Shown one piece after another: positions 1 through 38,112 of a stretch of 38,112 bases of DNA. The stretch comes from a virus. The stretch's first letter is position 1; each line of letters opens with the position of its first letter. The position numbers and the translations under genes are program-made. The notes under the pieces were generated by a model. That model had not been told where the DNA came from and made no database searches. It saw nothing but the letters and a program-made list of their open reading frames with translations. Location: positions 1 to 38,112 of IMG/VR virus record IMGVR_UViG_3300032331_004470. The stretch is one strand, 5' to 3'.

Positions 1-5
1 GATCT

Positions 6-17
6 AGTCGCTTTACC
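6..17. repeat. 12-base terminal direct repeat, left copy
   Basis: AGTCGCTTTACC occurs here and again as the last 12 bases of the window. The stop codon of the first minus-strand gene lies inside it. A match flush with the window end is unlikely by chance. It may be the overlap of a circular assembly, although the first five bases (GATCT) do not match the other side. A short recombination core is the alternative. Confidence 0.6.
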
Positions 18-747
18 TCTGTTGAGAGGATAGAGTAATAGATTCCTTACCCCCACCCCCTTGGGCGGCGCTGACTTTAAGGGCGAGGGCTTGTGCTAGA
101 GCTACGATCGGAGCGAGTTGAGCGAGGAGATATTCGGCCTCATCCGTTTCCATATCTGCCACCCGCTTAATTTGAGCCGATGCGCCCATGCGAGCGTCAA
201 ATAGCCATTGCTGCGTCACCTCGGTTTTGGTCGTCGCCTCGGTGACTTGCTTCCGGGTTTGCGCGCGGATCTCGGCGCGCAACTGATTCGCCGACCATGC
301 CAGCTTCGCAGCTTTGTCGAGCCAGTCTTGGGCCACGCTCAAATCACCATGCGAAGCCCACATGGCTTCCTCGTGATGCTTTTTTGACAATTGCACTTGC
401 CGGCAAGTGCAATTGTAAAAACGCGCCAGCGCATACCTCTCCCACTGCGTGTCCGCCAGTTCGCTCCCATCCAGCACGCTTGCATGGTTGCGCACCCAGA
501 ATCGCCGGCGCTTCTCCTTGTCCTGCTCTTCCTCCGCCTCGGCGCCCTCCTCCGTGATCTTCCAATCCGCCCACGCCACGAGGTAGTCGCCCCACCACCA
601 GTCCGCCGCCTTGCCCATTTCCTGCAGGCACGCCCCGGCCGCAGCCAACACCCGCTCATCCACCACGTCGAAACGCAGCGCATTCCGTGAAAACGTGCAC
701 CCCTGCACGACGATATTTTTGTTTAAAACTTCCAGTTCAGCCTTCAT
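13..747 (-). CDS. Hypothetical phage protein with embedded palindrome
   Basis: 244 aa, not recognised. The first 90 residues are rich in Trp and charged residues with an acidic patch (EEGAEAEEEQDKEKRRR). The C-terminal 90 residues look helical and Ala/Gln-rich (QLAPIVALAQALALKV). No signal peptide or membrane segment is visible. If the window is circular, this is the last gene before the small terminase, where lambda-like phages often carry a late regulator or packaging accessory; that role is only positional. The codons for YNCTCRQVQL form a perfect 30-base DNA palindrome, which is odd inside a gene and may be an in-frame insertion. The start is the ATG at 747; the next gene upstream ends at 781. 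Confidence 0.7.
   Translation of the reverse strand: MKAELEVLNKNIVVQGCTFSRNALRFDVVDERVLAAAGACLQEMGKAADWWWGDYLVAWADWKITEEGAEAEEEQDKEKRRRFWVRNHASVLDGSELADTQWERYALARFYNCTCRQVQLSKKHHEEAMWASHGDLSVAQDWLDKAAKLAWSANQLRAEIRAQTRKQVTEATTKTEVTQQWLFDARMGASAQIKRVADMETDEAEYLLAQLAPIVALAQALALKVSAAQGGGGKESITLSSQQR
387..416. repeat. Perfect 30-base palindrome inside a gene
   Basis: ACAATTGCACTTGCC is followed directly by its exact reverse complement, with no spacer. After one mismatched base the symmetry continues with TTTT on one side (382-385) and AAAA on the other (418-421). There is no U-tract in the right place for a terminator on either strand. It is translated in frame within the 244-aa protein. Confidence 0.9.
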
Positions 748-780
748 AGTTTTTCGTGATTTTTGCCCCTCGTTAGTTTG

Positions 781-1365
781 TTATTTTGTGATCCGTGCCC
801 GCTTCGGCGCGCCATTCGTTCGCCGATAACTTTCCACGGCCGCCGCGCTTTTCTGTTGCGCGGTTTTCGGCAGTCCCAACTCAGCTTGAAATTCCGCCAC
901 CTTCACGCTCACCGCCTCGGGGCTCACCCCATGGCGCACCGCCATTTGCCGCATCGAAAAAGCCCCCAGCGGCCCATGTCCATCCATCGCGTAAAACATG
1001 CACCCCAGCTCCAGTTTCGCATCCCGCGCATCGAGCACGCGCGACAACGCACTCCGCAAACGATCGCCCAGATCCACCTTCCCCGCGCTGTCCATCATCG
1101 CACCACCCCCCACCGGCGCACCCACCACCCCTCCCGCCAAAACCACATCCCGCGCACTCTGCTCCGCAAACACCCGCTTCGACGCCCGCACCGAGAGCCG
1201 ACGCTCCACGCCCTCCGCGACCATCGCCTCCGCGATCCGCTCCATCTCCTCACCCGCCGCATCGTCCAACCCCTCGCCCCGATGACTCCCCGCGACTAGC
1301 CCCACCGAAGTGTTCAACTTCGACGCGACCACCTGCTCCCATTGCGTGATTTCGTGCTCAGCCAT
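781..1365 (-). CDS. HTH-domain hypothetical protein
   Basis: 194 aa. The middle third is low in recognisable features (VVLAGGVVGAPVGGG). Residues about 120-175 (LGAFSMRQMAVRHGVSPEAV followed by a basic helix) look like a helix-turn-helix, with MRQMAVRHGVS as the first helix and turn. Last residues are basic (RRTNGAPKRARITK), consistent with DNA binding. It lies downstream of the replicative helicase and upstream of the 244-aa gene. A GTGTCAA (TTGACAC on the coding strand) lies 21 bases before the start. A regulator or terminase-small-subunit-like protein is possible, but no family assignment is made. Confidence 0.7.
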   Translation of the reverse strand: MAEHEITQWEQVVASKLNTSVGLVAGSHRGEGLDDAAGEEMERIAEAMVAEGVERRLSVRASKRVFAEQSARDVVLAGGVVGAPVGGGAMMDSAGKVDLGDRLRSALSRVLDARDAKLELGCMFYAMDGHGPLGAFSMRQMAVRHGVSPEAVSVKVAEFQAELGLPKTAQQKSAAAVESYRRTNGAPKRARITK

Positions 1366-1389
1366 GCCCGTGTGATTCTCCGCACCGTG

Positions 1390-1731
1390 TCAACTTAGCC
1401 TAGGCGTGCTGTGTTGTGTCTTGTGCCAATACTCCCCAACTCCGTTGGGGGTATTGGCACAAGACACAGCCGCCGTCCCTGCCAAATCCCCCAAAAAAAT
1501 TTTGGCACAAACTGGCACCGACCCACCGCGGGCCACCACTGCCGCGCCCCGGTGCCAATACTCGCGCACCGTGTCACAGACTTGGCACCACGCCCCACCG
1601 ACACCCCGACGCGCCCGCGGAGCAGAGCTCGACGCAAAGGCACGCCCCGACACTCCTGCCGCACCCACGCCCAGCGACGCGGAGCAGAGCTCAACGCAAT
1701 CGCCTGACGTGTTTGTGCCGCGGTTCGACAT
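1390..1731 (-). CDS. Doubtful ORF over a repeat-rich spacer
   Basis: 113 codons from an ATG preceded by GGGGGA at good ribosome-binding spacing, beginning 17 bases after the helicase stop. The translation is Ala/Gly/Ser-rich and contains two copies of an EYWHK/R-like peptide that merely reflect the DNA repeats in this region. No known domain. Position and RBS favour a gene; composition and repeat content argue for a non-coding spacer. The spacer reading is preferred. Confidence 0.2.
   Translation of the reverse strand: MSNRGTNTSGDCVELCSASLGVGAAGVSGRAFASSSAPRARRGVGGAWCQVCDTVREYWHRGAAVVARGGSVPVCAKIFLGDLAGTAAVSCANTPNGVGEYWHKTQHSTPRLS
1415..1590. repeat. Inverted-repeat cluster built on TTGTGCCAATACTC
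   Basis: Positions 1415-1468 form a near-perfect hairpin. The left arm begins TGTGTCTTGTGCCAATA and extends through CTCCCCAAC, the loop is TCCG, and the right arm is the complement with one bulged base. Further half-sites follow: TTGGCACAA at 1502-1510, TGGCACC at 1513-1519, GGTGCCAATACTCGCG at 1551-1566 and TTGGCACCA at 1582-1590, the last two making an 8-base inverted repeat. The cluster fills the gap between the helicase and the 194-aa HTH gene and could be an operator array or replication-associated iterons. Confidence 0.75.
1616..1699. repeat. 22-base direct repeat pair
   Basis: CGCGGAGCAGAGCTC followed by R-ACGCAA occurs at 1616-1637 and 1678-1699, differing at one position, with starts 62 bases apart. 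It continues the repeat-rich spacer downstream of the helicase gene. Confidence 0.7.
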
Positions 1732-1748
1732 GATAGATTTCCCCCGTG

Positions 1749-3335
1749 TCAACCCACGTTTCCCTCGCCACCCGCCACCACACTCCCGCCTCGCGCAAAC
1801 TTCCGCGCATACAGCGGCCCATTCTTCCCCACGAGCCCCGCCTCCAGCGACTCCTTCACGCGCCGATTAAAGGTGCGCTCCGTGATGCCCTCGCGCGCCG
1901 CCATCGCCAGCCATTGCCCATGAGTCAACGCCATCCCCTCAGCGCGATCCAGCAGCTTCATCACATCTTCTTCCGTCGACTTCTTCGGCCTGCCCGCCTC
2001 ACGCAACGCCGTCACATCGAGACCACTCTGCAGACGGAACACGGGATACTCAAACTTTACGCCCACGGGCGCGTGCCGTTTCATATTTCTTTGGATGAAC
2101 TCCATCACGTAGCAATCCTCGCCCTCACTCTCCGCGAGCGGCGTGATCGTGACCGCCGTATCGGGCGCCCGCACCCATGCACCCGCGCCCGACCCCCGAT
2201 CCTTCGCATCCTTCCCACTGGCATCGCCCTTGGCGAAGTGATGCGTGCAGAGCACCGCCGCACCCGTGATGCGCGCGATCCACGCCAACCGATTCATAAA
2301 ATCGGTGACATCCGCGTTGTCGTTCTCATCGCGCGCGCCCAGAATCACATAAGCCGGCTCGATCACGATGAGCCCGAATTTCCCGTGCGGCGCCCGCGAC
2401 GTGATGAAGGGCATCAGCTCGTCAATGCTCCGCTGGTAGCCATCGAGCGACCACCACTCGACATCGATCTCGCCCGTGATGCCGCGCACCTCCTTGAGCT
2501 TCTTGAGCCGCTCTTTCAGCCCCCACGTCGGCAACTCAAGATCAATGTGGAGCACCTTCGCGCGATTCGTCTTAAATCCAAGCCACGGCGTGCCGCTCGC
2601 CACACTCACCGAGATATCCATCGCCGTCCATGTCTTGCTCGCCTTGCTCGGCGCCAGGAGCAGTGTGCGCCGCCCGACGTGCATCACGCCCTCGATCAAC
2701 ATCGGCGGCACCGGGTAGCTCGCGGCCTCGAGTTGCCCATCCGACATGATCGCCGGCAACGTCTTCTCACTTTTCACGCGCAGCCCTTGCAGCCGATCGA
2801 GGGCATCGACGATGCTCCCATCATTCCCAATCCCGCCGCCCGTGTAGGCATAAGCCCGATTCATCGCATCCTCAGCCCCGCGGATCAAAGCCCGCAACTC
2901 TGCCAACTCGCACACCTGATCAATGAAAAATCCCGCCTGCGCCGTCGTCGGCACCCGCGACGAAACCTGCGCAAGAAACGCATAGCCGCCGACCTGCTCG
3001 AGCGAACGCTCCAACTTCAACACCTCCGCCACGACCGACACATCCGTCGGCTTCTTCTCCTGCCATAATTTTTCGAGCACGCGCCACACCTCCCCATGCT
3101 TCGCCTCGTAAAACGACCCCACGCCCACCCCCGCCGCAAACGCGCGCCCGATCACATCGCCGCCATCGAGCAGACACGCCGAGAGCAAAAACTCCTCCGC
3201 CTCGATCGAATGCGGCAAACTCCGCCCACTCCCCGCCGCGGGAGGGCCATCCGTGCCAAAATTCGACGAAGCGGGCGGCGCCACCCGCCCCCGCCGTGTC
3301 CGATTGCGTGTAGGATCTGTGTCCGTGGAATTCAT
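1749..3335 (-). CDS. Replicative helicase, DnaB-N plus RepA-like ATPase
   Basis: 528 aa. Residues about 40-160 match the DnaB N-terminal domain (PHSIEAEEFLLSACLLDGG, then a KPTDVSVVAEVL block and VGGYAFLAQ). Residues about 205-440 resemble the RepA-like (AAA_25) hexameric helicase ATPase: Walker A-like APSKASKT at 228-235, Walker B-like GLIVIEPAYV at 321-330, a THH sensor at 364-366 and DRGSGAGAW at 379-387. The Walker A lacks the second Gly of GKT (SKT), a variation I associate with this family. A basic C-terminal region (450-500) looks like a small HTH. Likely unwinds phage DNA at the origin; SSB is encoded directly upstream. No polymerase or separate primase is visible, so replication should rely on the host. 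Confidence 0.88.
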   Translation of the reverse strand: MNSTDTDPTRNRTRRGRVAPPASSNFGTDGPPAAGSGRSLPHSIEAEEFLLSACLLDGGDVIGRAFAAGVGVGSFYEAKHGEVWRVLEKLWQEKKPTDVSVVAEVLKLERSLEQVGGYAFLAQVSSRVPTTAQAGFFIDQVCELAELRALIRGAEDAMNRAYAYTGGGIGNDGSIVDALDRLQGLRVKSEKTLPAIMSDGQLEAASYPVPPMLIEGVMHVGRRTLLLAPSKASKTWTAMDISVSVASGTPWLGFKTNRAKVLHIDLELPTWGLKERLKKLKEVRGITGEIDVEWWSLDGYQRSIDELMPFITSRAPHGKFGLIVIEPAYVILGARDENDNADVTDFMNRLAWIARITGAAVLCTHHFAKGDASGKDAKDRGSGAGAWVRAPDTAVTITPLAESEGEDCYVMEFIQRNMKRHAPVGVKFEYPVFRLQSGLDVTALREAGRPKKSTEEDVMKLLDRAEGMALTHGQWLAMAAREGITERTFNRRVKESLEAGLVGKNGPLYARKFARGGSVVAGGEGNVG

Positions 3336-3374
3336 TCGTGAAAAGTTTTGAGAAAAAGAGAAAGCAGCAGCTTC

Positions 3375-3390
3375 GCCCCGCGGCCGGGGC
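3375..3390. terminator. GC hairpin between SSB and helicase
   Basis: GCCCCGCGGCCGGGGC can fold as a 6-base-pair hairpin with a CGGC loop. On the minus strand it is followed by a pyrimidine-rich stretch, not a clean U-run. It may attenuate readthrough from SSB into the helicase gene or shape its leader. Confidence 0.35.
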
Positions 3391-3419
3391 GTGATTCGTC
3401 ACCGTGTCACCTCGCCCGC

Positions 3420-3854
3420 TCAGAAGGGCACGTCTTCCTCCGGCGCCGCCGGCTTCATCACCGTCGTCACATTCCCCGCCCGCTCCGTCTCACCCGCCGC
3501 CGGCACCGCGGCCGGCGCCTCACCCTCGGCCCCCTCGCCCGCATCGCGCGTGCCGCAGAAGTGCAGCTTGTCGACGCGCACCTCCATCACCGAGCCCCAG
3601 GTTTTATCGCGCTTTTCAAACAGCCGCACACTCGGCTCCCCAGAGATGACCACCTCGCGCCCCTTCGTGAGCCACCGCACGCACTTTTCAGCCCCCACGC
3701 CCCACCAGGAGCAGTCACGCCACTCCGTTCGCTCGTTGGCCCCATAGCCGACTTTGACAGCCAGCGAGAAATTGACGACCGGGGTGCGCTTGTCGCCCAC
3801 CACCCGCACCGTCGCCGCATGACCGAGATGCCCCTTGGCACAATAGAGATTCAT
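3420..3854 (-). CDS. ssb: Single-stranded DNA-binding protein
   Basis: 144 aa. An OB-fold SSB pattern is visible: short N-terminal strand (MNLYCAKGHLGHAATVR), then TPVVNFSLAV, RTEWRDCSWWGVGAEKCVRWLTKGREVVISGE and VMEVRVDKLHF, with an acidic C-terminal tip EEDVPF like the partner-binding tail of bacterial SSBs. The linker is Ala/Glu-rich. An upstream in-frame start at 4004 would run into the previous gene (ending 3890) and adds non-SSB residues, so the ATG at 3854 is chosen. It coats single-stranded DNA during replication and lies next to the helicase in the same operon. Confidence 0.92.
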   Translation of the reverse strand: MNLYCAKGHLGHAATVRVVGDKRTPVVNFSLAVKVGYGANERTEWRDCSWWGVGAEKCVRWLTKGREVVISGEPSVRLFEKRDKTWGSVMEVRVDKLHFCGTRDAGEGAEGEAPAAVPAAGETERAGNVTTVMKPAAPEEDVPF

Positions 3855-3889
3855 AATGTGTGATATTGAGTTGGTTGATACTGGGAAAA

Positions 3890-4225
3890 TTACGTTACCG
3901 CCTGCCGCCGTGCGCGCATCGCACTCCGCACCGCCTTCGGCGGACGCGCCCACGCCGCGCCTCGCATCTTGCCCCGCGCGTAACTCACCGACGATTTGCA
4001 ACACGACATCTGGCGCATGACCTCCTCAGTCGGCAGATCACCCTTCTGCTCGAGCAGCGCGATAATCTCACGCCAGACAAAACGCCGCTTCGATTTCACC
4101 TTCCGGCCGCAGGAAGACACATTTACATTCCCCGATGAACGATTGCGCATCAACACGCCCCCGTTTTTTGTCGCCCGCTCGACCGCGCTATCAAACCACG
4201 TCATGAAATCACCGATTTGCCCCAT
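3890..4225 (-). CDS. Small basic HTH-like protein
   Basis: 111 aa, strongly basic. Residues about 45-90 (FVWREIIALLEQKGDLPTEE then VMRQMSCCKSSVSYARGKMR) suggest a helix-turn-helix with the turn at MSCCKSSVS. The last 25 residues are Arg/Ala-rich. Its first 17 bases overlap the end of the upstream 63-aa gene, so the two are probably translationally coupled. It lies just upstream of SSB. A DNA-binding early protein is likely; the target is unknown. Confidence 0.7.
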   Translation of the reverse strand: MGQIGDFMTWFDSAVERATKNGGVLMRNRSSGNVNVSSCGRKVKSKRRFVWREIIALLEQKGDLPTEEVMRQMSCCKSSVSYARGKMRGAAWARPPKAVRSAMRARRQAVT

Positions 4226-4400
4226 GTTGTTCGTTCTCCTTTTTTAGTTGTTGCTGTTGTGCCAAAATTTTCGCGATGCGCTCGCGCACCTCATTCCGCC
4301 GCACCCGCGCCGCGCGAAGCTCACGCTCCCAGTCCGCATCGCTGATCACCCGAAAAACCGCGCGATCAATCGCCGGCAAAATCTCCGTGCGCGTCTTCAT
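4209..4400 (-). CDS. Small early protein, coiled-coil-like
   Basis: 63 aa. The C-terminal half is a continuous charged helix (LRAARVRRNEVRERIAKILA then QQQQLKKENEQ) that looks coiled-coil-forming. Its ATG overlaps the stop of the upstream 59-aa gene as ATGA, and its own end overlaps the next gene, so it belongs to a tight run of small early genes ahead of SSB and helicase. Function unknown. Confidence 0.65.
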   Translation of the reverse strand: MKTRTEILPAIDRAVFRVISDADWERELRAARVRRNEVRERIAKILAQQQQLKKENEQHGANR

Positions 4401-4576
4401 GTTTCAAAATCGCGGTGCCAAGCCCACGTCCTCCGCACCCGTGTCAAGCGCGCCGCCTCCTGGCGCCAGGCGCGCCGCCTCCCACCCCAGCCACCCACCA
4501 GCTTCGCCGCCTCGTTAAACGAGATCCGGTTCCGCTGCGCCACCTCGGCAATCCGCCGCTCGAGGGCCGCGTTCAT
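4397..4576 (-). CDS. 59-aa HTH-like early protein
   Basis: A 59-aa frame beginning MNAALERRIAEVAQRNRISF and ending in WHRDFET. NRISFNEAAKLVGG resembles the recognition part of a MerR- or excisionase-like HTH, and the second half is Arg/Trp-rich. Support: the TGA stop overlaps the ATG of the next gene (ATGA), and AGGGGGG lies about 6 bases before the start. It is the first gene transcribed in the SSB-helicase run on this side of the PEP-CTERM gene. Confidence 0.6.
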   Translation of the reverse strand: MNAALERRIAEVAQRNRISFNEAAKLVGGWGGRRRAWRQEAARLTRVRRTWAWHRDFET

Positions 4577-4604
4577 CGCGCACCCCCCTGACTAAGAAAA
4601 CAAT

Positions 4605-5249
4605 TTACGCGCGCCGCCGCCGCCAAGCGGCCGCCCCGCACGCCATCCCCATCACCGCGCCCACCGCCGCCGGCTCCGGCACCGCCGACACCGCGACCCC
4701 ATCCAAATACAAATCCGAAATCGAATTCCCCCCGCTGGTGTCGGTAAACCGCAACACCGCCGAAGCCCCATCCGCCACAAACGAAAACGACGCCACCGAA
4801 TAACCCACACTCGCCCCCGGCGAGAAACTCCCCGAAGCCAACACCCCCGCCCCCGTCACCGCGGCCGTCAGACTCAACGCCTGCCCACTCCCCGCGCGCC
4901 CAATGGCAAACTCCACGAGATAACTCGCCCCCGACACCGTGGAAAACGACTGCTCGATCCAGCCCCGATCGCTGGGATTCCCCCCATTGAACGTAAAATG
5001 CTGCGACCCCGCAAACGGCGCCAGCCCATTGTCCGTGCCGACCACGAGACCCGCATTCCCCCCATTGGACGGCCCGACCCCCGACCAAGCCCCCAGCGAA
5101 AACGCCCCCGCCAAATTCTGAGTGGCACCCGAAGCCGGCGCCTCGAACGAGCCATTGAGGACGATCTGAGCCCGAGCAGACAGTGATAAAGCGAACGCAA
5201 AAACCACTGGAGCAAACTGGAGCACCAAATGAAGCGAGGGGCAGCGCAT
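4605..5249 (-). CDS. PEP-CTERM-sorted secreted protein
   Basis: 214 aa. A signal peptide spans about residues 1-28 (LQFAPVVFAFALSLSARAQ). The mature part starts with VLNGSFEAPASG, typical of DUF642/CBM-like outer-surface proteins, and is Gly/Ser/Ala-rich beta-type sequence. The C-terminus is a PEP-CTERM signal: VPEP, a hydrophobic stretch AAVGAVMGMACGAAAW, then RRRR. PEP-CTERM proteins are processed by a host exosortase, which a phage would borrow. The gene lies beside the attachment site, a usual place for lysogenic-conversion genes. Its 5' end, coding the signal peptide, contains integrase arm-like repeats. The start at 5249 is preferred to an in-frame codon at 5288 because it begins a clean signal peptide. 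Confidence 0.85.
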   Translation of the reverse strand: MRCPSLHLVLQFAPVVFAFALSLSARAQIVLNGSFEAPASGATQNLAGAFSLGAWSGVGPSNGGNAGLVVGTDNGLAPFAGSQHFTFNGGNPSDRGWIEQSFSTVSGASYLVEFAIGRAGSGQALSLTAAVTGAGVLASGSFSPGASVGYSVASFSFVADGASAVLRFTDTSGGNSISDLYLDGVAVSAVPEPAAVGAVMGMACGAAAWRRRRA

Positions 5250-5366
5250 CACAGGAGGATGCAAGGGAATGCAAAGCCCGAGAGTCAACCCCCTTTTCGC
5301 GCCGGTTCAATTCCGGCCCGCGCCTCCAAGTCGTAGATTTAGACCATTGGAGCAGAATTGGAGCAG
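5205..5366. other. attP: attP-like site: tRNA-Cys 3' end with arm repeats
   Basis: Positions 5301-5328 are the 3' end of a tRNA gene: T-stem GCCGG, loop TTCAATT, stem CCGGC, acceptor strand CCGCGCC, discriminator T and CCA. The acceptor GCGCC followed by TCCA fits tRNA-Cys. No matching 5' half (GGCGCGG) lies upstream, so this is a fragment. YTGGAGCA octamers flank it, all in one orientation: 5207-5214 and 5217-5224 on the left, 5347-5354 and 5358-5365 on the right. The integrase starts 44 bases further on. This is the expected build of a phage attachment site with core and P/P' arm sites. Confidence 0.8.
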
Positions 5367-5409
5367 ATTGGGCGGTTGCTTTGAGGGCCGCGAGGCTTAC
5401 TTTGGGCCC

Positions 5410-6489
5410 ATGAAATACGCTTCCGTGCACCAGCGGGCGGGGTCTCCGCGGTGGCGCATCTCCTACTTCTGCACCACTCGCCAGAAGCGCGTGCACGAGA
5501 CCACTCCGTTTCTCCTCACTGATCCGCAGGGGCGGCGTAAGGCGCTCACTTTGGCCGCAGAGAAATCCAAATTTGCTCTCGCCGACCGGGCGGCCGCGGG
5601 TGCTGATCGTTGGGAGCAGTGGGTTGACTGCTTCCTCGCCCAACGCTACGCCGGGCGCGAGAAAACCTCCGCGCGCATGGTTTACGCTTGGCACCAGTGG
5701 CGCTCCTACCTCTTCGAAAAGGGCGTCCGCGTGCCGCGCGGGCTCGATTATCGGACCGTGCTGGGATTCATCGACTGGCGCCGCGCGCAGGTGAAGGCGA
5801 GTTCCGGCAAGGTTGTCTCCCTCAATACTGCGTTGTGCGATGTCCGCGTGATGTCGGTGATCATGCGGGAGGCGATGCGCCGGGATTTTGCGCAGGTGAA
5901 TCATTGCGAAAAGTTGGGCATCGCCAAAGATCCGGCGAAGCAGAAGCCGGAGATGTCGGCGGCGGAGATTGCCACCATCCGCGCGGCGTTGGTCGACCGG
6001 CCGGAGTGGATGCGGACGAGTTTCGAGATTGCGCTCCACCAGGGTTGCCGGCTCACGGAGACGAGCGTGCCGCTGGGCGACATTGATCTCGAGCGGCACA
6101 CCATCCGGTTTCGGGCCAAGGGGCGGAGGGGGACGAAACACGTATTCACTACCCAACTGCACCCGGCGCTGGAGCCGTTGGTGCGGTCGCTCGCGGCGGC
6201 GGGGCGGCCGGTGACGTGCGAGTTGCCGCGGATGGCGGCAAAGGAGTGGCATTTCTTTTTCAAGGGGTTAAAATTGGGGCACCTGTGTTTTCACTGCACG
6301 AGGGTGACGGTCATCACGCGGATGGCGCGGGCAGGGGTGCCGATCGCGCAGGCGATGGCGTTTGTGGGGCACGCATCGGAGACGATTCACCGGGTGTATC
6401 AGCGGCTCGCGACGGGGGATTTGAGCCGCGCGGTGGGCGCGTTGTCTTTCGAAGATAGTGGGACGCCACGAAATCCGGGTGGCGTTTGA
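5410..6489 (+). CDS. int: Tyrosine-recombinase integrase
   Basis: 359 aa, typical phage integrase length. A SAM-like core-binding domain lies at about 65-165. In the catalytic domain: Arg214 (HQGCRLTE), a beta-hairpin Lys (RAKGRRGTK, 237 or 243), His295-x-x-Arg298 (FHCTRVTV), His321 (GHAS) and nucleophile Tyr330 (HRVYQRL). It would insert the genome into a tRNA-Cys gene by recombination at the adjacent attP-like site. The ATG at 5410 is chosen because upstream codons run through the attachment region. It is one of only three plus-strand genes, and its 3' end overlaps a convergent small gene by 176 bases. Confidence 0.95.
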   Translation: MKYASVHQRAGSPRWRISYFCTTRQKRVHETTPFLLTDPQGRRKALTLAAEKSKFALADRAAAGADRWEQWVDCFLAQRYAGREKTSARMVYAWHQWRSYLFEKGVRVPRGLDYRTVLGFIDWRRAQVKASSGKVVSLNTALCDVRVMSVIMREAMRRDFAQVNHCEKLGIAKDPAKQKPEMSAAEIATIRAALVDRPEWMRTSFEIALHQGCRLTETSVPLGDIDLERHTIRFRAKGRRGTKHVFTTQLHPALEPLVRSLAAAGRPVTCELPRMAAKEWHFFFKGLKLGHLCFHCTRVTVITRMARAGVPIAQAMAFVGHASETIHRVYQRLATGDLSRAVGALSFEDSGTPRNPGGV

Positions 6490-6685
6490 GCCAGTCGCGG
6501 ACGGCGGAGACGGTGGAGAAGTGTCCGCGGAAGGGGGAGTCGCCGGACTGGCGGGCGGCGACTTTGAGACCGGCCATGACCCAGGGAGATTTGAAGCCGA
6601 GGACGCGGGAGAGTTCGGTGGCGTTGAGTTGCGCGTGGGTGGGAGCGAGACGGCGGGCCAGCGCGTCGAGGTCGTGCGGTTTCAT
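6314..6685 (-). CDS. Excisionase-like small DNA-binding protein
   Basis: 123 aa. Residues 20-72 have an HTH look (LNATELSRVLGFKSPWVMAG, then a loop and FSTVSAVRDWLKRHPDF, the usual pattern of a winged helix that reads a helix number or column name). Residues after about 75 are a Pro/Ser/Arg-rich tail coded by sequence antisense to the integrase 3' end. The domain stops almost exactly where the integrase begins to overlap, suggesting the tail is a by-product of stop-codon loss. Its position facing the integrase suggests an excision or integration control role. Confidence 0.65.
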   Translation of the reverse strand: MKPHDLDALARRLAPTHAQLNATELSRVLGFKSPWVMAGLKVAARQSGDSPFRGHFSTVSAVRDWLKRHPDFVASHYLRKTTRPPRGSNPPSRAADTPGESSPMRAPQTPSPARSAPLPAPSA

Positions 6686-6697
6686 GGAGACGAATAA

Positions 6698-7003
6698 TCA
6701 GGCGGGGCGGTAGTGGGTGAGGACGGTGGCGATTTTGCGGGCGGCCTTGGTGGGCGAGGGGCTGAGGCCGTGGGGTCCGTGGTAGATGCGGAGGCGTTCG
6801 ACGGCGCCGTCGCGGCAGCGGATCGTGACGATGAAGAGGGGTTTGACGGGCGTGGGGTCGAAGAGGTGGGCGATGTCGGGCAGGGTGATTTCTGCCGATA
6901 GGCGCGCGATGCGCTTGCGTTCCTTGGCTGCGCGCATGTTGGAAAACTTGCGGGCGCGTTTCGCGTTGGCGCTGCGGTGCAGGCTTTTGCGTCTTACCTT
7001 CAT
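6698..7003 (-). CDS. Hypothetical basic protein
   Basis: 101 aa. The first 40 residues are highly basic (RRKSLHRSANAKRARKFSNM). The rest contains a beta-type segment, PLFIVTIRCRDGAVERLRIY. The ATG overlaps the stop of the upstream 181-aa gene as ATGA. Not recognised; part of the early region between integrase and methyltransferase. Confidence 0.65.
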   Translation of the reverse strand: MKVRRKSLHRSANAKRARKFSNMRAAKERKRIARLSAEITLPDIAHLFDPTPVKPLFIVTIRCRDGAVERLRIYHGPHGLSPSPTKAARKIATVLTHYRPA

Positions 7004-7545
7004 TTTTCGGTGTGGCCGATTCTATGGTTCAGCGAAGAAAGAGCCGCATCGACATCTTCCTCGACGCCGTCGGGGCATTGCGAGAAGTCCGCGTGCTTGG
7101 CCACGCGCTCTAACACCCGTCGCGCATCTTCCAGTTTATTCGCCTGCCATTCGATTGTGAGCTTTGCGTCGGCGAGTCCGCAGCGCGCTTGAACCAGCGC
7201 GTCGGGCTTGCCGAGGTTCGTTTCGATTTTCGCGCGCATCTCTTCCGTGTGAGCGCGAAGTTCGTCGAGGTTCACGCCCATGCTTACGAGATAGGCGTCC
7301 ACCTGTTCTGGCGTCATGGCGTCCACGACGCGCCCCACTTCGTCGGCCTCGTGATCTTCCACCGCATCGCGGAGCTTCTCCATCGCTTCCTTCATCCGTC
7401 CGAATGCGCGCGGATGCGTGGTGTCGGTCAGTTCGTCCCACGCCTTGAGTGCATTCGTGGCCTCGCTGAACAAATCGCGACAGCCAACGCCCTTGTCCGG
7501 AGCTTCGGCTGGAGTCTTTTCTGTGAGTGGATTTTTCGTGGTCAT
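7000..7545 (-). CDS. Hypothetical acidic early protein
   Basis: 181 aa from the ATG at 7545 (MTTKNPLTEK); an in-frame codon at 7608 would overlap the previous gene and adds a basic non-typical leader. The protein is acidic and largely helical (AMEKLRDAVEDHEADEVGRV, then LRAHTEEMRAKIE). No domain recognised. Its stop overlaps the next start. Confidence 0.65.
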   Translation of the reverse strand: MTTKNPLTEKTPAEAPDKGVGCRDLFSEATNALKAWDELTDTTHPRAFGRMKEAMEKLRDAVEDHEADEVGRVVDAMTPEQVDAYLVSMGVNLDELRAHTEEMRAKIETNLGKPDALVQARCGLADAKLTIEWQANKLEDARRVLERVAKHADFSQCPDGVEEDVDAALSSLNHRIGHTEK

Positions 7546-7579
7546 AAAGGTTTCAGTGGTTCGACGGGCGCGGCTGCCC

Positions 7580-7885
7580 TCAGGTGTTCGGAGTCGGCTG
7601 GCGCTCATTCTTGCGGGCCGCGTCCGCTCGGCACCTTAGCAGATAGGCGATCTCTTTTATTTGGCGCTTGGTGCCGGGCGACAGGTCATCGTCTGCCACT
7701 ATTTCGAGTGTGCATGAAGCCTGAAGGAGCCGTTCGCTCGACACCGACCCCGAACCACCGATCGCACCCAACGCGCTGACTGGGCCCGAGACTTTGGATA
7801 TGGCTTCCACGCGCGCGGCCTGTGAGTCCGTCAGCATGTCAGGGTTAGCCGAGAGGAATTTAAGCAATTTATTTCGTGCGGTCAT
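7580..7885 (-). CDS. Hypothetical early protein
   Basis: 101 aa from MTARNKLLKFLSANPDMLTD. It is helical, with ASCTLEIVADDDLSPGTKRQ and a Cys near the end (LLRCRADAARK). The start at 7885 lies 16 bases inside the 3' end of the methyltransferase gene, so the two are probably coupled. The longer upstream frame is a shadow of the methyltransferase. Function unknown. Confidence 0.65.
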   Translation of the reverse strand: MTARNKLLKFLSANPDMLTDSQAARVEAISKVSGPVSALGAIGGSGSVSSERLLQASCTLEIVADDDLSPGTKRQIKEIAYLLRCRADAARKNERQPTPNT

Positions 7886-8690
7886 TGGAGGGGATTGGTT
7901 CTGCGCTCGCGGCGCGTTGGTGATTCGGAATGTTGGGCGGATCAAAAGACAGGCACTCTTGGCCCATGCGGCGGGCGGCCGTTTCGCAATACCGTTCCTC
8001 GCGCTCGATGAGCACGCAGCGGCGGCCCATGTCCTTGCACGCGCGCCCGGTCGTGCCGCTGCCCGCGAATGGGTCGAGCACCGTGGCCGCATCGGGCACA
8101 AGTCCGAGGCACCACGTCATCAGCGCGAGCGGCTTCTGCGTCGGGTGCTCGCGCACGTCTTTCTCGGCCATGTTCTCCTGCAGCATTCCCGCCCAGCGCC
8201 ACTTGAATTTGCGCACGGCGATTTCCAGATTCGTCCATGCGAGTTCGCAGTCGGCGAAGTCATTCGCGCCATTGTCCTTGTCCCACACGAGCCAGCCACG
8301 CGCAGCGGGGAGCGCGTCGTAGTAGTTACCTCCCCAGAGGATTTGCCGGTCGGCCGCATCGCGGAGCATGTCGAGCACCCAGCGCGGCGGGGCGGATTCG
8401 TCCCACTGAGTTTCGCCATAGTCCCGCGCCTTGGCCATCTTGCTCCGGCTCAGGATGCGTTTCCGGTTGTCGGCGTTTATCCCGTAGGGCGGGTCCGTGA
8501 GGAGTAGGTCGAAGCGCCCGAGGTGCGGCACGATCTGGCGTGAGTCGCCGTGATAGATGGTCACGAGCGCGTCTTCGTAATACGGGCGCTTCCCAGACGC
8601 CCAACCAGGCGCCAGACCGAACGCCGGGGCTCGCACGTCGGAGGCTCCGGCGAGAGTTGGAGGAAGCGAAGACAGGTCTGTATTGCTCAC
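7869..8690 (-). CDS. DNA methyltransferase, beta-class, DPPY type
   Basis: 273 aa. The catalytic motif DPPYG is at 66-70, HPTQKP at 182-187 and the S-adenosylmethionine-binding DPFAGSGTTG at 206-215. The order DPPY before FAGSG marks the beta class, which makes N4-methylcytosine or N6-methyladenine. No partner restriction enzyme is visible, so it is likely an orphan methylase protecting phage DNA from host restriction or altering regulation. The gene overlaps both neighbours by a few bases inside a compact run of early genes. Confidence 0.92.
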   Translation of the reverse strand: MSNTDLSSLPPTLAGASDVRAPAFGLAPGWASGKRPYYEDALVTIYHGDSRQIVPHLGRFDLLLTDPPYGINADNRKRILSRSKMAKARDYGETQWDESAPPRWVLDMLRDAADRQILWGGNYYDALPAARGWLVWDKDNGANDFADCELAWTNLEIAVRKFKWRWAGMLQENMAEKDVREHPTQKPLALMTWCLGLVPDAATVLDPFAGSGTTGRACKDMGRRCVLIEREERYCETAARRMGQECLSFDPPNIPNHQRAASAEPIPSNDRTK

Positions 8691-9022
8691 GACGTTTTAT
8701 TGGCCCCGGCGCCGGTCATCTTGATGTTCACCAAGACTGGCGCGCTCGTTTGCTTCACCGCAGCGATGCACAGTTTGATTTCTTCGATCTTGCGGAAGTA
8801 GGTCGCGCGCCAGCCCGTCGGCATCCCGCACTGGTAGCGCCAGCCGCCGAAGCCCACCAGCATCACGACGTTGAATTGCGGCCCTTCCCAGAAGTCCTCT
8901 ACGCAATAGACGACTCCCATTTGGGGAGTGCCAGAGTCGCAAGCCATCGTTCCGGGTATTGAGCGCGGTTCTACGCGCATCACTTTGTCTCCGGGGCTGA
9001 AGTATATGTCGTTTGTTCTCAT
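8687..9022 (-). CDS. Hypothetical phage early protein
   Basis: 111 aa from MRTNDIYFSPGDKVMRVEPR. The pattern of short beta-strands (FSPGDKVMRV, GVVYCVEDFWEGPQFNVVML, GWRYQCGMPTGWRATYFRKI) suggests a small SH3-like barrel. Its stop overlaps the methyltransferase start as ATGA. A longer frame from 9055 adds 11 residues and is not preferred. Confidence 0.6.
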   Translation of the reverse strand: MRTNDIYFSPGDKVMRVEPRSIPGTMACDSGTPQMGVVYCVEDFWEGPQFNVVMLVGFGGWRYQCGMPTGWRATYFRKIEEIKLCIAAVKQTSAPVLVNIKMTGAGANKTS

Positions 9023-9067
9023 TGCGAAAAGAGGTGAACCAGTTGGTAGAGACAACGCGGGCGATGG

Positions 9068-9364
9068 TCAGGGAGCGTGCTTGGCCTCGTCCTCCGCGTG
9101 TCTCACCGCGATGTTCGAACGCCTCGCCGTGGCCTTTTTCTTCGGCGCTCCCAGAGCCACGAGGACGGCGTATCCTTTCGCGCGATACTTCATCCGCTGG
9201 AATTTGTGGAGGCAGGCCCACGGTGTCGTCAGCCCCTCATGCCGGTTGTGTTCGGCGTGGATCGCACGGCCCGCTTTGTCTTCGGCTGCTTCGAGGCATT
9301 TCGGAGAGCAAAGGCCATCGCCGAATATCGTGCAGAGGTTACAGATTGGAGTTTTTGTTTTCAC
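9068..9364 (-). CDS. Cys-rich hypothetical protein, possible zinc site
   Basis: 98 aa with a GTG start. Four Cys in two pairs, CNLC (8-11) and CSPKC (19-23), could bind zinc, and the remainder is basic (KYRAKGYAVLVALGAPKKKA). No known family assigned. Confidence 0.55.
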   Translation of the reverse strand: MKTKTPICNLCTIFGDGLCSPKCLEAAEDKAGRAIHAEHNRHEGLTTPWACLHKFQRMKYRAKGYAVLVALGAPKKKATARRSNIAVRHAEDEAKHAP

Positions 9365-9419
9365 GTTCGGGAGTCAGGGGCTCGGTCTTTTGAACCAAGC
9401 TGCTACAGCACAACGCGCG

Positions 9420-9683
9420 TTACTGGGGTTTCGATTTCGACGGGGCCAACTCCGCGCATGGCTGACCAGCATCGTTCGGCAAGACTCCGTATCTAGCCCG
9501 CTCACTCGCGGCCCAGCGCGCTTTGTCTTTGCGAAGCTCGGCCTCGGGAAGCGCGACGTTGTTCAAGTAGTCCCACGCCATCATTGTATCGCCGCACTTC
9601 ATGCGGCCATAGAGCTTGCAGAGCTTTTGGAGCACGGAGAGCCGAACCAGCGGCACTTCGTTTGGGGTGGGATCGGTGAGCAT
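9420..9683 (-). CDS. Hypothetical early protein
   Basis: 87 aa. Helical with LSVLQKLCKLYGRMKCGDTM and DYLNNVALPEAELRKDKARW. Not recognised. It lies 5 bases downstream of the next upstream gene, in the same minus-strand early run. Confidence 0.55.
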   Translation of the reverse strand: MLTDPTPNEVPLVRLSVLQKLCKLYGRMKCGDTMMAWDYLNNVALPEAELRKDKARWAASERARYGVLPNDAGQPCAELAPSKSKPQ

Positions 9684-9688
9684 GGTGT

Positions 9689-10057
9689 TTAGTCACGCAT
9701 CAGTTTTTCAGGGACGCGGGGGGCGAGGTGGGCGGCGTGGGCGAGTTGGTGGGCGTGGATTTGGTCGAGGGCGGCTTCGATCTTCTTGCGGTGCGCAGGG
9801 GGATCGTTGCGGAGGCAATCGGTGATGGCGGCGCGTTGGGCGGAAAGTTCTTCCGTGAGGTTGGTGGCTTCGGTCTGCCAGGTGCGTTGCAGGCCGAGTT
9901 GGGCGCGGGTCCATTGGACGAGGAGGGTGGCGCTTTGGCGGATTTGCGGGAAGACTTCGCGGAGGCGCAGCGAGAGCACGAGGGCGAGGATGAGCGGTTG
10001 CGGCTCGGCGGCCGGCCTTTCGACGGCGGCGGTGATGATGGGTTCGATGTTCTTCAT
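9689..10057 (-). CDS. Hypothetical helical protein
   Basis: 122 aa from MKNIEPIITAAVERPAAEPQ. An Ala/Leu/Arg-rich helical region (LVLSLRLREVFPQIRQSATL) precedes a long charged helix with His-rich turns (QIHAHQLAHAAHLAPRVPEK). The longer frame from 10372 is Pro/Arg-rich shadow sequence. Function unknown. Confidence 0.55.
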   Translation of the reverse strand: MKNIEPIITAAVERPAAEPQPLILALVLSLRLREVFPQIRQSATLLVQWTRAQLGLQRTWQTEATNLTEELSAQRAAITDCLRNDPPAHRKKIEAALDQIHAHQLAHAAHLAPRVPEKLMRD

Positions 10058-10089
10058 GGAAGAGAGAGCGGGACGGGGAGGGAAGGGGA

Positions 10090-10114
10090 GGGCGCGCACG
10101 AGGCGCGCCCCTAC
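10090..10114. repeat. Stop-linked hairpin repeat, copy 1
   Basis: GGGCGCGCACGAGGCGCGCC followed by CCTAC. The stem is GGGCGCGC/GCGCGCCC with loop ACGAG. On the minus strand it begins at the TAG stop of the 77-aa gene. The same 25 bases occur at 11359-11383, where they again supply a TAG stop. Confidence 0.85.
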
Positions 10115-10344
10115 GCTTGGTGCACGCTCATGGGGCCGAGGGGGCGGAGTTGCAGGGTGTCGAGTTGGCGGTCGGCGAGGAGGTGGGCCATGGTTTGGCC
10201 GAGCGCCCAGATCGTGAGCGTGATCGGGCGCGCGGGGCCTTCGGGCGGGCGGACGATGCCGGTGACACGAAACGGTTTCATCTCTGAGACGCGCGGGGGG
10301 AGCGTAGTGGCAGGGCGGTAGGGCGAGAGGGCGATGGAGGGCAT
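10111..10344 (-). CDS. Small hypothetical protein
   Basis: 77 aa; an internal ATG at 10281 (MKPFRVTGIVRPPEGPARPI) would give 56 aa and may be the true start because it begins the better-ordered part (PITLTIWALGQTMAHLL). The TAG stop lies in a dispersed hairpin repeat. Function unknown. Confidence 0.5.
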   Translation of the reverse strand: MPSIALSPYRPATTLPPRVSEMKPFRVTGIVRPPEGPARPITLTIWALGQTMAHLLADRQLDTLQLRPLGPMSVHQA

Positions 10345-10355
10345 GTTGGTTGGTT

Positions 10356-10490
10356 TCAGAGGAGGCCGGCAAAGTGGGCGAGGAGGAGGGAGGCGGCGGT
10401 GGTGAGGAGCATCACGAGAACGGCGGCCAGGAGGCAGGCGCGGTCGGTGCGGGCTTGGTGTCGGGTGTAGGGGCGGCCAGCGGAGGGCAT
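10356..10490 (-). CDS. 44-aa single-pass membrane protein
   Basis: A 44-codon frame begins with MPSAGRPYTRHQARTDRA and continues with one long hydrophobic segment, about residues 19-44 (LLAAVLVMLLTTAASLLLAH). The basic N-terminus suggests it faces the cytoplasm. It fits exactly between the neighbouring minus-strand genes. No clear ribosome-binding site is seen, so it remains tentative. Confidence 0.45.
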   Translation of the reverse strand: MPSAGRPYTRHQARTDRACLLAAVLVMLLTTAASLLLAHFAGLL

Positions 10491-10511
10491 GGGGGTTGGG
10501 GTTGAGCCGGT

Positions 10512-10763
10512 TTAGGTGCCGGAGTGTTGAGCGAGGAATTGGTCCCGCTGAACTTCGGCGAGTTTGTCGCGGAGGGCCATCACCGGGTCGGCGCCGAGGG
10601 CGCGGAGTTCGGCGGCGGCGTGGCGGATTTCAGGGGTTCGCTCCGTGTTCACGTAGGAATCGAGCGCAACTTCTACAAGGTTCGAAAAAGAGCGGCGTTC
10701 TTTTACCGCTACTTTTTTCGCCAGCACTACCACCGACTTGTCGAGGGAGACCGTTGTGCGCAT
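10512..10763 (-). CDS. Ribbon-helix-helix DNA-binding regulator
   Basis: 83 aa from MRTTVSLDKSVVVLAKKVAV. The opening beta-strand (RTTVSLD), two helices and RRSFSNLVEVALDSYV match the Arc/CopG/MetJ fold. The start at 10763 is chosen because it begins the ribbon. The gene diverges from a plus-strand gene that may also be RHH. Its putative promoter overlaps an ATGACGT inverted repeat, so it probably regulates itself and its neighbour. An antitoxin-type role is possible, but no toxin is visible. This may be a lysogeny or early-gene switch. Confidence 0.8.
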   Translation of the reverse strand: MRTTVSLDKSVVVLAKKVAVKERRSFSNLVEVALDSYVNTERTPEIRHAAAELRALGADPVMALRDKLAEVQRDQFLAQHSGT

Positions 10764-10766
10764 GTG

Positions 10767-10805
10767 ATGACGTGTGATAACAGCATACGTCATTGCAAGC
10801 TTCAA
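10767..10805 (-). promoter_or_regulatory. Divergent promoter region with ATGACGT operator
   Basis: On the minus strand TTGAAG (10800-10805) and TGTTAT (10777-10782) are separated by 17 bases, the spacing of a sigma-70 promoter. A perfect inverted repeat ATGACGT (10767-10773) / ACGTCAT (10787-10793) with a 13-base spacer straddles the -10 box. The gene starts only about 14 bases past the -10, so the leader is very short. Confidence 0.55.
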
Positions 10806-10842
10806 TTTGCTATTTTTGGGAAAAACAATGTGAATTTCCATT

Positions 10843-11094
10843 ATGGCACGTCCAAAAGCTTCAGGGGATTTTGCGAAGGTAGCGCACACCATTTCGATCA
10901 CGGCGCGCGCGCGCGCTTTGGCAGATGACTACATCGAAAAACGGGGATTCGAAGAGGGGATTCCGAATTTCTCTGCAGTCGTGGAGCGGGCGTTGATTGC
11001 CTATTGCAGCCGAAGGGCGGCGATGTTCGAGGAGGAGCAGGCGCCTTATGAGGCGTCGCCGCGGCCGAAGAAGCCGAGGGGGGGCGCGGTATGA
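10843..11094 (+). CDS. Small DNA-binding protein, possible RHH
   Basis: 83 aa. SITARARALADDYIEKRGFE followed by NFSAVVERALIAYC resembles a ribbon-helix-helix second helix (SAVVERAL). The C-terminus is basic and Pro-rich. It is on the plus strand, divergent from the RHH gene across a 79-base regulatory gap, and its stop overlaps the next start as ATGA. Confidence 0.65.
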   Translation: MARPKASGDFAKVAHTISITARARALADDYIEKRGFEEGIPNFSAVVERALIAYCSRRAAMFEEEQAPYEASPRPKKPRGGAV

Positions 11095-11288
11095 AACCAG
11101 AAGACTACCTGCCACGACAGTCGGGAGGATTTAATCCAAACCTAAAAGCATGTGACGCGTGCGGAAAAGATATGGCAAAGGGAGCACGGACTTGCCCGCA
11201 TTGCGGTAAGAGCTACACCTCGGTTGGCGGCGTATTCATCGCCGTCATACTGGGATTAATTTTGGCAGGATTCTTTTTCCGCGGGTGA
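11091..11288 (+). CDS. Zinc-ribbon membrane protein
   Basis: 65 aa. A zinc ribbon CDACGKDMAKGARTCPHCGK (21-40) is followed by one transmembrane segment (VFIAVILGLILAGFFF, 47-63). The ribbon would face the cytoplasm. It is coupled to the upstream plus-strand gene. Such small proteins occur widely in phages and bacteria without a known role. Confidence 0.75.
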   Translation: MKPEDYLPRQSGGFNPNLKACDACGKDMAKGARTCPHCGKSYTSVGGVFIAVILGLILAGFFFRG

Positions 11289-11290
11289 TC

Positions 11291-11383
11291 ATCACGGGTG
11301 GAAAGCCCGTGCCACTGGGGAGAGGGGGAATCACGGGCTGGAAAGCCCGTGCCACTTCGGGCGCGCACGAGGCGCGCCCCTAC
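11291..11383. repeat. Tandem hairpin repeats between convergent genes
   Basis: Two copies of a repeat of the form CACGGGCTGGAAAGCCCGTG with trailing CCACT lie at 11291-11316 (one base shorter) and 11330-11356. They are followed at 11359-11383 by a second copy of the GGGCGCGC-ACGAG-GCGCGCCC hairpin. They separate the end of a plus-strand gene from the end of a minus-strand gene and could stop transcription or decay from both sides. I recall similar repeats in Opitutaceae chromosomes. Confidence 0.8.
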
Positions 11384-11619
11384 TTTTTGACGGGCTTGGG
11401 GCGGTAGGCCGTGGTGCGGGTGATGCGTTTGGTGATCGCACACCACACGGGGAAGACGTTGGTCTCGATCTCGCCAGCTTTGATCGCAGGAGCCAGGGCG
11501 CGGCGGACACCATCCGCGGAGCAGTCGAGTTGCTCGGCGATTTTCTCGCGGCTGTCCCAGCCTTCGGGGAGGGTGTAGGTGCGGGCGTTGGTTTTTTCTA
11601 CGTGGGTTTTCCAGTTCAT
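11380..11619 (-). CDS. Small HTH protein
   Basis: 79 aa from MNWKTHVEKTNARTYTLPEG. SREKIAEQLDCSADGVRRAL (24-43) is a helix-turn-helix of the type that senses a promoter or terminus, followed by a basic end. The TAG stop is inside a hairpin repeat. It starts 4 bases after the metallophosphoesterase stop. Putative regulator at the end of the late operon. Confidence 0.7.
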   Translation of the reverse strand: MNWKTHVEKTNARTYTLPEGWDSREKIAEQLDCSADGVRRALAPAIKAGEIETNVFPVWCAITKRITRTTAYRPKPVKK

Positions 11620-11623
11620 GTTT

Positions 11624-12643
11624 TTAGAGGAAGATCGGAAACGTGCCGGTGCGGCCTCGTTTGCTGTCGAGGAGGAAGAAGGTTTGTTGCGGGGGTTCGT
11701 AGCCGGCTTTGATCGCGAGGGAGAAGGGGCCGTAGCCGATGAGGGAGCCGTTCGAGATGAAGCGGGGGTTTTGCATGGCGGTGTGGTGGTGGCCGAAGAC
11801 GTCGAGGTAGGGGGTTTGCTCGCGTCCGCGGTTCCAGCCGGCGATCGCTTTCTCCATGGGGATGGTGAGGCCGCCAATGCCGCCGGAATACATGACGTTA
11901 TCGCCGTGGTGGAATCGAATGACGCGGCCGCAGACGGTGAGGTTGAGGTGGTAGCCGTCGGCGATGCCCCATTCGACTTCGGGGACGTCTTCTTTGAGGA
12001 CGTGGTAGAGCATCCACTCGTAGGAGTTGGCGGCGCCGGTGGCGTGGCGGGGTTTCTTGGTGGTGCGGCCGTGGTTGCCGTAGCAGCAGGGGACGAGGAT
12101 GCGTTTGAAGTCGCCTTCTTTGAGGAGGAGGCGGAGGCCGGCGACGATGCGGCGGCGGAGCCAGAGGACGGTTTGCGTGGGGCTGAGGCCGTTGCTCTCC
12201 TGGAGTTCTTCATGGATGTAGCCGGTCATCAGATCGCCGAGGAGGGCGAGGACGAGGTGGTCGATCTTGGTGCCGGCGCGTTCGATCTCGACGAGGCGGA
12301 GGATGGAGCGGAAAAACTTTTCGATGCGGGCTTCGGCGATTTCGAGGTTGAACTCGTTGAGGTGGTTTACGGTTTTGCCTTCGACGGTTTCTTCGACGTG
12401 CCAATCGGACGCGATGGCGAAGGCGGTGGCTTCGGATTCATCCGGGGTGAGGGGGGCGATGGGCGCGAGCGGGCCGAGGCGGGCATGACGGAGCGCAAGG
12501 GCGGTGTCGCGTTCCTTCGCGAGATCCGCGAGGAGGGCGGCTTGCGACGCGATGAGGCGGTCTTTTTCATGGAGGGCGGCGGCGTGGACTTTGTCGGCGG
12601 TCGCGCGTTGGACGGCGGTCCAGTTGGTTTTTTTCGTGGCCAT
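11624..12643 (-). CDS. Calcineurin-like metallophosphoesterase
   Basis: 339 aa from MATKKTNWTAVQRATADKVH. Metal-binding motifs appear in the expected order: D80-x-H82 (SDWH), GD 136-137, GNH 189-191, HHGD 245-248 and GHHH 284-287. It could hydrolyse phosphodiesters of DNA, RNA or a small nucleotide. In phages such enzymes sit near lysis or replication genes with mostly unknown roles. An in-frame upstream extension to 12805 runs through a palindromic repeat and a low-complexity stretch and is rejected. Confidence 0.88.
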   Translation of the reverse strand: MATKKTNWTAVQRATADKVHAAALHEKDRLIASQAALLADLAKERDTALALRHARLGPLAPIAPLTPDESEATAFAIASDWHVEETVEGKTVNHLNEFNLEIAEARIEKFFRSILRLVEIERAGTKIDHLVLALLGDLMTGYIHEELQESNGLSPTQTVLWLRRRIVAGLRLLLKEGDFKRILVPCCYGNHGRTTKKPRHATGAANSYEWMLYHVLKEDVPEVEWGIADGYHLNLTVCGRVIRFHHGDNVMYSGGIGGLTIPMEKAIAGWNRGREQTPYLDVFGHHHTAMQNPRFISNGSLIGYGPFSLAIKAGYEPPQQTFFLLDSKRGRTGTFPIFL

Positions 12644-12665
12644 GGTGGGCGGGGCGTGGGATTTG

Positions 12666-12699
12666 AGATTGGCGATTGGCAATTGCCGATCGGCAATCT
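12666..12699. repeat. Intercistronic palindrome, GATTGGC family
   Basis: 34 bases, AGATTGGCGATTGGCAA facing an arm that matches at 15 of 17 positions when reversed and complemented. It ends 5 bases from the stop codon of the 62-aa membrane protein on the transcribed strand, like the other intercistronic palindromes of this genome. Confidence 0.75.
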
Positions 12700-12704
12700 G
12701 CGGA

Positions 12705-12893
12705 TCAGTCGCGGTTTCGGCGGGCGCGGCTGCGGTGGAGGAGATAGCCGGCGACGCTGAAGCCGATGGCGCTGAGGCTGGCGGCGATCTTGAGCCCCCA
12801 TTCAATGTTTTCCTGCCAGGGGGCGATGGCGGAGATGAGGCTGGCGCTGTAAAGGAGGCCGGGGGTGGTGTGCTCGGTAAGGCGGTCGATCAT
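12705..12893 (-). CDS. Small membrane protein, possible second holin
   Basis: 62 aa from MIDRLTEHTTPGLLYSASLI. A short hydrophobic stretch (14-26) and a clearer transmembrane helix (AASLSAIGFSVAGYLL, 37-52) precede a basic tail RSRARRNRD. Its start overlaps the end of the o-spanin gene as ATGA. Placement in the lysis cassette suggests a holin, antiholin or pinholin. Confidence 0.6.
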   Translation of the reverse strand: MIDRLTEHTTPGLLYSASLISAIAPWQENIEWGLKIAASLSAIGFSVAGYLLHRSRARRNRD

Positions 12894-13105
12894 GGGCGGG
12901 CGGCGAGGTCGGTCTCGAGGGCGGTGATGGTGGTGAGGGCGGCGCGCACCCATTCGGGGGAGGCGCGGGCGACGGCGGGGAAAGCAGGGTGCGCGATCAG
13001 CGCCGCGGTGGCATCCGCGGAGGGGCGGGGCGCCGGCGTAGTGGCGCAGCCGCTACACGCGAGGAGGAGGAGGCTGAGGAGGAGCAGCGGGCGGGCGGAG
13101 GGCAT
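12890..13105 (-). CDS. Lipoprotein, putative o-spanin (Rz1-like)
   Basis: 71 aa. A lipoprotein signal LLLLSLLLLACSGC has its lipid-attachment Cys at about residue 19. The mature part has a Pro-rich stretch then a short helix. Its first 53 bases overlap the 3' end of the membrane-anchored gene at 13053-13250 in another frame, the arrangement of overlapping Rz/Rz1 spanins. It would sit in the outer membrane and fuse it with the inner membrane at lysis. Confidence 0.75.
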   Translation of the reverse strand: MPSARPLLLLSLLLLACSGCATTPAPRPSADATAALIAHPAFPAVARASPEWVRAALTTITALETDLAARP

Positions 13106-13250
13106 CGGCGAGGGCGGCGGCGTTGCGGGTGTCTTTGGCGACGCGGGCGGCTTCGGCGCGGCGAGCCTGGCGGGCGGCGGCGATCTGCTCGAGGAGCTTC
13201 GGGAGCACCGAGAAGAGCGCCGCGAGCAGATTGAGGATCGCCGTGATCAC
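13053..13250 (-). CDS. Putative i-spanin (Rz-like)
   Basis: 65 aa. An N-terminal hydrophobic segment (ITAILNLLAALFSVLPKLL) is followed by a charged Ala-rich helix (QIAAARQARRAEAARVAKD) and a Pro-rich end. Short for an i-spanin (lambda Rz is 153 aa), but the out-of-frame overlap with the lipoprotein gene supports the call. Confidence 0.65.
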   Translation of the reverse strand: MITAILNLLAALFSVLPKLLEQIAAARQARRAEAARVAKDTRNAAALADALRPPAAPPQPPPPRV

Positions 13251-13253
13251 GGG

Positions 13254-13433
13254 TCAGGCCGCGGGCGGGGTTTTTTTCGACCAGATCGACCAGAGGGCGA
13301 CGATCACGGTGCCGATGGCGGCCGTGCTCTCGGGGGAGGTGAGGCCGGTGATGTCGATGCCTTTGCCGGCGAGGTAGCCAGCGGCACAGGCGAGGAGGGT
13401 GCGGACGATGCCGGCGATGGTGGAGGCGTTCAT
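13254..13433 (-). CDS. Holin, Pam3-gp28-like
   Basis: 59 aa from MNASTIAGIVRTLLACAAGY. Two hydrophobic segments (IAGIVRTLLACAAGYLAG and AAIGTVIVALWSIWS) are joined by a short turn with LTSPES, then a basic KK end. Length and the closing pattern VALWSIWSKK match small class II holins of the Pam3 gp28 type as I know them. The longer frame to 13676 is a shadow. It would form the membrane lesion that times lysis. Confidence 0.8.
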   Translation of the reverse strand: MNASTIAGIVRTLLACAAGYLAGKGIDITGLTSPESTAAIGTVIVALWSIWSKKTPPAA

Positions 13434-13471
13434 GTTGGGAGCGGGGATGGGCGGGGCGGGAGAGGGGGAGA

Positions 13472-13573
13472 CTAGGGGCGGGCGTATTCGACGGGGGGGA
13501 GCGGGGGTGGGGTGGTGCAGCCGGCGAGGGGCAGGGCGAGGAGGGCGGCGATCAGAAGCGGGCGAAGGTGCAT
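13472..13573 (-). CDS. 33-aa lipoprotein
   Basis: A complete 33-codon frame, MHLRPLLIAALLALPLAGC then TTPPPLPPVEYARP. LPLAGC is a good lipobox with Cys at residue 19. The mature peptide is very short and Pro-rich. Its start overlaps the lysin candidate by 22 bases. It could be a second o-spanin or an entry-exclusion lipopeptide. Confidence 0.6.
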   Translation of the reverse strand: MHLRPLLIAALLALPLAGCTTPPPLPPVEYARP

Positions 13574-13953
13574 GAGGCGATTTCGGCGGGGGTGAGGGGG
13601 AGCACGGCGCCGTTTTGGGGTTCGAGGAAGGTGAGGCCGGTGTCGGTGATCGCGACGGCGATGGCGTGGGCACCAAGGCCGTCGGCGCGGGTGTAGAAAA
13701 ACTCGCCGACGGCGAGGGCTTCGTCGGGGTGCGTGGCGGTGCGGGCGTGGCAGTCTTGGGCGTGTTGGGCGTAGGCGCGGGCCCAGTTGTCGCAGTCGTT
13801 GGCGCGGGTGTAGCGGCCGACTTTGGTGAAGCGGTCGGCTTCGAAGGAGCGCCAGAAAGGGCCGGTCAGCCAGGCGAGGGTGGGGCGCGCGTAGGTGGTG
13901 TCGGCAAAGCAAACGCCGACCGGGAGGAGGGTCTGGATGTCGCCGGGGCTCAC
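13552..13953 (-). CDS. Cysteine-peptidase-like protein, lysin candidate
   Basis: 133 aa. Cys54 in ANDCDNWARA, His96 in GLGAHAIAVAI and a polar residue in FLEPQNG (E111/N114) have the spacing of a papain-like Cys-His-Asn/Glu triad, as in NlpC/P60-like or agglutinin-C-terminal-like proteins. It has no signal peptide. It is the only enzyme-like gene in the lysis cassette, just upstream of the holin, so it is the best candidate for the cell-wall hydrolase. No lysozyme or amidase domain is seen elsewhere. Start and upstream stop overlap as ATGA. Confidence 0.55.
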   Translation of the reverse strand: MSPGDIQTLLPVGVCFADTTYARPTLAWLTGPFWRSFEADRFTKVGRYTRANDCDNWARAYAQHAQDCHARTATHPDEALAVGEFFYTRADGLGAHAIAVAITDTGLTFLEPQNGAVLPLTPAEIASCTFARF

Positions 13954-14333
13954 GGGGTGGGCGGGGGCGTAGCGGCCGCGGCTTTGGCGGCGGCTTTGGC
14001 CGCGAGGTCCGCGAGGTAGGCTGCTTTGACCTCGAGGAGAACTTTGGCCACGAGCTCGGCGGAGAGCGGGACGTTGAAGACGGCGGAGGTGTCGAGGGTG
14101 GGGGGCGTGATGACCTCGCCCGCGCTGTCGATGCGGGTGACGGTGGGGTAGATCTGGAAGGTGACGGAGCCGTCGGCGTTGATCGCGGCTTCGGCCTGGA
14201 CGCGGCCGGTCGTGATGAGGGTCGTGACGCCGTTTTTCGTGGACTGCGCGAGGATCGCGGGCGAGGCGTCGGCGGCGGAAGCGGCGGGAGCGAAGAGCGC
14301 GGCGGCGAGGAGGAGGGCGAAGGGGGTTTTCAT
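13950..14333 (-). CDS. Secreted protein of unknown function
   Basis: 127 aa with a clear signal peptide (MKTPFALLLAAALFAPAASA, 1-20). A beta-type middle (GSVTFQIYPTVTRIDSAGEV) leads into a long Ala/Lys helix and a Pro-rich end. It lies between the tail fibre and the lysin candidate. It may be a periplasmic lysis helper or an envelope-modifying protein. Confidence 0.65.
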   Translation of the reverse strand: MKTPFALLLAAALFAPAASAADASPAILAQSTKNGVTTLITTGRVQAEAAINADGSVTFQIYPTVTRIDSAGEVITPPTLDTSAVFNVPLSAELVAKVLLEVKAAYLADLAAKAAAKAAAATPPPTP

Positions 14334-14367
14334 GGGAGGGAAGGCGTGGGTGGGGACGGGCGCGGGT

Positions 14368-15783
14368 TTACCACGTCGCGATGGCGACGCGTTTCCACGT
14401 ATTCGTGGCGGTGCAGATGTAAATGTAGTTGGCGTCCCACGACATGGTGCCGACGGTGCCGGCGGCAGAGGCGCTGGCGGGGGTGGCGCTGAGCGTGTGG
14501 ATGACGGTGCCCGCCACCGTTAAGCCACCGTCGAGCGTCAGCGCCGTCGTCGAGAAGTTCGCGACCCGCGCATTGTTGTTGGCGACGGCGATATTGTTCG
14601 CGGTGGGCGAGTAGAAACCGCTCGCGCCAGACCAGCCATAGTCAACGGCGGTTGGACCGCTGCCGACCTGGCCGCGGAATCCCACGTTTGAGGTCAGCCC
14701 TGTCGCGGCTAGGGATACCAAGACCGTAGCGCCGTTCTGAAAAGCGAGCGAGCCAGAGTTGAACGTGGAGCCGAACTGGACGATCCGTGCGCCGGTGGTC
14801 GTCTCGGTGCCGAGGTTCAAGGTGGCCCCGCCGCCGGTGACGTTAAGGCTCCCCCCGAAATAACTCGGCCCGCCAGCGTTGCCGCTCAGTCCGACGTTTG
14901 AGCCGACGCGGAGTGCGCCGGATGTGGTGGTGGATGCCGTGCCTGTGCCTGCGACGTGCAGTCCGCCCGTGCCGGTGATGTCCGTCGTCGTGCCGATTAG
15001 GAGGTTGCCGGTGGTTGTAGCAAAACGCGCCCACTCCGCTCCCCCCGCTAGTCCAAAAGAAAGAGATCCCGCCGTGCTCAGTATGAAGTCGCTGGCTGAA
15101 ACGAAGATACTCCCGGTGTTTGTTGGTGCGGTCACCAATCCGTAGCCAAACTGAAGCACGGTCTGCGAGGAGCCTCCGTTTCCAATGATGCCGAAGGTTG
15201 TCCGTGTATTGAGCGTGTCGTTAAATACTGCGGCGGTTGGCGTTGTCGCTCCGAGCGCGCTGCTGATGACGGTGCGCCCGGTGCCAAGACTCTTTAATGT
15301 GGCCACGCCATTCGTCGTCGCGCCCAGCACCAGACTCGCGCCCGTGCTGCCGCCTGCGAGGGTGAGGTCGGTGGCTCCGGTGATGCTCGTGGCCGTGGCG
15401 GCGCCGAGCGTGGGGGTCGTGAACGTGGGGCTCGTGCCGAAGACGAGGGCGCCGCTGCCGGTCTCGCCGGTGACGAGGGTCGCGAGATTCGCGGAGGACG
15501 GCGTCGCGACGAAGGTGTCGAAGCCAGCCGCACGCGTGATCGCGGCCCAGCTCGTGAGGTCGGCGTCGAGGGGTTGGTAGGCGGCGGCGGCGGCGCTCGT
15601 CGTGAGGAGGCTGTTGCCGCTGATGAAGGTCGCCGCGGCGGGGCGGAAGAGGGCGCCCGTCGTGGGATCAGCTTGGACGTTCGCGGGCTGGGCGGCGAGG
15701 TGGCCGGCGAACGCCGCGAAGAGGACCAGCAGGGATGGCCGCAAAAAGGCGCAAGAGGCGCAAAAACGGAGGAAAGGGCGCAT
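14368..15783 (-). CDS. Tail fibre-like protein with repeat-derived N-terminus
   Basis: 471 aa from MRPFLRFCASCAFLRPSLLV. The body is a long Gly/Thr/Ser/Ala-rich repetitive beta sequence (many T-G-x-G and L-G-x-x-T units) typical of trimeric fibres. The end, GTMSWDANYIYICTATNTWK followed by RVAIATW, matches a common phage tail-fibre C-terminus. The first 30 residues look like a signal peptide, odd for a virion protein, and are coded by a GCGCC-TTTTTGC micro-repeat. The true start could be an internal codon. Likely host-binding fibre. Confidence 0.8.
   Translation of the reverse strand: MRPFLRFCASCAFLRPSLLVLFAAFAGHLAAQPANVQADPTTGALFRPAAATFISGNSLLTTSAAAAAYQPLDADLTSWAAITRAAGFDTFVATPSSANLATLVTGETGSGALVFGTSPTFTTPTLGAATATSITGATDLTLAGGSTGASLVLGATTNGVATLKSLGTGRTVISSALGATTPTAAVFNDTLNTRTTFGIIGNGGSSQTVLQFGYGLVTAPTNTGSIFVSASDFILSTAGSLSFGLAGGAEWARFATTTGNLLIGTTTDITGTGGLHVAGTGTASTTTSGALRVGSNVGLSGNAGGPSYFGGSLNVTGGGATLNLGTETTTGARIVQFGSTFNSGSLAFQNGATVLVSLAATGLTSNVGFRGQVGSGPTAVDYGWSGASGFYSPTANNIAVANNNARVANFSTTALTLDGGLTVAGTVIHTLSATPASASAAGTVGTMSWDANYIYICTATNTWKRVAIATW
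15734..15775. repeat. GCGCAA micro-repeat inside the fibre start
   Basis: Three units of the form GGCGCAA(A/G) with A-runs (GCAAAAAGGCGCAAGAGGCG...). The type resembles arms of the palindromic families found between genes here, but no second arm is present. It is read in frame as the Cys/Phe/Arg-rich N-terminus of the tail fibre. Confidence 0.6.
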
Positions 15784-15787
15784 GAAA

Positions 15788-16582
15788 TTAAATGAGCTGC
15801 CAGTAGCAGGGGTTGAGGGTCGCGTCGCTGTTCGTGGGTTTGATTTTGCCGAGGGCGAGATCCGTCGCGGCGAGATACGTGCCGAGGAGGCGCCAGTGGC
15901 GGGCGATGTTGCCGTCGCTCGTGAGCACGATGCTGCCGACCGGAAAACTCGCGGTGCCGGCGAGCTGGCCGTCGAGGGTCGTGGCACCGCCGCCGGTGAG
16001 GCTCGTGACGCCGCTGAGGTTGATCACGTAGCCGGCGCGGGCGACCGGGGTCGTGACGTAGGTGGTGGGCGTGAGGTCCACCGGGGTGCCGCCCGCGAAA
16101 ATCGGGGCGGAGATCTGGAGGGTGATCAGGCCGCGGGTCTCCGTCACCCCGCCGGTGGTCGTGAGGATTTGGAGGGTGAGGGGGGCCGGGCGGAGGAAGC
16201 GGCCGCGGTTGACGGCGGCCGCGAGGGCCGTGGTGTTCAGCGCCAGGGTGGCGAGGCGGGTGTTGCCGCTGATCGTGCTCGAGAGGGTCGAGGCGTAGAG
16301 GGTGTTGCCGTTGGGGTCGGGGTCGCCGAGGCCGAGGGCGAGGGTGGTGCTGGCATCGGTGATCCACGCGGAATAGGTGCCGGCGGTGTCGTCGATCGAG
16401 GACAGCGTGAGGGGTTCGCCGGTGTCGCCTTGGGTGAGGGTTTCGAGTTTGCCGCAGATGCGGCTGATGGCGTAGGCGTTGGCCTCGGTAGCGGGGTCGT
16501 CGAGGGCGGCGAGGAGGAGCTTGGCGTCGGCCCAGGTGGTGGCGGCGACGTCGAGGTAGCCTTTAACGAGGTAGATGGTCAT
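15788..16582 (-). CDS. Tail or baseplate structural protein
   Basis: 264 aa. The sequence is beta-rich (TLYASTLSSTISGNTRLATL, ITLQISAPIFAGGTPVDLTP) with a C-terminal region ending NPCYWQLI. No signal peptide. It ends 4 bases before the fibre start and is tightly placed in the tail-tip block, so it is probably a virion protein that carries or precedes the fibre. Family not recognised. Confidence 0.6.
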   Translation of the reverse strand: MTIYLVKGYLDVAATTWADAKLLLAALDDPATEANAYAISRICGKLETLTQGDTGEPLTLSSIDDTAGTYSAWITDASTTLALGLGDPDPNGNTLYASTLSSTISGNTRLATLALNTTALAAAVNRGRFLRPAPLTLQILTTTGGVTETRGLITLQISAPIFAGGTPVDLTPTTYVTTPVARAGYVINLSGVTSLTGGGATTLDGQLAGTASFPVGSIVLTSDGNIARHWRLLGTYLAATDLALGKIKPTNSDATLNPCYWQLI

Positions 16583-16648
16583 GTGCGCAGGGAGACCGGG
16601 GAGGGGTCACTCGTGCGCGGGGTGTCAATACGGGGGATGGCTCGGAAG

Positions 16649-16730
16649 TTTTGACCACGGATGGCACGGATCTAACGGATAAAGGCAGGGGGATTGAATC
16701 CGTGTGATCCGTGTAATTCGTGGTGGTTTG
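16649..16730 (-). repeat. Family A palindromic element, copy 1
   Basis: About 82 bases. On the transcribed strand it opens CACCACG and closes ATCCGTGGTCAAAA, with CACGGAT-type units on one arm and ATCCGTG-type units on the other and a core close to CAATCCCCCTGCC. It begins 4 bases after the stop of the 119-aa gene; the next gene starts 66 bases on. Confidence 0.9.
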
Positions 16731-16734
16731 GAAT

Positions 16735-17094
16735 TCAGAGTTTGGGGACGAGGCGGTTGAGTGCTTCGCGGCGTTGGGCGCAGGGTTGGCAGCCGACGAG
16801 GTGGGTGCCGAAGAGGGCATCGCTTGCGCGGGCGATGGGATCGGCGAGGGTGGCGACGAGGTCGCCGAGGCCGCGGGGGGGGGCGGGCTCGGGGGCGGGC
16901 GGCGGGGGGGCGGCCTTGAAGTCGGGGTGCGGCCTCGGGATGGGTTTGAATTTTACCGAGAGATGAGCGAAGCACTCAGAGGGCAGTAGGACTGCGGTGG
17001 CGGTGATGATCGCGCATTGACGGGCCTCGTGCTCAAAAGCGGGGTCGAAGCGTGCACAGAGGTCGGCGAAGCGAGTGGGGGTGAGCGTGATCAT
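16735..17094 (-). CDS. Hypothetical tail-region protein with CxxC end
   Basis: 119 aa from MITLTPTRFADLCARFDPAF. The N-terminal half is helical, a Pro-rich linker (PPPPAPEPAPPRG) follows, and the C-terminus has GCQPCAQRREALNRLVPKL with a CxxC pair. The start overlaps the stop of the Ig-like gene (ATGA). Possibly a metal-binding accessory of the tail tip; not recognised. Confidence 0.55.
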   Translation of the reverse strand: MITLTPTRFADLCARFDPAFEHEARQCAIITATAVLLPSECFAHLSVKFKPIPRPHPDFKAAPPPPAPEPAPPRGLGDLVATLADPIARASDALFGTHLVGCQPCAQRREALNRLVPKL

Positions 17095-17972
17095 GCACAA
17101 GTAATGCCGACTAACCAAAAGGTGCCGCTGCCGCCGGTGCAATTGGGGACGATCACCACGCGGCAGGAGGTGGTGCCCGATGGGATCGAGACCGTGGGCG
17201 TGACGTGAGTGCCAATACAGCCGGAATCGTAGACGAGCGATCCGTTGGCGTAGATGAGCAATTGGTCCTCGACGATGTAGGCATCATAATCGACGTAGAT
17301 ATTGCGCGTGCTGGTGAATTCGCCGGTGACGTTGAAGGTGTTATCATAGCCAGCATCGCCGCCAGAGATGATGAGATTGCAAAAAATCGAGGCAACAGTG
17401 AGGACGAGGGTGTTGCGGGCGTAGCAGGTCGAGGTATCGTAGGCGGTGAGGGTGATGTAGGAGGTGCCCGGAGCGGTGGGGGTGCCGCTGATGACGCCGG
17501 TGCTGGAATTATAGCTGAGGCCGGAGGGGAGGCCGGTGGCGAGATAGCTGGTGGGGGTGCCGCTCGAGGTGATCGTGTAGGAGAAGGCGGTGCCGACAGT
17601 GCCGGAGGCGGTGAGGCTCGAGGTGATCGTGGGGGACTGGGCGAGCGTGAGGACGAAATTGCAGGTGGAGGAGCCGCAGCCGTTGGCAGCGGTGATGGCG
17701 ATGTTGTAATTGCCAGAACCACCCAGGGGCACGGTGCCGCTGATGAAACCGGTGCTGGAGTTGATCGAGAGGCCGTCGAAGGCGCTCATGGAGTAGTTGG
17801 CGCCCGTGAGGTATTGGCCGCCAACGACACCGTTCCAAGAGCCGAAGCTGCCGACGCACCCGCTGCCCGACCCGCACGCGGTGATATTGGGCGCGGCGCC
17901 GGCGCAGGGGTTGGGGGCGGCGCAGTTTTGGCAATTGGCACAGCCGCCGAGGCCTGGAATGACTCCGTTCAT
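17091..17972 (-). CDS. Cys-rich Ig-like tail protein
   Basis: 293 aa. The N-terminus has CANCQNC and several more Cys. At least two putative Ig (He_PIG/cadherin-like) repeats are visible by their motif GLSINSSTGFISGTVPLGGS and GLSYNSSTGVISGTPTAPGT. The last third is a separate Cys-containing beta domain. Such Ig repeats decorate phage tails and bind cell-surface carbohydrates. Putative receptor-binding or tail-decoration protein. Confidence 0.75.
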   Translation of the reverse strand: MNGVIPGLGGCANCQNCAAPNPCAGAAPNITACGSGSGCVGSFGSWNGVVGGQYLTGANYSMSAFDGLSINSSTGFISGTVPLGGSGNYNIAITAANGCGSSTCNFVLTLAQSPTITSSLTASGTVGTAFSYTITSSGTPTSYLATGLPSGLSYNSSTGVISGTPTAPGTSYITLTAYDTSTCYARNTLVLTVASIFCNLIISGGDAGYDNTFNVTGEFTSTRNIYVDYDAYIVEDQLLIYANGSLVYDSGCIGTHVTPTVSIPSGTTSCRVVIVPNCTGGSGTFWLVGITCA

Positions 17973-17976
17973 GGGT

Positions 17977-18318
17977 TTAGGTGCGGAGGATCGTGATGGT
18001 CGTATTGCTGCCGGCGGAGCAATACAGCACGTTTTGCCGGCTCATGCCGGTGGTGAGGTTTTGGAGGGTGGTCACGTTGCTCGTGAGGCCGGTGGTGGTG
18101 TTTTGCAGGGCGGAGATGTTGGCCAGGATGCCGGTGAGGTCGACGTTGCCGCTGGAGGTGCCGCCGCCGATGATCTTCATATTGCGCTCTGCCACCACGA
18201 CGGTGATGCCGTTTTGACCTGTGGTGGCTTCGAGGAGGTCAATCAATTCGTTGTGCTTCGCCGCGAAGCTGGCGAACGCGAGGGGGCAATCCGTGATGCG
18301 GAGGCGGTCGAGACTCAT
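17977..18318 (-). CDS. Small tail-tip protein with trimeric-fibre pattern
   Basis: 113 aa. DLTGILANISALQNTTTGLT and SNVTTLQNLTTGMS give a heptad-like pattern with Asn/Thr typical of trimeric coiled coils. N-terminus reads FAAKHNELIDLLEATTGQNG. Likely a structural fibre or connector. Short spacing to both neighbours (3-4 bases). Confidence 0.6.
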   Translation of the reverse strand: MSLDRLRITDCPLAFASFAAKHNELIDLLEATTGQNGITVVVAERNMKIIGGGTSSGNVDLTGILANISALQNTTTGLTSNVTTLQNLTTGMSRQNVLYCSAGSNTTITILRT

Positions 18319-18321
18319 GGA

Positions 18322-19227
18322 TCAGGTGGCGCGCACGAGGCGGACGGTGCGTTCGTAGATGTTGCCGAGGTAACGGCGGCGTTCGCTGGGGAGGGCGACG
18401 AGGAAGGAGCCGGCGGCGACCATGCTTTCGTAATTCGCGGCGGTGGGGAGGGTGCCGGTGCTGAGGGTGGTGACCTCGAGGCCGGAGGCGCCGAGGGAGA
18501 CGGAGACGGGGGAGAAGGCGGGGATCTGGGGGAGGTCGGTCTCCTGCGCCGCTTCGGAGCTGAGGGCGTAATCGTGCACGACGAAGGAGTCGACCGGGTA
18601 GGCGGTGGGTGTGCCGCGGCCGCGGTTGCCTTTGCGCACGGTGCCGGTGACGGAAGTGAAGACGTTTTGACCAGGGAGGATATTGGAGACGGTGACGCTG
18701 GAGCCCGAAGAGGCGGCGACGGCGCTCGTGGTGAAGGTGAGTTGGTAATTCTGCGCGGAGCGGACGTAGTTCAGATTCAGGTAAATCTGATCGGCGGCGG
18801 AGATGGCGGTGGCGGTGGTGGTGAGGACGTAGTTGGCGGCTGAGGCGGCGATGGCGGTGACGGCGAAGGAATTGCCAAAGGTGGTGGCGGCGGTGAAGGC
18901 GGGGAAGCTGTAGGCATAGGTGCCGCCGGGCTCGGTCCACGAGGCGGGGACGGTGGCCCAGCTCCGGGTGAAAGAGGTGAGGCCGCCGCGCTCATCGGTG
19001 AAATCGGTATCGTCGAGGAAGTAGGCGGTGGCGCTGCCGTAGGTGAGGGTGGTGTTGGCAGCGGGGCGGCTGTAGGAGGTGCGGTAGATTTTGAAGCGGG
19101 CGCGGATGAGGAGGTGGGTGGGTTCGCTGGCGCCGAGGGGATACTCGACGGTGTAGTCGCCGTCTTGGGTGGCGGTGGTGAAGGCGGGTTGGCCGGAGCC
19201 GAGTTTCTCGTAGATGACGGAGGGCAT
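18322..19227 (-). CDS. Tail structural protein
   Basis: 301 aa, beta-rich with YGSATAYFLDDTDFTDERGG and SFTRSWATVPASWTEPGGTY. No signal peptide. It follows the tape measure directly, where distal tail or tail-tip proteins are encoded in lambda-like phages. No homology to lambda gpM, gpL, gpK, gpI or gpJ is evident. Confidence 0.6.
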   Translation of the reverse strand: MPSVIYEKLGSGQPAFTTATQDGDYTVEYPLGASEPTHLLIRARFKIYRTSYSRPAANTTLTYGSATAYFLDDTDFTDERGGLTSFTRSWATVPASWTEPGGTYAYSFPAFTAATTFGNSFAVTAIAASAANYVLTTTATAISAADQIYLNLNYVRSAQNYQLTFTTSAVAASSGSSVTVSNILPGQNVFTSVTGTVRKGNRGRGTPTAYPVDSFVVHDYALSSEAAQETDLPQIPAFSPVSVSLGASGLEVTTLSTGTLPTAANYESMVAAGSFLVALPSERRRYLGNIYERTVRLVRAT

Positions 19228-19236
19228 GGGGAGAGA

Positions 19237-20775
19237 TCAGGGTTTGCCGGGTTTGGCGGGGGCGAGGTTTTTAGAGATGTCGGCGAGGGTCTTGTTCGCG
19301 GAAACGAGTTCGGATTTGAGGCCCATGGCATCGTCGCGGGCGACGGCGGAGGTGGAGGTAGCGACTTTGCCGCCGACGGTTTTGAAATCGCGGTTGGCGG
19401 CGGCGGTGAGGCTGGCGACGTAGGCGGGGGAGGCGCCGGAGCGGATGGCGGCATCGGCGCGGGCGGCGAAGGCGGCGCCGCGGTCGGCGATGCGTTCGCG
19501 TTCGGAGCGGCCTCGGGTGCGAGGTGGGCGGACAAGGTCGGGGCGGGATCCTGCGAGGCCACGGCCCAAGTTGATCATCTCGGCGCGCTCACGCGCGGCG
19601 AGTTCGTCACGCTCTCTCAGGGCGTCGCGCTGAATAATAGGCACCTGGTTCGTTAGGGCGGACTGCGCGGCGCGGTTGCTGGCAAGTTCGGGGGTGTCGT
19701 TACCCGGCCCGGCTTTCGCGATGAGCGCTTTTTCACGCTCTCGCAGATCGGCAAGCTTGGCCTGCACCTTGGCCAACTCCGTGCCGTTGTTGAGCTCGAT
19801 TGCGGATAGTTTGGTGGAGAGGTCGCGCTGCCGATTGATTTCGGCGATGGCGTTGGACTGTTTCTCCATCTCTTCGGTTTCACGCCGCGAGGCCTCCGCC
19901 TCTTTGGCCGCAAAATCCGCGAGGGATTGATCTGCGTCGATCTGGGCTTGTTTGAGGGTCGCGCGGCTGGAGATGTAAGCGAGTTCGAGCTCGGTCGTTT
20001 CAATACCGCGCTGACGGGCGTCTTCGAGCCTGCCCTCGGCGCGCGCGGCATCCTCAAACGCGGCTGTGAGTTTCGCCTGGGGGCCACCCATGCCGATGCG
20101 CTCAAGCGCTCGTTGGGCGTCGGCGATGCGCTCCGAGGCGCGAAGCTGGGCTTCCTTGAGGTCGGCAATCCTGGCTTCGGCCGCGAGGCGGTCGCGCGTG
20201 GCCTCGGCGGCGCGGGCGGCGCCCTCGGCGTCCGTCTCGGAGTTGAGGCCGAGCATCTTTCCGATGGAGGCGACCGCGCCGAAGGGTCCGACAGCGCCGA
20301 AACCCGATGCAGTGTTAGTGAGGTCTGCGAGAAAGCCGGTCTTCTTGCGCGGGGTCGGGTTCTCGTCGCCGGCACGGGACGCGGAGGCGATTTTCTTCTC
20401 GATCGTTTCGATCTGACGCGCGGCCGAAAGGCGCTTGAGCGTGGAATCCTCGATGATTTTCGCGGACTCGGTGGCCGCGTCGACGCTGCGTTTCCAATCG
20501 TTGAGCGCGCCCCCACCGAATGCCTCGGCGACCTTGTTGGCGATGCTTTCGATTGAGAGGCCAAGTGTAAAGAAGGTGGCCTTGAACGCGTCGCCCATGC
20601 CGAGTTTGCGCTCGAGTTGGCTACCGGCGGCGGAGGCTACGCTGTTCGCCTCGCTAAAGCGTTTGCCGATGGCGCGGCCGGCGTTGGCCGCCTTGGTTTC
20701 GGCTTCGGCAAAGCCTTTGGTCAAGGCGCCGGTGTCGGCGCCGATTTTGTAGCGGATTTCGGAGGAGGCGGCCAT
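19237..20775 (-). CDS. Tape measure protein
   Basis: 512 aa. N-terminus IRYKIGADTGALTKGFAEAE is typical of tape measures. A hydrophobic stretch lies near residue 70 (KATFFTLGLSIESIANKVAE), and long charged helices (residues about 185-370) form coiled coils. Using the general rule of about 1.5 angstrom per residue, the tail would be short, below 80 nm. It follows the tail chaperone in lambda order. Confidence 0.85.
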   Translation of the reverse strand: MAASSEIRYKIGADTGALTKGFAEAETKAANAGRAIGKRFSEANSVASAAGSQLERKLGMGDAFKATFFTLGLSIESIANKVAEAFGGGALNDWKRSVDAATESAKIIEDSTLKRLSAARQIETIEKKIASASRAGDENPTPRKKTGFLADLTNTASGFGAVGPFGAVASIGKMLGLNSETDAEGAARAAEATRDRLAAEARIADLKEAQLRASERIADAQRALERIGMGGPQAKLTAAFEDAARAEGRLEDARQRGIETTELELAYISSRATLKQAQIDADQSLADFAAKEAEASRRETEEMEKQSNAIAEINRQRDLSTKLSAIELNNGTELAKVQAKLADLREREKALIAKAGPGNDTPELASNRAAQSALTNQVPIIQRDALRERDELAARERAEMINLGRGLAGSRPDLVRPPRTRGRSERERIADRGAAFAARADAAIRSGASPAYVASLTAAANRDFKTVGGKVATSTSAVARDDAMGLKSELVSANKTLADISKNLAPAKPGKP

Positions 20776-20776
20776 G

Positions 20777-21583
20777 TTAGGAGGGGGAGGGTTCGGAATT
20801 TTTGACCACGGATGGCACGGATGGAACGGATAAAGGCACGGGGATTGAATCCGTGTGATCGGTGGTGGTTTGGGCTTGGCGGGCGGCGGCGTTGAGTTGG
20901 TTGACGCGGTCCATGCAGCGGTTGCGGAGGGAGTCGATTTCGGTGTAGTGCTTTTCCTCGGACGTGCGGGCGGCGATCGTGCGCTGATACTGGGCGAGGC
21001 GGGGGAGGGGGGTGTGCGCGAGGAGCTGGCCGCTCATGGGGTCGAGGTGGCCGAGGTCGCTGGCGACTTGGACGAGGAGGCCGCTGAGGAAATAGGTAGG
21101 TGGCTCCGGCGCGAAGGCGTCGGAGGCGGGGGTGGGGGACTCGGCGGGGGCGGTGTCGGCGCCGGGGAAGTCGGCGAACATTTTGGCGACGTAGGCGAGG
21201 AGGGCGGTGATCTGGTCGTCGTGGGGGATGCGGGAGATCCGGCGGAGGAAGCGGGTGCGGCGCCAGAGGTTGGCGAGGGTGGCTTCGTGGGTGTTGAGGG
21301 CGGCGAGTTGCCAGAGGAGGGCGGCGGAATCGAGGGGGGTGATCTCGGCGAGGGGGGCGCCGCAGACGTAGGGGTTGGCCAGGGCGTCGAGGTGGAGGAG
21401 GTCCGCCGGGGTCATCTGGCGGAGTTCTTCGCCGCAGAGGGTGTGCGTGATCTCAAGGAAGGCTTCGGTGCGGCGTTCGGTGGTGGCGCGGCGGGAGGCG
21501 GCGACTTGGGGGGCGAATTCGCGTTGCCACACTTCCTCGAAGGTCACGGGGGCAAGAGGGGGAGCGGGAGTGGAAGGGTCCAC
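20777..21583 (-). CDS. Tail assembly chaperone-position protein
   Basis: 268 aa with a GTG start. Helical protein (FEEVWQREFAPQVAASRRAT, ALLAYVAKMFADFPGADT) directly upstream of the tape measure, where gpG-type chaperones sit. The last about 29 residues (starting TTTDHTDSIPVPLSVPS) are the translation of a family A element, so the ancestral end was probably near QLNAAARQAQ. No convincing programmed-frameshift product follows. Confidence 0.6.
   Translation of the reverse strand: MDPSTPAPPLAPVTFEEVWQREFAPQVAASRRATTERRTEAFLEITHTLCGEELRQMTPADLLHLDALANPYVCGAPLAEITPLDSAALLWQLAALNTHEATLANLWRRTRFLRRISRIPHDDQITALLAYVAKMFADFPGADTAPAESPTPASDAFAPEPPTYFLSGLLVQVASDLGHLDPMSGQLLAHTPLPRLAQYQRTIAARTSEEKHYTEIDSLRNRCMDRVNQLNAAARQAQTTTDHTDSIPVPLSVPSVPSVVKNSEPSPS
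20799..20873 (-). repeat. Family A element, copy 2, inside a gene
   Basis: About 75 bases, the shortest copy, missing a block in the arm nearest the 5' end of the transcript. It is wholly inside the 3' end of the chaperone-position gene, read in frame without a stop. The tape measure starts 24 bases after it. Confidence 0.9.
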
Positions 21584-21623
21584 GAGAGGGGGAGACGGAG
21601 AGAGGGGGAGAGGGGGAGAGCGG
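21584..21623. repeat. GAGAGGGGGA purine repeat
   Basis: Several units of GAGAGGGG in a row directly upstream of the GTG start at 21583. Similar purine tracts lie near 22740-22770, 13457-13475 and, read in frame, in the small terminase (37667-37707). Confidence 0.65.
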
Positions 21624-21666
21624 AAAAAAGCCCCCGTCCCCGCGACTCATGCGGAAAGCGGGGGCT
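21624..21666 (-). terminator. Rho-independent terminator after the tail-tube gene
   Basis: On the minus strand an 8-base-pair stem AGCCCCCG/CGGGGGCT closes a 22-base loop and is followed by TTTTTT (complement of 21624-21629). It lies 33 bases past the stop of the 123-aa tail gene and would give more tail-tube mRNA than tape-measure mRNA. Confidence 0.7.
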
Positions 21667-21698
21667 CGACGGGCCGGTCTGAAGGTGGAGGCGAGTCG

Positions 21699-22070
21699 TT
21701 AGACTTTTTCGCGGAAGGTAATTTCCACGACGTCGAAGTCGCGCTGCTTTTTCGGGAGGCCGATTTCAGTGAAGAAAAAGGTGTTGGCATTCGCTCCGGG
21801 GCGGAGGCTGCGGGTGAATTCGTCGAAGACGTAGGGGGCGACGACGTTGGCATTCGCAAGCTGGAGGGTGCCGCGGCCGGTGATCGGCTCGACGCCGCCG
21901 AGGGCGCCGTTGGGGTTGCCGACGTTGTCTTTGCGTTCTGCGAGCCAGGTGGGGGCCGTCGACATGAAATCATCGGCGATGAAGCCGACGCCGTTGGCGA
22001 CGCCAGAGGAGGGGGTGAGGACGAAGGTGCCCCAGGCGAAGTTGGAGCCGGTGGTGTAGGTGAGGGCCAT
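21699..22070 (-). CDS. Putative tail tube protein
   Basis: 123 aa from MALTYTTGSNFAWGTFVLTP. Beta-rich with DFMSTAPTWLAERKDNVGNP. Position between the tail terminator-like gene and the tail chaperone equals that of lambda gpV, although gpV is twice as long. A terminator right after it fits a highly expressed structural gene. Confidence 0.6.
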   Translation of the reverse strand: MALTYTTGSNFAWGTFVLTPSSGVANGVGFIADDFMSTAPTWLAERKDNVGNPNGALGGVEPITGRGTLQLANANVVAPYVFDEFTRSLRPGANANTFFFTEIGLPKKQRDFDVVEITFREKV

Positions 22071-22147
22071 GGGAGGGCGGAAAGCGGGGGGAGGGTGGTG
22101 AGTAGGCGGGGGCCTAAAACCTTGGGGCGGGTGTCAAGGGGACGGAG

Positions 22148-22229
22148 TTTTTGACCACGGATGGCACGGATCTAACGGATAAAGGCAGGGGATTGTATCC
22201 GTGAAATCGGTGTAATCCGTGGTGGTTTG
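22148..22229 (-). repeat. Family A element, copy 3
   Basis: Full-length copy. On the transcribed strand it begins with the base next to the stop codon of the 166-aa gene. Terminal 8-base inverted repeat CCACGGAT/ATCCGTGG, inner core CAATCCCCTGCCTT. Confidence 0.92.
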
Positions 22230-22730
22230 CTACTGGGAGGCAGCGTAGAGGGCGGCGGGGATGAGGAATTCGAGGTCGAAGGTGCGGAGGGTGCGGTCGG
22301 TGTCGGTGTTTTCGGATTCGGTGGGGGTGACGCCGCGGTCGTCGAGGTCGAGGAGGACGAGGCCGCCGGTCGCTGCGGGGGTGAACTTTTGCTGATCGCG
22401 GCGGCAGAGGTAGCCGATGCGGCCGAGGGCGTAGGCGTGGTTATCCGTGGTCTGCTGATCGGTGCGCGCGGTGATCACCGTGAAGGCGAGGGTGGCGCGG
22501 TGGTGGTTGTAAAAGGGGGTCTGGACGTTCGCGATGTTGGCGAGGTCCATGTGATCGGAGGCGCGTTCGGCGCCGGTGCAGATGACTTCGACGCGGTTGA
22601 TGTTTTGCTGGATGAGTTCGCGGGGGCCGTAGACAGGGAAGGGGAAGGCGGGGTCGGCGAGGAGGATCGTCTTGGCGGTGTTCGCGAGGACGTCGGCGGG
22701 GGCGTTGAGTTGGGCGGCAGTGAGGGGCAT
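22230..22730 (-). CDS. Tail terminator-like (gpU position) protein
   Basis: 166 aa. N-terminus MPLTAAQLNAPADVLANTAK; an alpha-beta pattern with INRVEVICTGAERASDHMDL and ATLAFTVITARTDQ fits tail terminators of the gpU type, which cap tail tubes and join heads. Located between the gp10/gpZ-like gene and the tail tube gene, as in lambda. Assignment is positional. Confidence 0.55.
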   Translation of the reverse strand: MPLTAAQLNAPADVLANTAKTILLADPAFPFPVYGPRELIQQNINRVEVICTGAERASDHMDLANIANVQTPFYNHHRATLAFTVITARTDQQTTDNHAYALGRIGYLCRRDQQKFTPAATGGLVLLDLDDRGVTPTESENTDTDRTLRTFDLEFLIPAALYAASQ

Positions 22731-22775
22731 GGCGCGGAAGAGGGAGAGACGGAGGGAGGGAGAGCGGGGGAGAAA

Positions 22776-23594
22776 TCAGGCGGCGGTGCGGAGGACTTCG
22801 AGGTAGGGGTAGGCGCGGGCGGTGCGGGACGCGCTGAGGAAGGTGGCTTCGGCGAGGTTGCGCTCGAAATACTTGAGGCGGCCGGCGATGACGCCGGTGA
22901 GGGTGCGGTCCATGCCGAGCTGGCCGCCTTTGGGGTAGCGGTTGATGAGGGTGAGGCTAAACTCTTGGGCGGTCTTGGAGGTCACGCCGCGGCCGTTGGC
23001 GTAGTGCTGGCCATTGGACGCGAGGGCGGCGCGGGCTTTGGCGAGGCCGGCGGCGCTGAGGGAGCCACCGCCGCGGACACTCTCGAGGCGGAGGTTGAGT
23101 TCATCGGCGATTTGGACGATGGATTGTCGCGCGAGGCCGATGGCGCGGCGGGCGGTGGGGAGGGCTTTGGAGACGGCGAGGCGAGTGGCGGCGATGGCTT
23201 CTTTGAGGTCGATCCAATCGCCTTTTTTGTAGTGGTCGCCGTTGCCTTGGCCGCGGGCGCCGGAGACGGGGCGGAAGCCGGCTTCGTGCGTGCGGCGGTA
23301 TTTGCCGCTTTTGGTGCGCATAAAAACGCGGCCGTAGGGGGCTTTGAGGCCGGTGTTGACGGTGATGTCGCCGCCGCGGGTGAGGTCGAGGCCGCGGATG
23401 GCGCGGTTGCGGGCGTCGCGGTCGACTTTTTGTTGAGTGGCGACTTGGGTGCGGCCCGCCCAGGTCTTGAGGATGACGCCGGCTTCGGCGCGGGCCCAGA
23501 CTTCGACGCTGGCGCCGAGGGCGGCGGCGATGACGCGGCCGGATTCGGAAAACTTGCGGATTTCTTCGGGGGGGAAACCGGTGTCGTTAGCCAT
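22776..23594 (-). CDS. Head-tail joining protein, gpZ/HK97 gp10-like
   Basis: 272 aa. N-terminal helix EEIRKFSESGRVIAAALGAS and basic repeats resemble minor tail or neck proteins that link connector and tube. A long helical middle (AIGLARQSIVQIADELNLRL). Placed between gpFII-like and gpU-like genes. Confidence 0.55.
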   Translation of the reverse strand: MANDTGFPPEEIRKFSESGRVIAAALGASVEVWARAEAGVILKTWAGRTQVATQQKVDRDARNRAIRGLDLTRGGDITVNTGLKAPYGRVFMRTKSGKYRRTHEAGFRPVSGARGQGNGDHYKKGDWIDLKEAIAATRLAVSKALPTARRAIGLARQSIVQIADELNLRLESVRGGGSLSAAGLAKARAALASNGQHYANGRGVTSKTAQEFSLTLINRYPKGGQLGMDRTLTGVIAGRLKYFERNLAEATFLSASRTARAYPYLEVLRTAA

Positions 23595-23605
23595 GGGGAA
23601 CGGAA

Positions 23606-23690
23606 TTTTGGACCACGGATGGCACGGATCTAACGGATCAAGGCAGGGGGATTGATCCGTGTGATCGGTGTAATCCGTGGTGGGTTGGGT
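23606..23690 (-). repeat. Family A element, copy 4
   Basis: Abuts the stop of the 112-aa gene exactly. Downstream gene starts 11 bases after its GGTCCAAAA end. The centre reads ATCAATCCCCCTGCCTT on the transcribed strand. Confidence 0.9.
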
Positions 23691-24029
23691 TTAGCTGCCG
23701 GGGACGCAGGTGAGGACGTAGTGGGCGTCGGCAGGGGTGAGGGCGACGAGGGTCCAGGTTTGGCCGCGGGCGTAGAGTTTGGGGCGGGTAGCGGCGTTGG
23801 GGGCACTCGCGAATTGGGCGCGGGTGGCGGTGATGCGGAGGGTGGCGCGGTATTCGAGGCCGGTAGGGCCGGGGACGAGCACGTCTTGCGGGGCGGCGAT
23901 GACGCCGGTGTAGGTGGTGCTGGGGGCGCTCGTGAAATAGAAGACGCCGTCGCCATCGCCATCGGCCATGGGGGCGAGGATGGATTGGGCGATGGCAGCG
24001 GAGGACGAGAGGAGGGAGGCGTAGGACAT
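23691..24029 (-). CDS. Head-tail joining protein, gpFII-like
   Basis: 112 aa, close to lambda gpFII (117 aa). N-terminal helix MSYASLLSSSAAIAQSILAP, then a beta-barrel-like part (YTGVIAAPQDVLVPGPTGLE, LYARGQTWTLVALTPADAHY). Position supports a role in head completion and tail joining. It is the first structural gene after the cargo block. Confidence 0.6.
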   Translation of the reverse strand: MSYASLLSSSAAIAQSILAPMADGDGDGVFYFTSAPSTTYTGVIAAPQDVLVPGPTGLEYRATLRITATRAQFASAPNAATRPKLYARGQTWTLVALTPADAHYVLTCVPGS

Positions 24030-24056
24030 GATGGGGGCGGGGGGCGGAAATGAATT

Positions 24057-24085
24057 GCCCCGGCCCCGCTAAGCAGGACCGGGGC
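24057..24085 (-). terminator. Hairpin at the end of the cargo block
   Basis: GCCCCGG/CCGGGGC stem with a 15-base loop. On the minus strand the following bases are AATTCATTTCC, so there is no proper U-run. It could be a weak or factor-assisted terminator or RNA-end stabiliser. Confidence 0.35.
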
Positions 24086-24154
24086 GTGTTGGGCACGAAT
24101 GAACTGGGCTGGCAATAGGGGGGGGACTGTCAATGTCCCATCCCGGGCGCGGAA

Positions 24155-24239
24155 TTTTTGACCACGGATCGCACGGATCTAACGGATAAAGGCAGGGGAT
24201 TGTATCCGTGAAATCGGTGTAATCCGTGGTGGTTTGGGT
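24155..24239 (-). repeat. Family A element, copy 5
   Basis: Abuts the stop of the 243-aa cargo gene exactly. It differs from the others at one base of an arm (GATCGCACGGAT). Next gene start is 125 bases on. Confidence 0.92.
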
Positions 24240-24971
24240 TCAGCGGAGGGCGCAGTGGGCGAGGTCGATGGGGCTGATTTCGGGGGGGCGGCTCGTGCCA
24301 TCCAGGCGGAGGGTGCTGAATTCGGCGCGGAGGGTTTGACGGACGTGGATCTGCGCGATTTCGAGGCGGGCGAGGAGGAGGCTCTCGGGGTGGAAGGGGC
24401 ACTGGTAGCTGCCGAGGAGTTCGGGGATCTTCGGGTAGATGTCGAAATACGCGCGCGCGGCGGCGGGGCCCATAATGGCGAAGCGGTCGTTGAGGCCGCC
24501 GAAGCGGCCCCACCAGGGGGTGAGGCAGAAATCATCCAAGACGATTCCCGCGCATTCGGAGTCGAAGGAGTGGAAAAAAAGGTCGGGGCGGAGGCGGATG
24601 ATGGTGTCGATTTGCAGGCTGAGGGTTTCGCGGTGGCCGCAGAAGTTTTCCCACACTTGGGCCTGATACCAGTGTTGGAGGAGGAGGCGGTGGGCGGGGG
24701 CGGCGTTGGCGTAGGGGGCTTGGTGGTAGGCGGCCGAAAGGGCGGGGGTGAGGTCGGGGGTGAGGTCGGGGTCGGTGAGTTGCTGGAGGTGGACGCGGGC
24801 GGCGCCGTAGTCGGCGATGAGGGGGGCGAGGAGGTCGAGGGCGTCGGGTTGGGCTTGGACGGTGAAAAAGAAATGCGGGTCGACGAAGTGGCGGAGGACG
24901 TGCCAGCGTTGGGTGGGGTAGCACTGGGCGAAGGTGCGGAGTTGGCCGGAGTAGAGGATGGCGGTGGACAT
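24240..24971 (-). CDS. Cargo: glycosyltransferase-like protein
   Basis: 243 aa from MSTAILYSGQLRTFAQCYPT. The opening (AILYSGQLRTF), TIIRLRPDLFF and LNDRFAIMGPAAARAYFDIY follow the pattern of uncharacterised sugar-transferase-like proteins of polysaccharide clusters (the RLRPDL segment is characteristic as I recall). It is the last cargo gene. It may act on a sugar made by the neighbouring enzymes. The upstream in-frame extension is repeat-derived and is dropped. Confidence 0.65.
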   Translation of the reverse strand: MSTAILYSGQLRTFAQCYPTQRWHVLRHFVDPHFFFTVQAQPDALDLLAPLIADYGAARVHLQQLTDPDLTPDLTPALSAAYHQAPYANAAPAHRLLLQHWYQAQVWENFCGHRETLSLQIDTIIRLRPDLFFHSFDSECAGIVLDDFCLTPWWGRFGGLNDRFAIMGPAAARAYFDIYPKIPELLGSYQCPFHPESLLLARLEIAQIHVRQTLRAEFSTLRLDGTSRPPEISPIDLAHCALR

Positions 24972-24980
24972 GGTGAAGGG

Positions 24981-25015
24981 GGAGCTGAGAGCTGAGGGCT
25001 GAGAGCTAAGAGCCA
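24981..25015 (-). repeat. GAGCTGAGA micro-repeat, copy 1
   Basis: GAGCTGAGAGCTGAGGGCTG and AGAGCTAAGAGCCAG form a tandem micro-repeat between two cargo genes. It contains the TAG stop of the TPP alpha subunit. A second copy lies within that gene at 25321-25376. Confidence 0.8.
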
Positions 25016-25698
25016 GAAAGCGCGCGGAGACGGGCGATGGCTTCGGGTTTGAAGGTGACGCTGCCGGGGGGGAGGCCGGCGCCGCCGTGGGGGTAGGTGG
25101 GGGTGTAGTGGTAGCGGTAAACGCAGGCAAAGTGGTTGAGGGGTTCGCGCACTTTGCGGGCGGCGAGGGGGCCGCGGGCGCGGGTCGCTCGGTCGGCGTC
25201 GACTTGGCGGTCGTTATCTTCCACGATGAAAGTGATCGGGAGGTGGTTCGCTTCGGCGAAGAGGGCGGCTTCGTAATAGTGGCCTTGCTCTTCGGCACCG
25301 TCGCCGAGGAAGCAGTAGACGTGAGGCTGCGCCTCACGAGCTGAGAGCTGAGAGTTGAGAGCTGAGAGCTGAGCCAGTTCCCAGGCGACGCCGGCGGCGA
25401 TGCAGCAGGTGCCGGCGAGGATGGAGCTGGTGAGGAAGTTGTGCTCGCGGCTGTAGATGAACATGCTGCGGCCGGCGAGGATCTCGGCCTCGAGGTGGTC
25501 GGCGGGGATTCCTTTCAGGAGCGCGTGGTAGTGGTTGCGGTGCGTCGAGAAGACCCAGTCTTGCGGGCGGAGGCGGGAGAAGATGTCGAGGAGTTGCGTC
25601 TCGTTGCCGCCGCTGAGGTGGATGAGGCAGGGGAGCTGGCCGGCGGCGAAGTGGTCGCGGATGCGGGTTTCAAAGGCGATGAGGTCTTGAGAGGTCAT
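25006..25698 (-). CDS. Cargo: TPP enzyme E1-alpha-like subunit
   Basis: 230 aa from MTSQDLIAFETRIRDHFAAG, against about 320 aa for usual E1 alpha. SGGNETQ, FSTHRNHYHALLKG and the thiamine-diphosphate motif GDGA (132-135) through N162 (FIVEDND) are present, so this is the PP-type domain. Between AAGVAWELA and VYCFLGDGA an extra loop (about residues 110-125, QLSALNSQLSAREAQ) is coded by a GAGCTGAGA micro-repeat. It should pair with the Pyr-domain subunit at 26916. Possible reaction: decarboxylation or two-carbon transfer on a keto-acid or sugar. Confidence 0.8.
   Translation of the reverse strand: MTSQDLIAFETRIRDHFAAGQLPCLIHLSGGNETQLLDIFSRLRPQDWVFSTHRNHYHALLKGIPADHLEAEILAGRSMFIYSREHNFLTSSILAGTCCIAAGVAWELAQLSALNSQLSAREAQPHVYCFLGDGAEEQGHYYEAALFAEANHLPITFIVEDNDRQVDADRATRARGPLAARKVREPLNHFACVYRYHYTPTYPHGGAGLPPGSVTFKPEAIARLRALSGS
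25321..25376 (-). repeat. GAGCTGAGA micro-repeat, copy 2, in frame
   Basis: A short hairpin GTGAGGC-TGC-GCCTCAC is followed by five units of the type GAGCTGA(G)A, one with a T change. It lies inside the E1-alpha-like gene, in frame, immediately before the strand leading to GDGA. It adds roughly ten residues compared with the usual spacing. Confidence 0.8.
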
Positions 25699-25708
25699 GG
25701 GTGCGGAA

Positions 25709-25784
25709 TTTTTGACCACGGATGGCACGGATCTAACGGATCAAGGCAGCGGGATAGTATCCGTGAAAGCGGTGTAATCCGGGG
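25709..25784 (-). repeat. Family A element, copy 6
   Basis: Abuts the stop of the dehydrogenase gene exactly. The arm near that stop has decayed (GGATTACACCGCTTTCACGG). The E1-alpha-like gene starts 10 bases after its end. Confidence 0.88.
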
Positions 25785-26810
25785 TTAAATGGTTGCGGGC
25801 ATTTCGATCAGGATGCGGCCGGCGGAGCCGGAGCGGACGAGGTCGAGGGCGTGATTGATTTCGTCCAGGCGGAGGCGGTGCGTGACGAGGCGCGTGCTGT
25901 AGATGTCTCGCTCGGCAAGGACGCGGAGATAGCGGGGGATGTCGAGGTCGGGGCGGAAGCCTCCCCCTTGGGTGGCGCGAATGCTTTTGCCTTCGCCTTC
26001 GAAGAGGTGGCGGGCGTTGGAAATGCAGACGGGTTTTTGCGGGGCGTGTTGGCCGATCAGCACATACCGGCCGGAGGGGGCGAGGCGTTCGAGGGCGGTC
26101 TCGGTGGCGGTGGTGGCGCCGGCGGTGTCGAGAATAAGGTCGTAGGTGCCGGCAAGTTTTTCCGTGGCGAGGTTTACAAAGCTCGCGCCGGCGATTTCAG
26201 CGGGGCGGCGTTTGGCTTCGTGAATATCACATGCGCAGATTTTGGCGGGCGCGGCGAGGTGCAGCGCGGCGAGCATCGCGAGGCCGAGGCCGCCGCAGCC
26301 GAGGACGAGGACCGACTCCCCCCAGCGGGTGGCTTCGCTTTCGATCGTGGCGAGCGCGGTCGAGAGCGAGCAGCCGAGGAGGGCGCAGAGGTCGGGGTCG
26401 GTGTCCGCGGGGACGGGGGTGAGGCGGTTTTCGCTGCAGATGGAGTGCGTGGCGAGGGTGGTGACGCGGCCGCTGGTGAAGCAGGGCTCGCCCTGCACCG
26501 ATTCTACAAACCGATATTTGGGGAACGGGCTTTCGAGGCCGGCGGCTTTGCGCCAGTGCATCACGACTTTGTCGCCGACTTTGACGCGGGTGACGGCGGG
26601 GCCGACGTCTTCCACGATGCCGCAGCCTTCGTGGCCCATGAGGTGCGGGAGGGGTCCCCCTTTTTCGCCGCGGATCTCCTGGAGCTGCGCACCGCAGAGG
26701 CCGGAGACGAGCACGCGGACGAGGACTTGGCCGTAGTCGAGGGGGCCGGCGGGAGCGATCTCGGCGAGCGTGAGCGGGGCGTTGTGCGCGGTGAGGAGGG
26801 CGGCGAGCAT
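25785..26810 (-). CDS. Cargo: zinc-type alcohol dehydrogenase (MDR)
   Basis: 341 aa from MLAALLTAHNAPLTLAEIAP. Zinc ligand Cys39 (SGLCGAQ), GHE at 59-61 and the nucleotide-binding GCGGLG at 171-176 mark a medium-chain dehydrogenase. The usual structural-zinc four-Cys lobe is absent, as in sorbitol- or threonine-type sub-branches. Upstream in-frame residues come from the repeat and are dropped. With the TPP subunits on either side it may reduce or oxidise a keto sugar or alcohol. Confidence 0.88.
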   Translation of the reverse strand: MLAALLTAHNAPLTLAEIAPAGPLDYGQVLVRVLVSGLCGAQLQEIRGEKGGPLPHLMGHEGCGIVEDVGPAVTRVKVGDKVVMHWRKAAGLESPFPKYRFVESVQGEPCFTSGRVTTLATHSICSENRLTPVPADTDPDLCALLGCSLSTALATIESEATRWGESVLVLGCGGLGLAMLAALHLAAPAKICACDIHEAKRRPAEIAGASFVNLATEKLAGTYDLILDTAGATTATETALERLAPSGRYVLIGQHAPQKPVCISNARHLFEGEGKSIRATQGGGFRPDLDIPRYLRVLAERDIYSTRLVTHRLRLDEINHALDLVRSGSAGRILIEMPATI

Positions 26811-26826
26811 GGGAACGGAGTCGGAA

Positions 26827-26910
26827 TTTTTGACCACGGATGGCACGGATTTAACGGATCAAGGCAGCGGGATTGTATCCGTGGGATCTGTGTAATCCGT
26901 GGTGGTTGGG
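26827..26910 (-). repeat. Family A element, copy 7
   Basis: Between the E1-beta-like gene and the dehydrogenase. It begins 5 bases after the stop codon; the dehydrogenase starts 16 bases past its end. Confidence 0.9.
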
Positions 26911-26915
26911 GCTTT

Positions 26916-27440
26916 TCACCAGAGGTCTTTATATTCCACGAGGGCGGTGCTGTGGCCGAGGGCTTGGCGTTCGGTGGCTTGGGCGTAGGCCCATGAGATG
27001 TCGTCGGTTTGCATGAGTGGGTGCACAGGGAAGCTCACCAGGCAGCGGAGGGCGGCGGTGATGTCTTGGGTGTGGGTCGCGCCGGTGAAGAGAGGTTTTT
27101 CCGTATTGCCGACGGTGATGCGGAGGATGACGCCGGGGGTGAATTCGCCGCGGCTGATCGTGGCAAGTTTGTCGAGGTGGTTTACGATGGCGTCCATGGC
27201 GTTGAGGACGAAGTCGGCGCGTTCGAAGTAGACGACGGGTTTGCGGCCGCGGAGGGCGGCGCCGATGGCGAGGCCGACCATGAGGTTTTCGGCGACGGGG
27301 GTTTCGAGGAGTTGGGACCCGGGCACGCCGGCGAGGGTGCCGGCGGCGCGGCCGTGGGTGAGGCCGTAGCCGATGAAGAGGCGCGCGGGATCGGCGGCGA
27401 GCGACGTCATGGCGGCGGTGAGGGATTGTTTGTAATTCAT
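26916..27440 (-). CDS. Cargo: TPP enzyme Pyr-domain (E1-beta-like) subunit
   Basis: 174 aa; a normal E1 beta is about 325 aa, so the C-terminal transketolase_C-type domain is missing. LLETPVAENLMVGLAIGAAL carries the catalytic Glu (E51) that activates thiamine diphosphate; KPVVYFERADFVLNAMDAIV and GVILRITVG follow the family. Separate, minimal Pyr and PP subunits are known for sulfopyruvate or phosphonopyruvate decarboxylases and split transketolases. Starts 15 bases after the upstream gene. Confidence 0.78.
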   Translation of the reverse strand: MNYKQSLTAAMTSLAADPARLFIGYGLTHGRAAGTLAGVPGSQLLETPVAENLMVGLAIGAALRGRKPVVYFERADFVLNAMDAIVNHLDKLATISRGEFTPGVILRITVGNTEKPLFTGATHTQDITAALRCLVSFPVHPLMQTDDISWAYAQATERQALGHSTALVEYKDLW

Positions 27441-27455
27441 CGGAGGGAGCGGAAA

Positions 27456-28304
27456 TCAGAGGAGGCCGCGGTCTTTCAGGAGTTCGGGGACGAGGGACAT
27501 GTGGTTGGCGTGCATCGTGTGCTCGGGGAGGATGTCGACGCGCTCGGTGTCGAGGAGGAGGATGCGGGTTTTGATGGTGTCCGCGTTCCAGATGTTGAAG
27601 GTGGGCCAGATGGGGCCGGTGGGGACGCCGATGATGGCGTCGATGTGATCGGTGCTGAGGCGGCCGATGTCCGTGACGCTCGAGCCGAGGTCGAGGGTGC
27701 AGAGGGCGTCTTTGGTGCGGCTGGGGGCGGTGGTGTAGACGCAGTGGCCGGCGGCGTGGAGTTGGGCGATGATGCGGTCGAAGCCGTCGTGGGAGAAGGA
27801 TTGGAACTGGCCGGAATTCGGGGCGCTGTTGATGACGAGGATGCCGCGCATCCCGGTGTAGGCGGTGGTGGCGGGGGCGAGCGCGGGGTAGTCGAACAGG
27901 AGGTCGCGGGGATCGGCGCCGGCGAAGGGGCAGGCAAGACCGAGGGCGCGGCTCAGGTTCGCGAAGTGGCGGTGGTAGATGGCGACGAAATCGTGTTTGT
28001 CGGGTTGCTGGTAGAACCAGCCAGAGGCGCCGAGCCAGGTGTCGAGGGGGCCGTAGCTGTGGCAGGAGGGAAGGAGGCTGAGACCAGAGAGGCTGAGGTT
28101 GGGGAGATCGGCAGTGAGGGGGGAGAGTTGGGTGAGGTATTCGGCGCGGGAATGATGGATGAAGTGAATCTCTGGATACGACTTTGCGAGGGCGCGGAGG
28201 TAGTGGAGGGTGAGGAGGTTGTCGCCGAGGTGGTAGGCGTTAAACGTCGCGATGACGCGGGCGGGCGAGGGGACGTCGAGGGGCGGGCGGTGGGGCGCGA
28301 TCAT
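27456..28304 (-). CDS. Cargo: glycosyltransferase family 9-like protein
   Basis: 282 aa. VIATFNAYHLGDNLLTLHYL and RALAKSYPEIHFIHH match the GT9/heptosyltransferase N-terminal domain (GDxLLTxxxLRAL). A second Rossmann-like half (GILVINSAPNSGQFQSF, then VPTGPIWPTFNIWNAD) is present. Would transfer a heptose-like or other sugar from a nucleotide donor. Confidence 0.72.
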   Translation of the reverse strand: MIAPHRPPLDVPSPARVIATFNAYHLGDNLLTLHYLRALAKSYPEIHFIHHSRAEYLTQLSPLTADLPNLSLSGLSLLPSCHSYGPLDTWLGASGWFYQQPDKHDFVAIYHRHFANLSRALGLACPFAGADPRDLLFDYPALAPATTAYTGMRGILVINSAPNSGQFQSFSHDGFDRIIAQLHAAGHCVYTTAPSRTKDALCTLDLGSSVTDIGRLSTDHIDAIIGVPTGPIWPTFNIWNADTIKTRILLLDTERVDILPEHTMHANHMSLVPELLKDRGLL

Positions 28305-28313
28305 GACTCGGAA

Positions 28314-28398
28314 TTTTTAACCACGGAGAGCACGGATTTAACGGATCAAGGCAGGGGGATTGTATCCGTGAAATCGGTGTAATCCGTGGTGGTTTGGG
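28314..28398 (-). repeat. Family A element, copy 8
   Basis: Abuts the stop of the GT-A-like gene exactly. The next gene starts 10 bases on. Its outer arm reads GAGAGCACGGATTT, slightly diverged. Confidence 0.9.
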
Positions 28399-29292
28399 TC
28401 ACTTGCCCGCGCCGGGCTGGTGGGCGAGGGCGGCGGTGAGTTTCGCGCGGTCCACGGCGGGGTTGCCGCTTTTGATCATGGCCACGGTGGCGTCGACCAG
28501 CTCGGTGATCGGCGGCGGAAAGAGGAGGCGGCCGAGGTGGCGGAGTTTGATGTTCGTGTCGCCGACGACTTTGCCGCCGAGTTCGCGCCAATACTCGCAG
28601 ACCATCCAATCCTCGCTTTGCCAGTTTTTCAGGCCGTCCTTGGGGTCGATGTCGCCGTGCACGCCGCTGGTGAAGTAGGCGTAAAACTTTTCGCCGGGCC
28701 ACGGTGTGTTGGGCGCGCAGCGGTAGGGTTTGACGTTGGGGTGGGTGCGGAGAGTGGTGAGCACGCTGCGATTCCACGCCATGCAGCCGGTGGCGCCGTG
28801 GAGGAGGGCGATCAGGCCGGTCTCGGGGTCGGGTTTGGCGCCGGGGATGATGTTGGCGACGAAGGTGGGCTGGAGACACTTCATGGCGTAGAAGCCGCAG
28901 ACGAAGGGGTGGCCTTTCTGCAGGTGGATGTAGAGGCGCATGATGTCTTGCGGCTCCATGGGGATATCGGCATCCCACCACAGGCAGAACTTGGTGAGGT
29001 TTTCGCGCTCCCACATGTTGGCAAGGACGTTGCGGGCGCGGTCGATGTGGCTATCGTTGGGGAGGCTAAGGCGGTGCGAGATTAGCGACATGAGCTCGAC
29101 GGAGCCGTCGGGCTGGCGAAACCAGGCGCGGGCTTCGCGGCAGGCGGTGAGGCTGTTGTGGTAATACTCCGTGAGGGAGTAATCGTAGCAGGGGGTGAGG
29201 ATCGTGATGCGGTCGCGGGCATCGAAGATCTGGGCGCCGGCGGGGGGGGTGAGGGCGGGCTGAGCCGCCGCGGGGAGTGCGGGAGTGTTCAT
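28399..29292 (-). CDS. Cargo: GT-A-type glycosyltransferase
   Basis: 297 aa. ITILTPCYDYSLTEYYHNSL, a SHIDRARNVLANMWE block and the DxD motif D107-A-D109 (CLWWDADIPM) give a GT-A fold. Later, ATGCMAWNRSV and QSEDWMVCEYWRELGG resemble the acceptor side of family 2 enzymes. It is the first cargo gene after the capsid gene, separated by a terminator. Upstream in-frame start at 29325 is less likely than the ATG at 29292. Confidence 0.78.
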   Translation of the reverse strand: MNTPALPAAAQPALTPPAGAQIFDARDRITILTPCYDYSLTEYYHNSLTACREARAWFRQPDGSVELMSLISHRLSLPNDSHIDRARNVLANMWERENLTKFCLWWDADIPMEPQDIMRLYIHLQKGHPFVCGFYAMKCLQPTFVANIIPGAKPDPETGLIALLHGATGCMAWNRSVLTTLRTHPNVKPYRCAPNTPWPGEKFYAYFTSGVHGDIDPKDGLKNWQSEDWMVCEYWRELGGKVVGDTNIKLRHLGRLLFPPPITELVDATVAMIKSGNPAVDRAKLTAALAHQPGAGK

Positions 29293-29331
29293 GAGTGCAA
29301 TGGGGCGCGGCGTGTCAAGTAGCACCCACCC

Positions 29332-29432
29332 AGTAGCGAGTAGCGGGTAGCGGGTAGTGAGTAGTTAATTTCAGAGCGGCGGAGCCGCAGGAAGGAGGGA
29401 TGCTCGCTACTCGCTACTCGCTGCTCGCTACT
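29332..29432. repeat. Palindromic element, family E (AGTAGCG)
   Basis: One arm repeats AGTAGCGAGTAGCGGG, the other repeats CTCGCTACTCGCTACT. The loop of about 35 bases itself contains a GCGGCGGAGCCGC hairpin. Located between the capsid terminator and the first cargo gene. Confidence 0.88.
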
Positions 29433-29436
29433 TCCC

Positions 29437-29469
29437 AAAAATAAAAGCCCCGCCGGGGAGGGCGGGGCT
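29437..29469 (-). terminator. Strong intrinsic terminator after the capsid gene
   Basis: On the minus strand a 9-base-pair stem AGCCCCGCC/GGCGGGGCT with a 6-base loop is followed by TTTATTTTT. It lies 44 bases after the capsid stop. It would limit transcription of the cargo block and raise capsid mRNA. Confidence 0.88.
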
Positions 29470-29512
29470 GGGGGTCCGATACACGCCTCGGGGGGGCGAC
29501 CATGAACCGAAA

Positions 29513-30412
29513 TTAGGCGGTGCGGAGGACGACGCCGGTGGCGGAGTCGCCACTGTAGCAGGCGCCGAACATGGCGTCAAAGCTCACCCAGCGGGTGCGG
29601 GTGGCGAGCGAGAGCCAGCTCGACATGGTCACCTGGAGGGCCGGGCCGCCGACGCCGGCCTGGTTGATCGTGCCGCCGCCGCCGAGGGGAACGCTCAGCA
29701 CTTGCTGCACAAGGCCGTCGAACTTGCCGTCGATGGCGACGGTTTCGGGGAGGCCGGCAATACAGCCAACCGCACCGGGGCCGCCGAAGAAGCCGTAGAT
29801 GTTGGCTCCGGCGCCGGTCCAGCGGGTATTCAAGAAGACGCCGTCGTAGCCGGCGAGGCCGGGGCGGGGGCCGATTTCCGTGGTGAGGGTGGTGGGGAGG
29901 AGGGCGGCGTAGCCGGAGCCGTCGAGGATGGCGTTTTTCGTCTGGTTCTTCGCGATCGTGGGATACGCGGTTTTCATCGCGGCGGCGATGTTGGCCTGGG
30001 AGATGTTGGCCGAGGCGACGACGATGTTGGCGAAGTTCGTGGAGGTGATCGGCGCAAAGGCGACGTCCATGATCTTGTTGCCGAAGTTCTGGAGGTTTAC
30101 GCCGACGAGCTGGTCGAGCTTGAAGCCGTTGTTGAGCTGGCGCGGAGTCAGCTGGAACGAAACGGAATACTGGTCGACGACGCAGTTGACGTTGGCGAGG
30201 CCGCTGTCGCCGGATTCCCAGTTGGTGGGATTCTTCTGGGCGGTGGCGCCGGCGTTTGCGATCTGGAAGCGGACGTTTTGGCCTTGTTCGAACTTCTCAT
30301 CGGAGAAGTCCGTGGAGAAGGCGTTGAGGGGCGCGAAGACGTTGCCGAGGTAGGTGAGGGTGCGGGCGCTGATCCGGTCGAGGATCAGGTCGGTGCTGAA
30401 GGAATTAGCCAT
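29513..30412 (-). CDS. Major capsid protein
   Basis: 299 aa (lambda gpE is 341). N-terminus MANSFSTDLILDRISARTLT; body with QNVRFQIANAGATAQKNPTN, an LDGSGYAALLPTTLT block and a C-terminal beta part ending SGDSATGVVLRTA. Position after protease and scaffold and before the joining proteins, together with a strong terminator, supports the capsid call. Its start is 80 bases past the tRNA 3' end. Confidence 0.85.
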   Translation of the reverse strand: MANSFSTDLILDRISARTLTYLGNVFAPLNAFSTDFSDEKFEQGQNVRFQIANAGATAQKNPTNWESGDSGLANVNCVVDQYSVSFQLTPRQLNNGFKLDQLVGVNLQNFGNKIMDVAFAPITSTNFANIVVASANISQANIAAAMKTAYPTIAKNQTKNAILDGSGYAALLPTTLTTEIGPRPGLAGYDGVFLNTRWTGAGANIYGFFGGPGAVGCIAGLPETVAIDGKFDGLVQQVLSVPLGGGGTINQAGVGGPALQVTMSSWLSLATRTRWVSFDAMFGACYSGDSATGVVLRTA

Positions 30413-30491
30413 AGGGAGGGGCCAGCCTCAGGGGCTAATTCGTGCGGGTGAGTGGGTGGTGGGTGGGTTGAGGGTGAAACTGACGGAGAGG

Positions 30492-30565
30492 TGGTTGCAC
30501 CGGCGGGAGTTGAACCCGCAGCTTCAGGTTATGAGCCTGACGAGTTGCCGTTACTCTACGGGGCG
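30492..30565 (-). tRNA. tRNA-Met (CAT), initiator-like
   Basis: 74 bases with encoded CCA. Anticodon stem TCAGG/CCTGA, loop CTCATAA with anticodon CAT (30531-30533); T-arm GCGGG-TTCAACT-CCCGC; D-stem GAGT/ACTC. Base 1 is C opposite A72 (unpaired) and the D-stem has A11-U24, both marks of initiator tRNAs. The third, three G-C pairs in the anticodon stem, is broken by A29-U41. C4 faces U69, another mismatch in the acceptor stem. Six bases separate its 5' end from the scaffold stop, so it is cotranscribed with capsid genes. Confidence 0.9.
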
Positions 30566-30571
30566 ATAGAA

Positions 30572-31162
30572 TTATTCGTCGCGGCGGTTTTGGGCGTCGT
30601 AGACGCGCTGGAGGGCGGCGGCGTGTTTGCCGTAGAAGGCGAGGCGCTCGGTGCCGGCGGGCATGGCGCTGTATTCCTTGGCGATCGCTTCGTCGCTGGC
30701 GGCGGCCGTGGCGGCAGCGGCATCGGCGTCGATTTGCTGGACGGGGGGATGGCCGGCTTTGGCGTTGGCGAGGACGACTTGCTTGGCGACGTGGGTTTCG
30801 AAGGCGGTTTTGATGTCGCCGACTTTGGCGTCTTTCGCGACAGGGAGCGCGATGGCCGTGGTGATGTGCTGCACGACATCGCTGAGGGCCACGACTTCGC
30901 CGTCGGATTTCGAGAGTGCAGCTTTGGCGGTGGCGAGATCGGCGGTGAGGGCGGAGACTTGCGCGGCGTTGTCGAGGGACGCGAGGTGGGCTTTCAGGGA
31001 CTCGGGGCCGGCGGCGAGGAGGGTCTCGAGGTTGAGGCCGGCGGCGGTGAAGAGGGCGTTGACGTTGTCGAGCGTGGCTTTGGCCGGCTCAATCGCGTTG
31101 CGGGCTTCTTCGAGGTTTTTCGGTTTGAGGCCGAGGGTGACGAGGAGGGAAGAGAGGGACAT
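30572..31162 (-). CDS. Putative capsid scaffold protein
   Basis: 196 aa from MSLSSLLVTLGLKPKNLEEA. Helical, Ala-rich and acidic with few aromatics (TADLATAKAALSKSDGEVVA, DADAAAATAAASDEAIAKEY), as in scaffolds. It lies between the S49 protease and the capsid gene. In lambda the scaffold is nested in the protease gene; here it is a separate gene. Confidence 0.65.
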   Translation of the reverse strand: MSLSSLLVTLGLKPKNLEEARNAIEPAKATLDNVNALFTAAGLNLETLLAAGPESLKAHLASLDNAAQVSALTADLATAKAALSKSDGEVVALSDVVQHITTAIALPVAKDAKVGDIKTAFETHVAKQVVLANAKAGHPPVQQIDADAAAATAAASDEAIAKEYSAMPAGTERLAFYGKHAAALQRVYDAQNRRDE

Positions 31163-31212
31163 GGGGACGGTTGTGAGGGGGGAGGGTGTCAAGGGGACGG
31201 AATTTCGGAGGT

Positions 31213-31282
31213 GCCCACGAAACACACAAAATACACGAAAATCGGAGGATTAGGTTTCGTGTGGTTAGTGTGTTTCGTGGGC
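31213..31282. repeat. Palindromic element, family B (CACGAAA)
   Basis: 70 bases. Outer arms GCCCACGAAACACAC and GTGTGTTTCGTGGGC are perfectly complementary; inner CACGAAA/TTTCGTG units repeat the pattern. Located 14 bases after the protease stop on the transcribed strand. Confidence 0.9.
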
Positions 31283-31296
31283 AGAGGTTTGGAGGT

Positions 31297-32112
31297 TTAC
31301 GCGAGGAGGGAGCGGAGGGTGGAGAGGGCGTCGGTGCGGTCGCCGAGGTGGTCGACTAGGCCGGTGGCGAGGGCGCTGGTGCCGCTGAGGACTTGGCCGC
31401 GCATGGCGCTGGGGGAAACGCTGCGATGGGCGAGGATGTGGGCGGTGAATTGGGCGAAGGAGGCGTCGACGCTTTCTTGGAGGTGGGTGCGCTGGGCTTC
31501 GGTGAGGGTGCCGCCGAAGCCGAGGGCTTTGAGGTCGCCGCCAGTGTTGACGATGGGGTCGGGTTTGAGGCCGGCAGCTTGGTTGCGGGCGCTGGTATCC
31601 ACCCAGGGAATATACACGCCGATGGAGCCGACGGAGGCGCTGGGGCTGGCTACGATGGAGTCTGCGCCGCTGGCGAGGTAGTAGGCGGCGGAGGCGCAGA
31701 TGTCTTCCGTGTAGGCGACGGTGGGGAGGGGTTTGGAGGCGATGAGCGCGGCGAGTTCGGGCGTGCCGGTGACGGTGCCGCCGGGGGAATCGAATTCGAG
31801 GAGGAGGCCGCGGGCGCCGCTGGCGAGGGCCGTGGCGTAATCGGCGCGGATCGCTTCGAAGCTGGTGGCGCCGCAACTCTGCTCCATCTTGGAGAGGTTT
31901 TTGCCGAGGGGTCCGAGGATGTGGATGGTGGCGATGCCGTCGGCAATGGCGAGGGGGCGGCGCTGGGGGAATAGGTCGGCGAGGGGGGATTCCTCGAGCT
32001 TGAGATCGGTGGCGAGGGCGCGTTCGAAGACCATGCGGATCGAGGCGTGGGCTTCGGGGGTGATGAACCAGGGGCGGTGGTAGATGTGCTCGGCGAGGTG
32101 GAGGAATTTCAT
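31297..32112 (-). CDS. S49 (SppA-like) head maturation protease
   Basis: 271 aa from MKFLHLAEHIYHRPWFITPE. The S49 core is visible: LLLEFDSPGG (103-112), then CASAAYYLASGAD with nucleophile Ser141, and a candidate general-base Lys in GGDLKALG. Corresponds to lambda gpC without the nested scaffold. It should process capsid or scaffold during prohead maturation. Confidence 0.88.
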   Translation of the reverse strand: MKFLHLAEHIYHRPWFITPEAHASIRMVFERALATDLKLEESPLADLFPQRRPLAIADGIATIHILGPLGKNLSKMEQSCGATSFEAIRADYATALASGARGLLLEFDSPGGTVTGTPELAALIASKPLPTVAYTEDICASAAYYLASGADSIVASPSASVGSIGVYIPWVDTSARNQAAGLKPDPIVNTGGDLKALGFGGTLTEAQRTHLQESVDASFAQFTAHILAHRSVSPSAMRGQVLSGTSALATGLVDHLGDRTDALSTLRSLLA

Positions 32113-32142
32113 GTTTTGGAGAAGGGAAGGGGTTCGGAGTTG

Positions 32143-32247
32143 AGTCACAGAGGTCGGAAGAGGGGCACAGAGGACACAGAGTAAGGCAGGGGATTGGGTT
32201 CGGACTCTGGCTTGGCTCTGTGAGGTCTCTGGCTCGGCTCTGTGACT
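32143..32247. repeat. Palindromic element, family C (CACAGAG)
   Basis: One arm has AGTCACAGAG, GGCACAGAGGACACAGAG; the other has GGCTCTGTGAGG, GGCTCTGTGACT. The centre on the transcribed strand reads CCAATCCCCTGCCTTACTC, nearly the family A centre. The portal stop codon overlaps its end. Confidence 0.9.
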
Positions 32248-33808
32248 ACTCCGTGGGATCGGGTTTGCCGGCGGGCTGGGCCCCGGTGCGTTGGACGGTC
32301 ATGCCGAGGTCGCCCATGATTTGGTCGAGGGGGACTTCGGGGTATTTCTTTTGAATGCTGAGGGCTTCCATGTAGGCGCGGGCGCGCTCGGTGTAGACTT
32401 CGGTGCTGGTCTTGCCGTCGCGGGCGTGGAGGGTGGACATGCTGACGCGGCCGGCGGCGACGTCGTCGAGGTCGTATTTGGCGCTCGCGCGGTCGACTTC
32501 GAACCAGGGGGGCGGGGCGATGCCCCACTTCATCGTCTCGGGGTGGAGGGGGATCTCACGGATTTCGGGGCCGGCGAGGACGGCGGCGATGTAGTTGCAG
32601 GCGCGGGTAGCGGCGCGGTCGAGGGTGGTGAAGGTTTCGCGGATGAGGGTGTTGATCTGGTCCTGGAGGGCGCGGTTGGCGGCGCCTTTGAGGGCGGCGG
32701 GGTCGAGCATCTCGGCGCGCCAGCGGATGCCGGCGGCGCCGCGGGAGTGGACGCGGCTATCGAAATTCATCCATTGATCGGAGGGGCGGTCGGTTTCGTG
32801 GGCTTTGACGGAGTAGCCGGTTTTGATAAATTTGGTGCGGCCGCGTTTGGATTCGACGGTGGGGGCGCCGGGTTTGGAGGCGTTGGGGTTGCCTTGGCCG
32901 GGGAGGAAGGCGCCGGCGGCGTTGTAGGTGCCGGTGGCGTTTTCTTCGATGAGGGTGAGGCGGGAATCTTCGATTTGTTGGTCGAGTTGAGCGGATTGGG
33001 CCATTTCGAGGCCGATGAAATCGAAGAGGGCGGCGGCGAGTTCGGGGGGGGTAGTGCCTTCGCTGTAGGAGCGGGGGCGGGCGACGCGGTAGAGGTCGCG
33101 GGCGGAGATGTCGTAGTCTTCCGAGCCTTTGGGGTCGGCGCCGAGGACGCGGTAGGCTACCTCCGTGCCTTCGCGGTTGTAGATTTGGCCGCCGGTGATA
33201 CGGCAGCCGCGGTAGGCGCCGCGGATGGTTTTTTGTTTGCCGTCTTCGGTGGTGATCGTGGTCCAGGCATCGGTGGCGCCGACGATTTGGGCTTGGTCGT
33301 CGCGTTGGCCGATGCGGTGGCGCTCGAGGATTTGGATGGCGGGCCAGCCGGTCTCCCATTTGGTGAGGAGGACGTAGAAGGAGCCGTCGGTGCCGAGGGT
33401 GGGGATGCCGACGCGCCAGGTGGTGCGCCAGTCGTAGAGGTAGCCGCGGAGGTTGGCGATGTTGAGGGCGGATTCGATGCGGGGGAGGGCGGTGGTGCTG
33501 AAGTCGTGATCAATGCCGCGGAATTGGAGGCGGTAGTCGGAGGCGGAGACGTAGTCGGCTTTTTGGTCGAGGAGGCTGGAGGGTTGGCCGCGGGTGCCGA
33601 TGGCGCGGCTTTCGCTGACGAGGCGGCGGGCGTTGCGGGGGCTGAGGAGGTCGATCCAATCGCCATAATGGTTGGGGGAGGGGGGGCGGAGGCGGTCGTC
33701 GTCTTCCGTGCGGCGGTATTGGGTGCCCGTGGGGCCGGCGGCGAGGGGGTAGGGGTTGCCGCGGGGGTCGAGGATCGCGATAAAACCGGGTGCGGTGGTC
33801 GTGGGCAT
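32246..33808 (-). CDS. Portal protein, lambda gpB-like
   Basis: 520 aa (lambda gpB 533). Features: NHYGDWIDLLSPRNARRLVS, then ASALNIANLRGYLYDWRT-like text, ILERHRIGQRDD and later FDSRVHSRGAAGIRWRAEML. It is followed by the protease and preceded by gpW-like gene, as in lambda. Twelve copies would form the DNA gate of the head. Confidence 0.88.
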   Translation of the reverse strand: MPTTTAPGFIAILDPRGNPYPLAAGPTGTQYRRTEDDDRLRPPSPNHYGDWIDLLSPRNARRLVSESRAIGTRGQPSSLLDQKADYVSASDYRLQFRGIDHDFSTTALPRIESALNIANLRGYLYDWRTTWRVGIPTLGTDGSFYVLLTKWETGWPAIQILERHRIGQRDDQAQIVGATDAWTTITTEDGKQKTIRGAYRGCRITGGQIYNREGTEVAYRVLGADPKGSEDYDISARDLYRVARPRSYSEGTTPPELAAALFDFIGLEMAQSAQLDQQIEDSRLTLIEENATGTYNAAGAFLPGQGNPNASKPGAPTVESKRGRTKFIKTGYSVKAHETDRPSDQWMNFDSRVHSRGAAGIRWRAEMLDPAALKGAANRALQDQINTLIRETFTTLDRAATRACNYIAAVLAGPEIREIPLHPETMKWGIAPPPWFEVDRASAKYDLDDVAAGRVSMSTLHARDGKTSTEVYTERARAYMEALSIQKKYPEVPLDQIMGDLGMTVQRTGAQPAGKPDPTE

Positions 33809-33845
33809 GGAGGGGGAGCGGGTGTGGAGGGTATTTTCGAATTGG

Positions 33846-33925
33846 GATTTTCGATTTTCGAATGTCGGAGAGCGCGAAAGGGCGGCGGATTGTAGAATCG
33901 AAAATCGAAAATCGAGAATCGAAAA
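33846..33925. repeat. Palindromic element, family D (ATTTTCG)
   Basis: GATTTTCGATTTTCGA at 33846-33861 is perfectly complementary to 33898-33913; further ATCGAAA units follow to 33925. The centre on the transcribed strand reads ACAATCCGCCGCCCTTTCG, like the A and C cores. It abuts the stop codon of the gpW-like gene. Confidence 0.9.
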
Positions 33926-34192
33926 TCAGAAGCGCGACAGCGCCTCCGTGGCCGTGGGTGTTCCGTATTCGGTGATGCCGAGTTGGTTGTAGGCGTCGGC
34001 GAGGGCGTCGGCCCACTCGGGGAGGGTGAGTTCGCGGCCGTTGGTGAGAAACTGATACGATTGGCCGTTGATGCTGGCACCCGTGAGCTGGGTGTTGCTC
34101 TTTTTCACCTCGGTTTTGTAGCGGATGCGCTCGGCGTCGAGTTCGGGGCGCGTGAAGAAGCGGTAGAGGCCGGTTTGGACGGTGGCTTGCAT
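33926..34192 (-). CDS. Head completion protein, gpW-like
   Basis: 88 aa. A helix, then SINGQSYQFLTNGRELTLPE with a beta-hairpin and a closing helix (WADALADAYNQLGIT) fit the gpW fold; lambda gpW is 68 aa. It sits between terminase and portal as in lambda. Confidence 0.65.
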   Translation of the reverse strand: MQATVQTGLYRFFTRPELDAERIRYKTEVKKSNTQLTGASINGQSYQFLTNGRELTLPEWADALADAYNQLGITEYGTPTATEALSRF

Positions 34193-34233
34193 CGGGCGGT
34201 GGGCGGTGGGGGTGTGGTGGTGGTGTAGAAACG

Positions 34234-34263
34234 AAAAAACCCGCGGCTCCGGGGAGCGCGGGT
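34234..34263 (-). terminator. Intrinsic terminator between terminase and gpW
   Basis: On the minus strand ACCCGCG/CGCGGGT, extended by CTCC/GGAG, followed by TTTTTT (complement of 34234-34239). It would reduce readthrough from terminase genes into gpW and portal, where a fresh promoter or partial readthrough would be needed. Confidence 0.75.
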
Positions 34264-34317
34264 GGTGATCCGAGCGCGGGGGCGCTTGGAAGGGGGGCGA
34301 GTGTCAAGGGGCCGGAG

Positions 34318-34392
34318 TTTTGACCACGGATGGCACGGATGGCACGGATAAAGGCAGGGGGATTGGATTCGTCTGATCGGTGTAATCCGTGG
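34318..34392 (-). repeat. Family A element, copy 9
   Basis: Abuts the stop of the terminase nuclease gene. GGCACGGATGGCACGGAT shows a simple doubling of the micro-repeat in one arm. Confidence 0.88.
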
Positions 34393-35073
34393 TTAAGATT
34401 GAAGGGCTAAGGGGGGAGCGGGATCGGTAAGGGTTTCGGCGCCGGTGAGGCCGAGGGCGGTGGCGACGACGACTTGCATGGCTTCGCAGTCGTCGGCGTG
34501 GTCGTCTTTTTGGCCGTGCCAGACGTAATGGTGGCTGCCATCGGGGTTTTCGATGCGTTTGCGGTAGTGGGCGTTGATTTGCTTGAAATACCAGTCGGGG
34601 GCGTCGCTCGCGGCGGTCCAGACGGGTTCGCCGGTGGGGGTTTTGGCTTCGGGGGAGCGGAGGGCGTGGAGGCGGTTGAGGGCGGAGTTTTTTGAAAAGA
34701 GGGTTTCGACGACGCAGGAGCCGGTGGCGCCTTGGAGAAGGGTGCCGGTGTAGGCGTCGATGATCTTGGGCTCGGCGTAGATACGGCGGATGCCGTCGGG
34801 GTGGGCGTAGTCGCGTTCGGCTTTGTCGCCCATCATGGTTCTCCAGCCCATGCGGGCGCAGATGGTGCGGACGCGTTGGGTGTCGTGACGGACGTCGAGG
34901 GCGATGAGGTGGGGGGGCACGCCTTCTTCCGAGCAGATGCGGGCGATTTCCGAGGGGCTGAAGGCGATGAAGGCGAGGTGGAGGCGGCTGGCGCTGTAGC
35001 GGCCCCACTTGCGGATGACGGCGACGTAGTGGTCGAGCTGGACGTCGATGGTGCAGATGAGGGTGGGGGGCAT
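34393..35073 (-). CDS. terL-C: Terminase large subunit, nuclease half
   Basis: 226 aa. It opens TLICTIDVQLDHYVAVIRKW, the start of the gpA-type nuclease domain (Asp10 in the metal site). Ends with KDDHADDCEAMQVVVATALG, the final acidic motif. The domain is complete but lacks any ATPase part, which is coded separately at 35176. The two frames are in phase, 102 bases apart, with a palindromic element between. The nuclease would cut concatemers during packaging. Confidence 0.85.
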   Translation of the reverse strand: MPPTLICTIDVQLDHYVAVIRKWGRYSASRLHLAFIAFSPSEIARICSEEGVPPHLIALDVRHDTQRVRTICARMGWRTMMGDKAERDYAHPDGIRRIYAEPKIIDAYTGTLLQGATGSCVVETLFSKNSALNRLHALRSPEAKTPTGEPVWTAASDAPDWYFKQINAHYRKRIENPDGSHHYVWHGQKDDHADDCEAMQVVVATALGLTGAETLTDPAPPLALQS

Positions 35074-35083
35074 GGGGGGGGGG

Positions 35084-35173
35084 AACGTTTAACGCTCAAC
35101 GTTTAACGCTGAACGTTGAAGTGCGGAGGTCGGAACTTGGGAGTTGAGCGTTGAGCGTTAAGAGTTGAGCGTT
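35084..35173. repeat. Palindromic element, family F (AACGTTT) inside split terL
   Basis: One arm repeats AACGTTTAACGCTCAACG, the other repeats TTGAGCGTTGAGCGTTAAG. The loop has GTGCGGAGGTCGG. It starts 2 bases after the stop of the ATPase half and contains in-frame stop codons, so it blocks a continuous terminase. Confidence 0.9.
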
Positions 35174-35175
35174 TT

Positions 35176-36345
35176 TTACTCTCCGGTCCACGCTTCCCGC
35201 ATTTTGTAGGGGGTGGGGTGTTGGTGTTTGGATTGGTTTTCGGGGCGGTGGTAGTATTCGGGGTCCCAGGTGTCGGCGTCGCGTTTGAGGACGATTTGTT
35301 CGAGGAGCGTGACCGTGCCGAGGGTGGTGCGTTCGCGTTCGGCGTTGACCATTTCGCAGGCGATCACGGCCCAGCTGCTAAAGGGGATGCCGCTGATCCA
35401 CCAGCCGATGGTGCGGGGGGTGGTGGAGGGGGTGGGGTTGAGGGGGATCCAGCGGCCTCGGGGTTTGTCGGCGGTGCCGTTCATGGCGAGGCGCGTGGCG
35501 GGGGTGTCGGGGTGGCGGTGGCGGCAGTGGGGGCATTGGTAGGCGACGGTGGGGGCGATGCGGGCGTTATCGGCGAGGCCGCGGGGGGTATGGTGGGTTT
35601 CGTAGACGATGCCGCCGGTGCGTTCGCCGGTGGTGGGGTCTTTGTGGGTGCGGCGGGGGACGAAGTGGGTGCCGCAGGCGGGGCAGAGGGGGTGCCAGGT
35701 GCGTTGGTCGGAGGCTTGAAAGTATTGGTCGGCTTCGGAGCCGGCGGCGGTGCCGGTGAGCATGTGGATTTCGCGCCAGGTGCCTTGTTCGCTGTAGGAT
35801 TCGCGGCGTTTGGCGATGTCGGCGCACCAGCCGGGGTCGTAGGTCCAGGATTCGTCGAGGTAGAGGTCGCGGGCGGTCTTGGATTGGCGTTGGAGTTTGA
35901 TGCCGGCGGAGCGGAAGAGGAAGTTGTGGCCGGCGGGGAATTGGAGGCGGGTGCGGGCGCGTTTGTTGGGGTCGGCGTAGAGGAGGGGGTGGAGGATGGG
36001 GAGGGCGTCGAAGAGGGGGTTGAATTTTTCGTCGCAGAAGTCGTCGATGGCTTTCTCGGGGTGGGAATACCAGAGGGAGGGGCCGGGGTTCACGAGCATG
36101 GAGCGCGTGGCGTAGAGCTGGCCGACGAGGGTCTTGATGAGTTGGGTGGCGCCGCGGATGATGAAGCGAGTGCCGGGGGTGCGGTCGATGGTGTCGAGGA
36201 TGTCGGGGGCGATGGGGAGGTCGAGGGCGTCCATGATGGTGGGGACGCCGGCGAGGTGTTTGCGGGCGAAGGCGAGGGTGGATTTGCGGCGGAGGGGGGC
36301 GAGATCCGCGGGGGAGAGGCCGTAGGCGCTGGGGGGCGCGATCAT
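35176..36345 (-). CDS. terL-N: Terminase large subunit, ATPase half
   Basis: 389 aa. gpA-type: RGATQLIKT at 64-72 in the Walker A position, DLYLDES (160-166, Walker B), and a zinc-binding pair CPAC (221-224) and CPHC (271-274). Ends EAWTGE just at the usual ATPase-nuclease border, followed by TAA. The ATG overlaps the methyltransferase stop as ATGA. It should drive DNA into proheads with the nuclease polypeptide supplied in trans. Confidence 0.88.
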   Translation of the reverse strand: MIAPPSAYGLSPADLAPLRRKSTLAFARKHLAGVPTIMDALDLPIAPDILDTIDRTPGTRFIIRGATQLIKTLVGQLYATRSMLVNPGPSLWYSHPEKAIDDFCDEKFNPLFDALPILHPLLYADPNKRARTRLQFPAGHNFLFRSAGIKLQRQSKTARDLYLDESWTYDPGWCADIAKRRESYSEQGTWREIHMLTGTAAGSEADQYFQASDQRTWHPLCPACGTHFVPRRTHKDPTTGERTGGIVYETHHTPRGLADNARIAPTVAYQCPHCRHRHPDTPATRLAMNGTADKPRGRWIPLNPTPSTTPRTIGWWISGIPFSSWAVIACEMVNAERERTTLGTVTLLEQIVLKRDADTWDPEYYHRPENQSKHQHPTPYKMREAWTGE

Positions 36346-37013
36346 GGGGTGAAGAGATTGCTTTGCGTGAGTTCTTCACGAATACGATCGATGGCCGTGG
36401 CAAAGTAGATCGGGTCGCGCTCGCATCCGATGAATTTCCGGCCCGTGCGTAGGCAGGCGATTCCGGTGGTGGCGCTGCCCATAAAGTGGTCGACGACGGT
36501 GTCGCCTTCATCGCTGACGGTTTCCACCAGCCAGCACATGACGGGAAGCGGCTTTTGGCACGGGTGGAGGGGCATGTCGCCGTTGTAAGCGAGTTTCTTC
36601 CATTCGCGCACGTAGGGCGGTGGAGGACTGACGACGATGGGTTCACGATCGGCGCCACCGGGCCGGACGTTGCTTTTGCGATAGTGCAAAACCGCGGGCT
36701 GTGGCATCGCGGCGCAAAGTTCTTCGCATTTTCCAATCGGCGCAAAGGCTGCGACGCGCTTGGGAGCGTTGAGCAGCGCAAGCCAATCGAGCGACCACAC
36801 ATCCCACGCGGGTTTTTCATGCTTCGCGGAAAACTCTCCGGCCTTTTTTCCGCCGCGGACCCAGCCCGTGCCGTAGGGTTGATCGGTGATGTAGACGAGG
36901 CCCGGCGCGAGAGTGGGAAGCATCTCCGTGCAATCGCAGTTGTAGAGTTCAACGCGGCCGCATTTGGAAACCCACACGAAGGGGCGAGTATCTGTTGTGC
37001 AACTACCGGTCAT
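36342..37013 (-). CDS. DNA methyltransferase, beta-class, DQPY variant
   Basis: 223 aa. YITDQPYGTG (42-50) has Gln where the catalytic motif usually has Pro, HPCQKP is at 150-155 and DHFMGSATTG at 175-184. Order again beta-class. Located between small and large terminase, where other phages carry HNH endonucleases. May mark DNA before packaging. Catalytic status is uncertain because of the variant motif. Confidence 0.85.
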   Translation of the reverse strand: MTGSCTTDTRPFVWVSKCGRVELYNCDCTEMLPTLAPGLVYITDQPYGTGWVRGGKKAGEFSAKHEKPAWDVWSLDWLALLNAPKRVAAFAPIGKCEELCAAMPQPAVLHYRKSNVRPGGADREPIVVSPPPPYVREWKKLAYNGDMPLHPCQKPLPVMCWLVETVSDEGDTVVDHFMGSATTGIACLRTGRKFIGCERDPIYFATAIDRIREELTQSNLFTP

Positions 37014-38047
37014 GGTTGAGAAGTCGGCTGGTTATCCGCAGGAGGGGGGGACGGACTTGGGATCGCGTTGGCGTTGGCGGCTGATTGGAAGTGGTGGTCG
37101 AAGTGGGCGGCGCCGTGGTCGAGGTAGTCGTCGACGGTGTCGCGGAGTTTGGCGTGGAGCCAGGGGGGGAGGGTGTTGCGGGCGGGGGTCGCGGCGGCGC
37201 GCGCAAAGGGGACGAGGAAGCGGGCGGAGAGGAGTTCGGGCTCGAGGAGGGCGCGGGCTTCTTCGGGGTAGGAGAGGTTGATCAGGCGGCGGGAGAGGTG
37301 GTCGAGGTGGCCGTCGATCGCGCGGAGGGTCCAGTAGGCGAGCGCGGCGACGAGGGCTTCGGCGGCGGGGCGGGGGAGGGTGTCGCCGGCTTCGCGGCCG
37401 AGTCGGCTGGCGAGGGTCTCTTCGTCGTAGAGGACGGAGGAGATGAGTTTGAGGGCGTCGGTGGCGTCTTTGATGCCGGAGAGGTCGCCGCGGGATTGGG
37501 CGAGGCCGAGTTTGTGGTCGGCGAAGGCGCGGCGGTGGCGGAGGGAGGGGATGACGTTGGTGGCGTCGGGGGGCGGGGCGGGGTGGGATTGGAGGAAGGT
37601 GGCGTAGTCGGGGTCGAGGGGGGAGGGGGCGGCGAGGGGGGGGAGGCCGGGGAGGGGGGTGACGGAAGAGGGGGAGAGGGGGAGGGTGGGAGAGGGGGAG
37701 AGTGGGGACGTGGGGTGCGGGGTGGCGTGGGGGGGTTGAGCGGAGGCGGGGGGCGTGGCGGAGGAGGCGGCGGCGCGGAGCTCGGCGGGTGATTCGGGGA
37801 CGCTGAGGGAGGGGAGGGGTGCGCCGGGGTGGCGTTCGGCGTAGATGCGGAGTTCGGCGATGCGGCGGCGGAAGGAGCGGGCGAATTTGTTTTGGGATGC
37901 GCTGGGGAACCCAGCGAACCACGCGAGCATCGCCGCCGTGTCGCCCACGGGGACTGGGGGGGTGGCCGCAAGCCACTTTTGGGCGGTGCGTAGGTGCACG
38001 GCCCAGAAGGCGGAAACGGCGGATGCCGTGGGCGTTGCGTGGTTCAT
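37010..38047 (-). CDS. terS: Terminase small subunit-like protein
   Basis: 345 aa, long for a gpNu1-type subunit (181 aa). VSAFWAVHLRTAQKWLAATP is an HTH of the gpNu1 kind. A Pro/Ser-rich middle (about 85-155) is coded by a purine-repeat tract. The C-terminal half is helical (TDALKLISSVLYDEETLASR, YWTLRAIDGHLDHLSRRLIN). Directly upstream of the large terminase in a compact run. Likely binds the packaging site; no cos motif could be assigned. Confidence 0.65.
   Translation of the reverse strand: MNHATPTASAVSAFWAVHLRTAQKWLAATPPVPVGDTAAMLAWFAGFPSASQNKFARSFRRRIAELRIYAERHPGAPLPSLSVPESPAELRAAASSATPPASAQPPHATPHPTSPLSPSPTLPLSPSSVTPLPGLPPLAAPSPLDPDYATFLQSHPAPPPDATNVIPSLRHRRAFADHKLGLAQSRGDLSGIKDATDALKLISSVLYDEETLASRLGREAGDTLPRPAAEALVAALAYWTLRAIDGHLDHLSRRLINLSYPEEARALLEPELLSARFLVPFARAAATPARNTLPPWLHAKLRDTVDDYLDHGAAHFDHHFQSAANANAIPSPSPPPADNQPTSQP
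37667..37707. repeat. GGGGGAGA purine tract inside terS
   Basis: AGAGGGGGAGAGGGGGAGGG and a second run of the same kind, read in frame as SPSPTLPLSP-type residues. Same family as 21584-21623. Confidence 0.6.
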
Positions 38048-38100
38048 GCGTAGCGAAGCGAAACGAGGTTTTGTCGTGTCGCGCCCAAGAATACGACGCG

Positions 38101-38112
38101 AGTCGCTTTACC
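38101..38112. repeat. 12-base terminal direct repeat, right copy
   Basis: AGTCGCTTTACC, identical to 6-17 and flush with the window end. Between this and the small terminase start (38047) lie about 54 bases holding an AAGCGAAACGAGG-type stretch and no gene. Confidence 0.6.

Follow-up and report, generated by a model that had tools for sequence, protein, structure and literature searches.

A phage gene cassette with a minimal thiamine diphosphate enzyme pair, a candidate module for sugar modification

The question raised by this locus is what a run of sugar-type enzyme genes does among the structural genes of a phage. The window, which is the whole of an IMG/VR virus record (38,112 bases), contains six intact open reading frames between positions 24240 and 29292, all on the minus strand and following the presumed major capsid gene (Table 1).

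Genes of the cassette and their setting

Table 1. Genes of the cassette and the presumed capsid gene (TPP, thiamine diphosphate; PDH, pyruvate dehydrogenase)
Feature	Position	Strand	Length (aa)	Description
GTA	28399..29292	-	297 (from ATG)	GT-A-type glycosyltransferase-like; DxD motif WWDADIP
GT9-like protein	27456..28304	-	282	motifs LGDNL and TGPxWPTFN
PYR	26916..27440	-	174	TPP pyrimidine-binding half, PDH E1-beta N-domain-like
ADH	25785..26810	-	341	Zn-dependent medium-chain alcohol dehydrogenase; between PYR and PP
PP	25006..25698	-	230	TPP diphosphate-binding half, PDH E1-alpha-like
GTC	24240..24971	-	243	glycosyltransferase-like by motif only (SGQLR...RLRPDLF...NDRFAIMG)
Presumed major capsid gene	29513..30412	-	299	directly upstream of the cassette; by gene order

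Upstream of the cassette there are terminase-like genes, a 520-aa gene, a head maturation protease gene (phrog_53, 4.4e-55) and scaffold-like and capsid-like genes, and downstream there are small structural genes that are conserved, as well as the gene for a tail protein. The terminase-like genes and protease on one side and the tail protein on the other support a structural setting. An earlier note on this DNA had placed the cassette between capsid and head-tail joining genes; this holds in outline, but both names come from gene order, neither the presumed capsid gene nor the 'head-tail joining' genes having a library match, and a PDB profile search with the capsid protein gave chance-level matches only. 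Homologues of the presumed capsid protein occupy the same place in loci L009 and L010. No nucleotide-sugar synthesis genes were recognised in the window phage, so its substrate would be either a nucleotide sugar of the host or a glycan that is already attached. A DNA methyltransferase gene is found elsewhere in the window (36342-37013).

Three of the genes had been read as glycosyltransferase-like, but library support is confined to GTA. This protein matches a glycosyltransferase family (phrog_34859, 4.1e-5) and a family of unknown function (phrog_1574, 1.8e-7); it is 93-96% identical to its copies in L009 and L010 and 28% identical to a relative in the L135 cassette, with a dN/dS of 0.16-0.20. 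The GT9-like protein has no match in Pfam, NCBIfam, PHROG or PDB. Its homologues adjoin TPP genes in L009, L010, L135, L012-L018, L045, L050, L055, L079 and L088, and its motifs together with this recurrence suggest that it is probably a glycosyltransferase. GTC has a weak match to phrog_13607 (4.4e-4) and a predicted structure that is unusable (pLDDT 38). It is 77-98% identical to its homologues in L009 and L010 and 46% identical to that in the L135 cassette; as a glycosyltransferase it is unproven. PDB profile searches with all three proteins gave chance-level matches only.

The TPP enzyme pair and its exchangeable partner

PP matches the Pfam E1_dh family (5.8e-14), phrog_34187 (5.5e-59) and PDB 1ni4_A (3e-21). 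PYR matches the NCBIfam E1-beta N-terminal domain (1.3e-13), phrog_34187 (1.9e-45) and PDB 3exe_B (9.2e-18), where the alignment covers residues 5-175 of 329. Together the two cover positions 6-194 and 237-391 of the phrog_34187 profile. The TPP motifs of E1-alpha and E1-beta are present, with GDG...EDN at 132-162 of PP and an invariant Glu51 in PYR that is aligned with the E1-beta catalytic region. These matches bear out the split minimal TPP enzyme of the earlier note.

PP and PYR end at the points from which E1-alpha and E1-beta would continue into their C-terminal halves. PYR has no transketolase_C match, the C-terminal half of E1-beta being absent, and neither E2 nor E3 turned up in the window proteins that were scanned. 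Subunits reduced to their cofactor-binding domains speak for a carboligase that works alone rather than as part of a dehydrogenase complex. The nearest sequence kinship of the pair is with pyruvate dehydrogenase E1, and the model of a fused homologue (pLDDT 83) matches the transketolase/DXPS/E1 fold; with transketolase and DXPS also among the closest solved folds, the donor may be a ketol. In the window the enzyme is not a fused chain; the ADH gene separates the two genes that encode it. Split forms are also present in L009-L026, L029 and L135, and PP and PYR co-occur in nearly all loci.

The phrog_34187-type TPP family is mainly viral. In IMG/VR, a profile search with the E1-alpha-like half gave relatives in up to 544 stretches, of which the best 80 were kept, and a profile scan of 84,980 prokaryote genomes with this half found at least 13. 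In evenly drawn samples of cellular genomes (E <= 1e-40), each including the genome used as its centre, the family was present in 2/338 genomes of Verrucomicrobiota, 1/244 of the phylum of a Prochlorococcus genome and 2/349 of the phylum of a Pelagibacteraceae genome, which leaves 2/928 beyond the centre genomes. Bit scores are above 230 for members of the family and below 110 for ordinary E1-alpha proteins. L126, one of the two beyond the centre genomes, groups in a clade that is mostly cellular and has neither ADH nor radical SAM. Some members of this clade stand beside a GHMP kinase or a DegT aminotransferase.

The zinc-type dehydrogenase that had been proposed is confirmed by matches to ADH_N (2.5e-15), ADH_zinc_N (2.8e-8) and phrog_2640 (9e-70). 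The protein is 52% identical to that of Synechococcus phage S-SM2 and contains a GroES-like domain with the catalytic Cys/His-Glu residues (Cys39, GHEG at 59) and a GxGxxG nucleotide site at 171. Across 49 dereplicated loci, a Zn-ADH is found near the TPP genes in 23, a radical SAM enzyme in 17 and both in none, an absence of overlap with a hypergeometric probability of about 5e-7 under independence, although the loci are related by descent. L066 was considered as a locus with both and rejected; its family 49 is a GHMP kinase. A concatenated PP and PYR tree (one FastTree tree with some weak nodes) requires at least four switches between the two states, and the radical-SAM loci L050 and L061 nest within the cyanophage-like ADH clade. 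The exchange is also seen within a single slot. Between PYR and PP there is an ADH in the window, L009, L010 and L135 and a radical SAM enzyme in L012 and L029; in phages with a capsid of family phrog_1005 either version can occupy one slot, ADH in L043-L045 and radical SAM in L059.

The radical-SAM profile matches structures of MoaA, SuiB, BlsE, DesII and BtrN, among others, of which BlsE, DesII and BtrN are sugar- or cyclitol-active. BtrN carries out a two-electron oxidation of a cyclitol (PMC9012708). The radical SAM enzyme is probably an unrelated stand-in that does the same job as ADH, and both would oxidise an alcohol to a ketone. The repeated exchange narrows the reaction to a step within reach of both enzymes.

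Conservation and position beside capsid genes

The earlier note had named relatives without the genes, and decaying reading frames, as signs against its proposal. In L009 and L010, the only close relatives, the six genes are complete and undisrupted, and both their order and the genes that flank them are the same. For most of the six genes compared dN/dS was mostly 0.16-0.39, with one PYR pair at 0.70, and the cassette is under purifying selection. The set was also found, as the earlier note had suggested looking for, in a third phage. L135, whose capsid is unrelated to that of the window and belongs to family phrog_617/10, contains in one run the GT9-like gene, PYR, a 216-aa gene, ADH, PP, GTC and the GTA relative, with cassette proteins 28-62% identical to those of the window. 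The outer genes therefore belong to the set and are not chance neighbours. Queried as a single sequence, the window capsid brought up no further relatives; the structural gene that comes next matched L009 and L010 alone, so that there was no cassette-free sister phage with which to compare an empty site. In the other loci the neighbours include CTP_transf_like, NAD-epimerase, GT10, GT11, SDR and methyltransferase genes, the TPP pair adjoins GT-like genes in many phages, and glycan genes are present in most loci. The cassette is more widespread than the earlier note knew.

The cassette is found just downstream of the major capsid gene, on the same strand, in five capsid families: the window's own group (A5), phrog_1005, phrog_283, phrog_617/10 and phrog_771/264. 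Profile comparison of the A5 capsid alignment with A6 and A7 detected no kinship, so common descent of the capsids, as far as it can be detected, does not account for the shared position. In the cyanophages, L029 and L079 the cassette lies away from the capsid gene, and virion targeting is therefore not general. The destination of the sugar may differ between phages, the cyanophage copies being in LPS-type clusters.

Proposed role and rival explanations

The best-supported reading is that the cassette is a module for sugar modification, possibly by a two-carbon branch, and we consider this plausible in view of several genomic lines of evidence that converge. A branched or two-carbon-modified sugar had been suggested in the earlier note; the truncated TPP pair, the sugar-gene context and the analogy with other E1-like pairs point the same way, the product itself being our prediction. 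With a probability of roughly 0.45, we propose a phage sugar-tailoring module that is expressed with the structural genes and has a virion protein as its likeliest acceptor.

The order of steps that we infer, with donor, sugar, product and acceptor, would be as follows. A hydroxyl group of the sugar would be oxidised to a ketone by an oxidoreductase (Zn-ADH here, radical SAM elsewhere). A heteromer of PP and PYR, the minimal E1-like enzyme, would decarboxylate a 2-oxo acid, probably pyruvate, and join the two-carbon unit to the ketone, so that a C-branched sugar results. Alternatively, ADH may act later and reduce the branch once the TPP-dependent transfer has taken place, by analogy with Pau7 in the paulomycin pathway. 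GTA and the GT9-like protein, perhaps with GTC, would transfer or extend the glycan. The capsid or another virion protein would be the likeliest acceptor and the host surface the second. Late co-expression and the recurrent position beside capsid genes favour a virion target, and to this extent the virion glycosylation preferred in the earlier note stands, as a candidate rather than a demonstrated destination.

The cassette might instead convert the host surface, modifying LPS or capsule during infection so as to block superinfection or receptor binding by released virions. The cyanophage relatives in LPS-type clusters (PMC3037559) point in this direction. However, no cassette protein resembles a flippase or a polyprenol-linked transferase: the 19-residue hydropathy maximum is 2.11, in the nucleotide-binding region of ADH, and at most 1.64 elsewhere. 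The lack of a membrane-type protein weakens the case for O-antigen conversion, and the genes lie in the late structural block by the capsid gene, not in a lysogeny region; we regard surface conversion as unlikely. It is improbable that the genes are auxiliary to central metabolism, an E1-like enzyme and a dehydrogenase boosting pyruvate or acetoin metabolism, even though the closest solved relatives are pyruvate dehydrogenase E1 subunits and ADH resembles general class III-type dehydrogenases. Against this are the missing C-terminal regions of E1-alpha and E1-beta, the lack of E2 and E3 among the scanned window proteins and the glycan genes that are neighbours in most loci.

Phage glycosyltransferases can modify DNA (PMC12619734), and the enzymes might build a sugar that is attached to modified bases; this is very improbable, as no hydroxymethyl-pyrimidine, TET-like or base-kinase gene was found among the scanned proteins, which represent part of the window genes. 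Gaps in late operons are common insertion sites, which counts for neutral passenger DNA, inserted behind the capsid gene because the site tolerates it. Stuffer DNA has been raised for the cyanophage LPS clusters (PMC3037559), but intact frames, mostly low dN/dS, the same set in four phages, the joint occurrence of PP and PYR and the mutual exclusion of ADH and radical SAM make this the least probable explanation.

If the sugar-tailoring reading is true, phages of several unrelated lineages carry, next to their capsid gene, their own chemistry for an unusual sugar, beyond glycosyltransferases, and virion glycosylation outside the mycobacteriophages becomes directly testable. A broader proposition is tentative and somewhat doubtful, namely that this is a widespread virus-borne system which places a two-carbon-branched sugar on virion glycans, using a mainly viral E1-like carboligase and an interchangeable NAD-type Zn-ADH or radical-SAM ketone-former, behind the capsid gene of unrelated phages.

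Comparison with known systems

O-antigen conversion of the gtrABC type uses a membrane flippase and a polyprenol-linked transferase, which by hydropathy are absent from the window cassette. In mycobacteriophages Che8, Corndog and Myrna, phage-encoded glycosyltransferases are reported to modify capsid and tail-tube proteins; the passages on these phages mention no TPP enzyme and no radical-SAM or ADH step (PMC12363180, PMC12619734). YerE, of yersiniose synthesis, is like the proposed reaction in that it performs a TPP-dependent two-carbon branching of a keto-sugar for a surface polysaccharide, but it is a single-chain flavoprotein of the acetolactate synthase type and belongs to a different TPP family from the phage pair.

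A role in two-carbon branching of sugars has been proposed, or is indicated genetically, for the E1-like pairs AviB1/AviB2 (avilamycin) and Pau11/Pau12 (paulomycin) (PMC4425429) and EvdU5/EvdS3 (everninomicin) (PMC10338323). For avilamycin and paulomycin, loading of the two-carbon unit onto a keto-sugar has been proposed to follow attachment of the sugar (PMC4425429, PMC10338323). Likened by description, these are pyruvate dehydrogenase E1-alpha/beta-like pairs without E2 in a glycan setting, as in the window. Pau11/12 are actinobacterial and near full length (325/345 aa), whereas the phage proteins are much shorter (230 and 174 aa).

The closest counterparts are in Synechococcus phage S-SM2 and Prochlorococcus phage P-TIM68, in which a homologous TPP enzyme (phrog_34187, about 44-50% identity) adjoins a Zn-ADH (phrog_2640, 49-52%). 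Two cultured cyanophages thus already have annotated ADH and TPP genes, and both genes have PHROG families, which limits the novelty of what the earlier note had called its best candidate for a new phage system; the combination is apparently undescribed. We found no description of the combined system in the open-access literature, though papers beyond it may exist; in the papers searched, neither the module common to these phages nor the swap of ADH and radical SAM nor the position beside the capsid gene appears to have been described. In these T4-like 190-kb cyanophages the TPP halves are fused into a chain of about 402 aa, unlike the two genes of the window, and the genes lie away from the capsid gene, within a large cluster of LPS type that contains nucleotide-sugar genes and encodes epimerases, nucleotidyltransferases and glycosyltransferases. 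Whether the cyanophage 'LPS' genes are functional or stuffer DNA has been left undecided (PMC3037559), and the proposed role would, if true, give them a testable function.

Stem-loop element in the phage, its relatives and candidate hosts

A stem-loop element of ~70-90 bases, of the form CCACGGAT...ATCCGTGG, is present in nine copies in the window, all in the same orientation, and folds at -32.5 kcal/mol (z -7.5). The copies in the six-gene cargo block are intergenic, each lying directly ahead of the following start codon. Two close relatives carry all six cassette genes; in one (L009) the set of sites partly differs from that of the window, and the other (L010) has only two copies, both weak. 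Similar elements were found in 10 of 289 Verrucomicrobiota genomes, a hint that the phage host belongs to this phylum.

Stem-loop copies and a tRNA gene in the window
Feature	Position	Location
Stem-loop	16643-16731	
Stem-loop	20794-20864	
Stem-loop	22143-22229	
Stem-loop	23601-23690	
Stem-loop	24150-24239	
Stem-loop	25704-25785	
Stem-loop	26822-26911	
Stem-loop	28309-28399	
Stem-loop	34318-34393	
tRNA-Met (CAT)	30492-30565	between scaffold-like and capsid-like genes

Repeats in and near the cassette

A CTCAGCTCTCAG-type repeat lies in frame within the E1-alpha-like (PP) gene (~25321-25380), lengthening a loop of the protein, and recurs immediately 3' of the gene (~25000). The same loop in the L009 and L010 proteins has shorter inserts that differ from that of the window. 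The stretch that separates the cassette from the capsid gene is taken up by GTAGCGAGTAGCGAG-type repeats (29330-29430).

TPP pairs in other loci

The 735-kb huge phage LR756501.1 (L029) encodes PYR, radical SAM/SPASM and PP proteins, accompanied by two C-methyltransferases and a multi-domain GT47/GT25 protein. Three further loci (L036, L037 and L039) contain a TPP pair of a mostly cellular clade with a GHMP sugar kinase alongside; L036 and L039 also contain a DegT aminotransferase, and neither has the ADH or radical SAM. The kinase, together with this gene content of L036 and L039, suggests a sugar pathway that is related yet distinct.
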